Shown here piece by piece: positions 1-64,000 of a stretch of DNA of 64,000 nt. A model generated the notes under the pieces. The model ran no database searches, had not been told where the DNA came from, and worked only from the letters and a program-made list of their open reading frames with translations. Position 1 is the stretch's first letter; every line of letters starts with the position of its first letter. Where the stretch lies: positions 620,001 through 684,000 of the forward strand of contig NZ_CP041659.1 of NCBI RefSeq assembly GCF_007998985.1, in the 5' to 3' direction. The stretch comes from Sphingomonas xanthus (GTDB lineage: Bacteria; Pseudomonadota; Alphaproteobacteria; Sphingomonadales; Sphingomonadaceae). Position numbers and translations under genes: made by a program.

Positions 1-100
1 GCAAGGCACCTAGGCTGCCAGCTGCCACTGCCAACCAAGCGCTTAGATCAGCCCGTTCCTCCCGAGCTGCAGTCTTGCCGATGGGGATGGAGGCCGCCAA
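1..100 (-). CDS. EmrB-like MFS drug exporter, N-terminal fragment cut by window edge
   Basis: In the frame directly after the stop of the upstream adaptor gene, the minus strand reads MAASIPIGKT, then AAREERADLSAW, then LAVAAGSLGAL, and runs off the window. That resembles the N-terminus of 14-TM DHA2/EmrB exporters, where a short acidic stretch precedes the first membrane helix. The only plausible start is TTG at 100, with a GAAGG-like ribosome site about 8 bases upstream. Lying 6 bases after an EmrA/HlyD-type adaptor, it would be the inner-membrane partner of a tripartite exporter. The fragment is short, so the family is inferred mainly from context. Confidence 0.55.
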   Translation of the reverse strand, partial: MAASIPIGKTAAREERADLSAWLAVAAGSLGAL

Positions 101-106
101 CTTCGC

Positions 107-1255
107 TTACCTTCTCGCTTCTTGCGCCTTACGGATCCGATCCAACTCGCCGCGAGCCGAACGAGTATCGGCAGTGACGTGCACCGACATGCCGGGCGCC
201 AGCAGCCGCCGGACTTCAGGCGAGGCGTCGATGGCCACCCGAACCGGGATCCGCTGCACGATCTTGGTGAAGTTGCCGGTCGCGTTTTGCGGCGGGAGAA
301 TTGAGAACTGAGCCCCCGTTCCCGGCGCGAAGCTTGCAATTTTTCCGGTCAGCTCAATGCCTGGAAGGGCATCGACCTTGATGGTCACCGGCTGCCCGAC
401 CCGCATGAGCCCGACCTGCGTCTCCTTGAAGTTGGCTTCGACGTAGATTTTGTCGACCGGCACCAAGGTCATCAGCCGCGTGCCTGGCTGAACAAATTGA
501 CCCACGCGCACAGCCAGGTCCCCGACCCGGCCGGCGATGCTGGCCCGGATCGTCGTACTCTGCACATTGACATCGGCGGCCCTCAGCTGCGCCTCGCCCG
601 CCCGGGCCTGCGAGAGCGCCTGCTCGATCTGGGCGTCGAGCGTGCCGAAGCGGCGTTGCGCCGCCAAAACAGCCGCCCGGCGCGTCGCTGCCTGCGCCTG
701 GGCCTGCCGGAGCTGATTTCGCAGCTGGCTAAGCCGCTCGCGCGACTCCGCGCCGGTCCGAGCCAACGGCTCGAAGCGCGCGACCTGTTCGCTCGCGAAG
801 GCGACGTCCGATTGCGCTGCATTCAACTGCGCCTGCGCCTGAGACAAGGCTGCCTGCTGCTCCCCAACCTGAGCGCGAACAGTGTCAGCGGTCGCGCGCG
901 ACGCTTCGATTTGGGCCTGGATCTGCGACGACTGGGCCCGGTAATCGCGCGCATCGAGCAGCGCGAGGGGCTGGCCGGCGCGGACGGTCTGGTTCTCGTC
1001 GACAAAGACGCGATCGATATAGCCACCTATCTTGGGAGCGACGACGACCGAATCCGCCTGAACAAACGCATCGTTGGTGCTTTGCAGATACTTTCCGCGA
1101 GATTCGTAGTCGAGATACCACCAGATTCCGAAAGCGATGGCTACCAAAGCCACAACCAGCAGCGCGATCCGGACATTTCTCGAGCGCAGCGGAGACTTGC
1201 GCTCAGACCCGGCGGCAGAATTTTCGTTCGCATCCATCACTTGTGTGGCCATCAT
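107..1255 (-). CDS. HlyD/EmrA-family membrane fusion protein
   Basis: About 382 residues. A cytoplasmic N-terminus is followed by one membrane helix (VRIALLVVALVAIAFGIWW), a first half-lipoyl segment (VVVAPKIGGYIDRVFVDENQ), a long Gln/Ala-rich coiled coil with repeated AQAQ and QIQAQIEA stretches, and a second half-lipoyl segment (IRASIAGRVGDLAVRVGQF). This is the architecture of EmrA-type adaptors that link an inner-membrane MFS pump to an outer-membrane channel. An ATG pair at 1252-1255 is preferred to an upstream alternative start because it places the helix near the N-terminus. It is co-transcribed with the MFS fragment and divergent from a MarR gene, the usual emrRAB arrangement. Substrate unknown. 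Confidence 0.9.
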   Translation of the reverse strand: MMATQVMDANENSAAGSERKSPLRSRNVRIALLVVALVAIAFGIWWYLDYESRGKYLQSTNDAFVQADSVVVAPKIGGYIDRVFVDENQTVRAGQPLALLDARDYRAQSSQIQAQIEASRATADTVRAQVGEQQAALSQAQAQLNAAQSDVAFASEQVARFEPLARTGAESRERLSQLRNQLRQAQAQAATRRAAVLAAQRRFGTLDAQIEQALSQARAGEAQLRAADVNVQSTTIRASIAGRVGDLAVRVGQFVQPGTRLMTLVPVDKIYVEANFKETQVGLMRVGQPVTIKVDALPGIELTGKIASFAPGTGAQFSILPPQNATGNFTKIVQRIPVRVAIDASPEVRRLLAPGMSVHVTADTRSARGELDRIRKAQEARR

Positions 1256-1284
1256 TCGTTCTCGGAAGGATTGGGAGTCGCAGG

Positions 1285-1296
1285 TTTCTGCAGAAA
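1285..1296. promoter_or_regulatory. Perfect 12-bp palindrome between adaptor and marR, candidate operator
   Basis: TTTCTGCAGAAA is a perfect palindrome lying 30-47 bases from both divergent start codons (1255 minus, 1343 plus). MarR-family dimers usually bind palindromes in such intergenic regions and repress the neighbouring exporter and themselves. The link to this MarR protein is inferred from position only. Confidence 0.4.
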
Positions 1297-1342
1297 AAGG
1301 GCCGCTTGCCCCATCCTCGCAAATGAAGCAAGAGCATATGAT

Positions 1343-1786
1343 ATGGAACCTCACAAACTAATTTCCGTTTCGAAACAGTTCGCTTGGGTTTATCTGCGCC
1401 TGCAGCGCCTCATCGACCGCAACCTTTCTCGACACGGCGCTTCGCTGGCCAAGATCCGTCTCCTTGCATTCCTCGAAGATGGTTCGAAGCGCTCAACGGA
1501 CATTGCGTCATTCTTCGGCCAGGCGCCCCGCACCGTGACGCAGGCGATTGACGCTCTCGAAGCTGCCGGACACTTACGGCGTATGCCGGTTCCCGGCGAC
1601 CGCCGCACCAAACTTCTCGAGCTGACGGCAGAGGGTCGAGCCATGCTCGGGCGGGCCCAGCCGCTCTACGAAACGATACTTTCGCGGACCATGGGCGCAC
1701 TGTCGGAGGACGAGCTCAATAAATTTGCTGATATGCTGACCAAGGTCGAAGCGGCGGTCGACCTGATTGAACCTGCCTCGAAGTGA
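1343..1786 (+). CDS. MarR-family transcriptional regulator
   Basis: 147 residues starting at ATG 1343 (MEPHKLISVSKQF). The open frame extends far upstream, but that part is antisense to the adaptor gene and is not protein-like. The winged helix-turn-helix is clear: SLAKIRLLAFLEDG, then TDIASFFGQAPRTVTQAIDALEAAG (recognition helix), then the wing GDRRTKLLELTAEG. The C-terminal helix completes the dimer interface. It probably represses the divergent exporter genes in response to a small aromatic or drug-like ligand. Its stop overlaps the GTG of the next gene (GTGA), so the two are translationally coupled. Confidence 0.9.
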   Translation: MEPHKLISVSKQFAWVYLRLQRLIDRNLSRHGASLAKIRLLAFLEDGSKRSTDIASFFGQAPRTVTQAIDALEAAGHLRRMPVPGDRRTKLLELTAEGRAMLGRAQPLYETILSRTMGALSEDELNKFADMLTKVEAAVDLIEPASK

Positions 1787-3408
1787 GCCGGAATCCTTCA
1801 ACCGGCTCTCGACGGCAAGAAGCAGAACGCATGCGGGAGCGTGATCGCTTCGCGCAGCTCGTCACACTTCTCGGGCGGCACGGGATGCGCGGTCTGAGCG
1901 CAAAACTAGGTTTTGGCTCACCAGACGATGGGCAGTTCGTCGATGCCCGCCCCGATGCGGTCGTCGCGCTGCTCAGGGATATCGGACCGGTTGGCGTCAA
2001 GTTTGGACAAATCCTCGCCATGCGCAGCGATTTGCTCGGCCCTCAGTGGATCAACGCCCTGTCAACCTTGCAGGACCGCGTTCCGGCCGTTCCCTTTGAG
2101 GAGATCGCTCCGGCGGTTGAGGATGCGATCGGCGGTGATCTGGACAGCTACTTCTCGAGCTTCGACCGGGAGCCGCTTGCCGCCGCGTCAATCGCACAGG
2201 TTCATGCCGCGACGATGCTCGACGGGCGATCGGTCATCGTCAAAATTCGCCGTCCCGGCATCGGCGCGATCGTCGACGCCGACCTCCGGCTGTTGCGCAG
2301 GTTTGCCCGAACGGCCGCAAACCGCATCCCCGAACTCGCCAGGCTCAAGCCCGATGAACTACTCAGTCAATTCGCTGAGAGCCTGGACCGCGAAATGGAC
2401 CTGTCGGCCGAAGGGCGATCAAGCGACTCCATTGGCGCATTTCTCGCCCCCTTAGGCGTCCGTACGGCTTCTTTTGAATGGGAGTTGAGTGGAAGGCGCG
2501 TCAACGTCCAGCAGCGATTGATCGGTACGCCTGCGACAGATCTTGATCGTGCGCGCGAGGCCGGGGTCGATTTACAGGCCGTAGCGCGCACTTACGCACA
2601 GGCGATCTTGCGGTCGATCATCTTCCACGGGCAGTTCCATGCCGACCCGCATCCGGGCAATGTGATTTTGCTGCAAGACGGGTCGCTTGGTTTCATCGAT
2701 TTTGGCGCGGTTGGTACGCTTTTGCCGCGGCGGCGTGATCAACTGGTCCAGCTCGCCCTTTCTATCGCGTCCGACGATGTTGCCGGGGTAGCAGACATCC
2801 TGATGATCTGGGCGGGGGATCCTGAAGTGGATCGGGACCGGCTGGAGTTCGCGCTGGGCGAATTGATCGATAGCTTCAAGGATGTTGTGCTCTCGAACGT
2901 CGATCTTTCCAAAATCTTCGAGCAGGTCTTCCGTCTGCTGCGGGAGTTTCAGCTGGCATTGCCGCCAGATCTTGCTCTCGTACTACGAACGTTATTGACC
3001 GCCGAAGGGTTCGTTCGTCGACTGGACCCGGCGTTCAATATCGCTGATGAACTGGCGCCGGTCGCACGAGAGCTGATCGCCGAACGAACGAGCCTTATCA
3101 CGCTCAAGAAGGAAGCAAAGAAGATCGGAGTGGCCTTAGCGCGTGCAACGCTGAGCACTCCGGAAATCATCGGGCAAATCGATAAATTCGCTCGCACTGG
3201 AAAAATACCCGTGACCATTTCCGCGACCGATCTTCAAATCCTTTCGCGGGCCTTTGAAAAAAAGCCAGCGAGCAATCCAGGCGTGATACCGGCAGCACTG
3301 TTGATTTCGGCTGCGATTCTCTCATCTGATTGGCCAGTTTTGGCTGTTTGCAGCGCAGCTGCCGGCGCGCTGATGATATTGCGAACATGGATACATCGCA
3401 ATTCCTAG
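1783..3408 (+). CDS. ABC1/UbiB-family atypical kinase-like protein
   Basis: 541 residues from GTG 1783; an in-frame ATG at 1831 is an alternative start. Diagnostic UbiB features are the KxGQ motif (VGVKFGQILAMRSDLLG), the Ala-rich loop replacing the glycine loop (PLAAASIAQVHAA), the conserved lysine in VIVKIRRPG, the catalytic FHADPHPGN and the metal-binding IDFGAVG. Two hydrophobic segments close the C-terminus, as in membrane-anchored UbiB. The family supports ubiquinone biosynthesis or lipid handling at the inner membrane. Coupling to a marR/exporter cluster rather than to ubi genes suggests a paralogue rather than the housekeeping ubiB. Confidence 0.88.
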   Translation: MSRNPSTGSRRQEAERMRERDRFAQLVTLLGRHGMRGLSAKLGFGSPDDGQFVDARPDAVVALLRDIGPVGVKFGQILAMRSDLLGPQWINALSTLQDRVPAVPFEEIAPAVEDAIGGDLDSYFSSFDREPLAAASIAQVHAATMLDGRSVIVKIRRPGIGAIVDADLRLLRRFARTAANRIPELARLKPDELLSQFAESLDREMDLSAEGRSSDSIGAFLAPLGVRTASFEWELSGRRVNVQQRLIGTPATDLDRAREAGVDLQAVARTYAQAILRSIIFHGQFHADPHPGNVILLQDGSLGFIDFGAVGTLLPRRRDQLVQLALSIASDDVAGVADILMIWAGDPEVDRDRLEFALGELIDSFKDVVLSNVDLSKIFEQVFRLLREFQLALPPDLALVLRTLLTAEGFVRRLDPAFNIADELAPVARELIAERTSLITLKKEAKKIGVALARATLSTPEIIGQIDKFARTGKIPVTISATDLQILSRAFEKKPASNPGVIPAALLISAAILSSDWPVLAVCSAAAGALMILRTWIHRNS

Positions 3409-3889
3409 CCTCGAATAATGATTCTGCCTTCCCTTTGCTTCGTCGCGGCGTGCAACGCGGTCTCTAAAACATCTTTGATGGGACGGCGGGGCTTGCGAAA
3501 CTCGCTTATTCTTCAGACCGGAAATCGAATCTTGTGCCAGTTTGCGTGGAACTGGACCTCCGGTTGGTTCAAACCCCTTTTCGCAGCATCGGGATCGAAT
3601 GTCTGCTTTCCGAAAAGCAATTTTTGGCTCTGAATGACCGCGAAGGGCGCTAAGCGGCCATACGGCTAATGACCGCAATGGGTCGATCTCTGCCACAAGC
3701 GAATGACGGCGTCTGGCCGAATGCGGACGGTCCACTTTCTAGCTGAGAATGTGCTTTCGTTGCCGATTACATCGGCGGCAGCCGCTGCTCCGACATACCC
3801 CAACCTCGCAACGCACCACTGCCCCGAAATTGAACGCCAGCCGGCCAGCATTTGCTCTTTGACAAAGATAACCAGTCTGCATGTCGGCG
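3409..3889. other. Non-coding gap with a copy of a degenerate dispersed repeat
   Basis: No frame here reads like protein and no tRNA fold is visible. The stretch around 3595-3690 contains short motifs (ATGTCTGCTTTCC, GAATGACCGCGAAGG, GACCGCAATGGGTC at 3671-3684). The last of these is the reverse complement of GACCCATTGCGG(A/T)C, which recurs at 40591-40604 and, less exactly, at 40973-40986. It looks like decayed intergenic repeat sequence. Confidence 0.4.
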
Positions 3890-3921
3890 CTTGACCCTGA
3901 CATGGTGTCAAGGTCCATTTA
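3890..3921 (+). promoter_or_regulatory. CueR/MerR-type promoter of the copper operon
   Basis: The -35 element TTGACC (3891-3896) and a -10-like CATTTA (3916-3921) are separated by 19 bp, the over-long spacing typical of MerR-family promoters. Inside lies the dyad CTTGAC...GTCAAG with an 11-bp centre (3890-3911). The promoter sits 35 bp upstream of the P-type ATPase start, and the operon encodes its own CueR, so metal-responsive autoregulation is likely. It shares its form with the second MerR-type promoter at 16416-16446. Confidence 0.75.
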
Positions 3922-3955
3922 GGCGTCGGAAGAGTCGATCGGAAGGAAGTTCGCC

Positions 3956-6328
3956 ATGGCAGAATGCTGTCACAAAGGCACCGAGGGCGTCGCAGCTACC
4001 GAAGGAATGAACGGTACGCTGGTCACCGATCCGGTGTGCGGGATGAAGGTCGACACCCGGACGACCGAGCATCGCTACGACTTCGCCGACCAGCCGTATT
4101 ATTTTTGCAGTGCCCGCTGTCTCGACAGGTTCGCTGCCAATCCCGATGCCTATCTGAATCCCGCAGCAAGCGGCCCTGCGATCGGTCATCCGGCCGAGGG
4201 GGCATCTGCGGAACCGGCAGTCGGAACGATCTGGACCTGCCCGATGCATTTGGAGATCCGACGGGACAAGCCGGGCCAGTGTCCGATTTGCGGCATGGCT
4301 CTGGAGCCACTTGAGCCGACGCTCGACGAAGGGCCCAATCCCGAATTAATCGACATGAGCCGCCGTTTCTTGGTTAGCGCAGCACTCAGCTTGCCGCTTG
4401 TCATCCTGACCTTCGGCGCCGAGCTTTTCGGCTGGGAGCCGATCCCGATGCGAACCTCGATGTGGGTGCAGCTTGCGCTCGCCACGCCGGTGGTGTTGTG
4501 GGGCGGCTGGCCATTCTTCGAGCGCTTCTGGGCAAGCCTCAAGACCCGCAACCTCAACATGTTCACCTTGATCGGTCTCGGCGTGGGCGTTGCCTACGGC
4601 TATAGCGTCGTGGCCGCTGTCACCCCGGAGAGTTTCCCGACTTCGCTGCGAACGATGGGCGGTCTCGTCCCCGTCTACTTTGAGGCCGCAGCGGTCATCA
4701 CGACGCTGGTGCTGTTGGGCCAGGTGCTGGAACTGCGGGCACGGAGCGCGACTGGAGCGGCGATCAAGTCACTTCTGGGCCTCGCGCCCAAGACTGCAAG
4801 GCGTGTCCGTGACAACGCCGAGGAGGACATTCCGCTGGAGCATGTCCAAGTCGGCGACTGGCTCCGTATCCGGCCCGGCGAGAAGATCCCGGTGGATGGG
4901 GTGATCGTCGACGGTCACAGCTCGGTCGATGAGTCGATGATCAGCGGCGAGCCTGTCCCGGTCGAAAAGCTGGCCGGCCAGAGGGTCACTGGCGCGACTG
5001 TCAACGGCACCGGCAGCTTGTTGATGCGCGCAGAGCGGGTCGGTCGCGATACCATGCTGGCGCAGATCGTCCGCATGGTGGCCGATGCGCAGCGATCGCG
5101 AGCGCCGATCCAGAAGCTCGCCGATCAAGTGTCCGCCTGGTTCGTCCCCGGCGTGGTCTTGGTATCGATCGCCGCGTTCGCGGTGTGGAGCCTGGTCGGC
5201 CCTGAACCGCGCCTTGCCCACGCGTTGGTCAACGCGATCGCAGTATTGATCATTGCCTGCCCCTGCGCGCTCGGCCTCGCCACCCCCATGTCGATCATGG
5301 TCGGGACCGGCCGTGGCGCATCGGTGGGTGTGTTGGTCAAGAATGCCGAAGCACTGGAGCTGATGGAGAAGGTCGACACGCTGGTCGTCGACAAGACCGG
5401 CACACTCACCGAGGGCAGGCCCAGGCTGGTCGGCGTCAATACTTTCGATGGCTTCGACGAGCACGATGTGCTGCGTCTTGCGGCTTCCTTGGAGCGTGGC
5501 AGCGAGCACCCTTTGGCTGAAGCCATCGTCAGCGGCGCGGAAGAGCGGGAAATCGACCTTCCGCCAAGCAGCGACTTCAAGTCGGTCACCGGCAAAGGCG
5601 TGAGCGGCACGGTCGACGGACGAAAGGTCGCTCTGGGCAACACGGCGATGCTTGCCGAGCTCGGCATCGATACGGCGCCGCTGGAAGCAAGCGCGGACCA
5701 GCATCGCGCCGACGGCCAGGGCGTTATGTTCGTGGCCATCGACGGCAAGCTCGCCGGGCTTCTGGTGGTGGCAGATCCGATCAAAAAGAGCGCGGCTGAT
5801 GCCGTGGCCGAATTGCGGCGCGCTGCCGTCCATGTTGTCATGATGACCGGCGACAACCGCCGCACCGCCGAGGCCGTCGCCCGCAGAGTCGGCATCGACG
5901 AGGTCATGGCGGATGTCCTGCCCGATCAGAAGCAGGCAAAGGTCGCGGAATTGCGCTCAGCCGGACGCAGGGTCGCAATGGCCGGCGACGGCATTAACGA
6001 CGCCCCGGCTTTGGCTGCCGCCGATGTCGGCCTCGCGATGGGCACCGGCACCGATGTTGCAATGGAAAGCGCGCATGTGACGCTGGTGAAAGGCGATCTC
6101 GTAGGAATTGTTAGGGCTCGGCATTTGAGCCGGGCGACGATGCGCAACATCCGCCAGAACCTGTTCTTCTCCTTCATTTTCAATGCGGCCGGCGTGCCGA
6201 TCGCGGCTGGTGTGCTTTACCCCTGGTTCGGCATCCTGCTGTCGCCGATCATCGCCGGCGCGGCGATGGCCTTCAGTTCGGTCGCGGTGATCGGCAATTC
6301 GCTGCGGCTGAATCGGGTGAGGTTGTGA
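3956..6328 (+). CDS. Copper-translocating P1B-type ATPase with YHS and heavy-metal-binding N-terminal domains
   Basis: 790 residues, good ribosome site (GGAAGGAAG). The N-terminus has a YHS domain (about 22-67, VCGMKV ... FCSARC) and a Cys-rich heavy-metal-binding domain (93-118, CPMH ... CPICGM) in place of the usual HMA domain. The ATPase core follows: actuator ISGEP, the transmembrane metal site CPC (435-437), the phosphorylated D479 in DKTGT, the HP motif (SEHPLAEA), MTGDN and GDGIND (677-682). It pumps Cu(I), possibly also Ag(I), out of the cytoplasm. It heads an operon with a methyltransferase and cueR behind a MerR-type promoter. Not to be confused with the multicopper oxidase CopA at 8152. 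Confidence 0.95.
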
Positions 6329-6987
6329 GCGCCGCCCCTTACACTCCGCCGCTCGGCGTCGCGGCTCTAACGCCGTTTTACGATCGGGCGATTGGTCTGT
6401 TCACGAGAGAAGCGCATTGGCGCTCCAAACTGGCGAAAGCCATTGATCCGCGACCCGGAGAGACGATCCTGGATGTCGGCTCTGGAACCGGTAGCCTGGG
6501 TGTTATCCTCTCGAGCAGGGAGCCGAATGCTTTCTATCGGGGCATCGATCCTGATGCCGATGCTGTGCGCTCGGCTCGATCGAAAGCCAAGTCGGCTGGA
6601 TCGAGCGCATTGTTCGACGAAGGGTTTTTGGCTGACAAGCCACCGTCGGATGAACACCGGGTTGACAAGGTAGCCAGTAGTCTCGTCTTCCATCAGGTGC
6701 CCCTTAGCGAGAAAATTCGGCTTTTGGCCGCCATGCGGGACTGGTTGAAGCCCGGTGGTTCAATCTTCATTGCCGATTACGGCGAGCAGCGCTCGATCCC
6801 GATGAAGGTGGCTTTCCGTTTCACCGTTCAGTTGCTCGATGGCGTTTCCGATACCCAGCCGAACGCCGATGGTATCCTGCCCCGCTTGATGCGTGAGGCG
6901 GGGTTCATCGATGTTCGACAGCTAGACCGCATCGCCACGCCCAGCGGGTCAATCGATCTGCTGACCGCGAGGAAAATCACGGCATGA
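6325..6987 (+). CDS. Class I SAM-dependent methyltransferase
   Basis: 220 residues from GTG 6325, overlapping the ATPase stop (GTGA) and itself overlapped by cueR (ATGA). The SAM-binding glycine motif is [12 protein letters not shown] (48-59), followed by an acidic residue after the second strand (GIDPDADA) and the post-motif [15 protein letters not shown], as in UbiE-like enzymes. The substrate cannot be read from the sequence. Tight coupling between a copper pump and its regulator argues for a role in metal stress, but this is inference. Confidence 0.85.
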
Positions 6988-7373
6988 AAATCGGCCAAGC
7001 ATCGATCGCGTCCGGCGTCAGCCAGCGCATGATCCGTCATTACGAGAAGATCGGTCTCATGCCGCCGGCCGCGCGCCGCGACTCCGGCTATCGCGATTAC
7101 GATGACCGGGATCTCCACACGCTTCGGTTCATCGGCAGGGCTCGCGATCTCGGATTTCCGATCGACGAGATCCGCCAGCTGCTGGCACTTTGGAGCGATA
7201 AGGATCGCGCAAGCGCCGATGTAAAGGAAATTGCCTTGGCTCGCGCAGCGGAACTCCGCGACAGGATTGAGGTTCTGCAAGGCATGAAGCGAACTCTGGA
7301 ACGATTAGCGGCCAGTTGCCACGGAGACGCTCGCCCCGATTGTCCGATCCTCGACGAACTGGACGCGGAATAA
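6984..7373 (+). CDS. cueR: CueR-type MerR-family copper-responsive regulator
   Basis: 129 residues. The N-terminal winged HTH (IGQASIASGVSQRMIRHYEKIGL) and RFIGRARDLGF are typical of MerR proteins. The metal-site residues match E. coli CueR numbering exactly: C112 and C120 (CHGDARPDC) with Ser at 77 rather than Cys. In this family that pattern gives a two-coordinate site selective for +1 ions (Cu, Ag, Au). It sits third in the operon it is expected to activate through the promoter at 3890-3921. A gold-responsive GolS-like role is the main alternative. Confidence 0.9.
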   Translation: MKIGQASIASGVSQRMIRHYEKIGLMPPAARRDSGYRDYDDRDLHTLRFIGRARDLGFPIDEIRQLLALWSDKDRASADVKEIALARAAELRDRIEVLQGMKRTLERLAASCHGDARPDCPILDELDAE

Positions 7374-7378
7374 CACTC

Positions 7379-7774
7379 ATGGCCGCTTCAAAGACCACTC
7401 GATTGTATATTCTGGGTTTTGCGCCCATATCGGCGCTTGTGAATGCCCGAGCGATCTTCTCGATTCTCATTGCCGTAGCGATGCTGTTTGCGCCGTTGGC
7501 GATGCAGTCTGGCGCGGCGATGGCCATGGCGCCAACCGACCATCACGCCCAGATGATGGGCAAGGGACACTGCGACAAGAGTTCGAGCTCCGACAAGGAT
7601 ACCAGCAAGGCTGGCAAGAGCTGCTGTGTGGCCATGTGTGCAGCAGTTGCCGTGACGCCGGCGGCGTCGATTGAGCCTCATGCTTATGCGAGGGTCAGTC
7701 CCTCCGTAACGCCTCAAGGTTTCCAGTTCGGCTATTTCGGAGAACTCCCCACACCCCCTCCGCGGGTGGCGTGA
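7379..7774 (+). CDS. Small secreted/membrane-anchored His- and Cys-containing protein of the copper operon
   Basis: 131 residues from ATG 7379, 5 bases after cueR. The frame is open further upstream, but that part overlaps cueR. A hydrophobic segment (RAIFSILIAVAMLFAPLAMQ) looks like a signal peptide or anchor, followed by DHHAQMMGKGHCDK, a Ser/Lys/Asp linker and SCCVAMC. Clustered Met, His and Cys suggest periplasmic copper binding. I do not recognise a named family. The stop lies at the base of the hairpin at 7771. Confidence 0.7.
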   Translation: MAASKTTRLYILGFAPISALVNARAIFSILIAVAMLFAPLAMQSGAAMAMAPTDHHAQMMGKGHCDKSSSSDKDTSKAGKSCCVAMCAAVAVTPAASIEPHAYARVSPSVTPQGFQFGYFGELPTPPPRVA

Positions 7775-7798
7775 AAATCGACTTCAACCGATTTTCAC
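7771..7798 (+). other. Perfect 10-bp stem-loop at the end of the upstream gene
   Basis: GTGAAAATCG (7771-7780) pairs perfectly with CGATTTTCAC (7789-7798) around an 8-base loop. It starts at the stop codon of the previous gene and ends 10 bases before the next ATG. It has no U-tract, so it is more likely an mRNA-stabilising or processing hairpin, or a protein-binding palindrome, than a terminator. Confidence 0.6.
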
Positions 7799-7808
7799 GG
7801 AGTTACCA

Positions 7809-8072
7809 ATGAACAAGATGATGCTTGCGATCGCGATGTCGATCGCCCTTCCGGCCGTTGCCAGCGCGCAAACGGCCCCCGCTCCGGCACCCAAGAAGAT
7901 GGAGTGCTGCGAGAAGATGAAAGAGAAGTGCGACTGCTGCAAGGACATGGCCAAGATGGACCATTCCAAGCACGACACGAAGGCCGGTGCCGACGCGCAC
8001 GCGGGCCACAACATGTCGCCTTCTCCGGCGGCAGCGCCGAGCGCTGACGCTCACCAAAACCACGGCAACTAA
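7809..8072 (+). CDS. Small periplasmic Cys/His/Met-rich copper-binding protein
   Basis: 87 residues: a signal peptide (MNKMMLAIAMSIALPAVASA, cut before QTAPA), then a short mature protein with two CC pairs (MECCEKMKEKCDCCKDM), KMDHSKHD and a His-rich tail (HAGHNM, HQNHGN). Such compact metal-ligand-rich proteins in copper operons act as periplasmic sponges or chaperones. The function is inferred from composition. It lies between two hairpins. Confidence 0.8.
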   Translation: MNKMMLAIAMSIALPAVASAQTAPAPAPKKMECCEKMKEKCDCCKDMAKMDHSKHDTKAGADAHAGHNMSPSPAAAPSADAHQNHGN

Positions 8073-8084
8073 CGATTGCTGACT

Positions 8085-8114
8085 CCTGTCGCCGGGCATT
8101 CGCCCGGTGGCAGG
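8085..8114 (+). other. 13-bp stem-loop upstream of multicopper oxidase gene
   Basis: CCTGTCGCCGGGC (8085-8097) pairs with GCCCGGTGGCAGG (8102-8114), with two G-U pairs and an ATTC loop. No U-tract follows, so full termination is doubtful. It could set differential expression within the operon. It buries an in-frame GTG at 8107, which supports starting the oxidase at ATG 8152. Confidence 0.6.
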
Positions 8115-8151
8115 ACCGGCAAATTTGTCCGTGACCGAGCGACGATTCCCT

Positions 8152-10194
8152 ATGATCGATAATGTCGCGCTTGAGCGGCGTGCTTTCCTGCGCGCCGCGG
8201 CGCTAACCGGCGCCGGATTTGGCGTGGCCGGAGCCATGCCCGCCTGGGCGCAACCTGTATCCGGCGGCCTCGTCCGGCCGCTGCCGACGGTCAGCGGCAA
8301 CGACATTGCCCTCACCATCGGCAAGGTCGCCGTCCGTGTCGATGGCAAGGTCAGCCGCGCCGTTGGCATCAACGGCACCGTCCCCGGCCCGCTGGTGCGG
8401 CTCAAGGAAGGCCAGAAGGTCCGCCTTCGCGTTCAGAGCACGCTGGACGAGGAAAGCTCAATCCACTGGCATGGCTTGCTCGTGCCATTCGCAATGGACG
8501 GTGTTCCTGGCATCAGCTTCCCCGGCATTATGCCCCGGTCGACCTTCGACTATGAGTTCGAGGTCAATCAGTCGGGCACCTACTGGTATCATAGCCACAG
8601 CGCTTACCAGGAAGAAGATGGCGTTTACGGGCCAATCGTCATCGATCCGGCCGGTCCCGATCCAGTGGCCTTCGATCGCGAGCATGTGCTGGTCCTGTCG
8701 GACCACAGTCCGATGGCCGGCGCCACCATCTACAAGAAACTGAAGCAGATGGGCGGCGGCTATTTCAACATGCAGCGCCTGACCCTGTCGGGACAGCTTG
8801 CCGGCCGCGACCTGCCGGCTTCCGAACGCCGCGAATGGGCCAAGATGCGGATGGATCCGGCCGACATCGCCGATGTTACCGGCTCGACTTACAATTTTAC
8901 GGTCAACGGCTTTGGACCGTTCGACAACTGGACCGGCCTGTTCAGGCCGGGCGAGCGGGTGCGCTTGCGCATCATCAACGCCGCCGCGCAGTCCAACTTT
9001 AATGTCCGCATCCCCGACTTGCCGATGACGGTGGTCCAGGCCGATGGGCAGAATGTCCGTCCGGTCACCGTCGATGAACTCCAGATCGGCGTCGCCGAGA
9101 CCTACGATGTCGTCGTGACGCCGGGCGACCGCGCCTACAGTTTCGTCAGCGAGTCCATCGACCGGTCCGGCCTCGGCCGCGCCACTCTGGCGCCGCGCGA
9201 GGGCATGTCGGCACCCGTTCCGCCGCTCCGCCCACGGCCGGTGCTGACCATGAAGGACATGGGGATGGACATGAGCGGCATGAATCACGGCGGAATGGCT
9301 GGCATGGCCGGGATGGACATGCCCAATGCGCCTAACCCGGCGGCGGTTCGCGGCGTCGACCCATCGGCCGAGCAGAATGCCTCCCGCAACCTGTGGAAGC
9401 TGACCGGATGGAAGGAGCCGACCGACCACGGAACGATCAAGTCGGCCGCGGTTGCGGCGAGCGCCGCTATGGCGGGCATGGATCATGCCGCCATGGGCCA
9501 CGGCACCGCGGCTGCCACCCCCGCTCCTACCGGTTCGATGGCCGGCATGGATCATTCCGCGATGACCGGAGCCGCGCCGACCGGCGGCACAGCCGCTGCG
9601 CCGATGGGTCATGGGGCAAGCGGGGGTTCCATGTCGCACAGCATGCGGGACTTCTCCAATGCGCCTCAGGTCGACAAGAACCCCGGCGTCCAGACGATTT
9701 CACCGAACCCGGTCGATCGTACTGGTGAACCGGGCGCTGGTCTGGAAGGTCTCGATCATCGCGTGTTGACCTATCGCGACCTGGTGTCGCTCAACCGCAA
9801 TCCAGATGTGCGGGCGCCGACGCGCTCGCTCGACATCCATCTCACCGGCAACATGGAACGCTATATGTGGTCGTTCGACGGCGTAAAGATGAGCGAGCCG
9901 GCTGAGCCGATTCCGTTCCGCCTCAACGAGCGGGTGCGGGTGACGCTGATCAACGACACGATGATGCCGCACCCGATCCACCTGCACGGCCATTTCTTCG
10001 AGCTGGTGACGGGCCATGGCGCCTATGGGCCGCGAAAGCACACGGTCAATGTCGCGCCGGGTGGAAAGGTCAGCTTCGATGTGACTGCCGACGCCCAGGG
10101 CGACTGGGCGTTCCACTGTCACAATCTCTACCACATGACCGCCGGGATGATGCGCGTCGTCACGGTCCGTCCCGATCAGGGAGGCAACCAATGA
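8152..10194 (+). CDS. copA: Copper-resistance multicopper oxidase CopA/PcoA type
   Basis: 680 residues from ATG 8152, which places the twin-arginine signal (ERRAFLRAAALTGAG) at residues 8-22 with cleavage near AWA-QP. Copper ligands are in place: HWHG (105-108), WYHSH (145-149), HPIHLHG (607-613) and HCHNLYH with axial Met (655-666). Between domains lies a Met/His-rich region with repeats such as MAGMDH and MDMSGMNHGGM, as in PcoA. Exported folded through Tat, it oxidises Cu(I) in the periplasm. Its stop overlaps the start of copB (ATGA). Confidence 0.95.
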   Translation: MIDNVALERRAFLRAAALTGAGFGVAGAMPAWAQPVSGGLVRPLPTVSGNDIALTIGKVAVRVDGKVSRAVGINGTVPGPLVRLKEGQKVRLRVQSTLDEESSIHWHGLLVPFAMDGVPGISFPGIMPRSTFDYEFEVNQSGTYWYHSHSAYQEEDGVYGPIVIDPAGPDPVAFDREHVLVLSDHSPMAGATIYKKLKQMGGGYFNMQRLTLSGQLAGRDLPASERREWAKMRMDPADIADVTGSTYNFTVNGFGPFDNWTGLFRPGERVRLRIINAAAQSNFNVRIPDLPMTVVQADGQNVRPVTVDELQIGVAETYDVVVTPGDRAYSFVSESIDRSGLGRATLAPREGMSAPVPPLRPRPVLTMKDMGMDMSGMNHGGMAGMAGMDMPNAPNPAAVRGVDPSAEQNASRNLWKLTGWKEPTDHGTIKSAAVAASAAMAGMDHAAMGHGTAAATPAPTGSMAGMDHSAMTGAAPTGGTAAAPMGHGASGGSMSHSMRDFSNAPQVDKNPGVQTISPNPVDRTGEPGAGLEGLDHRVLTYRDLVSLNRNPDVRAPTRSLDIHLTGNMERYMWSFDGVKMSEPAEPIPFRLNERVRVTLINDTMMPHPIHLHGHFFELVTGHGAYGPRKHTVNVAPGGKVSFDVTADAQGDWAFHCHNLYHMTAGMMRVVTVRPDQGGNQ

Positions 10195-11411
10195 CCTTCG
10201 TAAAGTGCATCCTGCCGCTACTCGCGGCGACCGCCAGCGTCGCCGTCGCGGCGCCCGCCGCCGCGCAGATGAACCATAGCAACATGCCGGGCATGACGAT
10301 GCCGATGCCGGCGAAGAAGGCGCCGGCGAAAAAACCCGCTGCGAAGAAAACGATCGCCAAGAAGCCGATGGCGAAGAAACCGGCCGCAAAAAAGGCTGGC
10401 CCAAAAAAGCCGGTTGCACAAAAGGGTGCCACCAAGCCGGCAGATCCGCATGCGGGTCATGACATGTCGTCAATGCCGGGCATGCAAACACCGGCCGCAT
10501 CGGCACCGCCGCAGACGACCTGTCTGCCGGAGCATGCGGCGATGGGGCACTGCACTCTGCCGACGACCCAGCCAGCCCCGCCTCCTGAGCCCACCTGCAT
10601 GCCAGAGCATGCCGCGATGGGCCATTGCACCCCGGCGACAACCAACACCGCCGAGGGCACGAGTTTGCCAGCCGGCAACGCCCCGCCGCCGCCGGTGCCG
10701 ACCGACCATGCGGGCGATGCCGTCTACGGCACGCCAGCGATGGAGATGGGACGCCACCACCTCAAGGAGTTCCATGGCGACCAGAAGTTCTTCCAGGCGC
10801 TGCTCAATGTGTTCGAGGCACAGTTGCGCAACGGCCGCGACGGTTACGAATGGGATGGCGAAGCCTGGTATGGCGGCGACATCAACCGGTTGTGGCTCAA
10901 GAGCGAGGGCGAAGGGGCGTTCGGACGCCCCGTTGAAAAGGCCGAAGTGCAGGCGCTCTACAGCCGCGCGATCGGACCCTATTTCAATGTCCAAGGTGGC
11001 GTGCGTTACGACTTCAAACCCAACCCGTCGCGGGTCTATGCGACTGTCGGGTTCGAGGGACTGGCGCCGAGCTTCTTCGATGTCGAGGGCGCGCTATTCC
11101 TATCGAACAAGGGCGAGCTGATGGCTCGCCTCGAAGGCTATTATGACCAGCGCATTACCCAGCGGCTGATCCTTCAGCCCCGCGCCGAGCTGAACTTCGC
11201 CGCGCAGAGCAGCCGCGAGATCGGCGTCGGCAAGGGACTGAGCGACGCCGAGCTGGGGCTCCGCCTGCGCTACGACATCCGCCGTGAGTTCGCGCCCTAC
11301 ATCGGTGTCCAATACCGCCGTGCCTTCGGTGACACCCGCCAGTTCCTGCGCGCCGAAGGCGAGGATGCGGCCGGCTGGAGCGTCGTCAGCGGCATTCGCA
11401 TGTGGTTCTGA
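10191..11411 (+). CDS. copB: Copper resistance protein CopB, outer-membrane
   Basis: 406 residues. A signal peptide (ending AAPAAAQ) precedes NMPGMTMPMP, a Lys/Ala/Pro repeat region (KKPAAKK, KKPMAKKPAAKK) and two copies of an 11-residue motif, CLPEHAAMGHC (111-121) and CMPEHAAMGHC (136-146). The CopB domain follows (EMGRHHLKEFHGDQ, then strand-rich sequence ending GIRMWF with a C-terminal aromatic, as in outer-membrane barrels). It works with the multicopper oxidase in periplasmic copper sequestration. The Lys-rich tract and the paired Cys motifs are unusual additions. Confidence 0.93.
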   Translation: MTFVKCILPLLAATASVAVAAPAAAQMNHSNMPGMTMPMPAKKAPAKKPAAKKTIAKKPMAKKPAAKKAGPKKPVAQKGATKPADPHAGHDMSSMPGMQTPAASAPPQTTCLPEHAAMGHCTLPTTQPAPPPEPTCMPEHAAMGHCTPATTNTAEGTSLPAGNAPPPPVPTDHAGDAVYGTPAMEMGRHHLKEFHGDQKFFQALLNVFEAQLRNGRDGYEWDGEAWYGGDINRLWLKSEGEGAFGRPVEKAEVQALYSRAIGPYFNVQGGVRYDFKPNPSRVYATVGFEGLAPSFFDVEGALFLSNKGELMARLEGYYDQRITQRLILQPRAELNFAAQSSREIGVGKGLSDAELGLRLRYDIRREFAPYIGVQYRRAFGDTRQFLRAEGEDAAGWSVVSGIRMWF

Positions 11412-11427
11412 TCAAGGGGAGAAAATC

Positions 11428-11928
11428 ATGAGACTTGTCACCGCTTTCGCAACCATTGGGCTGGTCGGTCAGACGGCTATAGCTCAACCCGTCCAGCATC
11501 CGCCGGGCCACTCCAAGACTACTCCAGCCGCCGCCACAGCCGACGAGGCAGCGGTCAAGGATGTGCTGTCGCGCTATAAGTCGGCCATTGAACGGCTCGA
11601 CGCGACGGGGACCGCCGCGCTGTTCGCGGCCGACTCGGCCATCTTCGAGACAGGCGGGGTTGAGGGAACCTACGCTCAATATCTGGACCACCACCTTGGC
11701 CCGGAGTTGAAGGCATTCAAGGCGTTCGCCTTCTCCGACTACAAAGTCGCGGTGCGCTTCGAGGGTCCGGTCGCGCTCGCCACCGAGACCTACAACTATC
11801 GCATCGAGACCAAGTCGGGCGAAATCGCCGAGCGCCGCGGTGTGGCGACCAGCGTCCTCAAGAAGATCGGTGGGCAATGGAAGATCCTGTCAATGCACAA
11901 TAGTGCGCGCAAGCCGAAAGGAAGCTGA
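11428..11928 (+). CDS. Secreted NTF2/SnoaL-like (DUF4440-type) protein
   Basis: 166 residues from ATG 11428 (site AAGGGGAG); the frame upstream overlaps copB. A signal peptide (ATIGLVGQTAIAQ) is followed by a single NTF2-like fold: DEAAVKDVLSRYKSAIERLD, LFAADSAIFETGG, then strands ending GGQWKILSMHNSARK. These cone-shaped domains bind small ligands or catalyse simple reactions; the role here is unknown. It is conserved in position within the copper operon. Confidence 0.8.
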   Translation: MRLVTAFATIGLVGQTAIAQPVQHPPGHSKTTPAAATADEAAVKDVLSRYKSAIERLDATGTAALFAADSAIFETGGVEGTYAQYLDHHLGPELKAFKAFAFSDYKVAVRFEGPVALATETYNYRIETKSGEIAERRGVATSVLKKIGGQWKILSMHNSARKPKGS

Positions 11929-11929
11929 G

Positions 11930-12619
11930 ATGATCTTGGCGGAACACCGAAAAGTCGGCGCGGCTCGCCTGCTCCAATTCATCGTGTTGTTGGCTGTCGT
12001 GATCGGTTTGGTGCTCGTCGCTACACCGGCCTTTGGCCACGAGAAGCACAAAAAGAACAAGGCGCAGGCGGCCCAGGTCGTTCAGCCACCGACGGCGCCG
12101 GGAAATGTTGCGACAGCCGGCAATCAACCTGCGGCGGCCCAGCCGATGTCGCACGACATGATGGGCGACATGGAGATGGAGGTCGACCGCTCGAAACTGC
12201 CATTCCTTGAACGGCTGTTGGGCTGGCTCGGCCGCCTGCATCCATTTGTCGTGCACTTCCCGATCGCTTTCTTTCCAGCCGCGTTGTTCACCGCGGTTGT
12301 CGGCCGACGGCGACCGGCATTTTCGGCGCCGGTTCAGTTCCTTGTCGTCGCCGGGGGCTTGCTCGCGCCGTTCGCGGCCGCCGCCGGGTGGCTGGCGGGC
12401 ATGTCGGCCGATCCCGATCCAATACTGACCTATCACCGTTGGCTTGGTGTCGGCATCGGGATCGCTGGTGCCGGACTGGGAGTCTGGGCTTGGCGCCGGC
12501 CTTGGGAAGACCGCGGGGCCGGAATGATCCTTGCGTTGTCGATCATGACGCTGGCGATCGCCGTGCAGGGCTTCTTGGGCGCAGCGGTCACCCACGGCAT
12601 GGAACATCTGATGTTTTGA
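11930..12619 (+). CDS. DUF2231-family membrane protein
   Basis: 229 residues from ATG 11930, one base after the previous stop (TGAGATG). An N-terminal hydrophobic segment is followed by a His/Lys-rich linker (HEKHKKNK, SHDMMGDMEMEVD). Four membrane helices follow, beginning with the family hallmark RLHPFVVHFPIAFFPAALF and including LTYHRWLGVG and VTHGMEHLMF. Conserved His in the helices resemble haem-ligand placements in related membrane proteins. A part in copper or redox handling is inferred. Confidence 0.8.
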   Translation: MILAEHRKVGAARLLQFIVLLAVVIGLVLVATPAFGHEKHKKNKAQAAQVVQPPTAPGNVATAGNQPAAAQPMSHDMMGDMEMEVDRSKLPFLERLLGWLGRLHPFVVHFPIAFFPAALFTAVVGRRRPAFSAPVQFLVVAGGLLAPFAAAAGWLAGMSADPDPILTYHRWLGVGIGIAGAGLGVWAWRRPWEDRGAGMILALSIMTLAIAVQGFLGAAVTHGMEHLMF

Positions 12620-12631
12620 GGAGGATGAGTG

Positions 12632-13138
12632 ATGGAACAGGGTCATGAAGGTCACGGAACAATGCCGAGCGACATGAAGATGTCCAAGGACATGCAGCGC
12701 CATCATTACCGCATGCTAGCGGTCAATCTCGCCCTCAGCCTGCTGGTTATGTATGTGGCGATGTTCGCCATGATCTGGAGCTTCGGCGAGTTCATCCAGA
12801 ATGTGAACTTCCTCTACATGGCTCTTGTCATGTGGGCGCCGATGGCAATCGTCATGCTGCTGACGATGAAGTCGATGTATCAGGACAAGCGCCTGAACCT
12901 GATCCTCTACGCGGTCTTCGTGCTGACCCTCGTCCTCTCCTTCGCCGCGATCCGAGCGCAGTCACTGGTCGGCGACAAGCAATTCCTGCGCTCGATGATC
13001 CCGCACCATTCGGGCGCCATCCTGATGTGCGAGCGAGCTAAGATCAGTGACCCCGAAGTCCAGCAACTCTGCGCGGATATCATCGCCGGCCAGAAAGCCG
13101 AGATCGACCAGATGAAGGCGATTCTCGAAAGGAAATGA
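12632..13138 (+). CDS. DUF305 membrane protein
   Basis: 168 residues from ATG 12632 (site GAGGATGAG). The N-terminus is Met/His-rich (HEGHGTM, DMKMSKDMQRHHYRM), three helices follow, and the C-terminal DUF305 segment holds the signature FLRSMIPHHSGAILMCERA. DUF305 is ferritin-like and frequent in copper clusters. It overlaps the DUF411 gene by ATGA. Confidence 0.85.
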   Translation: MEQGHEGHGTMPSDMKMSKDMQRHHYRMLAVNLALSLLVMYVAMFAMIWSFGEFIQNVNFLYMALVMWAPMAIVMLLTMKSMYQDKRLNLILYAVFVLTLVLSFAAIRAQSLVGDKQFLRSMIPHHSGAILMCERAKISDPEVQQLCADIIAGQKAEIDQMKAILERK

Positions 13139-13650
13139 CCATGCCGAACACCCTCGACAGGCGAACGCTGGTCGCAATGCTCGCGAGCGCCGGCGTCATC
13201 GCGATCACCGGATGCGGACAGGCGAAGCAATCCGGCAACTCGCAATCCCGTTCGGAGAGCCCGCCGAAAGTCCAGGCTGCCCAAATGACCGTCTACCGCG
13301 ATCCCAGTTGCGGTTGCTGCGAAGCCTGGGCCGCAATTGCCCGCCAGGCCGGCTATCACGTGTCGCTCGTCGACCGGCCGGATATGCCGGCCATCAAGGC
13401 GAAGCTCGGCGTTCCCGAAGAAGTCGCCTCCTGCCACACGGCGACCGTCGAAGGCTTTGTCATCGAAGGGCATGTGCCGATGGAGGACGTCGCGCGTTTG
13501 CTCAAGGACAAATCCGAAGGCATTCGCGGAATCGCAGTTCCTGGCATGCCGCGCGGATCGCCGGGCATGGAAATGCCGGACGGATCGAAGGACGATTTCC
13601 AAGTCATGGCGTTCGACGCGGCCGGAAAGTTGTCGGCCTTCAAAGCTTAG
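13135..13650 (+). CDS. DUF411 metal-binding lipoprotein (CopG-like)
   Basis: 171 residues. The start overlaps the previous stop. An N-terminal RR and hydrophobic stretch lead to the lipobox-like ITGC, so it is probably a periplasmic lipoprotein. The DUF411 core has the redox/metal motif DPSCGCCEAW, ASCHTATVEGFVIEGHVP and the conserved GIAVPGMPRGSPGME. Family members bind copper in the periplasm and accompany cus/cop genes. Confidence 0.88.
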   Translation: MTMPNTLDRRTLVAMLASAGVIAITGCGQAKQSGNSQSRSESPPKVQAAQMTVYRDPSCGCCEAWAAIARQAGYHVSLVDRPDMPAIKAKLGVPEEVASCHTATVEGFVIEGHVPMEDVARLLKDKSEGIRGIAVPGMPRGSPGMEMPDGSKDDFQVMAFDAAGKLSAFKA

Positions 13651-13684
13651 GGCGGGGCGCCCAACAAACTAGATGGAGTTAATT

Positions 13685-14482
13685 ATGAAGAAGGTAATGA
13701 CCGGCCTCGGCGCTATCGCCCTGATGGCCTCGCTGGCAGCGTGCAGCGGCACCGACGAAACCGCGCAGAATGGTGCGGCCAACGACATGAACACAATGAT
13801 GGCCGATCCCGATAATCCGTTCGCCCAGTCGGAAATGGCGATGGACAGTGCAATCAACGCCGCGGTCGGCGTGAACGCCGGGGACAGCTGGGTTCGCAAG
13901 ATGATTGAGCATCACAAGGGCGCGATTGAGATGTCGCGCGTTGCCTTGACGCAGAAGCCAACGGCTGATGCGGCAATGATGGCGCAGCAGACCATCGACA
14001 AGCAAACGAAGGAAATTGCCGATCTCGAAAAGCTGGTCGCGACCGGGAACCCGGACGCGGCGAGTGGCGAACTGTATCGTGCCGCGACCATGCAGATGCA
14101 TGATGCCATGATGGGAGCCAAGGGCGCGGACATTTCCGAGACCTACCTCCGCAAAATGCTGGCCCATCACCAGGGCGCGGTCGCGATGTCGGATGTCGCG
14201 CTGGCCAACGGCGCAACCGGCGCGGTCCGTGCCCAGATCGAAAAGACCAAGGCGGACCAGCAGAAGGAAGTCGCAATTGTCGAAGCGATGCTGCGCGGCG
14301 AGCCGATGACGCCCGCGGCACAAGTCGCGAGCCCGGCCAAGGCGCCGGCACCGGCCGCAAGTCCTCCTGATCCGAAACCGGCCACGGCAAAACCAGCTCC
14401 GGCCAAACCCAAGCCGGCCCCAGAACCTAAAGCGCCAGAGCCGACTTGCTTGCCCGAGCATCGCGCTGCGGGACACTGCTGA
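13685..14482 (+). CDS. Two-repeat DUF305 lipoprotein with C-terminal Cys motif
   Basis: 265 residues from ATG 13685 (GGAG site at 13676-13679). The signal ends LAACS, a lipobox. Two DUF305 units each carry the HH signature: WVRKMIEHHKGAIEMS and YLRKMLAHHQGAVAMS. A Pro/Ala/Lys linker ends in CLPEHRAAGHC, residues 255-265, the same 11-residue pattern found twice in CopB. It is the last gene before the terminator at 14493. It probably binds copper in the periplasm; the tail suggests a shared copper-transfer or docking motif. Confidence 0.88.
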   Translation: MKKVMTGLGAIALMASLAACSGTDETAQNGAANDMNTMMADPDNPFAQSEMAMDSAINAAVGVNAGDSWVRKMIEHHKGAIEMSRVALTQKPTADAAMMAQQTIDKQTKEIADLEKLVATGNPDAASGELYRAATMQMHDAMMGAKGADISETYLRKMLAHHQGAVAMSDVALANGATGAVRAQIEKTKADQQKEVAIVEAMLRGEPMTPAAQVASPAKAPAPAASPPDPKPATAKPAPAKPKPAPEPKAPEPTCLPEHRAAGHC

Positions 14483-14492
14483 GCACTTGATA

Positions 14493-14531
14493 ACGACCCC
14501 GGCGGCAAGCACGCCCGGGGTCGTCTTCATT
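14493..14531 (+). terminator. Hairpin terminator ending the copper operon
   Basis: ACGACCCCGG (14493-14502) pairs perfectly with CCGGGGTCGT (14515-14524), and CTTCATTTG follows. The tail is only moderately U-rich, but the stem is long and GC-rich and sits 11 bases after the last stop of the operon. Confidence 0.75.
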
Positions 14532-14555
14532 TGAGAACTGGAATAACCGCCGCCG

Positions 14556-15260
14556 ATGCGCACGCACATCATCGCCCGCAAGACGCACAAGTGGCTTGGG
14601 CTGTTTATTGGTCTCCAGGTCGTCATTTGGTCGCTGAGCGGCCTCTACATGACCGTCGTCCACATCGACACGATCCACGGCGACCATCTCGTGCGATCGA
14701 CGCATCAGCGATTCGCTGCAGCCGATTCGCTGGTCGATCCTGTCGCCTTGGCCTCGGCCAACGGGGCGAATGCGGTGCGGCTTGCCTGGCTCCGTGACCA
14801 GCCGCTCTTTGTGACCACGTCGGAAGCTGGAGAAACGGCGTTCGACGCGAGTACCGGGAAGCTTGTAGCGGGACCGAATGAAGCGGCGATCCGAGAATTG
14901 GCCCGCTCCTACTATACCGGCCGCAAACCAATTCTGTCGGCAAGACTGATCACAGACATCCCCGGCGAGATACGCGGGCGAAAGCCTCCGCTGTGGCAGG
15001 TCGAGTTCGACCATTGGAACAAACCGACGTTCTACCTGTCGCCTGTGACGGGTGAGTTGGTGTCGCGGCGGCACGAGCTGTGGCGCATCTTCGATTTCGT
15101 CTGGATGCTCCACATCATGGACTATGACGAGCGGGAGAATGTGAACAACACGCTGCTCCGGGTCTTCACTTGGGGAGCGGTGCTGATGGCCCTCTCCGGT
15201 GTCTGGCTGCTGCTTTACGCCTTCCCCAAGAAGAAGAAGAAAAAGGCGTTGACCAAGTGA
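14556..15260 (+). CDS. PepSY-associated membrane protein (first of tandem pair)
   Basis: 234 residues. N-terminal helix HKWLGLFIGLQVVIWSLSGLYM, a periplasmic domain with PepSY-like repeats (FDASTGKLV, WQVEFDHWNKPTFYLSPVTGELV), then the family signature RIFDFVWMLHIMDYDERENVNN and a second helix before a Lys-rich cytoplasmic tail (KKKKKK). Such proteins resemble the transmembrane part of PepSY/FTR-like iron or flavin reductases. It follows the copper operon terminator and overlaps its paralogue by GTGA. Confidence 0.82.
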   Translation: MRTHIIARKTHKWLGLFIGLQVVIWSLSGLYMTVVHIDTIHGDHLVRSTHQRFAAADSLVDPVALASANGANAVRLAWLRDQPLFVTTSEAGETAFDASTGKLVAGPNEAAIRELARSYYTGRKPILSARLITDIPGEIRGRKPPLWQVEFDHWNKPTFYLSPVTGELVSRRHELWRIFDFVWMLHIMDYDERENVNNTLLRVFTWGAVLMALSGVWLLLYAFPKKKKKKALTK

Positions 15261-15976
15261 TCGTCAAATCCATCTGGCTTCGCAAAATCCATAAGTGGGT
15301 CGGGATCGTGATCGGCGTGCAATTTCTGATCTGGGCGATCAGCGGCGCGGCCATGGCATTGATCAGCATGGACGAGGTCGCAGGCGGCGAGAAGGCCGTT
15401 CAGGCTGAGCCGGCACCGCTGCCGACTGCTCGCGGCTGGTCAACCATCCAGCGCCAACTGAGCGGCGAAGGGATCCAAGCCGTGGGCCTTCGCGCCATGC
15501 CGGACAGCCAAGCTATTGAAGTAAAGATCAGCGGTGGCGTAAAGCTCTTTGACGCGACCAGCGGCCTGCCGATGGTCATTGATCGAGCGAAGGCCGCTGC
15601 CGTCGCGAGGGCGACGCATCCCGACGGTTTGGAGCCAACGCGGGTTACGCCGCTGACTGACCTAACCCTCGCCGTCCGCGAGCACGAACTGCCGATCTGG
15701 CGAGCCGACTTCGCGGACGCCAAGCACAGCAGCTACTATGTCTCCGGAACGACCGGCGCGGTGCTCGAACGCCGCAACGACAGCTGGCGCTGGTGGGACT
15801 TCTTCTGGATGCTCCACAACATGGACTACGCGAAGCGCACGAGCTTCAACCATCCACTAATCATCATGGTGGGCTTCGCCATGGCTTGGCTCGCAGTCAC
15901 CGGCTTCTGGCTCCTCTTTCGGACTATGTGGCGCCACGATCTCGTGAAGTTGCGGCAATTTGCGGAGCGCAGCTGA
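15257..15976 (+). CDS. PepSY-associated membrane protein (second of tandem pair)
   Basis: 239 residues from GTG 15257, translationally coupled to the upstream paralogue. Same plan: HKWVGIVIGVQFLIWAISG helix, periplasmic PepSY-type segments (KLFDATSGLPMVIDRAKA, YYVSGTTGAVLERR), WRWWDFFWMLHNMDYAKRTSFNH and a C-terminal helix. The two may form a heterodimer moving electrons or helping metal reduction at the membrane; this is inference. Confidence 0.82.
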   Translation: MIVKSIWLRKIHKWVGIVIGVQFLIWAISGAAMALISMDEVAGGEKAVQAEPAPLPTARGWSTIQRQLSGEGIQAVGLRAMPDSQAIEVKISGGVKLFDATSGLPMVIDRAKAAAVARATHPDGLEPTRVTPLTDLTLAVREHELPIWRADFADAKHSSYYVSGTTGAVLERRNDSWRWWDFFWMLHNMDYAKRTSFNHPLIIMVGFAMAWLAVTGFWLLFRTMWRHDLVKLRQFAERS

Positions 15977-15998
15977 CGCTTCGTTACGCACTGGTTGG

Positions 15999-16403
15999 TC
16001 AATCCGCCCAATCTGCGGGCCGACCTAGCGCCTTCAGTATGCGGCAATCAGCAACCTTGCCGGCGCGGCATTGCCGCACGACTGCAGAGAGTTCCTGTTG
16101 CAGATTCTGAAGTGCTGCAATTTTCCGTTCCACTTCCAGCAGATTGGACTTGGCGATGAAATCCACCTCTCCGCAGTCGCGATCACGCTCGTCGGCGAGG
16201 CTCAGCAAAGCTCGCACCTGATCGATGCCAAATCCCAAATCCCGCGCTCGTCGGATGAAGCCCAGGCGCTCGGCCTCGTTCGAGCCGTAGCTTCGGTAGT
16301 TGCCCTCGGTCCTGGCGACCTGCGGCATCAGGCCGATCTTCTCGTAGTAGCGGATGGTCTCGACCGCCGTGCGGGTCGATCTGGCGAGCTCGCCGATTTT
16401 CAT
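15999..16403 (-). CDS. ZntR/PbrR/CadR-type MerR-family regulator
   Basis: 134 residues, started at MKIGELARST (16403), the standard MerR N-terminus; upstream GTG and ATG codons are in frame. It carries C77 (RDCGEV), C112 and C120 (CRAGKVADC), the three-Cys pattern of divalent-metal sensors (Zn, Cd, Pb), unlike the S77 CueR at 6984. It is divergent from a cation exporter with a perfect operator between them, so it should activate that exporter when metal is present. The exact metal cannot be read. Confidence 0.9.
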   Translation of the reverse strand: MKIGELARSTRTAVETIRYYEKIGLMPQVARTEGNYRSYGSNEAERLGFIRRARDLGFGIDQVRALLSLADERDRDCGEVDFIAKSNLLEVERKIAALQNLQQELSAVVRQCRAGKVADCRILKALGRPADWAD

Positions 16404-16415
16404 GCCAATCATCAC

Positions 16416-16446
16416 TTGACCCTGTAGTTGCTACAGGGTTCATTTG
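16416..16446 (+). promoter_or_regulatory. MerR-family operator/promoter for the CDF exporter
   Basis: TTGACC (-35, 16416-16421) and CATTTG (-10-like, 16441-16446) are 19 bp apart. Between and overlapping the -35 is a perfect dyad ACCCTGTAG-TTG-CTACAGGGT (16419-16439), very close to known PbrR/CadR/ZntR operators. The predicted transcript would begin near 16453, just upstream of ATG 16477. Confidence 0.85.
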
Positions 16447-16476
16447 GGGTGTCACATCGAGTCTGTCGAGGTGGCA

Positions 16477-17112
16477 ATGTCCGCGAGTTGTTGTGGTCCA
16501 GCGAAGAAACCGGCCGTCGATCCGCGCTGGCGGCGAGCGCTGTGGATTGCGTTGATCGTTAACGCAGTGATGTTCCTAGGCGAACTTGGTGCCGGCGAAA
16601 TCGCCAATTCCCGCGCGTTGCAGGCTGACGCGCTCGATTTCTTCGCGGATTCGGCCAATTACGCCATCTCTCTCGGTGTCGCGGGGATGGCGCTGGTTTG
16701 GCGAGCGAGCGCGGCGTTGGTCAAAGGGCTGACCCTCACCGCCTTGGGCATCTATGTGATCGTAGGAGCGCTCATCGCGGCGTTCGACGGTTCGTCGCCG
16801 CAGCCCGCGATCATGGGCGGCGTCGGCCTTGCGGCGTTGGCGGCCAATGTCGGGGTCGCGCTCATGCTCTACCGCTTCCGGGAAGGCGACACGAACATGC
16901 GGTCGGTTTGGATCTGCTCGCGCAATGACGCGATCGCCAATCTTGCCGTGGTAGCCGCGGCGCTCGGCGTGTTCGGCAGCGGAACCGCCTGGCCGGACCT
17001 TATCGTCGCCGCGATCATGGCGATGCTCGGGATCACCGGCGGTATCAAGATCATCCGGCTCGCCGTGAGTGAACTGACCCACGAGCCGATGCCAGCGGAA
17101 GCCCATCGATGA
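16477..17112 (+). CDS. Cation diffusion facilitator-type transporter
   Basis: 211 residues from ATG 16477 (GAGGTGG site). The N-terminus has a Cys motif (SASCCGPAKKP), and the first helices carry NSRALQADALDFFADSANYAISL, matching the CDF HxxxD-type metal site region with D residues. A second acidic pair appears in SRNDAIANLAVVAA. Shorter than classical CDF proteins and lacking a cytoplasmic C-terminal domain. It probably exports Zn, Cd or Pb, given its regulator. Confidence 0.85.
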   Translation: MSASCCGPAKKPAVDPRWRRALWIALIVNAVMFLGELGAGEIANSRALQADALDFFADSANYAISLGVAGMALVWRASAALVKGLTLTALGIYVIVGALIAAFDGSSPQPAIMGGVGLAALAANVGVALMLYRFREGDTNMRSVWICSRNDAIANLAVVAAALGVFGSGTAWPDLIVAAIMAMLGITGGIKIIRLAVSELTHEPMPAEAHR

Positions 17113-17561
17113 CAGTCGAGGACAACCCGCGCGTTTTCGTGCCGCCTCCGTTGATGCTGGCGGTGTTCGTGGGCGTCGGCCTGCTGATCGATGGCGGGCC
17201 GATCGCCAGCGGGATCGTTCTTGCTGTTGCCATTCTCATGGCGCTCGCCGGCGTTGGGCTCATCATTTCGGCCCTTGGGCTCTTCTTTCGCAGCAAAACC
17301 AGGGCAGAGCCGTGGCGCGGAGCAAGGTTGCTGGTGGCCGCTGGCCCCTATCGTTTCACGCGCAACCCCATGTATCTTGGGATGGTTGTGGTTGGCCTTG
17401 CGGCTGCGCTTGGATTGTCGAGTTTCGGCGCGGCCGTCGGTGCACTGCTAGCCGGCCTGATCGTCGACCGAATCGTGATCCGCCGCGAGGAAGCCTATCT
17501 GACGCGCCGCTTCGGTGACGATTACCGGGCCTATCTCGACCAGGTGCGCCGATGGTTGTGA
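17109..17561 (+). CDS. Isoprenylcysteine/phospholipid methyltransferase-like membrane protein
   Basis: 150 residues, overlapping the exporter stop (ATGA). Three to four membrane helices and the C-terminal signature GPYRFTRNPMYLGM ... REEAYLTRRFGDDYRAYLDQVRRWL define the ICMT/PEMT-like integral membrane methyltransferase group. The substrate is unknown. Such genes often ride with czc clusters in proteobacteria, perhaps altering membrane lipids under metal stress. Confidence 0.82.
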   Translation: MTVEDNPRVFVPPPLMLAVFVGVGLLIDGGPIASGIVLAVAILMALAGVGLIISALGLFFRSKTRAEPWRGARLLVAAGPYRFTRNPMYLGMVVVGLAAALGLSSFGAAVGALLAGLIVDRIVIRREEAYLTRRFGDDYRAYLDQVRRWL

Positions 17562-17595
17562 CCAGCGCCATTTCCTTCCGGCAGGCCGCCTGCTA

Positions 17596-17940
17596 ATGGC
17601 CGGTTCGATGTCTCGCTGGACCAACCTCGTTGGCGCGCTGCTTCTCGTCCTGATGGTGTGGACGGGATCGTCGGCGCATGCCGCAGAACGGTTCGACTGC
17701 ATTCCGGTTACCGAACAGAACGCGGGACATTTCGAGGGTGACCGCGACGAAGTGCCGTCCGATCCCGACCAAGGGGTCGCGCACCATCACACGGGTTGCA
17801 GCGGCCATCATGTCGCGACGCCCGGACAATTCGCCACCCTCGGTTTTTCAATCCGCTCGGCCGGTCTCACCGGCGCCAGACAGGATGCGGACCATCCCGG
17901 CAGAGAGCCGGAAAGTCAGTTGAGGCCGCCGATCGCCTGA
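17596..17940 (+). CDS. Small secreted His-rich hypothetical protein upstream of czcCBA
   Basis: 114 residues from ATG 17596 (ATG 17608 also possible). Signal peptide ALLLVLMVWTGSSAHA, then CIPVTEQNAGHFEGDRDE and a His/Cys cluster (AHHHTGCSGHH). No known domain is recognised. Position directly before czcC and the ligand cluster suggest periplasmic metal buffering or sensing, comparable with the CzcI/CzcE idea but not evidently homologous. Confidence 0.6.
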   Translation: MAGSMSRWTNLVGALLLVLMVWTGSSAHAAERFDCIPVTEQNAGHFEGDRDEVPSDPDQGVAHHHTGCSGHHVATPGQFATLGFSIRSAGLTGARQDADHPGREPESQLRPPIA

Positions 17941-17991
17941 CGAGGTTCGCGCCCGCGATGCGGGTTCGTTCGATCGTCAGGAGTCAACTCA

Positions 17992-19311
17992 ATGAGATTT
18001 TTAGCAGCCGCGGCGTGTGCCGCGGTGGCGGCGGCGGGGCCGATGATGCCTGCGGCCGCGCAGGTCGGCAATCCAGCCACACCGCGTGTCGGCAGTCCGT
18101 CGGCGCAACCAGCCGGGCCACCCGCGCCAGTCGTTGCACCTCGACCCGAGCCGCGCACTGGTCCGCTTCCGGGCAGCCTTTCGCTTCCGCAAGCGCTGGA
18201 TGAGGCGGCCGCTCGTTCACCCGCTATTGTCGCGGCGGAGGCCGAGGTCGCCGCCGCCGAGGCGCGCATTCGGCAGGCCGGCTACCGCAGCAATCCGGAG
18301 CTGAGCGTCGAGGTCGAGAACTTTGCCGGGACCGGCGAGCTTCGCGGCTTGCGGTCGACCGAGACGACGGTCGCGGTCAACCAGCGGCTCGATCTCGGCG
18401 GCCGACGGTCGGCGCGGGTGAATGCCGCCCAAGCCGCACTCGAAGTGCAGAAGCTCAAGCTCGCGATGGCCAAGGCCGATCTGTTGCAGTCCGTTCGCGA
18501 ACAATTTGCCCGCGCCATCGCTGCGCGGGAAAAGCTGGCCCAGGCGACCGAGAATGAGGGGCGTGCGCGGGAACTGGCGCGGGTCGCTGGCATCTTGGTC
18601 GAAGCCGGACGCGATCCTCCCTTGCGCGCGCTGAGGGCTCGTTCGGCCCTGGCGCAGGCGCAGGCAGCGCGCGAAGCAGCGGCGGCCGATGAGCTCGCCG
18701 CCCGCTCCTCGCTCGCCGCGCTGTTCGGCGTCAGCGAGCCGGTTGGAGCCGTCTCCGGAACGGCGCTCGATCTCACGCCTCGCCAGGTCACTCCGGATCA
18801 AAGTCTCGATGTGCGCCTCGCCGATGCGGAGCGTGTGGCTGCGCAGGCCGGGGTTCGGGAGCAGCTCGCCGAACGACGCCTCGATCCCGCGGTCGGGGTT
18901 GGAGTCCGCCATATCCGCGAGACCGGCGATGTTGGGCTGGTTGCCGGCCTGTCGATGCCGCTTCGGCTGTTCGACCGCAATCAGGGGAACATCGAGGCCG
19001 CTCGCCAGGCCGCCGCTGCGGCTAACGCCAGACGCGCGTCCACGCTGGCGACGACCACCGCGAAAGCGCGCAATGCCATCGCCAATGTCGAAGCCGCCCA
19101 GCGGCGCGTGGAAGCCCTTGAAAAGGCTGCCGTGCCGGAAGCCACTGAAGCGCTTCGGCTTGCCGAATTATCCTATCGCGAAGGTCGAGCCTCGCTGATC
19201 GAGCTGATCGACATCCAGAATGCCTACACCGCCGCGCGGACTTCGCTGACCGAAGCGCGCCTCGAACTCGCCCTCGCCACGGCCGAACTCGGCCGGATCC
19301 TAGCGCAATAG
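17992..19311 (+). CDS. czcC: CzcC-type outer-membrane efflux protein
   Basis: 439 residues. Signal peptide, a Pro-rich linker (QPAGPPAPVVAPRPEP), then two outer-membrane-efflux repeats: LPQALDEAAARSPAIVAAEAEVAAAEARI and the later AAANARRAS/NVEAAQRRVEALEKA helices, ending SLTEARLELALATAELGRIL. It forms the TolC-like trimeric channel for the adaptor and pump encoded next, exporting Co, Zn or Cd. Confidence 0.93.
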   Translation: MRFLAAAACAAVAAAGPMMPAAAQVGNPATPRVGSPSAQPAGPPAPVVAPRPEPRTGPLPGSLSLPQALDEAAARSPAIVAAEAEVAAAEARIRQAGYRSNPELSVEVENFAGTGELRGLRSTETTVAVNQRLDLGGRRSARVNAAQAALEVQKLKLAMAKADLLQSVREQFARAIAAREKLAQATENEGRARELARVAGILVEAGRDPPLRALRARSALAQAQAAREAAAADELAARSSLAALFGVSEPVGAVSGTALDLTPRQVTPDQSLDVRLADAERVAAQAGVREQLAERRLDPAVGVGVRHIRETGDVGLVAGLSMPLRLFDRNQGNIEAARQAAAAANARRASTLATTTAKARNAIANVEAAQRRVEALEKAAVPEATEALRLAELSYREGRASLIELIDIQNAYTAARTSLTEARLELALATAELGRILAQ

Positions 19312-19322
19312 GAATCCTTCCC

Positions 19323-20513
19323 ATGCAGTCCATCCGAGACATCAAGTTGATCCGCCTGTCGGATCGTAATCGCTGGCTCGCCGGCGTCGCCGCCGCCGCA
19401 CTCCTCGCCGGGGTCGGCGGCCTGTTGATCGGCCGGTCGATGACTGAACCGGCCGCTACCGAACTAACCGAAGAAGCCGAAGGCGAAGAGCATGGCCCCG
19501 AGGGCTTCATCGCGATGACGCCGGAGAAGCTCGCCGCGAGCGGTATCGCCAGCGAGCGGGTCGTGCTCGGCTCTCTCATGTCGGAGATCATCGCCCAGGC
19601 GACGGTGACCGCCCCACCCGAAGGTCAGGCGCTGCTGACGGCTCGCGCCGATGGCGCTGTAGTGCGCATCAACAAGCGTCTCGGCGATCCGGTTGGTGCC
19701 GGCGAAACCGTCGCACTGCTCGAAAGCCGCGAGGCCGCAGCATTCGTCGCCGACCGTAACGCAGCCGCTGCCCGTGCCCAGGCAGCGCGTGCCGCCGCCA
19801 ATCGCGAGCAACGCCTGTTCAACGCCAGGATCACGGCGCGGCAAGACCTAGAGGCGGCGATCGCCGCGCGGCAGACTGCCGAAGCCGAGTTGCAGCGCGC
19901 CAATGCCGCCGTCAGCGCGGCCGGCGTGACCGGCGGCGGACGCTACCTTGCGGTGCGAAGCCCCATTTCCGGCCGGATAACCGAGGTCGACACCCAGTTG
20001 GGCGCTTATGTCGCGGCGGGGGCAGAGCTGTTCAATGTCTCGGACCCGCGCCGTATCCAGATCGACGCCGCGGTCCCCGCGACCGATGCCCAGCGCATCC
20101 GACCGGGCGACCGCGCGATTGTCGAACTGCCCACCGGCAGCATCGTCGAGGCCGCCGTTCGCTCGGTCACGCCTGCGGTCGATCCGCAAAGCCGTTCGGC
20201 CACGGTGGTCGTCCAGCTAGGCGGCGCGCCCGCCGGATTGACGCAGGGCCAGGCGGTGCGGGTGCGGATCACGCCGCGCGGCAGTCAGGAGAGCGGCATC
20301 ATCCTGCCCGAGGAAGCGGTGCAGCAGATCGAGGGCCGCGACATGGTGTTCGTACAGATCAAGGGCGGCTTTCAGGCCACGCCGGTTTCGGTCGGGTCGC
20401 GAAGCGGCGGCAGGATCGAGATCCTGGACGGCCTGCGCGCCGGCCAAACGGTCGTCACCAAGGGCGCCTTCGTCCTCAAATCCCAGTTGGGCGCAAGCGA
20501 GGCGGAGCACTAG
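19323..20513 (+). CDS. czcB: CzcB-type RND periplasmic adaptor
   Basis: 396 residues. One N-terminal membrane anchor, an acidic His-containing segment (EEAEGEEHGPEG), the hairpin and lipoyl domains (TARADGAVVRINKRLGDPVGAGETVALLES ... YLAVRSPISGRITEVDTQLGAYV), a beta-barrel domain and the C-terminal domain with VGSRSGGRIEILDGLRAGQTVVTKGAF. It links CzcA to CzcC. The stop is one base from the czcA start. Confidence 0.93.
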   Translation: MQSIRDIKLIRLSDRNRWLAGVAAAALLAGVGGLLIGRSMTEPAATELTEEAEGEEHGPEGFIAMTPEKLAASGIASERVVLGSLMSEIIAQATVTAPPEGQALLTARADGAVVRINKRLGDPVGAGETVALLESREAAAFVADRNAAAARAQAARAAANREQRLFNARITARQDLEAAIAARQTAEAELQRANAAVSAAGVTGGGRYLAVRSPISGRITEVDTQLGAYVAAGAELFNVSDPRRIQIDAAVPATDAQRIRPGDRAIVELPTGSIVEAAVRSVTPAVDPQSRSATVVVQLGGAPAGLTQGQAVRVRITPRGSQESGIILPEEAVQQIEGRDMVFVQIKGGFQATPVSVGSRSGGRIEILDGLRAGQTVVTKGAFVLKSQLGASEAEH

Positions 20514-20514
20514 G

Positions 20515-23500
20515 ATGATCGACCGCCTCCTCGACGCTGCCGTCCGCTTCCGCTGGGCGGTGCTGGCCATCACGGCGCTCGTCGCCATTTACGGCGCGTT
20601 GCAGCTGTTCCGGCTGCCGATCGATGCCGTTCCCGACATCACCAATAAGCAGGTGCAGGTGAATGTCGCCGCGCCTCAGTTCAGCCCGCTCGACATGGAG
20701 CGGCTGGTCACCTTCCCGCTCGAAAACTCGCTCGCCGGGATTCCTGGCCTCGACTACACGCGCTCCATCTCGCGCAACGGTTTTGCCCAGGTCACGGCCG
20801 TGTTCGAGGAGGATGTCGACCTTTATTTCGCGCGGCAGCAGGTCGCGGAACGGCTTGCCCAGGCCGGCGAGAGCCTACCCGATGGCATCCAGCCACAGAT
20901 GGGTCCGGTGTCGACCGGGCTTGGTGAAGTGCTGATGTGGTCGGTCGATTATGCGCCGACCGCGACCGCCAAAAACCCCAAGATACCCGGCCGGCCCGGT
21001 TTCCAGCCGGATGGCAGCTATTTGACTCCGGAAGGGGAACGCCTGACCGACGACGTGTCGCGGCTGGCCTATCTGCGCACGGTCCAGGACTGGGTGATCC
21101 GCCCGCAAATCCGCGGCGTCGATGGCATCGCCGGGGTCGACAGCATCGGCGGCTACGAGAAACAATTCGTGGTGCAGCCGAACCCAGGCCAGCTTGCCGC
21201 TTATGGAGTCTCCTTCACCGACCTCGCCGAGGCTCTCGAAAAGGCGAACCTGTCGGTCGGCGCCAACTTCATTCAGCGCGGCGGCGAGGCGTTTCTGGTT
21301 CGCGCCGACGCCCGCATCCGTCACATCGACGAGATCGGACGAACGGTCATCGCCAACCGCAATGGGGTGCCGGTGACTGTCGCCAATGTCGCCACCGTCA
21401 CGCTGGGCGGCGAGCTACGCACGGGCGCGGCCTCGCTCGACGGCAAGGAAGTCGTCATCGGCACGGCACTCATGCTCGCCGGAGAAAATAGCCGGATCGT
21501 CGCGCAGAGCGTGGCCGAGCGTCTCGACGAGGTGAAGAAGTCACTGCCCCCCGGCGTGCGCATGACGACGCTCTACGACCGCTCGGCGCTGGTCGATGCA
21601 ACCATCTCGACCGTCGAGAAGAACCTTGTGGAAGGAGCGCTGCTGGTCATCGTCGCGCTATTCCTGCTGCTGGGAAATATCCGCGCCGCGATCATCGCCG
21701 CGCTGGTCATCCCATTATCCTTCCTGATGATGGCGATCGGCATGAACCGCTATGGCGTGTCGGGTAATCTGATGAGCCTCGGCGCGCTTGACTTCGGTCT
21801 GATCGTCGACGGCTCGATCATCATCATCGAGAATTGTTTGAGACGCCTCGCCGAGCGGCAGCATCATGAAGGACGCCTGCTCAATTTGTCCGAGCGCCTG
21901 CACGAGGTGTTCGAGGCTTCGAAGGAGATGGTCCGGCCAACGATCTACGGCCAGGCGATCATCTTCCTCGTCTTCGCGCCGCTGCTGATGTTCAGCGGGG
22001 TCGAGGGCAAGATGTTCACGCCGATGGCGGTCACCGTCATCCTGGCGCTGGCCGGTGCCTTCATCCTGTCGCTGACCTTCGTTCCGGCGATGGTCGCGGT
22101 GCTGATCCGCGGCAAGGTGTCGGAAGAGGATGTCAGGGCAATCCGCTGGGTCAAGGAACGTTACGAGCCGCTGCTCGACAAGGTGATCGCGGCGCCGCGC
22201 AAATGGGTCATGGCCGGCGTCGGTGCTTTTGTTGCCGCGGGCTTGCTGTTCATGACTCTGGGTCAGGAGTTCATTCCGCAACTCGACGAGGGCGACCTGG
22301 CGATGCAGGCGATCCGCATTCCCTCGACCTCGCTCGACCAGTCCCTCGAAATGCAAAAGCGGGTCGAAGCCGCGATCTCGAAGCTTCCGGAGGTATCGTT
22401 TATCTACTCGAAGACCGGCACGGCGGAAGTTGCGACCGACCCGATGCCGCAGAATGCCTCGGACGCTTTCGTCATCCTGAAACCCAAGGATGAGTGGCCA
22501 TCCGGCGTCGATAGCAAGGAAGACATTGTCGAGCGCATCGAGGAGAAGATGGAAGGGCTGGTCGGCAACGGTTTCGAGGTCAGCCAGCCGATCGAGATGC
22601 GCTTCAACGAGCTGATCGCGGGGGTGCGCGGCGATGTCGCGATCAAGCTCTTCGGCGACAACATGGAGCAGTTGGAAACCGTCGCCTCCCAAGTTGCGTC
22701 GGCGATCGGCAAGGTCGAGGGCACCGCCGATCTCCGCACCGAACAGACCGGCGGCTTTCCAACGCTGGAAGTGCAATTCAACCGCGACGCCATTGCCCGT
22801 TACGGCTTGTCGACCGAGGAAGTCGCCAATACCGTCGCCGCCGGCCTCGGCGGTCGCGAGGCCGGGCTGGTGTTCGAGGGCGACCGCCGGTTCGACATCG
22901 TGGTCCGTCTCGACAATGTGACGCGCGACAACCTCGATGCGATCGGCGCCCTGCCGGTCATGCTGGAAGCGAGCGGATCGGGGCCGCGCGCGGCCGTGCC
23001 GTTGCGCGAGTTGGCGAACTTTCAGTTCACCGAGGGCGTCAACCAGGTCAGCCGCGAGAACGGCCAGCGGCGCGTCGTGGTCCAGGCCAATGTCCGGGGA
23101 CGCGACCTCGGCTCCTATGTCGGGGCGGCGCGGTCGGCGGTCGAAAGCCAGGTCAAGCTGCCGCCGGGCGTCTTCATCCAATGGGGTGGTCAGTATGAGA
23201 ACCTGCAGGCCGCCTCGCAGCGCCTGACTCTCGTGATCCCGCTGGTCTTCGCGCTGATCTTCGGCATCCTGTTCGTCGCCCTGCGCAGCGTTACTTCGGC
23301 GCTCGCGGTTTATTCGGCGGTTCCGCTCGGCCTCGCCGGTGGCGTATTCGGCCTGTTCCTCGCCGGGTTGCCCTTCTCGATCTCGGCGGCGGTCGGCTTT
23401 ATCGTCCTGTCCGGCGTCACCGTGCTCAACGGTTTGGTCGTGATGACCAGCATCCGCCAGCATATCGAACAGGGAGCGCCGATAGGTGGAGCGATCAAGG

Positions 23501-23775
23501 CCGGCATGATGGAGCGCGTGCGCGCCGTCATCATCACCGGCGTCGTCCCTGCGATCGGCTTCGTCCCCATGGCGATCGCCACCGGCCGCGGGGCGGAAGT
23601 GCAAAAGCCGCTGGCGATCGTCGTCATCGCCGGCTTGGTCGTTGCAACCCTGCTGACCCTGTTCGTGCTCCCGGCCATCAGCCAAATGCTCTTGCATCGC
23701 GGCCGGCAGCGGCATGTCGAGGGAGAATATGGTGACGAAGATGCGTTCGGGCGCGAACCATTGCCGTCGAAGTGA
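20515..23775 (+). CDS. czcA: CzcA-type heavy-metal efflux RND pump
   Basis: 1086 residues with 12 membrane helices and two large periplasmic loops. The TM4 signature DFGLIVDGSIIIIEN carries D426, D432 and E439, the same spacing as D402/D408/E415 of Cupriavidus CzcA, which places it in the HME-RND group for divalent metals rather than the Cu/Ag CusA group. FEEDVDLYFARQQVAERL and PSTSLDQSLEMQKRVE are also typical. It exports Zn, Co or Cd using the proton gradient. Confidence 0.95.
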   Translation: MIDRLLDAAVRFRWAVLAITALVAIYGALQLFRLPIDAVPDITNKQVQVNVAAPQFSPLDMERLVTFPLENSLAGIPGLDYTRSISRNGFAQVTAVFEEDVDLYFARQQVAERLAQAGESLPDGIQPQMGPVSTGLGEVLMWSVDYAPTATAKNPKIPGRPGFQPDGSYLTPEGERLTDDVSRLAYLRTVQDWVIRPQIRGVDGIAGVDSIGGYEKQFVVQPNPGQLAAYGVSFTDLAEALEKANLSVGANFIQRGGEAFLVRADARIRHIDEIGRTVIANRNGVPVTVANVATVTLGGELRTGAASLDGKEVVIGTALMLAGENSRIVAQSVAERLDEVKKSLPPGVRMTTLYDRSALVDATISTVEKNLVEGALLVIVALFLLLGNIRAAIIAALVIPLSFLMMAIGMNRYGVSGNLMSLGALDFGLIVDGSIIIIENCLRRLAERQHHEGRLLNLSERLHEVFEASKEMVRPTIYGQAIIFLVFAPLLMFSGVEGKMFTPMAVTVILALAGAFILSLTFVPAMVAVLIRGKVSEEDVRAIRWVKERYEPLLDKVIAAPRKWVMAGVGAFVAAGLLFMTLGQEFIPQLDEGDLAMQAIRIPSTSLDQSLEMQKRVEAAISKLPEVSFIYSKTGTAEVATDPMPQNASDAFVILKPKDEWPSGVDSKEDIVERIEEKMEGLVGNGFEVSQPIEMRFNELIAGVRGDVAIKLFGDNMEQLETVASQVASAIGKVEGTADLRTEQTGGFPTLEVQFNRDAIARYGLSTEEVANTVAAGLGGREAGLVFEGDRRFDIVVRLDNVTRDNLDAIGALPVMLEASGSGPRAAVPLRELANFQFTEGVNQVSRENGQRRVVVQANVRGRDLGSYVGAARSAVESQVKLPPGVFIQWGGQYENLQAASQRLTLVIPLVFALIFGILFVALRSVTSALAVYSAVPLGLAGGVFGLFLAGLPFSISAAVGFIVLSGVTVLNGLVVMTSIRQHIEQGAPIGGAIKAGMMERVRAVIITGVVPAIGFVPMAIATGRGAEVQKPLAIVVIAGLVVATLLTLFVLPAISQMLLHRGRQRHVEGEYGDEDAFGREPLPSK

Positions 23776-23786
23776 GGGAGTGAAGC

Positions 23787-24692
23787 ATGGCACATGATCA
23801 CGGCGGGGGTGCCCACAACCACGCGGCCGGCGCGAACAGCAAGATGCTGGCCATCGCGCTTGGCCTTACGACGGCCTTTCTGATCGCCGAACTGATCGGC
23901 TCGTTCGTCTTCAACAGCCTCGCGCTATTGTCCGACGCCGCCCACATGTTCACCGACAGCGCGGCGCTCGCCATCGCGCTGGCGGCGGTGAAGATTGGTC
24001 AGCGACCGGCCGACGATGCACGAACCTTTGGCTATCGCCGGTTCGAGATCCTCGCCGCCGCGTTTAATGCGCTGCTGCTGTTCGCCGTGGCCGGCTATGT
24101 TCTGTGGGAAGGCATCGGTCGCTTTTTCGAGCCGGCCGAAGTCCAGTCTACCGGCATGCTGATCGTCGCGGCGATCGGCCTTGTCGTGAACCTCATCGCC
24201 ATGAAGCTGCTCTCGGCTGGCAAGGAAAGCAGCCTCAATGTGAAGGGTGCCTATCTTGAAGTCTGGGCGGACATGCTCGGCTCAATCGGTGTCATCGTTG
24301 GCGCTCTCGTCATCATGTTCACCGGCTGGCAGTGGGTTGATCCATTGGTCGCAATCGGGATTGGCTTATGGGTGCTCCCCCGCACCTGGATCCTGCTCAA
24401 GGACACCACCCAAATCCTGCTGGAAGGCGTGCCGCGGGGAATGGATATTTCGGCGATCCGAGCGTCGATCGCGGCAACGCCGGGAGTAGGCGGCGTCCAC
24501 GACCTCCATGTCTGGTCCCTATCGAGCGACGAGCACAGCCTGTCGACCCATGTTGAACTGGCCAACGGGGCGGATTTCGAGACGGTCAAGACCGCCGTCG
24601 CCAAAATTCTGCACGACCGCTACGAAATCGAACACGCCACGATCCAGGTGGAGCGGGAAGCATGTGACGATGCAGACGGGTTGCATCGATGA
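23787..24692 (+). CDS. czcD: CzcD-type cation diffusion facilitator
   Basis: 301 residues, 12 bases after czcA. His-rich N-terminus (MAHDHGGGAHNH), six helices with the TM2 metal site ALLSDAAHMFTDS (D50, H53, D57), a second site in YLEVWADMLGS, and a C-terminal cytoplasmic domain with PGVGGVHDLHVWSLSSDEHSLSTHVEL. It moves divalent cations from cytoplasm to periplasm, feeding CzcCBA. Good agreement with family length. Confidence 0.93.
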   Translation: MAHDHGGGAHNHAAGANSKMLAIALGLTTAFLIAELIGSFVFNSLALLSDAAHMFTDSAALAIALAAVKIGQRPADDARTFGYRRFEILAAAFNALLLFAVAGYVLWEGIGRFFEPAEVQSTGMLIVAAIGLVVNLIAMKLLSAGKESSLNVKGAYLEVWADMLGSIGVIVGALVIMFTGWQWVDPLVAIGIGLWVLPRTWILLKDTTQILLEGVPRGMDISAIRASIAATPGVGGVHDLHVWSLSSDEHSLSTHVELANGADFETVKTAVAKILHDRYEIEHATIQVEREACDDADGLHR

Positions 24693-25006
24693 GAATTATT
24701 TCGAACCCTATGACATTCGCGTGAATATGTCATTCGTCGAATGGCTGAAGTTGGCCGTTAGCGGAACGTCTGTTTTTTGGCGCGAAAGGCTAGAAACCGG
24801 TCATTCTCTGAGCAACCCCGTTGTCCGCAAAGACCAAAACCCGGCCACTCAGGGGCACTTACAGATCTCCGGTAAGCGGCCGTTAGTTCAGCTAACGACT
24901 GACGACTGCAATTGGGCCGGGAGCAAACTGACTGGCTCCTAATTGGTCCGGGCGAAATGCCGACTCCTTGATCTCGGAGGCGCCGCGCGTTGCTCAACTT
25001 AGTATG
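24693..25006. other. Convergent intergenic gap with inverted and direct repeats
   Basis: No protein-like frame is seen. CGTTAG-TTCAG-CTAACG (24881-24897) is a perfect small hairpin. AATTGGGCCGGG (24910-24921) and AATTGGTCCGGG (24941-24952) form a near-exact direct repeat 31 bp apart, flanking GGGAGC ... GGCTCC. The gap separates the czc operon from the Fic/NTPase operon, so it may include a bidirectional end signal or an island junction. Confidence 0.4.
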
Positions 25007-27397
25007 TCAAGAAGCAGCGCTATCCGCTGGATTCATCCTAACGAAGTCGCGGACTCGTTCGACCGACCACAAAGGCTCGTCGGCATCCTGCGTCGCACGC
25101 TGCCGCGCCCTTAACGCCATCCAGCTTCGATATTCGGGCTCGGGATGCTCCTGCTCCAAGGCTTTCATCGCGGCATATGCATCGGGCCCTGGCACTTCGA
25201 TCAGCATATTGAACAGCGTGTTGCGCGCCTCCTGCGCATTGTCGCGCGTGGTGGGCGAATAAACCCCCTTTCCGGCACGCTCGATATCCTCTGTCACCCG
25301 GATGTAGCGGTGCATCAGCACATACAGGGTCTTGAGGTCGTGAGCGTTGCGATAGGCACCGACACGCACGCCGGCGCCGTGCCGATCGCCGAGAAGCGCG
25401 ACGATGAACTGCTGGGCGAATTCCGATCCGTCCTCCGGTGACAGACCAGCGAGATGGGACTCCAGCACCGGAATGGCAGCCGATGGATCGGTATCGACCC
25501 ACATCGCGAACCATCGTGGCCGCTGCTCGTCCAACACCGTCTCGGTCGCCTTGGTCGCCGAAAGCTCGGCAAGGGTTTCGGGTGCCACGCCGCTTCCGGC
25601 GAGAATATTCAGACTATAGCGCAAGGCGTCGGCGTTGGTGATGTCGTTGGCCCGCAGCCAGTCGAGGATCAGCGACCCAACCTCGGCATGCAACCACGGC
25701 GCATGGTAGAGGATGTCATGCAGGACGTAGTGCAACGGCTGTTCGCCCACGCTGTGCTTTAGTTCCCACAACAGCTCGGTTGTGACGGCCTCGCGACCAA
25801 TGTCGGGAAAAGCGCGATAAAGCTGCTCGAACCAGCCGGGAAAGCCGTTCAGTTCCCAAGTCACATAGCGGAACGCCAGACGCGCTTCATCGGGCGTCAG
25901 GCGCTGGGCGAAGGCGCTGTCCTCATTGGCCTCGATCGCGAGGCCGGTCATCGCGAAGATCAGCGAATAGGGCGTCGATCCCGTGTCCGCGCCTTCCGAG
26001 CGCAGCGTCGGCCGATAGATGCGCCAATGCGCGATCGCCGCGTCGCGATAGGCACGCGCAACCGGCTCGCCAAACTCGGGGATCAGCGCACGCCAGTCGG
26101 CGCCATCCTCCCGGCTTGTCGAGACTCCACTGCTCATCGCGCTGAGAAGCAGATGATACTGATCGCCGCTGAACTCGCCGGGCTTCAAGCCGACCGGATG
26201 GAGGATGCGATCGGGATTGGCCTGGAGCGCGCGCACCCAATCCTCCCGATCCTTCTTATGCTTGCGGTTGCGCGCGTCATTTTTCCGCTTCCAGCGGCGA
26301 TGTTCGGCGTCCATCCGCTCCATCGCCGGGGATGGCTTGGGATTGAGCCGTGACTCAAGAAATTCTGAGAGACCCGGATCTTCGGCAACAGCCGCGCGAA
26401 GCGGTTCGAGCCATGCCGATGGCCGATCCGCCTGAATGTAGAGCTGGATGCACCGCGAAAGCGCGATGTACCGATCGTCGCCGTCCTTCTCCGCGATCCA
26501 GGCGAGGCACCGATCGAAATCCTCGGGGCCAAACCCCCAGAAGTGACCGATGAACGCCATCTGCCAGTCATCGCGCAGTACCTCGCCCTTGGCTTCCATA
26601 CGGGCGCGGCACGCGGCGACGCTCGTCCAATAGAGAAGGTCGTTTAGCTCGCGCCAGCGATGCACGTTCTGCGACAGTGAGGTCTTGTATTCGTCGATAT
26701 CACCGCTGCGCCAGAACCGAAGCGCAGGCGTGTTGCGCAAAACCGCTAGTGTGGTCGGCTGCAATGCCGCTGTCGAGCGGGCGGCGACGAGGCGATCGAC
26801 GGCATGAAGAGCCGCCGGCATCAGCCATGCGAATTCCTCGGACACATGACATTCGCCACGCTCGACATAGGGCTCGCGCTCAAGGAACCGGCTGAAGCCG
26901 TCGATGAGCTGACCCAGCGGATGGACATCGGCCGCATCGGCCATGACCGGCAATCGCTCGATGAATTCGTGCATCGCATGGACGAGGCCCGTCGCTTTGA
27001 AGCGCTCATGGGGTGCGGTATGGTCGAGCGTTCGCAGGACCAGATCGACACCGCGCGTCGTCAGCGGTGCCCAGTCGAGCAATTCGGCGAAAACCGCTCG
27101 ATCGAGCAACGCCGGGTCATCCGCGATCCTGTGCCACAGCTGGTCCTTCAACTCGTCAGCGCCGACCGACATGACGCCCCGGATCGCTGCGATCCGCGCG
27201 TATTTGCCCCGGGTGGTATCGGCCGCGATCTCAAGCAGCAGCGGCGCGCACGACGCCATGTTGCCCTGCCAGACCAGCCGGCCGATGAAGAAGACGACAT
27301 CGTCGTTCGACCGATACTTCTCGAGCAGGGCCAGCGTATCGGCGGCAAGTTCCGGTGTTGCAATGCGCTCGATTGCACTGTTGTCCATAATGCTCAT
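25007..27397 (-). CDS. Large uncharacterised helical-repeat-like protein, partner of NTPase
   Basis: 796 residues, starting within the stop of the NTPase gene (ATGA), third gene of a minus-strand operon. No catalytic motif is recognised. The sequence is a long series of amphipathic helices (LLLEIAADTTRGKYARIAAI, ELKDQLWHRIADDPALL, TLFNMLIEVPGPDAYAAMKAL), suggestive of HEAT/TPR-like solenoids, with a charged middle (RRWKRKNDARNRKHKKDR). Solenoids are the usual sensor half of NACHT/STAND immune proteins. Here sensor and NTPase may be split into two polypeptides. The function is inferred from architecture and context only. Confidence 0.75.
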   Translation of the reverse strand: MSIMDNSAIERIATPELAADTLALLEKYRSNDDVVFFIGRLVWQGNMASCAPLLLEIAADTTRGKYARIAAIRGVMSVGADELKDQLWHRIADDPALLDRAVFAELLDWAPLTTRGVDLVLRTLDHTAPHERFKATGLVHAMHEFIERLPVMADAADVHPLGQLIDGFSRFLEREPYVERGECHVSEEFAWLMPAALHAVDRLVAARSTAALQPTTLAVLRNTPALRFWRSGDIDEYKTSLSQNVHRWRELNDLLYWTSVAACRARMEAKGEVLRDDWQMAFIGHFWGFGPEDFDRCLAWIAEKDGDDRYIALSRCIQLYIQADRPSAWLEPLRAAVAEDPGLSEFLESRLNPKPSPAMERMDAEHRRWKRKNDARNRKHKKDREDWVRALQANPDRILHPVGLKPGEFSGDQYHLLLSAMSSGVSTSREDGADWRALIPEFGEPVARAYRDAAIAHWRIYRPTLRSEGADTGSTPYSLIFAMTGLAIEANEDSAFAQRLTPDEARLAFRYVTWELNGFPGWFEQLYRAFPDIGREAVTTELLWELKHSVGEQPLHYVLHDILYHAPWLHAEVGSLILDWLRANDITNADALRYSLNILAGSGVAPETLAELSATKATETVLDEQRPRWFAMWVDTDPSAAIPVLESHLAGLSPEDGSEFAQQFIVALLGDRHGAGVRVGAYRNAHDLKTLYVLMHRYIRVTEDIERAGKGVYSPTTRDNAQEARNTLFNMLIEVPGPDAYAAMKALEQEHPEPEYRSWMALRARQRATQDADEPLWSVERVRDFVRMNPADSAAS

Positions 27398-28734
27398 CCG
27401 TCCCTCCGCGTCGCGATACGCTCGACGATATTGCTCAGCATGGCTTGGCGGACATCGAGCGGAAGCCGAGAGGGGTCACCGCCCTCAGTCGCGATCTCCG
27501 GCGCGATCGCCAGCGCCTTGTCGCGCACGGCGTTGTCGAGAAGAATGAGCCAAGTGAGCGTCGGGCGGGTGCGAGGAACAATGACCGCTTCCCCGTAGCG
27601 CTCTCGGAAAAATAGATTTTCGATCCGCGGCCGTTCGCCGGGCCGGTTCAGCAGATCGTTCGCCCATTCCGCGCTCAATAGCTCGCGGATTTCACGATGC
27701 CGGAAGCGCACGCTCGTGTAGACGATGTCGTCGAACAATCCGGTTCGAAGTAGCGCTTCGATCTCGGCATCCGACCATCCTTCGAGCAGGATGCGGGGAT
27801 CAATCCGATCAGGGCTATGCACGCCATTGGGCAGGCAGATCACCGCCTTGCCCGTCATCATCACCGCGCCGGCAAGCATCTGCGCGCCGGCCCGCAACTT
27901 CGCGGCGTCCAGGCGAACGGCAGCGGTGGTTGCTGACAACGGCGCCAACTGCAAGGCAATCATGCGTTGGAGGACGTCGAAGCGGCTGCCGAGCTTGTGG
28001 TCCGCGATCCAGACGCGGATGAGGGCCTTGAGGTCGAACGGGCGCTCGGCGAGTTGCAGCAGGTTCGCGCGCTTTATGGCATCGACGAAGTCCGTGACGT
28101 CGCTGATGCCATAGTGGCTGGCGAACAGGCGAATCTCATCCTCGCTGAGCCCGGCCAGCCGAAACAGCTTGAGGCTCGGATCGCTGTCGCGGCTCGTGTC
28201 GGCGTCGCGTTCGGACGGTTCGGGCTCGCCATAGGGCAGGTGCTGTTCGATGAGCGTCTGGTCGGGCAGTGCACGCCACGCGTCCTCGCGGCTGGTGATG
28301 AAGATGCGCGCGCGGTCCAGCGCCGCATGACACCGCGCCCCGAAAATCCGCACGGCGTCCTCAAGCGCGCGCGGAGTCTCCAGCTGCGCTTCGTCAACGG
28401 AATCGAGGAAGAACCACGCTTGGTCTGTCGATGCGAGCCAAGCGTCGAATTCCTCGGCGGTCCCGACCTCAAACGCCTGCTCGAAGTTGCTGTCGATCTT
28501 TTCGATCCGGATGAAGAAGGCATGGCGACCACGCTCCTTGATCCTCTTGGCACGAGTCTGCGCCTCGAATGTCTTTCCGGCGCCCGGGTCGGCAATGACG
28601 AGGACACGATACGCGTCCTCGATCTCATGCCACCTCATTGGCTTGCCGCTCCCCGGCATGAGGAAGTCCCACTCTGCCGATCGAGGCGACATGGGCGTGA
28701 AGCGTCGTATCAGCTCAACGATCTTATCGGTCAT
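27394..28734 (-). CDS. NACHT/STAND-like P-loop NTPase
   Basis: 446 residues from ATG 28734; this start lies inside the last codons of the Fic gene (11-base overlap). Walker A is VIADPGAGKT (P-loop lysine 54), with Ala in place of the first Gly. Walker B is WFFLDSVDEAQ (D111, D114, E115), matching the hhhhDxhDE form of NACHT proteins. A sensor-like RIFITSRED follows at about 144-151. The C-terminal half is helical (LSEDEIRLFASHYGI, FDLKALIRVWI), as in winged-helix/helical STAND extensions. Bacterial NACHT proteins defend against phage. Assignment to that clade is by motif reading. Confidence 0.8.
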   Translation of the reverse strand: MTDKIVELIRRFTPMSPRSAEWDFLMPGSGKPMRWHEIEDAYRVLVIADPGAGKTFEAQTRAKRIKERGRHAFFIRIEKIDSNFEQAFEVGTAEEFDAWLASTDQAWFFLDSVDEAQLETPRALEDAVRIFGARCHAALDRARIFITSREDAWRALPDQTLIEQHLPYGEPEPSERDADTSRDSDPSLKLFRLAGLSEDEIRLFASHYGISDVTDFVDAIKRANLLQLAERPFDLKALIRVWIADHKLGSRFDVLQRMIALQLAPLSATTAAVRLDAAKLRAGAQMLAGAVMMTGKAVICLPNGVHSPDRIDPRILLEGWSDAEIEALLRTGLFDDIVYTSVRFRHREIRELLSAEWANDLLNRPGERPRIENLFFRERYGEAVIVPRTRPTLTWLILLDNAVRDKALAIAPEIATEGGDPSRLPLDVRQAMLSNIVERIATRRDG

Positions 28735-29917
28735 GGCGCGACCCTGCATTTGCCGGATACAAGTTGGGGAACCAGCGCTCAGCGACGTCGGCCGGGAAGG
28801 CGAGTCGGAGCGGCGCGCGGTGCGAGGTGGCGGTGAGCATCCCGCGCTCGACCAGACCCGATGTCACGTTGCGGGCGCCACGCTCCTCATAGCCTGTGAG
28901 CGACGGGATCTTAGCGCGCTCGACCTCGCCGTTCATCACGGCCTCGCGCAACACGGCAAAGCTTCCACGCATTAATCGCTTGGAGCGGACCTCCTCTTCG
29001 ACGTGAATTTCCATACGGGTCAGGAGCGTCGTCGGCTCAAGCAGCCCGCTCATGAAACGGATCTGGTCGACGGACCGATCGAGGAAGAATTTGCAGAATT
29101 CGATCAGACCCCGCTGGGTAAGGTTACCCCGACCGTCGCGGTCGCCTTCGCGCGGTCCGTCGGCCTGCGCCAGCAGTGCCTTGTACCGCTCCTCGTCGCG
29201 CGCGAGTCCGCGCGCCACTGACCACAGGCTCGTACCAATCCCGAGCCGTTTGTAGAGCGCGTGCGACATCAGTCGTGCGACTCGTCCGTTGCCGTCGAGA
29301 AACGGGTGAATCCAGAGGAACCGGTGATGTACGGCCCCAACCGTCTGTATCTGCCGCGTCTTGCTGAGCGGCGGCGACCCATAAGCGGTGTCGAAGCGCG
29401 CAATGAAGCGCGGCAGGTCTTCATGCGGGGGTGGCAGGTGGCGCCCGACGTCGACGTCACGCTTACGCCAGGCGCCGGGGATGATCTCGAGCCGCTCCCC
29501 AGTTTTGTGGTCGGTTACAAACAGCATTTCAGGCGGCAGCCGCGAGCAGAATTCTTCATGGAGCCACGACGCATAGGCCGCCGAAGCCGGCCAAGCATCA
29601 GGGTCGCGGCCGGTGTCGATCAGCTGCTGGACATGGATATGAGCGACGGCCTCCTTCTGCAGGTCACGCTTCTTCGGCTCGGCCGAGAAGTCGTTGGCGA
29701 GCGCCCGATCGATGTCGCGCGGGTGCGTGTCGTGTCCCTCGATCAGATTAGAATAATAGCAATTCATCGACCGGACGAGATCGCCGATCGAGTCGCGGAG
29801 AATGGGGTGGATACGCCCAGCCAGTTGGTTGGCCTCCGCGATCAGCGGCAGAATGTCATCATCGAGAAGGCGGGACGCCTCCTCTGGGACCATCGGCTCC
29901 ATCGTTGTCACATCCAT
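28724..29917 (-). CDS. Fic-domain AMP-transferase with N-terminal inhibitory motif and C-terminal winged HTH
   Basis: 397 residues. The catalytic motif HPFLDGNGR is at 204-212 and the inhibitory (S/T)xxxE(G/N) motif is SNLIEG (56-61), so this is a class II self-inhibited Fic protein. The C-terminus (LREAVMNGEVERAKIPSLTGYEERGARNVTSGLVERGMLT) looks like a winged HTH. Fic enzymes transfer AMP to Ser, Thr or Tyr of target proteins. It is first in the operon with the NACHT-like NTPase and solenoid. The HTH and the upstream direct repeats suggest autoregulation. Confidence 0.9.
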   Translation of the reverse strand: MDVTTMEPMVPEEASRLLDDDILPLIAEANQLAGRIHPILRDSIGDLVRSMNCYYSNLIEGHDTHPRDIDRALANDFSAEPKKRDLQKEAVAHIHVQQLIDTGRDPDAWPASAAYASWLHEEFCSRLPPEMLFVTDHKTGERLEIIPGAWRKRDVDVGRHLPPPHEDLPRFIARFDTAYGSPPLSKTRQIQTVGAVHHRFLWIHPFLDGNGRVARLMSHALYKRLGIGTSLWSVARGLARDEERYKALLAQADGPREGDRDGRGNLTQRGLIEFCKFFLDRSVDQIRFMSGLLEPTTLLTRMEIHVEEEVRSKRLMRGSFAVLREAVMNGEVERAKIPSLTGYEERGARNVTSGLVERGMLTATSHRAPLRLAFPADVAERWFPNLYPANAGSRHDR

Positions 29918-29926
29918 GTCGCATCA

Positions 29927-30040
29927 TACCGGATTATCTGCCGGATTGAAAGGTCGGTATGCCCCTGGTTTTGTTGCATTTTGTGAGATGAACGGGGGAT
30001 GGTATGCCGGATTATGTACCGGTTCCTATGCCGGATAGCG
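29927..30040. repeat. 12-bp-period direct repeats upstream of fic, candidate operator array
   Basis: Five T(A/G)CCGG units lie at 29927, 29939, 30005, 30017 and 30029, that is two and then three units with exact 12-bp spacing. The best-conserved form is T(A/G)CCGGATTAT. The array begins 10 bp upstream of the fic start codon and probably overlaps its promoter, so it may bind the Fic protein's HTH or another regulator. Confidence 0.6.
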
Positions 30041-30304
30041 GTGACTCGAAGCATCCGAATCGATACACCGAAGGTGGGGCGCGGAGCTGCTGTTGGGCGC
30101 AGGTGAACTAACGTCGGCTTATGCCATCGAAACAACCGAAAGCGGCCGTTCCGTTTCCCACCAAGCTGGGACGTTGAGGTCGGACGGGCGAGCGACCGCT
30201 TAGGGCGGCTATACGCGACCGCGCGACGACCGAGATGGGCGCATTTCGGCCGGTTTCCCAGTGTCTACTCTCGCCGCTCCTTCGCTTCCGAGACTCGCTT
30301 TTGC
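30041..30304. other. Non-coding remainder of the fic upstream gap
   Basis: No frame reads as protein. The stretch 30125-30180 (AACCGAAAGCGGCCGTTCCG, then TTTCCCACCAAGC) resembles the decayed repeat family seen near 3600-3690 and 40510-40610. No promoter or terminator stands out. Confidence 0.35.
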
Positions 30305-31024
30305 TTAAGCTGCAAACCGCTGCTCGACCTGGAAGTCGAGACCATGCGCGAAAGGAGAAGTTGGCTCTGCGGCAGCGATTCTGAGCACATGAGCCATCGC
30401 TTCAGAGACCATCGCGGAGGCAAGCGGCTCGCTCCAATCGAACCCGATCCTTACCAAGGCTTGATCCTCCAGAAGCGGTCCATACCGCTGTCGCAGGCGT
30501 TGGCGGACCTCGTTCGGACTTCGCGCGATCATGGCTCCGAAGACCTGAATATGACCATCGGGCAGCTCGGCACTAATCGAACAGCTGTAGAGAGCCATGG
30601 GTCCGGCTTCCCATGGGTCCGCCTCGCGGCTTCGAGGTGGCCGTTCAGATTGGAGGTGACGCATGGCGGTGTGGCTCAGGAATTCATGTGCGGGAATCCT
30701 TGCGACGTGAGTGGGCGCGGTATCCAATCCGAGTGATAGCCCGTGGAGCACGACTGCTCGCCGAAAGCCCTCAGGACGGCCGCAGACCTCAACTGCACTC
30801 CGTTCATCGAACAGTTTTCGACGTGTCAGCAGCCAATCCAGCGGATCATGATCGATCCGTTCGCGGATGAAGCGGGCACCCGTCTCTGCCGCAACGTGCA
30901 TCAAGCGCAGCGTTGCCAATCGGCTGGCAGGCGATTTGGGCTCTACACCCCCTCGCCTGACCAACATCGCTGCAGTGGCCTTCTTGCGGCCGCAACAACT
31001 TTGCGAACGTGCCTCGATGCGCAT
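30305..31024 (-). CDS. Uncharacterised protein, divergent from ArsR-type regulator
   Basis: Up to 239 residues; internal Met codons (for example at MLVRRGG) are possible starts. The segment DPLDWLLTRRKLFDERSAVEVC ... RAVVLHGLSLGLD recalls the WL...lFdGrspl pattern of Xre/MbcA/ParS (DUF2384) antitoxin domains, but only weakly. The C-terminal part (LYSCSISAELPDGHIQVFGAMIARSPNEV) reads as a compact alpha/beta domain. No membrane or signal segment. Shares a palindromic control region with the ArsR-type gene. Confidence 0.6.
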   Translation of the reverse strand: MRIEARSQSCCGRKKATAAMLVRRGGVEPKSPASRLATLRLMHVAAETGARFIRERIDHDPLDWLLTRRKLFDERSAVEVCGRPEGFRRAVVLHGLSLGLDTAPTHVARIPAHEFLSHTAMRHLQSERPPRSREADPWEAGPMALYSCSISAELPDGHIQVFGAMIARSPNEVRQRLRQRYGPLLEDQALVRIGFDWSEPLASAMVSEAMAHVLRIAAAEPTSPFAHGLDFQVEQRFAA

Positions 31025-31078
31025 CTACACCCCCACTGATCACCTCACTGAAGAGCTAGATCGCGCATAACAGTTAAA

Positions 31079-31096
31079 TATCGGTATATCCCGATA
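31079..31096. promoter_or_regulatory. ArsR-type palindromic operator
   Basis: TATCGG-TATATC-CCGATA is a perfect 6-6-6 inverted repeat, with a further CGATAT half-site just downstream (31099-31104). It lies between divergent genes in an AT-rich patch. ArsR-family repressors bind such imperfect 12-2-12-like or shorter palindromes. Linking it to the ArsR-type gene at 31210 is positional inference. Confidence 0.5.
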
Positions 31097-31209
31097 CGAC
31101 GATATATGGAAGTATACAAAGCCGTTGGCCTCCGGCACCGAACATGGCAATGTCTCGGAGTGTTCAGCCAATGGCAGTGTTCGGGGGAGCACCGTTAGCG
31201 GTGAGGTGT

Positions 31210-31506
31210 ATGGAAAACGAAGCTGCAGTTGCAGCGCTGGCAGCGCTTGCCTTCGAGACACGGTTACAGGCCGTGCAGCTGCTCGCCACTGTCGGTGACG
31301 ACGGGCTCGCGGCGGGCGAATTGTCGCGTCGACTGGGTGTGCAACAAAACACACTCAGCGATCACCTCGCGTCACTGGCACGCGCCGGGATCGTTAAAGC
31401 TGATCGACAAGGACGATCGATCATCTATCGCGCGAACCCGCAGGCCGTCCGGGACCTCGTTTTGTTCCTTAGCGAGCGTCTCGGCGCAAACGCGCGAGCC
31501 GCGTAA
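31210..31506 (+). CDS. ArsR/SmtB-family helix-turn-helix regulator
   Basis: 98 residues from ATG 31210 (GAGGTG just upstream); the frame is open further, to ATG 31144. The winged HTH is typical: LAFETRLQAVQLLATVGDDGLAAGELSRRLGVQQNTLSDHLASLARAGIVKADRQGRSIIYRANP. No Cys metal ligands are evident, so it is probably not an arsenite or metal sensor. It likely controls the divergent gene at 30305 and itself. Confidence 0.82.
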   Translation: MENEAAVAALAALAFETRLQAVQLLATVGDDGLAAGELSRRLGVQQNTLSDHLASLARAGIVKADRQGRSIIYRANPQAVRDLVLFLSERLGANARAA

Positions 31507-31777
31507 ACTGCGGCGTCAAGAAGATTTAAGTTTCTTTTCCAGAATTACCTTGGAGGAAATCACCGACAACATCCTTGTCGATCATCTTTCCGAATCGTCC
31601 CGACAGTACTGGGCTTGCGGGAGACGCCTCTCAATTGACCCTCAAATGCATTCGTCAACGGATCCTCGGCGTTTCGCACGCCTCAGCCTGCCTGCTGACT
31701 AAGCACAGAATTGGGGGACATCGAAGAAGGGAAAGCGGTCGATCCAGCGGTGCCCCGGTGCACGTCTGGAGAAGAAA
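31507..31777. other. Gap before the transposon-associated gene; no gene seen
   Basis: No convincing frame. CGACA-ACATCCT-TGTCG (about 31564-31580) is an inverted repeat. A ribosome site (GGAGAAG) precedes the next ATG. If the Tn7-like element has an end on this side, this gap is a candidate place for it, but no copy of the 40302-40350 repeats is visible here. Confidence 0.3.
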
Positions 31778-32770
31778 ATGTTCGACGATATCCTGCTCGA
31801 AGACCTTGCTGCTTCACCGCCCCAAGTCTGGGCGCAGAGGAACGAGCAGGCTGAAGTGATCGGGCCATTGGCATCCTTGTCAAAGCTCACAGTGGCTGAC
31901 GCCGAGCGAGCTCGAGCCGAGTTGCAGATTAGTCGCAGGTATCTCTACCAACTGGTGAAGGCACGGCGTGAGCGTCTCAACGGACTTCCGGCGCGCGGTC
32001 ACGGTACCGGAGCTCAATTCCATATCGATGAGTGCCAGGAACGCATCATTGCGCAAGCGATAGACCGGGCCGGACCGGCCGCCCGGCACAGGGACGTTCT
32101 CGCTTTGGCGATGAGTATGAGCGAACAGGTGGGCATCGCGCCGCCTTCAGAGAAGGCCGTTCGCGTACGGTTTGGCAAACATCGGCCGAACATCGATCTC
32201 GCCAGCCGCTTCAAGCTCGAATGCGATTACATTGCGGATCTCTGCCCGCTCGGACTGGCCCTGGCCGACGAAAAAGGGGAAGCTGACGCCTGGCTCTTCG
32301 CGGCTGTGGAGAGCAATCGCTGCACGATCATCACGCACGATCTTTACATTGGAAAGCCGAGCAGGCACCAACTGCTTGCGAGTTTGGCGAACGCGGCCGC
32401 CGCGCCCGATTTCGCCGGACGGCCTCTCAGCCTTAGTGCTGCCGTTGAGGCGTACAACCTCGTTGATTTGAGCCTTGACAACGGCGCTGAATTGCGACGG
32501 CCATCACGCGGAAAAGCGATCGTCGGTGGCTCTATCATCAAAGCTGTCTGCGGCTCGTCGCTTGGACGTATCCGTATCCGGACCGAACCATCGCGTAGAT
32601 CGGGCTATCGTCCCGTCACGCTCCGCCTCGCTGCGACGGTTGTCGGCCGACTCATCTCCGAGCTCAATTCGTGTCGCGAGATACGTCAACGTCATCCCAC
32701 ATCGCGCGGGCATCTTCCACCGCCTCAAAGACAGGAGCAAAAAGCTGCCGGAGCCGGTGCGCAAACTTAA
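31778..32770 (+). CDS. Truncated TnsB-like paralogue (HTH plus integrase-like core)
   Basis: 330 residues. An HTH (RARAELQISRRYLYQLVKARR) precedes a segment with PPSEKAVRVRFGK and then FKLECDYIADLCPLGLALADEKGEADAW and LVDLSLDNGAELRR. These align by eye with the first two catalytic strands of TnsB/TniA integrase cores (D150 and D234). The glutamate helix is not recognisable, although E270 lies 36 residues after D234. From about residue 296 the frame is antisense to the neighbouring gene and becomes low-complexity, so the native C-terminus is probably lost. Possibly a decaying copy or an accessory DNA-binding protein. Confidence 0.6.
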   Translation: MFDDILLEDLAASPPQVWAQRNEQAEVIGPLASLSKLTVADAERARAELQISRRYLYQLVKARRERLNGLPARGHGTGAQFHIDECQERIIAQAIDRAGPAARHRDVLALAMSMSEQVGIAPPSEKAVRVRFGKHRPNIDLASRFKLECDYIADLCPLGLALADEKGEADAWLFAAVESNRCTIITHDLYIGKPSRHQLLASLANAAAAPDFAGRPLSLSAAVEAYNLVDLSLDNGAELRRPSRGKAIVGGSIIKAVCGSSLGRIRIRTEPSRRSGYRPVTLRLAATVVGRLISELNSCREIRQRHPTSRGHLPPPQRQEQKAAGAGAQT

Positions 32771-34025
32771 CTCCCGGACCTCCAAATCGGGCTAAATCAC
32801 CATCTGCGGCGGGCAGCCGCGCTAGAATCGCTTCGTTCCAACGATCAACGCTACTGGAGACCAAGCGACGGGCGTCATCTAACGGCATGCCGGGTGTCGA
32901 TGAAACTGCCTCGAACCGCTCCATTGCCATTGGTTTGAACTTAAAGGGTGGCAAGCGATCGCCTATCAAGCGGAGCGTCGCTGCCCCGTGCCTTCTCGGC
33001 CCAGTGTCTACAACGTCGACTTGAAGTCTAGCTCCGGTGAACTCCGGGCTGAGAGGGTATGAAAAGAATTCGAGATCGCGTGGAGCGATCCAGGTGAGCG
33101 CACGGAGGGAATCCGCGATGCGAACTCCAGAAGTAGAGAGTTCCCGCATGCGGCGTTCAGCATCATCAAGCGCAAGCTGAAGCCCGGCGCCTTCACCATA
33201 TGCAGCCGTGAGACCGTGCCCAAGGATTAGCTTCGTTACGTGATCGATAATCAAGGTTGCGATTGCAAACCGGGACACGTTGCCGTCTTCCACGCTCAAA
33301 TTAAGATTGACCTGATCGACAGTGATCTGTTCGCCGACAGGCCCGAGCTGCTCTGGCAAAGCCGATCGTTTGAGCGCATGGACGCGTCGACGGACGGCAG
33401 ACTCGCCGGGGACGGGAGTACCAGTACGCTCACACTCTCTAAGTACCGCATTTTCAATCTGGGCAATACGTGTCTGTGGTTTGTCCGCAAGTAGTTGGCG
33501 GACAAACGAGTCCAGCGGTTCGGCTAGTCCCTCTCGAGCTATCGACCGACGCGCAATGTTCCTGAACCCTGGCGTCAGCCCTCGGGTCGGTCCCAGCTGC
33601 CGAACCTTGGCGACAAACTTGAAGAATTGGCGCCGTCCTACGCCAATCGCAGAAGCAGCTGCCTCAACGTTGCCGCTGACTTCAGAAGAAGGATCGAGAT
33701 AGCGATCTATTGCCGTGAGGCGTTGCTCGACAGTTTGCTGTTTGTGGAGGGGCTGCACGGCGAAGAGGGCAAGTTCGTCCTCTAACGCCCATCCGGCTGG
33801 TAGATATCGCCGGAATAACTCAGTCTCTTTGATCGACGGCACCGGCTTCTCCAAAAATTCTCCGAAGGAGAGTCTCGGTGAACGTTTAAGAGACGCAGAT
33901 TTCTGTTGCAAGTCCCAGATTCGGCTTTCATATGGTGTTTGGTGAACATCTAACGGACGCTGATTCTGCCAGCTAGTTCGTCGATGGAGTACGAAGAATG
34001 CGAGGACTACAAACGATGCAATCAT
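32664..34025 (-). CDS. Degenerate TnsB-like protein without catalytic triad, divergent from tnsA
   Basis: 453 residues from ATG 34025; the frame upstream is antisense to tnsA. Similar to the 31778 gene: HTH (NVEAAASAIGVGRRQFFKFVAKV), PGESAVRRRVHAL, then an RNase H-like core GEQITVDQVNLNLSVEDG ... IATLIIDHVTKLILGHGL that matches the TnsB pattern of first strand plus viD..sr.ilG. D237 remains, but the DNALEF position reads APRDLEF and the GERALG helix reads HGAATLRLIG, so the second and third acids are gone. It ends in a helical C-terminal extension. It may bind element ends or DNA targets without cutting. Confidence 0.65.
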   Translation of the reverse strand: MIASFVVLAFFVLHRRTSWQNQRPLDVHQTPYESRIWDLQQKSASLKRSPRLSFGEFLEKPVPSIKETELFRRYLPAGWALEDELALFAVQPLHKQQTVEQRLTAIDRYLDPSSEVSGNVEAAASAIGVGRRQFFKFVAKVRQLGPTRGLTPGFRNIARRSIAREGLAEPLDSFVRQLLADKPQTRIAQIENAVLRECERTGTPVPGESAVRRRVHALKRSALPEQLGPVGEQITVDQVNLNLSVEDGNVSRFAIATLIIDHVTKLILGHGLTAAYGEGAGLQLALDDAERRMRELSTSGVRIADSLRALTWIAPRDLEFFSYPLSPEFTGARLQVDVVDTGPRRHGAATLRLIGDRLPPFKFKPMAMERFEAVSSTPGMPLDDARRLVSSSVDRWNEAILARLPAADGDLARFGGPGVKFAHRLRQLFAPVFEAVEDARAMWDDVDVSRDTN

Positions 34026-34158
34026 CTGAAATCTTGCTTCTGGCGGCGATGATCGCAGCGGCCCATGCCGCCCAGTCAAAATCAGAACGCAAGAGTTGGC
34101 CCCGGCCTCGCGGCGATCGTCGCGGTCCTTGGACTTCTGCTCGCGGATCGGGACGGTA

Positions 34159-35040
34159 ATGACGTCCCCTCGCGTCTTCGAGGCGAAGGCCATCGGACAC
34201 TGGACCGATAATGTCGATGTCAAACCAACTTGGCCCATCCGCATCCCGGCGTCGCAGGCCATCGTCGACGATCTTGGTTTGGCTTACCAGCTGCGCGACC
34301 CGCTGATCTCTCCTTCCCGAGCGAACCTCGTTCCCGCCGATCGACTGCTGCCCGTCGTTGGCGAAGAGTTCATTCGCTCCGCCGAAATGTTCGTCAGCGC
34401 GGACGGCGGCTCGCTTCGCTGGTTCGATGGCGCCCAGGCGCATGAGACCGGATGGTATCCGAGCTGGAAGCGCGGGCGCCTGCAGCATTGGGAGGGCCTC
34501 ACCCAGAAGCATACGCTACTGAAGGCCGAATGCGACTGGAACGTTCTGTGGGCCCAGTCGGAAGCTCGCCGGTTCCGGTTCATGCTCGAAGGACGTTGGC
34601 GAGAATACACCTGTGATGTCGAAATCCAGCTCGCCGATGGCACAACGCAGATCATCGAGAACAAGGCCGACGAGCGCTCGGTCAAAGACGCAGACTATCG
34701 ACTGACCCTCGCTGGCGTGAGCGAGATCTGCCGCCGGGTCGGATTTCAATTCCAGATCATCATGGGTGATGAGGTCTTCGCCAACCGGCACCACCGCCGC
34801 AATGTGGAGTTGTTCGCGTCACGCGGCTTCGCGACGGTCACGCCGCGCCACATCCGGAAGCTCGAAGCGTTCGCCGTCGAACGCGGTCCGATCACGACTT
34901 ACGGGCAGCTTTCCGAGCTTCTGGAGCCGGACTTTGTTCCGGCAGGAAAGGCAGTCGTCCAGGCGCTGGTGGTACGCCGTCGCGTCCAGATCGATCTCAC
35001 CGATCACGTCCACGACCATACGCCCGTCACCCTGCACTAA
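34159..35040 (+). CDS. tnsA: TnsA-family transposon endonuclease
   Basis: 293 residues from ATG 34159. The N-terminal restriction-like fold shows E124 (LKAECDWNVLW), D153 (YTCDVEIQL) and the ExK motif IIENKAD (E167, K169), the catalytic set of TnsA. A C-terminal domain (RRNVELFASRGFATVTPRHIRKLEAFAVERGPIT) follows, as in TnsA_C. In Tn7-like elements TnsA cuts the 5' ends and gives cut-and-paste rather than replicative transposition. First gene of tnsABC-tniQ. Confidence 0.88.
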   Translation: MTSPRVFEAKAIGHWTDNVDVKPTWPIRIPASQAIVDDLGLAYQLRDPLISPSRANLVPADRLLPVVGEEFIRSAEMFVSADGGSLRWFDGAQAHETGWYPSWKRGRLQHWEGLTQKHTLLKAECDWNVLWAQSEARRFRFMLEGRWREYTCDVEIQLADGTTQIIENKADERSVKDADYRLTLAGVSEICRRVGFQFQIIMGDEVFANRHHRRNVELFASRGFATVTPRHIRKLEAFAVERGPITTYGQLSELLEPDFVPAGKAVVQALVVRRRVQIDLTDHVHDHTPVTLH

Positions 35041-35194
35041 GGACAGCTCGCATGGACCATTATCATCATCATTTCTGCGTTAAGCGCAGCTGTGCGCTGT
35101 TCATCGCTGACACGACCAAGGCGCAATGCCGGGCTCCGCCGTCGCCGATGAGCGCACCCACCTGCAAGCCGGCTTAGGCCACATCCTCACCACT

Positions 35195-35218
35195 CGAACC
35201 GGACCAAAGTCCGGTTCG
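35195..35218 (+). other. Perfect 10-bp stem-loop in the tnsA-tnsB leader
   Basis: CGAACCGGAC (35195-35204) and GTCCGGTTCG (35209-35218) pair perfectly around CAAA. It lies in an unusually long gap (35041-35293) between two genes of one operon, 76 bases before the GTG of tnsB. No U-tract follows. It may control the TnsA to TnsB ratio or be a protein-binding palindrome. Confidence 0.6.
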
Positions 35219-35293
35219 CCTCCCGAAAACTTAGACCGAAACCGCGTCGCGGTGGGCGGAATGCCGCCGCGCGCCCAGAAAAGGAGTTCTGAA

Positions 35294-37492
35294 GTGGCTG
35301 ACCTTCCTTCGTACAACTATCCCGCTGGAGTCCTCATTCGCATCGACGGTGCGCTCTACCGTCCCGTTCCGGACTCGATTCCTGATCGCGTTCACCTCAT
35401 GTGCGTCCGAACCGGACAACCCTTCCGTTGTCCGAACGAGCAGGGTCTCCCGGAACTTCCGACGCCGGACGCGCTCGATCAACTCAAGATCGACGGGCGC
35501 CTTGAGGAGGAGTTCCCCGAATCCATGATCCAGGCGCGTCGGCTTGCAGCGAAGACCGATTGGGACCGGTCTGACTGCACCAAGCTCGACCCCCAATCTG
35601 AGAAGATGCTCGTGCAATGCGAGCTCCTCGACGACCACGGCGTCCCCAACGGAACACAAGCGATCCAGCTCGCAATGCCGGACCTGTGGACGGATCAGCT
35701 CCGCGAGCAGTTCGGAGAGCATAGCAATCCCCATACGATCAAGCGCTGGCGGAGCGAACGTGGCAGCGCCGGACAGCGCTCCTGCAAGGACATGGTGCGG
35801 ATGAACGGCAAGGTTCCCCGTTCGCCGTGGCTCGACGACGTTGTCGAGCAGGTCAAGCAGAAGCACGCGCTCAACTGTCATATCTCGGCAGGCGCCGTGG
35901 TGACCCACCACGGGTTTGCTGCTGCCGAAATCAAGGCCATCAACGAGGGGCGTCACCATCACTACCCGGCACCGGAAAAGCCCTACCGCTGCTTCAGCTA
36001 CGACACCTTCCGCCGGGCTTGCATCGCGCTTGAGGGAAGCGAAACCCTTGAGGCCAAGCATGGTCGCCAGTACGTCCAGGCGAAGTGCAAGGGTGCGGGC
36101 AAGAATCTGACCGCCACCCGCATCCTCGAGAAGGTGATCGTCGACCACACCGAGCTCGACGCGTTCACCATCGTCGATCCCGACAAGCAGTGGCTGAGCC
36201 AGCGTGCCTGGTTGTCGGTCGCCATCGATGTCCACTCTCGCGCCTGTCTCGCGTGGGTCGTGACCTACATCCCGCCAAGCTACTGGACGGTCTACGAACT
36301 CTTGCGGCGCATGCTGCGCCCCAAGCGGCCGCCGCAGCGGCTCGTCGAACGCTTTCCGATACTCAAGCGCATCTGCGGCCGGCCGACGGAATTGATCGTC
36401 GACAACGCGCTCGAGTTCCGCTGCAAGAGCATGCGCGACATGGCCGGATCGACCGGCATCTCAGTCCGCTTCGCTCCCGTGAAAAAGCCGCGGTACAAAG
36501 CCATCGGAGAGCGGGCTCTGGGCACGATCCCGCGCCTTTTGCTCGACGGCATGGCAGGGCGAACGCGGGGCGTCGAATACAGCCGCCTCGCCGAATACGA
36601 CCCTCAGGCGAAAGCCGAAATCACGATGATTGGGCTCGAAGCGCTGCTCAATTACGCGACTGCCGAATATAACATCGCCCATCACTGCGGCCTCGACGAC
36701 CGCCAGCCCGCCCTCGTTTTCCGCAATTCGGCCAATGCGCATGGCATCGATATGATGTGCGATTTGCGGGCGGCTCACCTCGAGATCATGGAGGTCGAAG
36801 AAAACGTCCAGGTCACCAAGTCCGGCGCGCGGGTCTTCGGGCTTCGTTACCACTGTCCGCGGAATGTCCCGGCGCTCATCGACGAGAACACTCGGTTCGA
36901 GCCTCGGCGCCAGGCGCGCGACACCGCGAGCATCACGACGAAGATCAAGTTCGACCCTTCGAACATCTCGAAGATCCATGTGTGGAACCGTCAGCGCCGC
37001 AAGTACCTCGAACTTCAGTGCGAGGAGGAAAGCTATTCCGACGGGATGCCGCTCAGCTTCCACCGCGAACTTGTGGAACGCGCTGCCGAGGAAGGGCGCG
37101 TCTTCTGCTCCGAAGAGGATCGCCTGGAGTTTCGCGCGATCCGGATCGCAGCGCTCAAAAACCTTACACCTAAGGCCAAGGCTCGGGAACGCGCGGCGCT
37201 TGCTCGCCTGTATGAGCATCCTCGCATCCGCCAGATCACGGGGAACCTGGTCTCCGTCGACTTCGATGTCGCGGAAAGTGTGACGGCCGACGAGTTCATC
37301 ACTCACGACGTGGCGTCGCTGACCTCCTTCGACGCGGAAGTCCTCGCGACCACGCCCCCGACCCGCCGGCACTTTGCGGACACGAAGCCTCGCGATCGCC
37401 GCAGCGACGCTGAGTCGATCCGTGCCTCCAAGGACGCCAAGCGCCCGCGTCCGCGCCGAGCGCGGGCTGCCGGCGGGGAGTATGCCGCATGA
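35294..37492 (+). CDS. tnsB: TnsB/TniA-family DDE transposase
   Basis: 732 residues; GTG 35294 is chosen because an AAGGAG site sits 8 bases upstream and the longer frame is not protein-like. Order: N-terminal domain (YPAGVLIRIDGALYRPV), HTH regions (HTIKRWRSERGSAG), the integrase core with D284 (VDHTELD), the AIDVHSRACLAWVV strand, D370 (IVDNALEF) and E406 (IGERALG). D370 and E406 are 35 residues apart, the classical D-D-35-E. The Mu-C-like barrel and a basic tail (KRPRPRRARAAGG) close it. It cuts and joins 3' ends and, through its tail, likely contacts TnsC. Confidence 0.92.
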   Translation: MADLPSYNYPAGVLIRIDGALYRPVPDSIPDRVHLMCVRTGQPFRCPNEQGLPELPTPDALDQLKIDGRLEEEFPESMIQARRLAAKTDWDRSDCTKLDPQSEKMLVQCELLDDHGVPNGTQAIQLAMPDLWTDQLREQFGEHSNPHTIKRWRSERGSAGQRSCKDMVRMNGKVPRSPWLDDVVEQVKQKHALNCHISAGAVVTHHGFAAAEIKAINEGRHHHYPAPEKPYRCFSYDTFRRACIALEGSETLEAKHGRQYVQAKCKGAGKNLTATRILEKVIVDHTELDAFTIVDPDKQWLSQRAWLSVAIDVHSRACLAWVVTYIPPSYWTVYELLRRMLRPKRPPQRLVERFPILKRICGRPTELIVDNALEFRCKSMRDMAGSTGISVRFAPVKKPRYKAIGERALGTIPRLLLDGMAGRTRGVEYSRLAEYDPQAKAEITMIGLEALLNYATAEYNIAHHCGLDDRQPALVFRNSANAHGIDMMCDLRAAHLEIMEVEENVQVTKSGARVFGLRYHCPRNVPALIDENTRFEPRRQARDTASITTKIKFDPSNISKIHVWNRQRRKYLELQCEEESYSDGMPLSFHRELVERAAEEGRVFCSEEDRLEFRAIRIAALKNLTPKAKARERAALARLYEHPRIRQITGNLVSVDFDVAESVTADEFITHDVASLTSFDAEVLATTPPTRRHFADTKPRDRRSDAESIRASKDAKRPRPRRARAAGGEYAA

Positions 37493-38415
37493 CCACCCCC
37501 GAGAACATGGCAGAACGAAATGCCCGGGTTGCTCGCGCTCGGCAGCTCATCGGCGAGATCTCGATCCCCTACCCGCCGCAGATCGAGCTCAAGGTCGCAC
37601 TCGACGAGTTGCGCCACACCGCCGTCCTGACGCGGGGGCGGCCCCAAAGAGGCGTCCACCTCTTCGGCCCGTCGTTCGCGGGTAAAACCACAGCAGCCCG
37701 CGAGCACTCCAAGCACGTGCTCGCAACTGAAGAGCATCCGCCTGGAGCGGTTCCGATTGCCCTTGCAACGATCGACCCCGAAGGGTCACTTGCAAGCGTC
37801 GCGACGGACATCCTGCGGTCGTTGGGTGAACCCCGCCCGGACAAAGGCTCAGCGGCGCTAAGGTGGGAGCGGGTCTGGAATTCATTGCCCGAACGCAAGG
37901 TCCAGATTCTCATCTTGGACGAGTTTCAACGGACTACGCGCCGGCCGACGATGAGCCCGGTGATCGCAGCCAAAGTGCAGGACCTGATGGAAGGAGGACT
38001 GTGCGCAGTAGCCTTTCTTGGACTCGAAAAGGCGCATGACGTTTTCCACACCGCGTCCGACCTGTCCAACCGCCTCGATGTACCGGTCACGATGTCCCAG
38101 CTGCAGTGGGCCGATGACGAAGACCGGAAAATGTTCACCGACTTCGTCAGCCGGTATGATCAAGCTCTCGCGGACGCGGGCATTGTCTCGCTCCACTCAG
38201 GACTTGCCGATGACGAGCAGCAACTGCAGCTGCTTCACGAGGCCTCGAACGGGTTGATTGGCCAGTTTTGCCGCATCGTAGAGACTGCGGCCATCTCAGT
38301 GGTCAGGAACAAGTACAGCTGCATCTCGCGCGAGGATCTCGCCGACGCCGTCGATGACTGGTCCATCGCGAACCGTCGGATCGCTTACAATCCGTTTAGA
38401 GATGGAGAGAAGTGA
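37489..38415 (+). CDS. tnsC: TnsC/TniB-family AAA+ ATPase
   Basis: 308 residues, overlapping tnsB (ATGA). Walker A GPSFAGKTT (60-68), Walker B ILILDEFQR, then a TniB-like arrangement with RRPTMSPVIAAKVQDLMEGG and FLGLEKAHDVF, and an Arg-finger region near SNRLDVPVTM. TnsC forms filaments on target DNA that connect the target selector (TniQ) to the transposase. Confidence 0.92.
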   Translation: MTTPENMAERNARVARARQLIGEISIPYPPQIELKVALDELRHTAVLTRGRPQRGVHLFGPSFAGKTTAAREHSKHVLATEEHPPGAVPIALATIDPEGSLASVATDILRSLGEPRPDKGSAALRWERVWNSLPERKVQILILDEFQRTTRRPTMSPVIAAKVQDLMEGGLCAVAFLGLEKAHDVFHTASDLSNRLDVPVTMSQLQWADDEDRKMFTDFVSRYDQALADAGIVSLHSGLADDEQQLQLLHEASNGLIGQFCRIVETAAISVVRNKYSCISREDLADAVDDWSIANRRIAYNPFRDGEK

Positions 38416-40241
38416 TGCCTGCGATCACACCGATTCCCGGCGAGTCGTTCAACGGGCTCCTTCATCGCTGGGCCGCAGCCAACTTCATCGACAGTATGCT
38501 CGAAATCACTCGACAAGCCGGTGTCGAGTACCCTCACGTGCAGGACGTGGCTCTCAATGAGCGCCGTGACCTAAGCAAGATCGCCGAGATTACGGGTGTA
38601 CCGTTGCCGGAATTACAGGTTCGCACTTTACCGGCCGATGAGGACGGGCTTACCAGAAAGCTCTTCGGCGTGTCCGTCCGTAAAACTGACCTCGAGGTCC
38701 GCGATCGTCGGTTTGCGCCAGCTAGCCTGCGGCTTTCGGCACACCACCGCGCACTCTGGATGGTCCGCACGATCTCGTTTTGCCCGGAAACCTGGCAGTA
38801 TCTGCGTTCCACCTGCCACCGAGACCAGTGTGGCGTAACACAGCAGTGGAGCAGTACGTTCGGAATCGAGCGTTGCGGTCGCTGTCTCGCTGACCTGCGG
38901 GACAGTCCGAGCGATCTTGTCCCCGAAGAGGAGCGAGAGGCACTCCATGCGTTAGTCGACCTTCTCAGCCCCGATCCGGCACGGAAGCGCTCGATACTCG
39001 CCACTCTGCCTGCCTCCTTAGGCGAGATCACGCCCGACGCGGCTTACGAGTTGCTGATCAGGCTCATGAAAGTTGTTGACCCGTCGCTGCCGGCCGCACG
39101 GACGAACATGCACCTCGCGGGACCGCACCAACTCTCCTCCGCAATGGCTCAGGCGTGGCGCATCCTGCAGTCCTGGCCGGAGGGATTCGTGGGTCTCGCT
39201 GCGGAGCGAATCCGGGCCCGTGTTACGCGCGACGATGGCAATCAGGGTGAGAGCATGCGCTTTCTCAGCCTATGGAGAAATCGCTCCCAGCTCTCCGATC
39301 CTATTGCCCGTCGTATCGTTAAAGAGATTTCCGACTTCATCGACATTTCCGATCCGGTGAATGCAGCAAGATTCCTCACGCTGAATGCCGCCGCAGCAGC
39401 CGTCGGACTGAAGCAATCTCGGCTGTCGAATCTTCGTCGGGCGGGGGTCCTCCGCACTCGCTTCGCGATCCGCCGGGACCGCCCGATGGCAGCATTCTGT
39501 GCGGATGAGATCGCCAGCCTCAACGTCGGCTTCGAAGACAGGATGTCGATCGAGACGGCTCGAGCCCAGCTCGGCATCACGTGCCACGGCGTCGAGCAGC
39601 TTGTAGCACTCGGTCTCCTTGATGAGGTTGCTCACCCGTATTTCCGTGCCCGGTACATTTGGGTGCCGCTCAGTTTCGCATCACTGAAGGCGTTTTGCGG
39701 CCGGGTTGAGACTGAAGGGAGGCCCATCAGCGGACCGAAGGTTCCACTGGACATGGCTGCGAAGGTAATCGGCGGTCGCCTCAAGCCCTGGGGCGCGATG
39801 CTGAAAATGCTGCTCGATGGTGAGCTCGACTACGAGTTCTTGGGCGGCTTGAAAACGCTCGCAAAAGCCATACACATCCGAACAAGTGACGTTCCGCGCC
39901 TCCGGTCTATCCAGTTCGACACGACCAGCATTCGACCTTTCAAGTTCCAGGCGTTGATGTCGAAGCGAGACGCCGCAGATACCCTAAACCTGGGTCCTAA
40001 TCAGGCGACAAGGCTGCTCTCCGACCACATAACGCCTCGCGGCTCGCGTTCGGTCGTAGTGCCCATCGAGGCAGTGGAGAAGCTCGCGGCAAAGTACGTC
40101 AGTGCAGCTGAACTGGCTTGGCTGCTCGGCCTCTCGAAAACCGAAGCTTATTTCCTAGCGAAGCGCTGCGGCGTTCCCCACTCCCGACCAGGCGGCTTCC
40201 TGCGTTCAGAAGCAATCGAACGCCTCGACTTGCCTCGCTAA
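38415..40241 (+). CDS. tniQ: TniQ/TnsD-family target-selection protein
   Basis: 608 residues from ATG 38415 (TGATG overlap with tnsC). The N-terminus is TniQ: PIPGESFNGLLHRWAAANF, then zinc-finger residues FCPETWQYLRSTCHRDQCGV and IERCGRCLADL. The long C-terminal part has several HTH-like segments (AAAAVGLKQSRLSNLRRAGV, SAAELAWLLGLSKTEAYFLAK), as in TnsD-like proteins that read a specific site. It is therefore more likely a site-recognising TnsD-type than the short TniQ found with CRISPR elements. Confidence 0.88.
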   Translation: MPAITPIPGESFNGLLHRWAAANFIDSMLEITRQAGVEYPHVQDVALNERRDLSKIAEITGVPLPELQVRTLPADEDGLTRKLFGVSVRKTDLEVRDRRFAPASLRLSAHHRALWMVRTISFCPETWQYLRSTCHRDQCGVTQQWSSTFGIERCGRCLADLRDSPSDLVPEEEREALHALVDLLSPDPARKRSILATLPASLGEITPDAAYELLIRLMKVVDPSLPAARTNMHLAGPHQLSSAMAQAWRILQSWPEGFVGLAAERIRARVTRDDGNQGESMRFLSLWRNRSQLSDPIARRIVKEISDFIDISDPVNAARFLTLNAAAAAVGLKQSRLSNLRRAGVLRTRFAIRRDRPMAAFCADEIASLNVGFEDRMSIETARAQLGITCHGVEQLVALGLLDEVAHPYFRARYIWVPLSFASLKAFCGRVETEGRPISGPKVPLDMAAKVIGGRLKPWGAMLKMLLDGELDYEFLGGLKTLAKAIHIRTSDVPRLRSIQFDTTSIRPFKFQALMSKRDAADTLNLGPNQATRLLSDHITPRGSRSVVVPIEAVEKLAAKYVSAAELAWLLGLSKTEAYFLAKRCGVPHSRPGGFLRSEAIERLDLPR

Positions 40242-40258
40242 CATCCGACTTATCTTTT

Positions 40259-40289
40259 GGGGCTGCTGGTTTCAGCGGCCCTTTCCTTT
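40259..40289 (+). terminator. Intrinsic terminator of the tns operon
   Basis: GGGGCTGCTG (40259-40268) pairs with CAGCGGCCCT (40273-40282) with two G-U pairs around GTTT, followed by TTCCTTTG. It stands 17 bases after the tniQ stop. Confidence 0.75.
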
Positions 40290-40301
40290 GTCGACTAGAT
40301 C

Positions 40302-40350
40302 GGAGCAGGTTTGTGCAAGAAGGCGGCGTCTAGGGAGCAGGCTTGTGCAA
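40302..40350. repeat. Two 17-bp direct repeats, candidate TnsB-binding sites at element end
   Basis: GGAGCAGGTTTGTGCAA (40302-40318) and GGAGCAGGCTTGTGCAA (40334-40350) differ at one base and are 32 bp apart. A weaker third copy (TTGGGTGCAAATTG) begins near 40357. Arrays of about 20-bp direct repeats at the ends are how TnsB recognises Tn7-like elements. No flanking terminal TGT/ACA or target duplication could be fixed, so the exact end is open. Confidence 0.55.
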
Positions 40351-40630
40351 CTGATCTTGGGTGCAAATTGCAGCTAAGAGGAAATTTGGGGCAGCTTTAA
40401 TCGCGGTTGGACACCCGTTCAATTGTTGGGACCACCTTACCTTGGCCCTCCAACAACCTTGTACTTACCCTGAAACTGTCGGCAGGACCGACGAATTGTC
40501 CGGCAGTGGCCGAAGCCGGAACGTCCGCTTTCGGAACCCGGGGTGGTATTTCCGGTCATTGGTTCAGCTAGTCGCTGGATGACGGACAGCGACCCATTGC
40601 GGACGTTCGGCAAATCACGATGATGCGCTT
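40351..40630. other. Non-coding gap after the transposon module, with dispersed repeat copy
   Basis: No gene seen. GACCCATTGCGGAC at 40591-40604 matches (as reverse complement, one base different) the motif at 3671-3684. Surrounding text (GTCCGCTTTCGGAACCC, CGGTCATTGG) has the same decayed-repeat look. A TTGGACA at 40408-40414 is one possible terminal ACA of the element but has no partner identified. Confidence 0.35.
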
Positions 40631-41272
40631 ATGCCTAGCAGCGCCAACGACCAGCGAGTTCCTCTATATCAGCGCTGGCTGAACATGACGGTGGGTTCTT
40701 TCAGCCGTTGGCCGATAGGAGCGAAGGCCACGCTCTACTTGCTGCTTATTCTCAGCCTTCCGGTGGTCTTCGTTGAAGACTTGCGGCGCTCACTGCCGGA
40801 GTTGCTCGTTTGGCTGATTATGACCCCCTACCTGAGCATCTTGCTACTGATTGTTGGTCCGACGATCTTCCTCTTCAACATGCACTGGATCGCATGGCCC
40901 ATCCGCGCGCTGATGCGCCGCAAGACTAGAGGTAAATGTCCGAATGCATCCATTTTGCTCTGGCAAGGGCCGCATCCATTGCGGACATTCTATGAACGCG
41001 GCATCCGATCGTCATGGTTGAGAACATTCACGAGACGGCGATGGGTGTTCTCGGCATCCTCATCGCACCGGTTTGGCTGTGGCTGCTTACGATGTCGATC
41101 AGGTCGGGTGTCGTGTGGGGCTGGGCTGGCGGGCCAACCCGCAGCCGGAAACCGACGTTCTTTTGGCTCGTCATGGTGGGTTACCTTGCTCTCGCGCTGG
41201 GCTTCGCTTGGCGCGGGTTCGCTCGGCTCTAACGTCAGGATTCCACCCAGCCGATCGTCACTGGAAAGATGA
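40631..41272 (+). CDS. Hypothetical membrane protein, C-terminal part doubtful
   Basis: Frame of 213 residues. The first 100 are convincing: three hydrophobic segments (ATLYLLLILSLPVVFVEDL, LVWLIMTPYLSILLLIVG, TIFLFNMHWIAWPIRAL) ending in RRKTRG. After about 40935 the DNA enters the dispersed repeat and the sequence becomes Ser/Arg-rich and unlike protein, overlapping a better frame at 41014. The gene may have been truncated and fused by the repeat. No family recognised. Confidence 0.4.
   Translation: MPSSANDQRVPLYQRWLNMTVGSFSRWPIGAKATLYLLLILSLPVVFVEDLRRSLPELLVWLIMTPYLSILLLIVGPTIFLFNMHWIAWPIRALMRRKTRGKCPNASILLWQGPHPLRTFYERGIRSSWLRTFTRRRWVFSASSSHRFGCGCLRCRSGRVSCGAGLAGQPAAGNRRSFGSSWWVTLLSRWASLGAGSLGSNVRIPPSRSSLER
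41014..41232 (+). CDS. Small two-helix membrane protein, hypothetical
   Basis: 72 residues from ATG 41014: MGVLGILIAPVWLWLLTMSI and FFWLVMVGYLALALGFAW are two clear membrane helices separated by WGWAGGPTRSRKP. Composition is more protein-like than the overlapping longer frame. No function can be assigned. Confidence 0.5.
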   Translation: MVENIHETAMGVLGILIAPVWLWLLTMSIRSGVVWGWAGGPTRSRKPTFFWLVMVGYLALALGFAWRGFARL

Positions 41273-41288
41273 TCCATTCAAGGAAGAA

Positions 41289-41468
41289 TTATAGAAGGCC
41301 GCGTCTCGGATTGAAGTCCCACGTCGTCTTTGGAAGATTTTGCCGGTCATAAAATGCGGCAACGAACGCGCGGCCTACGGCAATGGCAAAAGCCAGTTTC
41401 CACCAAACTCCCCAATCGTCTTGGGAAAGTTCCGGCACGTAGCGGGGCGCGCAACGCCTGACCCGCAT
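41289..41468 (-). CDS. Possible small protein of 59 residues
   Basis: Reading from ATG 41468 to TAA 41289: MRVRRCAPRYVPELSQDDWG, then VWWKLAFAIAVGRAFVAAFY, then DRQNLPKTTWDFNPRRGLL. It has a Trp-rich amphipathic or membrane-skimming helix and a natural-looking polar tail. A stop lies four codons upstream of the ATG, so the frame is closed on both sides. No good ribosome site and no known family. Confidence 0.4.
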   Translation of the reverse strand: MRVRRCAPRYVPELSQDDWGVWWKLAFAIAVGRAFVAAFYDRQNLPKTTWDFNPRRGLL

Positions 41469-41607
41469 TGCAACCCGCCAGAACCATCAGGCGTTGATCG
41501 CCCGGCGCGGAACGCCTCCTTCACGCGCCCGGATGCGCGATCAGCCGCGGCATCCATGTTCAGCGGGCGGGTGCGGCGTATCGTCAGCGTACCCGCCCCA
41601 GTTTTCC
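41469..41607. other. Intergenic remainder, nothing recognised
   Basis: Short minus frames here are not convincing. GGCGGGTACGCTGACGATACG, read on the minus strand downstream of the flavoenzyme gene, has inverted character with CGTATCGTCAGCGTACC but no U-tract. Confidence 0.25.
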
Positions 41608-43020
41608 CTAGATGAGCTTGCCGGGGTTCATGATCCCTTCCGGGTCGAGCCCGGCCTTGAGGGCGCGTAAGGTCCTCACCCGGCCCGGATGGAGCCGCGC
41701 CAGTTCGCCCCGTTTCATCTGGCCGATGCCATGTTCGGCGCTGATCGATCCGCCAGCCTCGACGACGAGGTCGTGGACCAGCCGGCTGACCGCCTCGCCT
41801 TCCCGTTCCAGCCAGCCGGGACCGCCGCGGCTTCCGGCACGCACGTGAAAGTGGATGTTGCCGTCGCCAAGATGGCCGAAACCCGAAGCCTGCACTCCCG
41901 GAAATGCCTGCTCGAGCGTCCGGGTCGCCTGTTCAAGGAAGGCCGGCATCGCCTCGACTGGAACGCTGATGTCGTGCTGGGTCGCCGCGCCAAAGGCCTT
42001 GCGCTCGGCTTCGGACAGGCTGTCCCGGATCCGCCAAAAGGCCTGCGCCTGCGCCTCATTGGCGGAAATGGCGGCGTCGCCGACCAGGCCGCGATCGACC
42101 ATCGGCGCAAGAAGGCGGCCGAGCAGGCTTTCCGGAGTTTCGTCGGTCCCGCGATCGACGGTGGCTTCGACTAGCACGTGCCAAGGATGCGGCGTCGCCA
42201 GCGGCGGCCGCACTCCGTTGATCTGCGCGATTGCGGCGTCGAGCGACTCCCGTGGTAGCAGCTCGAACCCCTCGATCCGGTCGGTCCCGGCCTCAAGCGC
42301 CCTCAGCACGTCGATCGCGGCCTGGGGACTGGAGAGCCCGAGCCAGGCCACGGCGCGCGCCGCCACCGCTGGAACCAGCTTGAGACGGACCTGCGTGATG
42401 ATGCCAAGGGTTCCTTCGGCGCCAATCAGCAGCTGATCGATGCTTGGCCCGCGATTGTCCTTCTTGAGCTTCGACAGGCCGTCATGGATGCTGCCGTCGG
42501 GTAGCACTGCCGCGATCCCGTCGACCAGTGCCCGCATGGTCCCGAACCGCAGCACCTGGGTGCCGCCGGCATTGGTCGACACCAGTCCGCCGATGGTTGC
42601 GCTGCCCTTCGCGCCCAGCGTCAGCGGGAAGCGCAGGCCATGTTCGGCAACGGCGGCATGCAGCGACTCCAGGATCACTCCAGCTTCAGCCGTGCAGCGT
42701 AGGGCCACTGGGTCGATCGCGTCGATCCGGTTCATTCGGCGCAGCGAGAGGATCAGCGCGGACCCGTCCGCGGGAGGTGTCGCACCGCCCACCATCGACG
42801 TGTTCCCCCCTTGGGCAACGAGGGCCACGCGATGCGCCGCCGCCTTGGCGACGATCGAGGCTGCTTCAGCGGTATTGGCGGGCTGGAGGATCGCGCTTGC
42901 GGCCCCATGCCAACGGCCCCTCCAATCGCTAAGCCAAGGCTCAATGTCCCGAGGGTCGGTCACCACGGACTGCGGGCCATGGTCGCGAAGCACTTCTGCG
43001 ATCAGTTCGGCCTGGCTCAT
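41608..43020 (-). CDS. FAD-linked D-2-hydroxyacid dehydrogenase (D-lactate / D-2-hydroxyglutarate type)
   Basis: 470 residues from ATG 43020. FAD_binding_4 domain: ILQPANTAEAASIVAKAAAH, VAQGGNTSMVGG, then GAKGSATIGGLVSTNAGG and EGTLGIITQVRLKLVP. The C-terminal domain has the metal/substrate histidines of the D2HGDH/D-LDH group: FGHLGDGNIHFHV and ISAEHGIGQMKRGEL. The flavoenzyme oxidises a D-2-hydroxyacid and passes electrons to quinone or an electron-transfer protein. The exact substrate cannot be told. Confidence 0.9.
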   Translation of the reverse strand: MSQAELIAEVLRDHGPQSVVTDPRDIEPWLSDWRGRWHGAASAILQPANTAEAASIVAKAAAHRVALVAQGGNTSMVGGATPPADGSALILSLRRMNRIDAIDPVALRCTAEAGVILESLHAAVAEHGLRFPLTLGAKGSATIGGLVSTNAGGTQVLRFGTMRALVDGIAAVLPDGSIHDGLSKLKKDNRGPSIDQLLIGAEGTLGIITQVRLKLVPAVAARAVAWLGLSSPQAAIDVLRALEAGTDRIEGFELLPRESLDAAIAQINGVRPPLATPHPWHVLVEATVDRGTDETPESLLGRLLAPMVDRGLVGDAAISANEAQAQAFWRIRDSLSEAERKAFGAATQHDISVPVEAMPAFLEQATRTLEQAFPGVQASGFGHLGDGNIHFHVRAGSRGGPGWLEREGEAVSRLVHDLVVEAGGSISAEHGIGQMKRGELARLHPGRVRTLRALKAGLDPEGIMNPGKLI

Positions 43021-43062
43021 GCCCACTGTCTAGTCGCATCGTCTGGGGATCGAAAGCCGGCC

Positions 43063-43434
43063 TTAGGGAAGCTCGAAACCGGTCACCCGGACGGTGGGCG
43101 GCGACGCGGTTGCGGAGGAGAACAACAGCACCCCCTTCGCATCCGATCGCCCCGGCACATAATCGACCGTTGCCGTGGCGCTTTCCCCTCCCGCCTTGCC
43201 TTCGACCTGGACCCTCGAAGCGGTCTGGCCGCTGGCATTGCTGATCACGAACCGGGCAGCCATTCCCGACCGGGTCGGGACCAACTGATCGACCGTAACC
43301 GACAGGTCCGGAATACGGTCTTCAGGGGCCTTGGCGGAGTCCAGCAGCAATATCGCGAGCAGGGCGATGATGACCGCGAGGCCAAGCCCGGCACTGGTCC
43401 ACTCGAGAAGTGGAGCGCGCGATTTTCCGGACAT
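43063..43434 (-). CDS. TIGR02588-family membrane-anchored protein
   Basis: 123 residues from ATG 43434, two bases after the stop of its partner. A single N-terminal helix (TSAGLGLAVIIALLAILLL) anchors a periplasmic beta-rich domain (GMAARFVISNASGQTASRVQVEGKA ... VDYVPGRSDAKGVLLFSS). The family is known only as the constant neighbour of TIGR02587. Function unknown. Confidence 0.82.
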   Translation of the reverse strand: MSGKSRAPLLEWTSAGLGLAVIIALLAILLLDSAKAPEDRIPDLSVTVDQLVPTRSGMAARFVISNASGQTASRVQVEGKAGGESATATVDYVPGRSDAKGVLLFSSATASPPTVRVTGFELP

Positions 43435-43436
43435 GT

Positions 43437-44273
43437 TCAGATTACCACCTTGGCAAGGCCGGCACCGATCGCGCCGGGAAAGGCCAGCACGATCAGCGTG
43501 CGCACCGCCGTCGCCGGGTCGAGACCGGCGAGATGGTCGAAACTCCAGGCAAGATAGAGGCACGCAAGCAGGACGACCGAATAGCCGGGGAGGCTGTATT
43601 TGATGAAGGCGATGGGATGACCGTCGGTCAATCGTCGATCCTGGCCGGTGAAGCCGACGAAATAGAGGATCGCATGGAGCAGCAGAACCGAAATCAGCAT
43701 CAGGGCGATGGCATGGCCAGGCTCCATCGCGATGCTGATCAGCAGCACTTCTTCGGTCGGCGCGATGGTGAAGCTGAGGAAGATCGCGCCGGCGAACAGA
43801 AGGAACAGCTGGCCCGCCATGCTCGACCGCCACTGCTGGTTGCGCTCGATGTCCTCGCTGTCGCCCAGCATTTTCGACCCGATCATCGCGCCGAAGCTGC
43901 CGGGCACCGCCTGGATGGCGATTTTCCCGATAATATCCGCCAGGGGCATCGACGGGCTGATTTCCCCGATCAAGAGCAGGACCAGACCTGCGGTTACCGA
44001 GGCCACGAAATAGGCAGCGAAAACGTCTAGCAGGTCGTCGAGCGGGTCCTGCGTCTCCTCGAAACCCGACACCTTGGACAGGCCGAACAGCAAGATGAGG
44101 TTGGCGAGCGACAATTGGGCGACCTGCCACCAGGGCAGTTGCACCCCGAGCCGCCACATCTCCATAGTCATCAGCAGCGGCACGCAGAAAATCAGCGCAC
44201 CGGCAAACGCCCTGGAAAGCGCGACCAGGTAATCGAAGTTGGTGGTGGCCTGCCTGGCGCGGCTGTTATTCAT
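43437..44273 (-). CDS. TIGR02587-family integral membrane protein
   Basis: 278 residues with about eight hydrophobic segments (FAGALIFCVPLLMTMEMW, LANLILLFGLSKVSGFEE, SMAGQLFLLFAGAIFLSF, VLLISIAMEPGHAIALML). FSLTIAPTEE-like FTIAPTEEVLLI is characteristic. Paired with the TIGR02588 gene in an operon divergent from folA, 68 bases between starts. Function unknown. Confidence 0.82.
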   Translation of the reverse strand: MNNSRARQATTNFDYLVALSRAFAGALIFCVPLLMTMEMWRLGVQLPWWQVAQLSLANLILLFGLSKVSGFEETQDPLDDLLDVFAAYFVASVTAGLVLLLIGEISPSMPLADIIGKIAIQAVPGSFGAMIGSKMLGDSEDIERNQQWRSSMAGQLFLLFAGAIFLSFTIAPTEEVLLISIAMEPGHAIALMLISVLLLHAILYFVGFTGQDRRLTDGHPIAFIKYSLPGYSVVLLACLYLAWSFDHLAGLDPATAVRTLIVLAFPGAIGAGLAKVVI

Positions 44274-44341
44274 CCATAAACCTCGCAGCGCTGAACGAGG
44301 GCGGTTTGCCCCGGGTTCCGCCTGAGGCTATGGAACAGCCC

Positions 44342-44833
44342 ATGGTTCGACCCCCGATCACCATCGTCCTTGCCCGCGCGATCAATGGCGTCATCGGCAA
44401 GGATAATGACCTGCCCTGGCATATTCCGGGCGATCTCAAGCGGTTCAAGGCGCTGACCATGGGTTCGGCGATGATTATGGGCCGCAAGACCTTCGACAGC
44501 CTTCCGGGCATTCTTCCCGGTCGCCAGCATATCGTCATGACCCGCGATGACCAATGGAGCGTCGAGGGGGTCGATGTCGCTCATGACGTCGAAGGGGCGA
44601 TCGCGCTGGCAGGCGAGTCGCCGATTTCGGTAATCGGCGGAGCGGCGATTTTCGACCTGTTCGAACCGATCGCCGACAAGATCGAGCTGACCGAAGTGAT
44701 CGCTGTGGTCGATGGCGATGTCAGCATGCCCGACTTGCGCTCCAGCGAACGGTGGCGGGAAATCGCCAGCGAAGATCATATGATGACCGCCGACACTCCC
44801 GGCTGGCGGACCGTGACGCTGGTTCGCGCCTAG
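44342..44833 (+). CDS. folA: Dihydrofolate reductase
   Basis: 163 residues from ATG 44342 (ATG 44330 is also in frame). Canonical DHFR: TIVLARAINGVIGKDNDLPWHIPGDLKRFK, the cofactor motif MIMGRKTFDSLP, LPGRQHIVMTR and the second glycine motif VIGGAAIFDLF. It reduces dihydrofolate with NADPH for one-carbon metabolism and is the trimethoprim target. Its stop overlaps that of the convergent SRPBCC gene (CTAG). Confidence 0.95.
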   Translation: MVRPPITIVLARAINGVIGKDNDLPWHIPGDLKRFKALTMGSAMIMGRKTFDSLPGILPGRQHIVMTRDDQWSVEGVDVAHDVEGAIALAGESPISVIGGAAIFDLFEPIADKIELTEVIAVVDGDVSMPDLRSSERWREIASEDHMMTADTPGWRTVTLVRA

Positions 44834-45357
44834 CGCTTGGGGGCGCCGCCCGCGGCGAAAGTCCTGAGCCGTTTCATCTGTTCCGCCAAGACCCGGTCGA
44901 CCGGCCCCGCTAGCGCCTCTCCATTGCCGTTGGCGAAGCCGGCGACGCGATATGTCATGACGATCCGCGATCCGCCCGCGATCCGCTCGACCTTGACGTC
45001 CATTGCGCCAGCCGTCCCCTCGAACAGCAAGGGACCAAGGCTGCCGGTTAGCACCATGCGCTCGCCGGGCTGGACATAGGTAACGCGCAGATGTTCGACG
45101 CCGCCGCCATTTTCGAGGCTTTCGCAGAAACAGCCGCCGGCGCGCGGCGTGAGCGACAGGCGCGAGGAGTCGCCTGAATAGCTATGATCCGGGTGCCACC
45201 AGGCGGCGACCTGGGTGAAGGCGGCGAAGGCATCCGCCTGCGGCACGACAAGATTGGCACTTTGCCGTACCTCGAACCCATGGGGTCCGGCGCTCACGAC
45301 CTCCGCGGCGACCGGGGTCGCACCGAGTAGCGCAAATCCGACAATCCAGTTACGCAT
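44830..45357 (-). CDS. Secreted SRPBCC (START-like) protein
   Basis: 175 residues from ATG 45357 (GGGAGGGG site). Signal peptide NWIVGFALLGATPVAA, then an SRPBCC fold: FEVRQSANLVVPQADAFAAF, VAAWWHPDHSYSGDSSRLSL, GGCFCESLENGGGVEHL and the C-terminal helix VLAEQMKRLRTFA. A hydrophobic-ligand-binding fold similar to polyketide cyclases; ligand unknown. It follows adk in the same direction where rpsM is usually found. Confidence 0.82.
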   Translation of the reverse strand: MRNWIVGFALLGATPVAAEVVSAGPHGFEVRQSANLVVPQADAFAAFTQVAAWWHPDHSYSGDSSRLSLTPRAGGCFCESLENGGGVEHLRVTYVQPGERMVLTGSLGPLLFEGTAGAMDVKVERIAGGSRIVMTYRVAGFANGNGEALAGPVDRVLAEQMKRLRTFAAGGAPKR

Positions 45358-45409
45358 AATCCCCTCCCGTCCACTTGGACCAAAGGGTGGGCGCAACGCC
45401 CTTCAATGT

Positions 45410-46054
45410 CTAGCCGTCGAGGATCGCGTCGATGGCCGCGGCGACCTGTTCGACGCTGGCCATGCCGTCGATCCGGCGGACCAGGCCCTTTTGCTCGTAC
45501 AAGGGCAGGATCGGCGCGGTCTTGGCGCGATATTCGGCCATGCGGGTGCGCACGGTCTGCTCATTGTCGTCAGGACGGCGCCGGAATTCGGTGCCACCGC
45601 ATATGTCGCACACGCCTTCCGTCTTGGGCCGGTGGAAACGGTCGTGATAGCCGGCGCCGCAATTGGCGCAGGTGAAGCGACCGGTGATGCGCTCGACCAG
45701 CATTTCCTCGTCGACCACCAGTTCAATCACATGGTCGAGCTTGCGGCCGCGCTCGGCAAGCAAGAACTCAAGAGCTTCGGCCTGGTGGCCGGTCCGGGGG
45801 AAACCATCGAAAATCGCGCCGAACTCGGCCGCATTGTCCAGCCGTTCGCCGATCAGCGCCGAAACGATCGCGTCGGAGACCAGCTCGCCCGCTTCCATCA
45901 CCGCCTTGGCCTTGAGGCCGGTGGGTGTGCCTTTGGCGACCGCCTCGCGGAGCATGTCGCCCGTGGACATCTGGATCATGCCCCGCATCTGCTCCAGCCG
46001 CTTGGCCTGGGTTCCCTTCCCCGCGCCCGGCGGCCCCAAAAGAATGATGTCCAC
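45410..46054 (-). CDS. adk: Adenylate kinase
   Basis: 214 residues. P-loop GPPGAGKGTQAKRL, the AMP-binding MSTGDMLREA, the DGFPRT motif, and a long lid with a four-Cys zinc site (CANCGAGYH ... CDICGG), then RPDDNEQTVRTRM. It balances ATP, ADP and AMP. It lies 31 bases after secY, the classical end of the spc operon. Confidence 0.97.
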   Translation of the reverse strand: MDIILLGPPGAGKGTQAKRLEQMRGMIQMSTGDMLREAVAKGTPTGLKAKAVMEAGELVSDAIVSALIGERLDNAAEFGAIFDGFPRTGHQAEALEFLLAERGRKLDHVIELVVDEEMLVERITGRFTCANCGAGYHDRFHRPKTEGVCDICGGTEFRRRPDDNEQTVRTRMAEYRAKTAPILPLYEQKGLVRRIDGMASVEQVAAAIDAILDG

Positions 46055-46085
46055 GCCTAGATTTTCCCCGTTTGGAGGCGCAGCC

Positions 46086-47456
46086 TTAGCGGCGGCGTCC
46101 GCCCTTCAGCTTCGCCTTCTTGATCAAATCGCCATATTGGTGCGCGATCAAGTGGCTCTGGATCTGACTGACCGTATCCATTGTCACGTTGACGACGATC
46201 AACAAGCTCGTCCCGCCTAGGTAGAAAGCCACGCCGGCCTGGCTCAGTGCGATTTCCGGGATCAGGCAGATCGTGACCAGATACGCGGCGCCGATTACCG
46301 TGATGCGGTTCAGCAGATAGTCGAAATATTGTTCGGTCGCCTTGCCCGGGCGGATCCCGGGAATGAAACCGCCATGGCGCTTCAGATTCTCCGACGTCTC
46401 TTCCGAATTGAACTGCACCGCAGTGTAGAAGAAGCAGAAAAAGGCGATGCCCCCGGCATAGAGCGCGAGATAGAGCGGCGCGCCATGCTGCAAATAGGTG
46501 CTGATGGTGATCAGCAAGTCATTGCCGGCGCTATCGGTGTCGGTCGCACCGCCGCCCGCAAACTGCAAGACGGTCAGCGGCATCAGCAGCAGCGACGAGG
46601 CGAAGATCGGCGGAATGACGCCCGCGGTGTTGATCTTCAAGGGAAGGTGACTGCGCTCCTGCTGCATCATCCCGCGCGCGGTCTGGCGCTTGGGATATTG
46701 GATCAGGACGCGGCGCTGCGCACGCTCCATGAAGCAGATGAACAGGACGAGGACGATAACCGCGATGACGATGCCGAACACCAGCAGCGGATCCATCGTC
46801 CCGCTGCGACCGCCTTCGAACAGCTGCGCCAGCGTGCGCGGAAGCGAGGCGACGATGCCAGCCATGATGATCAGCGACACGCCGTTGCCGATACCGCGAC
46901 TAGTGATCTGTTCGCCGACCCACATCAGGAACAGCGTCCCGCCGACAAGGCTGACGGTCGCCGCAACCCGGAACAGGAGGCCGGGTTCGACCACCGCGCC
47001 GATCCCCTGCGAAGCGCCGAGCCCCTCAAGGCCGACAGCAATGAAATAGCCCTGCACGGTAGTCAGCAGCACGGTGAGGTAGCGCGTATATTGGTTGAGC
47101 CGTTTGCGGCCGACCTCGCCTTCCTTCTTGAGCTGCTTCCACGGCTCATAGAGCGAGCCGCCGAGCTGAACGACGATCGAGGCGGTGATATAGGGCATGA
47201 CGCCGAGCGCGATAATGCTCATCCGCTCCAGGCTGCCGCCCGAAAATGTGTTGAAGAAATCGATGACGCCGCCCTGCTGGGTTTGGAACAGCGAGGCCAG
47301 CGCGCGCGGGTCGATGCCCGGAATGGGAACGAACGACAGCAGCCGGAAGAGAACCAAAGCGCCGAGGGTAAACCACAGGCGCTTCTTGAGTTCGGTAGCC
47401 TTGGAGAAGCTTGCCAGCGAAATGTTGGCGGCCAGTTGTTCGGCTGCGGATGCCAT
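46086..47456 (-). CDS. secY: Protein translocase subunit SecY
   Basis: 456 residues, ten membrane helices. Typical segments: LKKRLWFTLGALVLFRLLSFVPIPGID, the plug region, ITASIVVQLGGSLYEPWKQLKKEGEVGRKRLNQYTRYLTV, the cytosolic loop YPKRQTARGMMQQERSHLPLKINTAGVIPPIFASSLL and KRHGGFIPGIRPGKATEQYFDYLLNRIT. It forms the protein-conducting channel with SecE and SecG. It is downstream of rplO. Confidence 0.97.
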   Translation of the reverse strand: MASAAEQLAANISLASFSKATELKKRLWFTLGALVLFRLLSFVPIPGIDPRALASLFQTQQGGVIDFFNTFSGGSLERMSIIALGVMPYITASIVVQLGGSLYEPWKQLKKEGEVGRKRLNQYTRYLTVLLTTVQGYFIAVGLEGLGASQGIGAVVEPGLLFRVAATVSLVGGTLFLMWVGEQITSRGIGNGVSLIIMAGIVASLPRTLAQLFEGGRSGTMDPLLVFGIVIAVIVLVLFICFMERAQRRVLIQYPKRQTARGMMQQERSHLPLKINTAGVIPPIFASSLLLMPLTVLQFAGGGATDTDSAGNDLLITISTYLQHGAPLYLALYAGGIAFFCFFYTAVQFNSEETSENLKRHGGFIPGIRPGKATEQYFDYLLNRITVIGAAYLVTICLIPEIALSQAGVAFYLGGTSLLIVVNVTMDTVSQIQSHLIAHQYGDLIKKAKLKGGRRR

Positions 47457-47558
47457 CGATAATCCCTAGATAAAAGTCAGGCGGCGACGGGCACCTGCCC
47501 CCCGCCGCCCGATATAGTCACTGAAGGGCCGTTGCGAACCCCCCTTGCGACGGAAGGC

Positions 47559-48089
47559 TCAAGCCTTCTTCGCAGCAGCCTTGGCGGTGCCCTTCTTGGC
47601 AGCAGCCAGGGCAGCCGGATCCTTGCGCTCGACGATCTCGACCGAACCCCCAGCCTTTTCGACCGCATCCAGCGCACCTTTCGACGCACCGGCAACCTTG
47701 AAGCTTGCCTTGGTCTTGAGTTCGCCCTTGGCGAGAAGCCGGACGCCGTCCTTGCCGCCGCGCGCCAGGCCGGCGGCTTTCAGCGCATCATGGTCGAGCA
47801 TCTTCTTGGCGTCGAGCTTGCCGGCGTCGATCATCTTCTGGACCGCGCCGAGGTTCACCTCCGCGAAATCCTTGGCGAAGATGTTGTTGAAGCCGCGCTT
47901 CGGCAGCCGCATGTGGAGCGGCATCTGGCCGCCTTCGAAGCCCTTGATGGAGACGCCCGAGCGGCTCTTCTGGCCCTTCTGGCCGCGACCGGCGGTCTTG
48001 CCCAGACCCGAGCCGATGCCGCGGCCGACACGGACGCGACCCTTGCGGGCGCCGTCGTTGTCACGAAGTTCGTTCAGTTTGATGGTCAT
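47559..48089 (-). CDS. rplO: 50S ribosomal protein L15
   Basis: 176 residues from ATG 48089 ([16 protein letters not shown]). Gly/Arg/Lys-rich N-terminus ([26 protein letters not shown]) is the L15 hallmark, followed by [19 protein letters not shown]-terminal Ala/Lys tail ([12 protein letters not shown]) extends beyond common length. Confidence 0.96.
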
Positions 48090-48162
48090 GGTTGCACTCG
48101 CTTTCGCTTTTGTCGCGCATGAAGCCGGACAACATGCGCTGCCCGGCCCCAATACAGTTTGG

Positions 48163-48354
48163 TTAGTCTTCGACCTTGAGGAGGTGCGCGACCTTGCGCA
48201 CCTGGCCGAGCACTTCCGGGGTCGCCTCGACCTCAACCGTGCGATGCATCTTGTTGAGGCCCAGGCCGACCAGGGTCGCCCGCTGGGTCTTGTGACGGCG
48301 GATCGGCGATCCGGTCTGGGTGATCTTGATGGTTTTGGTCTTTTCCTGGGCCAT
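48163..48354 (-). CDS. rpmD: 50S ribosomal protein L30
   Basis: 63 residues (ATG 48354; an ATG immediately upstream at 48357 also possible). [35 protein letters not shown] is the L30 core. Lies between rpsE and rplO as in most bacteria. Confidence 0.95.
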
Positions 48355-48359
48355 CATTG

Positions 48360-49139
48360 TTACTCCGTGACCGCTTCGGCGGTCGCTTCAGCCTCGGCGG
48401 CGGCCATGCCTCCACGGCCGAGAAGGTCGGCGACCTTCTTGCCACGGCGCTGCGCGACCGAGCGCGGGCTGGTCTGATCCTTGAGCGCCTCGAAGGTGGC
48501 GCGGATCATGTTGTAGGGGTTGGAGGTGCCGACCGATTTGGTCACCACGTCGGCAACGCCCAGGCTTTCGAACACGGCGCGCATCGGGCCGCCGGCGATG
48601 ATGCCGGTACCGGCCGGGGCGGCGCGAACCGCGACCTTGCCGGCGCCGAAATGGCCCTTGCCGTCATGGTGCAGCGTACGGCCGTCGCGCAGCGGGACAC
48701 GGATCATGGCCTTCTTGGCGGCGGCAGTCGCCTTGGAGATGGCCTCCGGGACTTCGCGAGCCTTGCCATGGCCGAAGCCGGCACGACCCTTGCCGTCGCC
48801 AACGACGACCAGCGCGGCAAAACCGAAACGCTTACCGCCCTTTACGGTCTTCGAGACGCGGTTGATGTGAACCAGCTTTTCGATCAGCTCTTCACCACCG
48901 TCGTCGTCGCCACCGCGGCCACCACGGCGATCGTCACGCCGGCCACGGTTGCCACCGCGGTTGTCACGGCCACCGCCGCCACCGCGTCCGCCACGCCCGC
49001 CACGCGGACCGCGGCCCTCGGGACGTTCGGCCGGAGCCGTTTCGGCCGCTGCAACCGTCTGCGGAGTCCCTTGGGGATTTTCCGCCGCCGGAGGAGCGCC
49101 AGCTTCGGGCGCCTGCGGGGTCTGGGTTTCGTCAGCCAT
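48360..49139 (-). CDS. rpsE: 30S ribosomal protein S5 with RGG-rich N-terminal extension
   Basis: 259 residues, against roughly 165-170 in E. coli. The first ~80 residues are an extension: an Ala/Pro/Glu stretch, then Gly/Arg/Asp-rich repeats ([34 protein letters not shown]). The conserved S5 begins at [19 protein letters not shown] and has [17 protein letters not shown] and the C-terminal domain [20 protein letters not shown]5 guards decoding accuracy. The RGG-like extension may bind RNA. Confidence 0.95.
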
Positions 49140-49493
49140 TTAAAACTCCAATCCGCCGTTGCGGGCGGCATCGGCCAGGGCTTTCACCCGGCCATGGAAC
49201 AGGAAACCGCCGCGGTCGAAGACGACCGAGGAGACGCCCGCCTTCTTGGCGCGCTCGGCCAAGGTCTTGCCGACCTCGGCTGCGCCGTCGCGAGTCCCGC
49301 CAGCCTTGCCCTTGAGATCCTTCTCCAGGGTGGAAGCGGACACCAGCGTCTTGCCGGCGGCATCGTCGATGACCTGGGCATAGATGTGGCGGCCCGAACG
49401 GTGGACCGAGAGCCGCGGCTTGCCGGCGGCCCGGGCGCGCAGCGCCGTGCGAACACGACGACGGCGGCGATCGAAGAGAGACAGTTTCGCCAT
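49140..49493 (-). CDS. rplR: 50S ribosomal protein L18
   Basis: 117 residues. [41 protein letters not shown] and [26 protein letters not shown] are typical. It binds 5S rRNA. Confidence 0.96.
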
Positions 49494-49496
49494 GGC

Positions 49497-50033
49497 TTAC
49501 TTCTTCTTGCCTTCTTTGCGGAAGATATACTCACCGCGATACTTGATGCCCTTGCCCTTGTAGGGCTCCGGCTTGCGCCAGCGGCGGATTTCGGCGGCCA
49601 CCTGGCCAACCTTCTGCTTGTCGATGCCGCTGATCTCGACCGTGGTGTTGTCCGGGGTCTTGACCTCGACACCTTCCGGCACCGCATAGTTCACGTCATG
49701 ACTGTAGCCGAGCTGCAGCTTCAGGGTCTTGCCCTGGGCCTGGGCACGATAGCCGACGCCGGTGATCTCGAGCACCTTCTGGAACCCCTCGGTCACACCG
49801 GTGACCAGGTTCTGGACGTTGGTGCGTTGCATGCCCCACGCGGCGCGGTTGCGCTGCGCGTCCATCAGCGGAGTGACGCGGATTTCACCCTCGGCAATCT
49901 CATATTTCACGAGATCGTCGAGCAGCGTCATCGACAGCGTGCCCTTGGGGCCTTTCACCGTCAGGGTCTGTCCCTCGATCGAGGCGGAAACGCCCGACGG
50001 AGTGGAGACCGGCTTTTTACCGATGCGGGACAT
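49497..50033 (-). CDS. rplF: 50S ribosomal protein L6
   Basis: 178 residues: [19 protein letters not shown] at the start, the signature [17 protein letters not shown] near the end, Lys-rich C-terminus. Shares one base with the rpsH stop. Confidence 0.97.
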
Positions 50034-50428
50034 TAGAATACCTCCGCCAGCACTTCGCCGCCGACATTCTGGTCGCGCGCTTCCGCGTCCGACAGAACGC
50101 CGCGAGGCGTCGACACGATCGTGATTCCGAGGCCGTTGCGAACCCGCGGCAGCTCCTTCGAGCCCGAATAGACCCGGCGCCCCGGCTTCGACACGCGAAC
50201 CAGGTGCTGGATCGCGGGCTGGCCCTCGAAATATTTGAGCTCGATGCGCAGGCCCTTCTGGCCCGCCAGCTGCTCTTCGGAATAGCCGCGGATATAGCCC
50301 TCGCGCTGAAGCACATCGAGCACATAGGCGCGAAGCTTCGACGCCGGCGTCAGGATCGAATCCTTGCGCGCCTGCTGGCCGTTGCGGATGCGGGTGAGCA
50401 TATCACCCAAAGGATCAGTCATTGGCAT
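50033..50428 (-). CDS. rpsH: 30S ribosomal protein S8
   Basis: 131 residues (an in-frame ATG at 50422 is an alternative). [23 protein letters not shown] and the C-terminal [22 protein letters not shown] are diagnostic. It binds 16S rRNA and in E. coli represses the spc operon. Confidence 0.97.
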
Positions 50429-50438
50429 CGTCAGACCC

Positions 50439-50744
50439 TTACCAGCTCGACTTGGTGAGGCCCGGAATCAGGCCCTTGTTGCCCAGTTCGCGCAGCATGA
50501 TGCGCGACAACCGGAACTTGCGATAATAGCCGCGGCTGCGACCCGTGAGCTCGCAGCGGTTGCGGATACGGGTCGGGTTGCCGTTACGCGGCAACTCCGC
50601 CAGCTTGAGGCGAGCGATCAGCCGTTCGGTTTCATCGACCGACTTGTCATTCGCCTTTGCGAGGAGCTTCGCACGCTTCGCCGCGGTTTTCGCGACGAGC
50701 TTCTTGCGACGCTCGTTCTTGTTCACGGAACTCAGTTTCGCCAT
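50439..50744 (-). CDS. rpsN: 30S ribosomal protein S14, zinc-independent type
   Basis: 101 residues. [16 protein letters not shown] at the start and [25 protein letters not shown] at the end. The long form lacking the CxxC pairs of zinc S14. Confidence 0.97.
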
Positions 50745-50767
50745 GACTTAAGTTCTCCACCCGCCGC

Positions 50768-51361
50768 TTACGCGGCTTCTTTCTGTGCTTCGGCCGGGAA
50801 CGGGAAGTTGAAGAGACGCAGCAGTTCGCGCGCTTCCTCGTCCGTCTTCGCGGTCGTGGTGATGATGATGTCCATGCCCCGGACCTTGTCGATCTGGTCG
50901 TAGTTTATCTCGGGGAAAACAATCTGCTCCTTGAGGCCCATCGCATAATTGCCACGGCCGTCAAACGACTTGGGGTTCAGGCCCCGGAAGTCGCGGACGC
51001 GCGGCAGGGCGATGGTCACCAGGCGGTCGAGGAATTCGTACATGCGTTCGCGGCGCAGGGTCACCTTGCAACCGATCGGCATGCCTTCGCGCAGCTTGAA
51101 CTGAGCGATCGACTTCTTCGCCTTGGTTATGACCGGCTTCTGGCCCGAGATCTTTTCCATCTCGGCCGCGGCCTGCTCGACCTTCTTCTTGTCCTGGGTC
51201 GCCTCGCCGACGCCCATGTTAATGACGATCTTCTCGAGCTTCGGCACTTCAAGAGCGTTCTTGTAGCCGAACTTCTCGGTCATCGCCTTGACGATGCGCT
51301 CGTCATAATCCTTGCGCAGGCGCGGAGCGTACGCCTTCTGGTCCTTCTTGGCGTCAGCCAT
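50768..51361 (-). CDS. rplE: 50S ribosomal protein L5
   Basis: 197 residues. [51 protein letters not shown] and [24 protein letters not shown] are canonical. Overlaps rplX by 8 bases. Confidence 0.97.
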
Positions 51362-51677
51362 CGATCTTCTCCCCGGACCGCGATGCGACGCGGACCTTCT
51401 TGCCGTCCTCAGACGTCTCGAACCGGACGCGCGTAGCCTTGCCGTCCTTCGGGTCGACGATCGCGACCTTCGAGACGTGCATCGGCGCTTCCTTGCGCTC
51501 GAGACCGCCCTGCGGGTTGAGCTGGGTCGGCTTGCGGTGGCGGGTGGCGATGTTGACGCCCGAAACGACGACCTTGCCGTCCTTCGGCATCGACATCAGC
51601 ACATCGCCGGTCTTGCCCTTGTCGCGGCCCGACAGGACCACGACCTTATCACCCTTGCGGATCTTCGCGGCCGACAT
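51354..51677 (-). CDS. rplX: 50S ribosomal protein L24
   Basis: 107 residues from ATG 51677, overlapping the rplN stop (ATGA). KOW motif [22 protein letters not shown], then [29 protein letters not shown]. Confidence 0.96.
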
Positions 51678-52045
51678 CACAGCACCTCCGGCGCGAGCGA
51701 GATGATCTTCATATGCTTTCTCGCGCGCAGCTCACGAACCACCGGCCCGAAAATACGGGTGCCGATCGGCTCTTCGTTCTTGTTCACCAGCACCGCCGCG
51801 TTGGAATCGAAGCGGATTACCGAACCGTCGGGACGGCGGATGTCCTTGGCGGTACGAACGATCACCGCACGGTGAACGTCGCCCTTCTTCACGCGGCCGC
51901 GCGGGGCGGCTTCCTTGACGCTGACGACGATGATGTCGCCGACGCCGGCGGTGCGCCGCTTCGACCCGCCCAGTACCTTAATGCACTGGACGCGCTTGGC
52001 GCCGCTGTTGTCCGCAACGTCCAGGTTGGACTGCATCTGGATCAT
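51677..52045 (-). CDS. rplN: 50S ribosomal protein L14
   Basis: 122 residues. [27 protein letters not shown] and [26 protein letters not shown] frame a full-length L14. Confidence 0.97.
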
Positions 52046-52063
52046 TGTTCGACCCTTCTACCC

Positions 52064-52405
52064 TTAGGCTTCGGCCGCCGCGGACTCGGCCTTTTTGGCC
52101 TTGCCCTTGGTCGCCTTAGCCGGCTTCTCGGCCGTATCCGTCTCGACGGTCTCGACGGCCGCAGGGGCGGCGCCGACGCGATCAAGAACGGTCCAGCTCT
52201 TCAACTTCGACACAGGAGCGCATTCTTGAATGCGAACCTGCTCACCCGACTTGAAGGCATTGCCTTCGTCGTGGGCGTGGTACTTCTTCGACAGCTTGAT
52301 GATCTTGCCGTACAACGGGTGTTTCACCCGGCGTTCGACACGAACCACCACCGTCTTGTCACCCTTGTCCGACACCACGGTGCCAGTGAGGACGCGCTTC
52401 GGCAT
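52064..52405 (-). CDS. rpsQ: 30S ribosomal protein S17 with C-terminal extension
   Basis: 113 residues, about 30 longer than E. coli. Core: [56 protein letters not shown]. The tail ([33 protein letters not shown]) is Ala/Lys/Glu-rich and likely disordered. Confidence 0.95.
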
Positions 52406-52418
52406 CTCTTGCTACTCC

Positions 52419-52625
52419 TTACGCCTTGGCCGCATCGCGCGAGCGAGCGGATTGCAGCGTCTTGATCCGGGCAATGGTACGGCGAACTTCGCGTACCCGG
52501 CTCGGCTTCTCGAGCTGGTTGGTGGCGGACTGGAAGCGCAGGTTGAACTGCTCGCGCTTCAGGTCCGACAGCTGGGTGGCCAGCTGGTCGTCGGTGTTGA
52601 CCGTCAGGTTTTCCTTCTTGGCCAT
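52419..52625 (-). CDS. rpmC: 50S ribosomal protein L29
   Basis: 68 residues: [45 protein letters not shown]. Located near the tunnel exit; standard place between rplP and rpsQ. Confidence 0.96.
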
Positions 52626-52627
52626 GA

Positions 52628-53059
52628 TTAATCTTCCTCAACCAGCTTTTCACCCAGGCGGGCGACGACCTTGACCTTGATCGGCAGCTTTTCGGCGGCG
52701 CGCTCAAAGGCGGTCTTGGCGAGCGGGCCGGGAACGCCGTCCAGCTCGAACAGAATACGACCCGGCTTCACGCGGGCGACCCAGAATTCCGGCGACCCCT
52801 TGCCCGAGCCCATGCGGACTTCGGCGGGCTTCGACGACACGGGCACGTCCGGGAAGATACGAATCCACAAACGGCCCTGGCGGCGGATATGGCGGGTGAT
52901 CGCGCGGCGAGCCGCTTCGATCTGGCGCGCGGTAATCCGCTCCGGTTCCATGGCCTTGAGCCCGAAGGCGCCGAAGTTGAGTTCGGTGCCACCCTTGGCG
53001 TTGCCGTGAATCCGGCCCTTGAAGGCCTTACGGAACTTGGTGCGTTTCGGTTGCAGCAT
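52628..53059 (-). CDS. rplP: 50S ribosomal protein L16
   Basis: 143 residues: [19 protein letters not shown] at the N-terminus, then [12 protein letters not shown] [29 protein letters not shown] and [22 protein letters not shown]. Required for the peptidyl-transferase region. Confidence 0.97.
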
Positions 53060-53070
53060 CTTCTAGTTCC

Positions 53071-53778
53071 TTATCGACGGTCATCACGCGCGGGGCGAAC
53101 GCCCGACGTCTGGGCTTCCATCATCAGCCGGTCCTGGGCGAGCGGGTCATGACCCAGGATCTCACCCTTGAAGACCCACACCTTGACTCCGCAGACACCG
53201 TAAGCGGTGTGCGCCTGCGCTTCGGCATAATCGACATTGCCGCGCAGCGTGTGCAGTGGAACGCGGCCTTCGCGATACCATTCGGTCCGGGCGATCTCGG
53301 CGCCGCCGAGACGGCCAGCGCAGGTTATCCTGATGCCTTCGGCGCCGAGGCGCAGGGCCGACTGGACAGCGCGCTTCATGGCCCGGCGGAACGCAATACG
53401 GCGCTCCAGCTGGTCGGCAACGCCCTGCGCAACGAGGCGCGCGTCGATTTCCGGCTTGCGGATTTCGACGATGTTCAGGCTGACTTCCGAACCGGTCATC
53501 TTCGACAGCTGCTTCTTCAGCTTCTCGATGTCCGAGCCCTTCTTGCCGATGATGACGCCCGGGCGGGCGGCATAAATCGACACGCGGCACAGCTTGGCCG
53601 GGCGCTCGATGACCACCTTCGAGATCGCCGCCTGGGGCAGCGTCTTGAAGATGAACTGGCGGATCTTCAGATCCTCCAGCAGCAGCCGGCCATAATCCTG
53701 GCCTTCAGCGAACCAACGGCTGTCCCAGGTCCGGTTGATCTGGAGACGCAGGCCGACGGGGGACGATTTCTGACCCAT
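53071..53778 (-). CDS. rpsC: 30S ribosomal protein S3
   Basis: 235 residues. [25 protein letters not shown]-domain GXXG ([17 protein letters not shown]), and C-terminal [41 protein letters not shown]. Confidence 0.97.
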
Positions 53779-54155
53779 TAGGCTTCTTCCTGCTCACGCA
53801 CGACGACACGCAGACGGCTGAACGGCTTTTCGATCCGGGTGGACCGGCCGCGGGCGCGCGTGGCGAAACGCTTCATGGTGATCGACTTGCCAACCGACGC
53901 CTCGCTGACGACAAGCGTGTCGACGTCGAGGTTGTGGTTGTTCTCAGCATTGGCGACCGCCGAGGCGAGCACCTTGTAGACATCTTCGCTCATCGCCTTG
54001 GGCGAGAACTTCAGGATGTTCAGCGCTTCCTCGACCTTGCGGCCGCGGATGAGGCCAGCCACCAGGTTGAGCTTGCGGGCGGAACCACGGATCATGGTCC
54101 CGGTCGCCAGCGCTTCCTTGTCGCCGACCTTGCGGGGAGACTTGGGCTTGGACAT
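53778..54155 (-). CDS. rplV: 50S ribosomal protein L22
   Basis: 125 residues. [38 protein letters not shown] and [25 protein letters not shown]. One-base overlaps with rpsC and rpsS. Confidence 0.96.
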
Positions 54156-54430
54156 TAGCGCTTACCCTTCTTGTCGGCGGCGTGGCCGGGGAAGAAGCGG
54201 GTCGGAGCGAACTCGCCCAGCTTCATTCCAACCATGTCCTCATTGACCGACACCGGCACGAACTTGCGGCCGTTGTAGACATTGAAGGTCAGGCCAACGA
54301 ACTGCGGCAGAATGGTCGAGCGGCGCGACCAGGTCTTGATCGGCGCACGGCCACCCTTCTCCTGAGCCTCTTCGGCCTTCTTCAGGAGCGACAGCTCGAC
54401 GAACGGACCTTTCCAAACGGAACGAGCCAT
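54155..54430 (-). CDS. rpsS: 30S ribosomal protein S19
   Basis: 91 residues. [69 protein letters not shown]. Confidence 0.97.
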
Positions 54431-54435
54431 CTCGG

Positions 54436-55272
54436 TTAGCCCTTCTTCTTCGCGTGACGGCTACGGATGATGAACTTGTCCGTTGCCTTGTTGTGACGGG
54501 TGCGGGCACCCTTGGTCGGCTTGCCCCAGGGGGTAACCGGGTGACGACCGCCCGAAGTCCGGCCTTCACCACCGCCGTGCGGGTGGTCGACCGGGTTCTT
54601 GGCGACGCCGCGGGTCAGCGGTCGGCGACCAAGCCAGCGGTTGCGGCCGGCCTTCGCCAGCGTCTGGTTGGCGTTGTCGGGGTTCGACACCGCGCCGACG
54701 GTGGCCATGCAGTCAGATCGGATATAGCGCTGCTCGCCCGAGTTGAGGCGAACAATCACCATGCCCTTGTCGCGGCCGACCACCTGGACATAGGTCCCGG
54801 CGGCACGGGCGATCTGGCCCCCCTTGCCCGGCTTCATCTCCACATTGTGGACGATGGTGCCGACCGGCATCTGGCCGATTTCCATGGCGTTGCCCGGCTT
54901 CACGTCGACCTTCTTGCCGGCAACGACCTTGTCGCCCGGTGCAAGACGCTGCGGCGCGATGATATAGGCCTGTTCGCCGCCCTCATAGGTGAGCAGGGCG
55001 ATGAACGCCGACCGGTTCGGGTCATATTCGAGCCGCTCGACGGTGGCCACCGTGTCCCAGGTGCGACGCTTGAAGTCGATCACCCGATACTTCTGCTTGT
55101 GACCGCCGGCGATGCCGCGCGAGGTGACATGGCCCTTGTTGTTGCGACCACCGGTCTTGCGCTTACCTTCGGTCAGCGCCTTGACGGGCTTGCCCTTCCA
55201 CAGCGAGGACTTGTCGACGAGGATCAGGCCACGGCGGGCCGGGCTCGTCGGCTTGTATTGCTTGAGTGCCAT
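54436..55272 (-). CDS. rplB: 50S ribosomal protein L2
   Basis: 278 residues. [15 protein letters not shown] at the start, [23 protein letters not shown], and the C-terminal [33 protein letters not shown] with the conserved His near the peptidyl-transferase centre. Confidence 0.97.
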
Positions 55273-55277
55273 GATCC

Positions 55278-55592
55278 TTAGATCCCGCTCGTGATGTCGA
55301 TCGACTGGCCTTCGGCCAGCGTCACAATCGCTTTTTTGACGTCCGTGCGCTTGTAGGGAGCACCCTTCCAGCGCTTGGTCTTGCCCTTGGTGACCATCGT
55401 GTTGACGCCGGTCACCTTGACGTTGAACAGCGCTTCGACGGCCGCCTTGATTTCAGGCTTGGACGCGGTGCCGGCGACCCTGAACACGACCGAGTTGTTC
55501 TCCGACAGCAAGGTCGACTTCTCGGTGATGTGCGGCGCGAGCACGATGTCGTAGTGGCGGATATCGACCGCCGCTTCCTGCTTCTTAGCCAT
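55278..55592 (-). CDS. rplW: 50S ribosomal protein L23
   Basis: 104 residues from ATG 55592 ([16 protein letters not shown]), overlapping rplD by 8 bases. [49 protein letters not shown] is the L23 core. Confidence 0.96.
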
Positions 55593-56214
55593 TGAACCGG
55601 GCCTCCAGCTTTTCAACCGCGGCGCGGGTCAGGACCAGCGTCTCGTGGCGCATGATGTCATAGACGTTGGCACCGACCGCAGGCATCAGGTTGATACCCT
55701 GCAGGTTCGCCGACGCATGAGCGAAACCGACATTCAGCGCGTCGCCGTCGATCACCAGTGCCGACTTACCGAAGCCAAGCTTGCTCAGCTTGGCCGACAA
55801 CGCCTTGGTCTTGGCCTCGCTGCCCATGTCGAGATTGTCGAGCACGATCAGCTGGCCGCCCTGGGCCTTCGCCGACAGCGCCATCTTCAGCCCGAGCGCC
55901 CGAACCTTCTTATTGAGGCTCGAGGTGAAGACACGGGCCCGCGGACCATGTGCCTTGCCGCCACCGATGAAGATCGGGGCACGACGATCGCCGTGACGGG
56001 CAGTACCGCCACCCTTCTGGCGGCCGAACTTCTTGCCGGTGCGGGCAACGTCCGAGCGCTCACGGGCCGCACGCGCCGGGGCGCGACGGTTGATAAGCTG
56101 CCAGGTCACCACGCGGTGCAGGATGTCGGCGCGCGGCTCGACGCCGAACACGGCCTCGTCGAGCTGGATATCGCCGCCAGCCTTGGCGTCGAGGGTCTGA
56201 ACCTTGACCTTCAT
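55585..56214 (-). CDS. rplD: 50S ribosomal protein L4
   Basis: 209 residues. [60 protein letters not shown] is the conserved extended loop. In gammaproteobacteria L4 also represses the S10 operon. Confidence 0.97.
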
Positions 56215-56217
56215 CGC

Positions 56218-57111
56218 TTAGCCTTCCTTGCTCTCGTCGGCTGCCGGCTGGTCGCCCGCGGCGTCGGAGTCCTTGTTCTCGCCGGCGTCGGCCTTGGCCT
56301 CGCCCGCAGTTTCGATGGCGCCCGCTTCCTGCTCGGCAGCAATCGCCTTCACTTCCTCGTCGCTGGGCGTCGTGGGGATCGCTTCGACCGCCGCTTCATC
56401 GACCAGGCCGATCGGGGTCTCTTCGATCTTCTCGCCCTTTTCGATGAGCTTGGCCGGATAAGGCACATTCTCGTTCATCGGCAGCTTGATCGCGTCGGTG
56501 ACGGTAAGCCAGCCACCCTTGTGACCGGGAACCGAACCCTTGACGAAGATCAGCCCGCGAGCAGCATCGGTGCCGACCACCAGCAGATTCTGCTGAGTGC
56601 GGTTACGGGCACCCATGTGACCGGCCATCTTCTTGTTCTTGAAGACGCGGCCGGGATCCTGGCGGTTACCGGTCGAACCGTGCGAACGGTGAGCAACCGA
56701 AACGCCGTGGGTCGCGCGAAGACCGCCGAAACCCCAACGCTTCATGGCGCCGGCAAAGCCCTTACCCTGGGTCACGCCCTGGATATCGACATATTGGCCA
56801 GCGATGAAATGATCGGCGCTAAGCGTCGCGCCGACATCGAGGAGCGCATCCTCGGCGACACGGAACTCGACGACCCGAGCCTTGGGTTCGACCTCGGCCT
56901 TGCCGAACACCACGCGCTGCGGCTTGGCGACATTCTTCGCCTTCGCCTTGCCAGCGCCGAGCTGAACAGCGGTGTAGCCGTCGCGATCTTGCTCGCGCCG
57001 GCCGACGACCTGGACTTCCTCAAGCTGGAGGACGGTGACGGGCACGTGGCGCCCGTCCGCCTGGAACAGGCGGGTCATTCCCATTTTCTTAGCGATCACG
57101 CCAGTGCGCAT
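56218..57111 (-). CDS. rplC: 50S ribosomal protein L3 with acidic C-terminal extension
   Basis: 297 residues from ATG 57111 ([16 protein letters not shown]), against about 210 for E. coli. The core contains [50 protein letters not shown] and ends near [11 protein letters not shown]. The last ~75 residues are Glu/Ala/Asp-rich ([19 protein letters not shown]), likely disordered and strongly acidic. Confidence 0.95.
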
Positions 57112-57292
57112 GATCCACACTCCTACAGAGGCCCCTCTTAGGAAGGGGCGTGCCGGCCCATGAATTAATGCGTGCCCCGCTTGGGCCATTCCCACCAAGA
57201 AGGCGGGATGCGGGGGACGCAGTCCGGAAAATTCCCGAGGGTTGTTTTCCGCGGTATCCCTTGATCCGTTACCGGCCCCGAAAGGCCGACTT

Positions 57293-57315
57293 GGTTCCTT
57301 GAAAATCGAGGAACC
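57293..57315 (-). other. Stem-loop in the rpsJ-rplC gap
   Basis: GGTTCCT (57293-57299) and AGGAACC (57309-57315) pair perfectly around 9 bases. It lies early in the 235-base gap between rpsJ and rplC, far longer than other gaps in the cluster. GCCCCT/AGGGGC near 57132-57150 is a second hairpin. Could be an RNA regulatory leader for rplC or a processing site. Confidence 0.5.
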
Positions 57316-57346
57316 GACGGCCGAATCTGGCCGCGGTGCCAGCCCT

Positions 57347-57658
<312 letters not shown>

Positions 57659-57779
57659 GTCCACTTACCGATGCGAAAGAGCCTGAGCGCCGCTTCCCGA
57701 TGGAAGCCTTGCCCTTACATTAAAAGCCAAGCGCGACACTGGCCCCTTGGGCCGACGCCGCGCTTTAGCGAAACTGGTT

Positions 57780-57820
57780 GCGGGCCGCGTTTTTCCGTTG
57801 CGGAGAATCGCGCGGCCCGC
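57780..57820. other. Perfect 10-bp GC stem-loop between tuf and rpsJ
   Basis: GCGGGCCGCG (57780-57789) pairs with CGCGGCCCGC (57811-57820) around a 21-base loop. It begins 8 bases beyond the tuf stop. Neither strand has a U-tract after it, so read-through into rpsJ is likely, with partial termination or RNA processing. Confidence 0.6.
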
Positions 57821-57828
57821 GCCCTATA

Positions 57829-59019
57829 TTACTTCGTGATGGTGCCGACAACCCCTGCGCCGACGGTCCGGCCGCCTTCGCGAATCGCGAAGCGCAAGCC
57901 CTGGTCCATCGCGATCGGAGCGATCAGCTTCACGCCCAGCGAGACATTGTCGCCCGGCATGACCATCTCGGTGCCTTCCGGCAGCTGGATTTCACCGGTC
58001 ACGTCCGTCGTCCGGAAGTAGAACTGCGGACGATAGTTGGCGAAGAACGGCGTGTGACGGCCGCCTTCGTCCTTCGACAGGACGTAGACTTCGGCCTGGA
58101 AGTCGGTGTGCGGAGTAACCGAACCCGGCTTGGCCAGTACCTGGCCACGCTCGACGTCTTCACGACCGATGCCGCGGATCAGCGCGCCGATGTTGTCGCC
58201 GGCTTCGCCCTGGTCGAGCAGCTTGCGGAACATTTCGACGCCGGTCACGACGGTCTTCTGCGTGTCCTTGATGCCGACGATTTCGACTTCTTCGCCGACC
58301 TTCACGACGCCGGTTTCGACGCGGCCGGTGACGACCGTGCCGCGACCCGAGATCGAGAACACGTCTTCGATCGGCATCAGGAACGGCTTGTCGAGCGGAC
58401 GCTCCGGCTGCGGGATCCAGTCGTCGACGGCCTTCATCAGCTCGAGGATCTTCTCTTCGCCGATGTTGGCGTCGCGATCTTCGAGGACGGCAAGCGCCGA
58501 ACCATTAACGATCGGAATATTGTCGCCGTCAAAGCCGCGCTTCGACAGTTCTTCGCGGATTTCCAGTTCGACCAGCTCGAGAAGCTCGGGGTCGTCAACC
58601 TGGTCGACCTTGTTGAGGAAGACGACCATGGTCGGAACGCCAACCTGGGCCGCGAGCAGGATGTGCTCCTTGGTCTGCGGCATCGGGCCATCAGCGGCCG
58701 AAACCACGAGGATCGCGCCGTCCATCTGAGCGGCGCCGGTGATCATGTTCTTCACATAGTCGGCGTGGCCCGGGCAATCGACGTGGGCGTAGTGGCGGGC
58801 ATCGGTCTCATACTCGACGTGGGCGGTCGAGATGGTGATTCCGCGCTCGCGCTCTTCCGGCGCCTTGTCGATGTTCGCGAAGTCAACGGCTTCACCGCCG
58901 CCATGCTTCGCCAGAACCTTGGTGATCGCCGCGGTCAGCGAGGTCTTGCCGTGATCGACGTGACCGATGGTGCCGATGTTGCAGTGCGGCTTGTTCCGCT
59001 CAAATTTTGCCTTCGCCAT
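57829..59019 (-). CDS. tuf: Elongation factor Tu
   Basis: 396 residues. G1 [11 protein letters not shown]2 ERERGITI, G3 [12 protein letters not shown] and the SALA motif; domain II/III with [21 protein letters not shown]. Delivers aminoacyl-tRNA to the ribosome. Confidence 0.98.
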
Positions 59020-59097
59020 TTTACGCCTCTTCTTCTCTTAAGGTAATTTGGGCGGCGCTCGCCCGGTGCGTGCGCGCCCTTAGCGACAATTTTCAGA

Positions 59098-61191
59098 CTA
59101 CGCCAGCTTCGCCTTCACTTCGTCGGCCACGTTCTGCGGCACTTCGTCGTAATGGCTGAACTGCATCGAGTATTGCGCCCGGCCCTGGGTGAACGAGCGC
59201 AGCTGGTTCACATAGCCAAACATGTTCGCCAGCGGGACCATCGCCTCGACCGCCTGGGCGTTGCCGCGCGTGTCGGTGCCCTGGATCTGGCCACGGCGGC
59301 TGTTCAGGTCGCCGATGACGTCGCCGAGATAGTCTTCGGGGGTCACGACCTCGACCTTCATGATCGGCTCAAGCAGCTTGATTCCCGACTTCTGGGCCAC
59401 TTCGCGCATTGCGCCGCGGGCACAGATTTCGAACGCCAGCGCCGACGAGTCGACGTCGTGGTACTTACCGTCGGTCAGGTGAACCTCGAAGTCGATGATC
59501 GGGAAACCGATCAGCGAGCCGGTCTCGGCGGTTTCGCGGAGGCCCTTTTCAACCGACGGAATATATTCCTTGGGGACGTTCCCGCCCTTGATCTCGTCGA
59601 AGAACTGGAAGCCCGAGCCGCGCTCGCCGGGAATCACGTTGATCTTGATTTCACCGAACTGGCCCGAACCACCCGACTGCTTCTTGTGGGTGTAGGTCAG
59701 CTCGACCGGCTTGGCGAGATATTCGCGGTAGGCCACCTGCGGCGCGCCGACATTGGCCTCGACCTTGAATTCGCGCTTCATGCGGTCGACGAGAATCTCG
59801 AGGTGGAGCTCGCCCATCCCCTTGATGATCGTCTGGCCCGATTCATGATCGGTCGAAACGCGGAACGAGGGATCTTCACGCGCCAGGCGATTGAGCGCGA
59901 CGCCCATCTTTTCCTGGTCGGCCTTGGTCTTGGGTTCGACCGACAGCTCGATGACCGGATCCGGAAATTCCATGCGCTCGAGGATGATCGGAGCGTTCGG
60001 CGCGCACAGCGTGTCGCCGGTGGTGGTATCCTTGAGGCCGGCCAGAGCGACGATGTCGCCGGCATGGGCCACCTGGATGTCCTCGCGCTCGTTCGCATGC
60101 ATCAGCAGCATGCGGCCAACCTTTTCCTTCTTTTCCTTGACGCTGTTGGTGACCTGGGTCGCGGTTTCGAGCTTGCCCGAATAGATGCGCGCAAAGGTCA
60201 GCGTGCCAACGAACGGGTCGTTCATGATTTTGAACGCCAGCGCCGAGAAGGGAGCCGCATCGTCCGAGGCGCGCGAATCTTCGCTGCCGTTCGGGAGGAT
60301 GCCCTTGATCGCCGGAACGTCGAGCGGGCTCGGCAGATAGTCGACCACCGCGTCGAGCAGCGGCTGGACGCCCTTGTTCTTGAAGGCCGAACCGCAGACC
60401 ACCGGAACGAACGCCATGTTGAGCGTGCCCTTGCGGATCAGCTTCTTGAGCGTCGCGACGTCGGGCTCATTGCCTTCCAGATAGGCTTCCATCGCCTCGT
60501 CGTCCTGTTCGACGGCGAGTTCGATGAGCGCCGTACGCGCTTCCGCGGCCTTGTCCTTCAGATCGTCTGGAATTTCCTGATATTCGAACTTCGCGCCAAG
60601 GCTTTCTTCAAGCCAGATGATCGCGCGGTTCTCGACCAGGTCGACGAGGCCCTTGAATCCGCCTTCGATGCCGATCGGCAGATAGAGGACGGCCGGGCGC
60701 GCACCGAGACGGTCGATGATCGACTGGACGCAATATTCGAAGTTGGCGCCGGTGCGGTCGAGCTTGTTGACGAAGCACATCCGCGGCACGCCATATTTGT
60801 CGGCTTGGCGCCAGACGGTTTCCGACTGCGGCTCGACGCCGGCAACGCCGTCGAAACAGGCAACCGCACCGTCGAGCACACGCAGCGAGCGTTCGACCTC
60901 GATGGTGAAGTCGACGTGGCCCGGGGTATCGATGATGTTGATGCGGTGCTCTTCGCCCTTGCCTTCTTCGGCGCGCCAGACGCAGGTCGTTGCCGCGCTG
61001 GTGATGGTGATGCCCCGCTCCTGCTCCTGCTCCATCCAATCCATCGTGGCGGTGCCTTCATGCACTTCGCCAATCTTGTAGGACTTGCCGGTGTAATAGA
61101 GGATGCGCTCGGTAGTTGTCGTCTTGCCGGCATCGATGTGGGCCATGATGCCGATGTTGCGATAGCGTTCGAGCGGATGGCTGCGGGCCAT
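59098..61191 (-). CDS. fusA: Elongation factor G
   Basis: 697 residues. [15 protein letters not shown], the switch [24 protein letters not shown], and domains III-V ending [35 protein letters not shown]. Catalyses translocation; fusidic acid target. Between rpsG and tuf as in the classical str operon. Confidence 0.98.
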
Positions 61192-61254
61192 TTCAGATTC
61201 CTTAGTGTTGCAGGGGGCGGGCAGAGCCCAACCCCCTGAATATAGGTACGATTG

Positions 61255-61725
61255 TTACCAGCGGTAGTGCGAGAAGGCGCGGTTCGCTTCCGCCATGCGG
61301 TGCGTGTCTTCGCGCTTCTTCACGGCATTGCCGCGGTTCTGCGATGCGTCCATCAGCTCACCCGACAGGCGGCCGGCCATGGTCTTCTCGCTGCGCGCAC
61401 GGGCAGCGGCGATTAGCCAGCGAATGGCCAGCGCCTGGGCACGGACATCGCGGACTTCGACCGGCACCTGATAGGTCGCACCGCCGACACGGCGGCTACG
61501 GACTTCAATGCCCGGCTTCACATTGTTCAGCGCGTCGTGAAAGACCGACAGCGGGTCCTTCTTGAGACGGGCTTCGACATTGTCGAGGGCGGTGTAGACG
61601 ATGCTTTCCGCAACCGACTTCTTACCGTCCAGCATGATGTTGTTCATGAACTTCGACAGGACGATATCGCCGAACTTGGGGTCCGGCAGGATGACGCGCT
61701 TTTCGGGGCGACGACGACGAGACAT
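61255..61725 (-). CDS. rpsG: 30S ribosomal protein S7
   Basis: 156 residues. [40 protein letters not shown] and the C-terminal [22 protein letters not shown]. Nucleates assembly of the 30S head. Confidence 0.97.
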
Positions 61726-61782
61726 GGGAATTTCCTTTCAGAGCGGCGCGCCTGCAACTGGCGGCGCGGCCGACGATCCAGC

Positions 61783-62154
61783 TTATTTCGGGCGCTTGGC
61801 GCCGTACTTCGAACGGGACTGCCTACGGTCCTTCACGCCCTGCGTGTCGAGGACGCCGCGAAGCACGTGATAACGCACGCCCGGAAGGTCGCGCACACGG
61901 CCGCCGCGGATCAGCACCACCGAGTGCTCCTGCAGGTTGTGGCCCTCACCCGGAATATAGGAAATGACTTCGCGCTGGTTGGTCAGGCGGACCTTGGCAA
62001 CCTTGCGCAGCGCCGAGTTCGGCTTCTTCGGGGTAGTAGTATAGACACGGGTGCAGACGCCGCGCTTTTGCGGATTCTGCTCCATCGCAGGGACCTTGGA
62101 CTTGGTCTTCTGCGGTTCGCGACCCTTGCGGATCAGCTGGTTGATCGTCGGCAT
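61783..62154 (-). CDS. rpsL: 30S ribosomal protein S12
   Basis: 123 residues from ATG 62154 ([20 protein letters not shown]). The decoding loop [17 protein letters not shown] has Lys at the streptomycin-determining position 43, and [29 protein letters not shown] has the second (K88-region) loop with R in place of the usual second Lys context not resolved by eye. First gene of the cluster. Confidence 0.96.
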
Positions 62155-62179
62155 GAAGCCTTCACCTTCCAAATGGTTA

Positions 62180-62237
62180 CTTTGCGCAACGCAAAAGCGT
62201 GAAGCCCGAGCAGCAGCGGGGCCGCCTGGCCTTCACG
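62180..62237 (-). promoter_or_regulatory. Structured 5' leader of rpsL
   Basis: CGTGAAG (62198-62204) pairs with CTTCACG (62231-62237), extended inward by C-G pairs, and CTTTGCG (62180-62186) pairs with CGCAAAAG (62190-62197) with one bulged A. Together they form two adjacent hairpins about 26-83 bases ahead of the S12 start codon, possibly a site for r-protein feedback. Confidence 0.45.
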
Positions 62238-62305
62238 TCGTTGAGCAATGTTCAGCTCTTGCCCTGGATCGCCACGAAGAATCGCGGGCGAACCGGACGA
62301 GCGGG

Positions 62306-62334
62306 CCATTAGGAGGCTTTGGCCTCGCGGTCAA
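62306..62334 (-). promoter_or_regulatory. Candidate promoter of the str operon
   Basis: On the minus strand TTGACC (62334-62329) is followed after 17 bp by TAATGG (62311-62306). The -35 is good, the -10 weak. The spacer contains GAGGC-CAAA-GCCTC. Transcription would leave a leader of about 145 bases before rpsL. Confidence 0.5.
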
Positions 62335-62436
62335 CGGCAAGACCCGGGATCCTCGACGCAAAGTGGCTCGCCGCGGACGGGGCCTGATATTAAGATGGCG
62401 GGACCCGCCAGCGCGAACCGATCGAGGAGATATGCC

Positions 62437-62676
62437 ATGACCAGCCTTATCGCCCTTGTTTCATTCAGCCTCCTGGCCGGCGCGCCGTCCGCGGCCGGCT
62501 CGGGCAACGGCGCCGCTCCCGCCGGGACTGCGGCCACGCGCTATTGCATGAAAGCGGAGCCCGCCACTGGAAGCCGGGTCGAGGCCGTGCGTTGCTGGAC
62601 CCGGGCGGAATGGGCGAAACAGGGCGTCGATGTCGACAATGACTGGCCGCGCGAAGGTGTCAGGGTGATCGGCTAG
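62437..62676 (+). CDS. Small secreted hypothetical protein
   Basis: 79 residues from ATG 62437 (GAGGAGA site). Signal peptide TSLIALVSFSLLAGAPSAAG, then a short mature part with two Cys (RYCMKAEPATGSRVEAVRCWTRAEWAKQGVDVDNDW) likely joined by a disulfide. No known family. Its stop overlaps that of the convergent amidohydrolase (CTAG). Confidence 0.65.
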   Translation: MTSLIALVSFSLLAGAPSAAGSGNGAAPAGTAATRYCMKAEPATGSRVEAVRCWTRAEWAKQGVDVDNDWPREGVRVIG

Positions 62677-63962
62677 CGGACGATCACTTCGCCCCGCGCC
62701 ATCACGAAATCGACCTGCTTGAGCAGCCGCACGTCGCTCAGCGGGTCGCCGCCTACGGCGATGATGTCCGCTGACTTGCCCGGCTCGATCGTGCCAATCT
62801 CCCTGGCCAGGCCAAGCAGTTCGGCGGCGTTGACGGTCGCCGCCTTGATTGCCTCGGCGGGCGGCATGCCGTTCTTGACCATCAATTCGAACTCGTCGGC
62901 GTTGCGCCCATGTTTCGACACGCCGGCATCGGTCCCGAAGGCAATCTTGACGCCGGCCGGATAGGCTTTTTGCAGCGACTGGCCAGTAACCCCGATCCGC
63001 CAATCGATTTGCTGCTTGACCGCCCCGGCATAGGCATTGGGATCCTTGGCGAGGCGCTCAAGATAGCCGTTCACGGTCGACAGCGTCGGGACGTAGAAAG
63101 TGCCGCGCTGCTTCATCAGGCGGATGATTTCGTCGTCCATGACCGTGCCATGCTCGATCGAATCCGCGCCCGACCGGACCGCCAGCTTGATCCCGTCGGC
63201 GCCATGGGCGTGGACCGCGACTTTGCGGCCATAGGCATGGGCGGTATCGACCAGCGCCTTGGCTTCGTCGTCATACATGCGGGTGGCGAGCCCGGTGCCG
63301 CTGTTGACCCCGCCGGTGGTCGCGAACTTGATGACGTCGGCGCCGCGGTCAATCTGGCGGCGGACGACCCGGCGGCAGCTTTCGACGCTGTCGCACAGAT
63401 GTTCGGGATCGGGCAGATGGGCGACCAGTTCGTCGTTAAGCGACCCGCGACCGTCCATATGGCCGCCGGTGGTCGAGATGGAGTTGGCGGCATCGACGAT
63501 CCGTGGCCCCTGCACCCAGCCGCGCGCGATCGCATCGCGCAGCGCCAGCGTGATCCCGCCATCGTCACCGAGGTTGCGGACCGTGGTGAAGCCCGCGCGA
63601 AGCGTCTTCATCCCGTTCCACTGCGCCTCTAGCGCGTTCATTGCCGGCTCCTGGCGCATGACCCGGACCAGCCGCGCCTCGCCGCCGGAATCGGTCCCAA
63701 GATGCACATGACTATCGATGAGGCCGGGGAGCACCGTCTTCGCGGTTAGGTCGACCAGCGTCGATCCGGGCGCGGCAGGCGTGAGGCCGTCGGCTATCGA
63801 TAGTATGCGGCCATTGTCGACGATGATCGTCGACGGGCCGCGCGCCGGCTGGCCGGGGATTGCGATCAGCCGCCCGGCATGGATGGTGACCGGTGCCGCG
63901 GAAGCGGGGGTGGTGCCGGCTAGCGCCAGCACGGCGAGGCAGGATTGGACCTTGGAACTCAT
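62673..63962 (-). CDS. Secreted metal-dependent amidohydrolase (imidazolonepropionase/Xaa-Pro dipeptidase-like)
   Basis: 429 residues from ATG 63962 (GGGGAG site). Signal peptide (CLAVLALAGTTPASAA), then the amidohydrolase TIM barrel: DSHVHLG metal motif, TTVRNLGD, VIKFATTGGVNSG (the conserved Lys region), KVAVHAHGADGIKLAVRSGADSIEHG and FGTDAGV with the catalytic Asp. Related enzymes cleave dipeptides or cyclic amides in the periplasm. Substrate unresolved. Confidence 0.88.
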   Translation of the reverse strand: MSSKVQSCLAVLALAGTTPASAAPVTIHAGRLIAIPGQPARGPSTIIVDNGRILSIADGLTPAAPGSTLVDLTAKTVLPGLIDSHVHLGTDSGGEARLVRVMRQEPAMNALEAQWNGMKTLRAGFTTVRNLGDDGGITLALRDAIARGWVQGPRIVDAANSISTTGGHMDGRGSLNDELVAHLPDPEHLCDSVESCRRVVRRQIDRGADVIKFATTGGVNSGTGLATRMYDDEAKALVDTAHAYGRKVAVHAHGADGIKLAVRSGADSIEHGTVMDDEIIRLMKQRGTFYVPTLSTVNGYLERLAKDPNAYAGAVKQQIDWRIGVTGQSLQKAYPAGVKIAFGTDAGVSKHGRNADEFELMVKNGMPPAEAIKAATVNAAELLGLAREIGTIEPGKSADIIAVGGDPLSDVRLLKQVDFVMARGEVIVR

Positions 63963-64000
63963 CGACACTCCCCACTCATTAGGCCCGGCCTTAGATGTGC

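What the first reader, a model, noticed from the sequence alone, without database searches (positions are those of the whole stretch)
32664..34025. Catalytically dead TnsB-like protein divergent from tnsA in a Tn7-like module
The minus-strand gene shares with TnsB an HTH, an ITVDQVNLNL first strand and an IATLIIDHVTKLILG strand. The second catalytic Asp (DNALEF in the active TnsB) reads PRDLEF, and the Glu helix (IGERALG) reads HGAATLRL. A conserved core without catalysis, next to tnsA, suggests a DNA-binding partner: a regulator of tns expression, an end-binding competitor or a target chooser. I know of no described Tn7-like element with such a subunit.
Basis: partly seen in the sequence, partly recalled or inferred. 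Interest (0 to 1): 0.8.

Follow-up and report, generated by a model that had tools for sequence, protein, structure and literature searches.

The report
Swappable dead-transposase pair beside Tn7 genes
Next to the genes of a Tn7-like jumping element sit two genes for transposase-like proteins that have lost their cutting site; related elements keep the pair but trade it among themselves independently of the jumping machinery, which suggests that it controls that machinery rather than moves DNA.

Summary
The minus-strand gene (396 aa, probably starting at 33854, not 34025) is a transposase relative without a catalytic triad: in 46 aligned sequences the first Asp is kept in 46, the second Asp position is Asp in 1, the Glu position Glu in 0. 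Its predicted fold matches TnsB and MuA. I call them P and D. Of 35 loci scanned, 31 have P divergent from tnsA; D is present in 30 and convergent with P in 27. In four relatives with mapped ends (two firmly) the pair is inside the element. Across 28 elements P and D identities correlate (0.61), but neither follows tnsA, B, C or tniQ (-0.03 to 0.10). L024 and L091 share P at 81% while their Tns proteins are 17-23% alike; their P-tnsA gaps carry the same paired repeats. I read P-D as a repressor-operator, perhaps immunity, cassette made of inactivated transposases, working like the Mu repressor region. Binding and repression are inferred.

The parts
32664..33854 (-). P ('proximal') gene: 396-aa HTH region + inactive RNase H-like transposase core, divergent from tnsA
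   Evidence: (start from homologues)
31778..32770 (+). D ('distal') gene: 330-aa paralogue of P, convergent with it, 3' ends overlap by 107 bp; the window's D keeps the first Asp and has Ser and Lys at the other two triad positions
   Evidence: (P vs D profile E 3.6e-32)
33315..33317 (-). codon of D180 of P, the retained first catalytic Asp position (46 of 46)
33081..33083 (-). codon of P258 of P, at the place of the second catalytic Asp (Asp in 1 of 46)
32973..32975 (-). codon of L294 of P, at the place of the catalytic Glu (Glu in 0 of 46)
33877..33901 (+). first 25-bp direct repeat in the P-tnsA gap, proposed operator half
   Evidence: expected by chance 0.00 for the consensus of the two copies; p 0.01
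33941..33965 (+). second 25-bp direct repeat, 64 bp on; no further copy (up to 6 mismatches of 24) in the 124 kb scanned
34159..35040 (+). tnsA (ORF opens at 34096; ATG at 34159)
   Evidence: (NF033179 E 3.1e-9, below its cut-off)
35126..37492 (+). tnsB with intact triad: D340, D426, E462 invariant in 8 of 8 aligned TnsB
   Evidence: (PF00665, PF09299 above cut-off)
37489..38415 (+). tnsC
   Evidence: PF05621 above cut-off
38412..40241 (+). tniQ
   Evidence: PF06527 just above cut-off
40302..40350 (+). two direct repeats GGAGCAGGYTTGTGCAA, 32 bp apart, possible TnsB sites of the right end; exact end not mapped
   Evidence: (2 of 100 shuffles also reach two matches at up to 3 mismatches)

Best explanation
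P and D are two paralogous, catalytically dead transposases of the TniA/TnsB superfamily that serve a family of Tn7-like elements as a self-contained control cassette. P, probably together with D, binds paired direct repeats in the gap between P and tnsA and represses the tnsA-tnsB-tnsC-tniQ operon, and probably its own gene. Because repressor and operator travel together and are swapped between elements without regard to the Tns proteins, the cassette can set an immunity type, as the repressor-operator region does in phage Mu or lambdoid phages (recall). SHOWN by sequence and model: two triad-less paralogues, the fold, linkage to tnsA, position inside the element, conserved order, independent exchange, paired repeats in a minority of gaps, and gap sequence that follows P in some pairs. 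INFERRED: DNA binding, P-D complex, repression, immunity.
For: Triad: P first Asp 46/46, second Asp 1/46, Glu 0/46 (TniA alignment); D first Asp 15 of 34, second 0 of 30, Glu 1 of 33 rows with a letter there. Fold: P best PDB match TnsB 7pik, E 1.7e-8, then ShCAST TnsB, MuA, IstA; D best ShCAST TnsB, E 1.8e-8. P and D are paralogues over about 306 columns, E 3.6e-32. Linkage: 31 of 35 scanned loci carry P beside tnsA, divergent in 31 of 31; D in 30, convergent in 27. TnsB-first census: of 29 TnsB places with E < 1e-95 24 have P and D, 1 has a D-like gene only, 2 lack both in the 17-18 kb fetched, 2 are cut by contig ends. Inside the element: 4 of 4 relatives with mapped ends, two of them firm. 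Exchange: P-D correlation 0.61; P or D against any tns gene -0.03 to 0.10; tns genes among themselves 0.62-0.75 (28 elements). L024/L091: one DNA match, 75% over 3.2 kb, covering D, P and the gap repeats and stopping 188 bp before the tnsA ORF of L024, 22 bp inside that of L091. L099/L100: the match starts at tnsA and spares P, D and gap. Gap repeats: 8 of 31 gaps at p < 0.05 against 1 of 29 control regions. Gap sequence: pairs alike in P but not TnsB mean z 2.6 (n 9); alike in TnsB but not P 0.2 (n 18); p 0.007. Selection: D dN/dS 0.30 between G441 and G694 copies.
Against: No binding or expression data. 23 of 31 gaps show no significant paired repeats. The difference leans on L024/L091 (z 10.3); pairs share members and are not independent; win/L002 (z 0.2) and L023/L095 (z -0.8) show none. 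No sigma-70-type promoter was found in 31500-34400, though such scans may not suit this group. D's own start faces the cargo, away from the repeats. The first Asp is kept in 46 of 46 P, unexpected for a pure repressor unless structural. Two strong TnsB elements (L144, L146) have neither gene in the stretch fetched. In L107/L108 P differs (30%) while a D gene (best-scoring, not the one next to P in L107) is 97% alike, so the two are not always exchanged together. P shows only 1 change between G441 and G694, too few for dN/dS. Whole-chain TM-scores of the models are low (0.17-0.31 by query length among the ten best).
Confidence: 0.5

Rival explanations
1. Target selector: P and D bind chromosomal target DNA and hand it to TniQ/TnsC, as the inactive tyrosine recombinase TnsF does in Tn6022. 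Exchange of the pair would change the insertion site, and arrays of D genes would widen the range.
For: An inactivated recombinase serving as target selector is published (PMC10293859, passages read). P and D are divergent and swapped. L107 carries three D genes and L108 two.
Against: Elements 98% identical over 18.5 kb, with the same P and D, sit at two different sites (G441, G694). ORFs in the 0.8-3.5 kb beyond tniQ of 30 loci gave no clear shared target gene: the only pairs were L024/L026 and a short ORF directly after tniQ in L107, L108 and L109, probably still inside the element. Exchange between elements with 23%-identical TnsC and TniQ is hard to reconcile with needed contacts.
Confidence: 0.2
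2. Transpososome part or end competitor: P and D bind the transposon ends as non-catalytic subunits, or compete with TnsB there.
For: They keep the HTH region and core of TniA-type transposases, and the Mu repressor also binds Mu ends (PMC3820752, passages read).
Against: Gap repeats do not match the 200 terminal bp of the G441 and G605 elements, nor the 200 bp after the window's tniQ, where the end is not mapped (p 0.46-0.70). No relation between P/D and TnsB divergence. Pfam scans find HTH models in a few P and D but not Mu-transpos_C, which TnsB has.
Confidence: 0.15
3. Weapon against rival elements: the pair descends from a TniA-type transposon and acts as a dominant-negative inhibitor of TniA-type competitors.
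For: P is nearer to TniA-type transposases (E 3.9e-18) than to TnsB of its own kind of element (E 6.4e-6).
Against: Fixed divergence from tnsA (31 of 31) and gap repeats have no role in this. TniA-type genes lie in genomes that also carry the pair (G775, G1032), though their activity is unknown.
Confidence: 0.1
4. Decaying remnants: leftovers of an older element without function.
For: Active-site residues are lost, and sequences are very divergent. A few D ORFs (L021, L023) look truncated.
Against: Long ORFs in a nearly fixed order in 31 loci; 45 columns invariant in 18 nearer P homologues and 7 in the broader 25; dN/dS 0.30 for D.
Confidence: 0.03

Closest known systems
Phage Mu repressor (c/Rep) and its operator/enhancer region
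   Same: A transposase-related DNA-binding protein that controls the transposition operon; [quoted passage not shown] The divergent arrangement around the operator is from recall.
   Different: Mu Rep shares only the N-terminal DNA-binding part with MuA (recall); P and D keep the HTH region and a dead catalytic core, and come as a pair.
CvkR, MerR-type repressor of type V-K CAST
   Same: A repressor dedicated to a Tn7-like element, acting on tnsB and cas12k through a conserved motif (PMC9938897, abstract).
   Different: MerR fold, not a transposase derivative; the abstract reports no exchange of repressor and operator between elements.
TnsF of Tn6022
   Same: A catalytically inactivated recombinase recruited by a Tn7-like element (PMC10293859, passages).
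   Different: Tyrosine recombinase fold; shown there to choose the comM target.
TniA / TnsB / MuA DDE transposases
   Same: HTH region plus RNase H-like core; sequence profile match and predicted fold.
   Different: No triad, and shorter: P ends after the core, with no Mu-transpos_C hit.
Truncated transposase inhibitors (Tn5 Inh, P-element KP)
   Same: Transposase derivatives that inhibit transposition (recall).
   Different: Those derive from the element's own transposase (recall); P and D are not close to their own TnsB.

Membership tests
Tn7-like element | tnsA, tnsB, tnsC and tniQ in one operon | tested here: met
   tnsA only below the NCBIfam cut-off, but the family HMM gives 6e-75 (one of its 10 seeds was this ORF read out of frame)
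Tn7-like element | defined ends with 5-bp target duplication | tested here: inconclusive
   Not found for the window; in relatives CAATC (G441) and GCGAC (G694), and less firmly CTAGC (G605) and TCGTT (G393); four others searched gave none accepted
Active DDE transposase | D-D-E triad in P | tested here: not met
   second Asp 1/46, Glu 0/46
Active DDE transposase | D-D-E triad in D | tested here: not met
   rows with a letter: first Asp 15 of 34, second 0 of 30, Glu 1 of 33; window D has Asp, Ser, Lys
RNase H-like integrase/transposase fold | fold match to solved DDE cores | tested here: met
Mu-type repressor-operator region | regulator divergent from the transposition operon | tested here: met
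   arrangement only: 31 of 31
Mu-type repressor-operator region | repeated operator sites in the shared gap | tested here: inconclusive
   8 of 31 gaps significant, control 1 of 29
Mu-type repressor-operator region | binding, repression, immunity | not testable with these tools
   needs bench work
Target selector (TnsD/TnsF kind) | element type tied to a particular target | tested here: inconclusive
   no clear shared target gene in 0.8-3.5 kb flanks of 30 loci

The most novel reading that the evidence does not exclude
A clade of Tn7-like elements carries exchangeable immunity cassettes made of two inactivated transposases and their operator. The cassette decides which elements may live together in one cell, as heteroimmunity does for phages; arrays of spare D genes (L107, L108) would be remnants or a store of earlier immunity types.
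Probability: 0.25. Interest if true: 0.9.

Novelty: new variant of a known kind. Interest (0 to 1): 0.77.

Why it matters
How Tn7-like elements keep their machinery in check is known for few of them; PMC9938897 says in its abstract that for CAST systems it was largely unknown. A pair of dead transposases that is swapped between elements together with candidate operator DNA gives a concrete, testable answer and would be a new use for an inactivated DDE core. The natural swaps (L024/L091, L099/L100, L107/L108) are ready-made tests of which part sets specificity, and bear on control of Tn7-like DNA insertion tools.

Tried and rejected
Rejected: P as a copy of its own TnsB. Matches that proved to be a tnsB/tniA-type gene: L027, L028, L153, L154, L162; in L155 the match is a 300-aa ORF overlapping the tnsB-type ORF, read by me as its N-terminal part in another frame, not tested; L029 is another transposase. 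L025 has a weaker P-like ORF beside tns genes near a contig end and was left out of the 31. Of the 34 genomes matched, 25 have the pair, 4 (G720, G711, G843, G852) are of the tnsB/tniA kind (for G711 another place, C48, was fetched than the one matched, C1, whose match abuts a TnsB place), 5 (G880, G888, G928, G1017, G1023) were not fetched at that place. G252 was not fetched. None of the 15 weaker or distant places L148-L162 shows the pair, several being near contig ends; the other weak places were not fetched, apart from G922 and G942 and those already held.

No result: window ends; ends of G609, G012, G526, G631 (a G526 candidate with 4 mismatches of 20 lies 25 bp after the tniQ stop and was not accepted). 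In one search the G605 ends tie with two other candidates at 5 mismatches of 20; I chose them because the first 14 bases agree (TGTTGGGACCACCT). The G393 ends have 5 mismatches, the next candidate 6. Both are judgements. Plasmids: no match for three P proteins. PDB by sequence: nothing of note. No third gene shared by all elements: the largest cluster beyond D is 6 of 29 loci. Flank comparison for L107/L108/L109 not decisive. tRNA and Rfam scans empty. I tried to learn whether L002's genome is in the window's family; tells no kinship for it.

Flaws: the window's tnsA seed was translated out of frame (start typed as 34161, not 34159); that query was useless, it was one of 10 seeds; rebuilt the models from ORFs. 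In one search the L108 flank was cut wrongly; one search repeats the comparison with the right flank, which adds L108 to the L107/L109 match and changes nothing else. One search prints 2000 permutations but ran 1000. L026 (duplicate of L024), L002, L025 and L093 (incomplete) were dropped. Gap bounds for win, L019 and L098 were set by hand; the win/L002 pair was added by hand with rounded identities, and the background pairs are a random 15%. Identities below about 25% are near saturation, so the lack of correlation should be read with the explicit swaps. The name TniA-type for the eight 550-643 aa transposases of alignment A6 is mine; one of them (L028) has a tnsA-like ORF beside it.

Literature: searches. 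None of the listed titles or abstract openings describes dead TnsB/TniA pairs in Tn7-like elements; one search listed no paper. The library lacks most subscription papers, and supplementary files were not open.

Full report
1. What is there. The window lies in a complete 2.23-Mb genome. The tools name neither it nor the other G genomes; the one named relative of the element is Novosphingobium sp. ST904 (L002), so sphingomonads are likely, by inference. A tns operon on the plus strand reads tnsA 34159-35040, tnsB 35126-37492, tnsC 37489-38415, tniQ 38412-40241. I name it P (proximal). Convergent with it, overlapping by 107 bp, is a 330-aa ORF at 31778-32770, which I name D (distal).

4. How general. 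With a narrow P model, 14 of 397 family genomes and 2 of 385 class genomes matched. With a broad model, 34 of 396 order genomes matched at E <= 1e-4 and 4 of 337 class genomes (own, G012, G215, G252; G215 is a tnsB-type match; G252 not fetched). I scanned 35 loci with family HMMs. Thirty-one carry P beside tnsA, on opposite strands in 31 of 31; D is found in 30 (L002 is cut by the contig end), convergent in 27, on the strand of P in L107, L108, L109. tnsB accompanies all 31, tnsC and tniQ 30 (L093 is cut); in L106 the tniQ match is weak. Two of the 31 (L024, L026) are near-duplicates. Starting instead from TnsB, of 29 places with E below 1e-95, 24 have P and D, G425:C7 has only a D-like gene, G468 and G915 show neither in the 17-18 kb fetched, and G463:C8 and G756 are cut by contig ends. 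Fifteen weaker or distant places (L148-L162) show no pair, but G922 and G942, also weak, have it. The 25 order genomes in which I saw the pair all belong to the window's own family.

5. Inside the element. G441 and G694 hold elements 98% identical over 18.5 kb. Ends read TATCAGATTGCA...TGCAATCTGATA in G441, with duplications CAATC and, in G694, GCGAC. An end search in six others gave G605 (TGTTGGGACCACCT at both ends, CTAGC) and G393 (TCGTT), both less firm. In all four, P and D lie between cargo and tnsA. The two near-identical elements sit beside different genes.

6. Exchange. L024 and L091 share P at 81% and D at 74%, while TnsB, TnsC and TniQ are 23% alike by BLASTP and TnsA gives no match; their only DNA match runs from upstream of D through P and the gap repeats and stops 188 bp before the tnsA ORF of L024, 22 bp inside that of L091. 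L099 and L100, two elements on one contig, are the reverse: tnsA-tniQ 59-77% alike, P and D 25-27%, and the DNA match begins at tnsA. L107 and L108 are 90-98% alike in tns genes, with P 30%. Over 28 elements, rank correlation of pairwise identity is 0.61 for P-D, 0.62-0.75 among tns genes, and -0.03 to 0.10 between the two groups. L022 and L024 share cargo DNA to within 46 and 110 bp of D, and then no more. The pair is therefore a module of its own.

7. The gap. The window's P-tnsA gap has 25-bp direct repeats at 33877 and 33941, nowhere else in 124 kb. Testing 31 gaps for spaced direct repeats, 8 reach p < 0.05 (7 of 30 without the duplicate L026), against 1 of 29 regions upstream of D. L024 and L091 have the same pair, TTCTACATGCCAATGC and TTCTAAATGCCAACGC, 44 bp apart, although their TnsB are only 18-23% alike. 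Gap similarity follows P, not TnsB (mean z 2.6 against 0.2, p 0.007), with the caveat that L024/L091 dominates and two of nine pairs show nothing. By eye, window and L002 (P 52%, TnsB 23%) share GGTGAA-N9-GACGCTGATT, but the 24-base statistic does not rate it (z 0.2). The motifs do not recur at the ends of G441 and G605, nor in the 200 bp after the window's tniQ. This is why I assign the repeats to P/D and not to TnsB.

8. Mechanism. A regulator-like gene divergent from the operon, repeats in the shared gap that follow P, no dependence on the Tns proteins, and a protein that keeps the HTH region but lacks the cutting triad: the simplest reading is repression of the tns operon by P, with D as partner. 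[quoted passage not shown] Another Tn7-like group has a dedicated repressor of unrelated fold, CvkR (PMC9938897, abstract). Swapping of repressor and operator as a unit is what phage immunity regions do (recall), hence the immunity reading as the bolder case. Target selection remains the main rival because a Tn7-like element has recruited an inactive recombinase for that before (PMC10293859, passages).

9. Novelty. Six literature searches (listings and abstract openings seen) and word searches within two large Tn7 surveys (passages seen) showed no such pair; the main text of both surveys does not contain the letters sphingo at a word start. I file it as a new variant of a known kind: a Tn7-like element with an exchangeable control module made of dead transposases that I did not find described.

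Noticed in passing
window 25007-28749: NACHT antiphage protein HyoA (NF058534) as two ORFs overlapping by 4 bp, matching separate parts of the model; a Fic-domain gene lies beside it at 28724-29917.
   Followed up: no
L024 13085-15483, L026, L002 6012-8210, L094, L096: tnsB is split into two ORFs in several elements; in L024 they overlap by 4 bp, in L002 there is a gap.
   Followed up: partly
window 40424: TGTTGGGACCACCT, identical to the proposed terminus of the G605 element, stands after tniQ facing right; its partner end was not found. May be the end of another element.
   Followed up: partly
L107 5723-9711, L108 8102-14655: Three (L107) or two (L108) D-like genes on the strand of P instead of one convergent D; two stretches with D genes are shared between L107 and L108 in different positions.
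   Followed up: partly
L144 1809-5157: A strong TnsB element without P/D has, upstream of tnsA, what I read from recall as a serine recombinase and two ParB-like genes (sequences), possibly another control module.
   Followed up: no
window 30305-31024: 239-aa ORF without Pfam hit; by eye it resembles L145 685-1443, which also lies beside a D-like gene and tnsA. Not tested by a tool.
   Followed up: no
window 31144-31506: ORF that looks ArsR-like (recall) upstream of D; similar ORFs beyond D in L092, L099 and L105.
   Followed up: no
window 497-24692: Long run of what look like metal-resistance genes (recall, from the sequences); similar DNA in L018, L021 and L027. Probably cargo of the element; left end not found.
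   Followed up: partly
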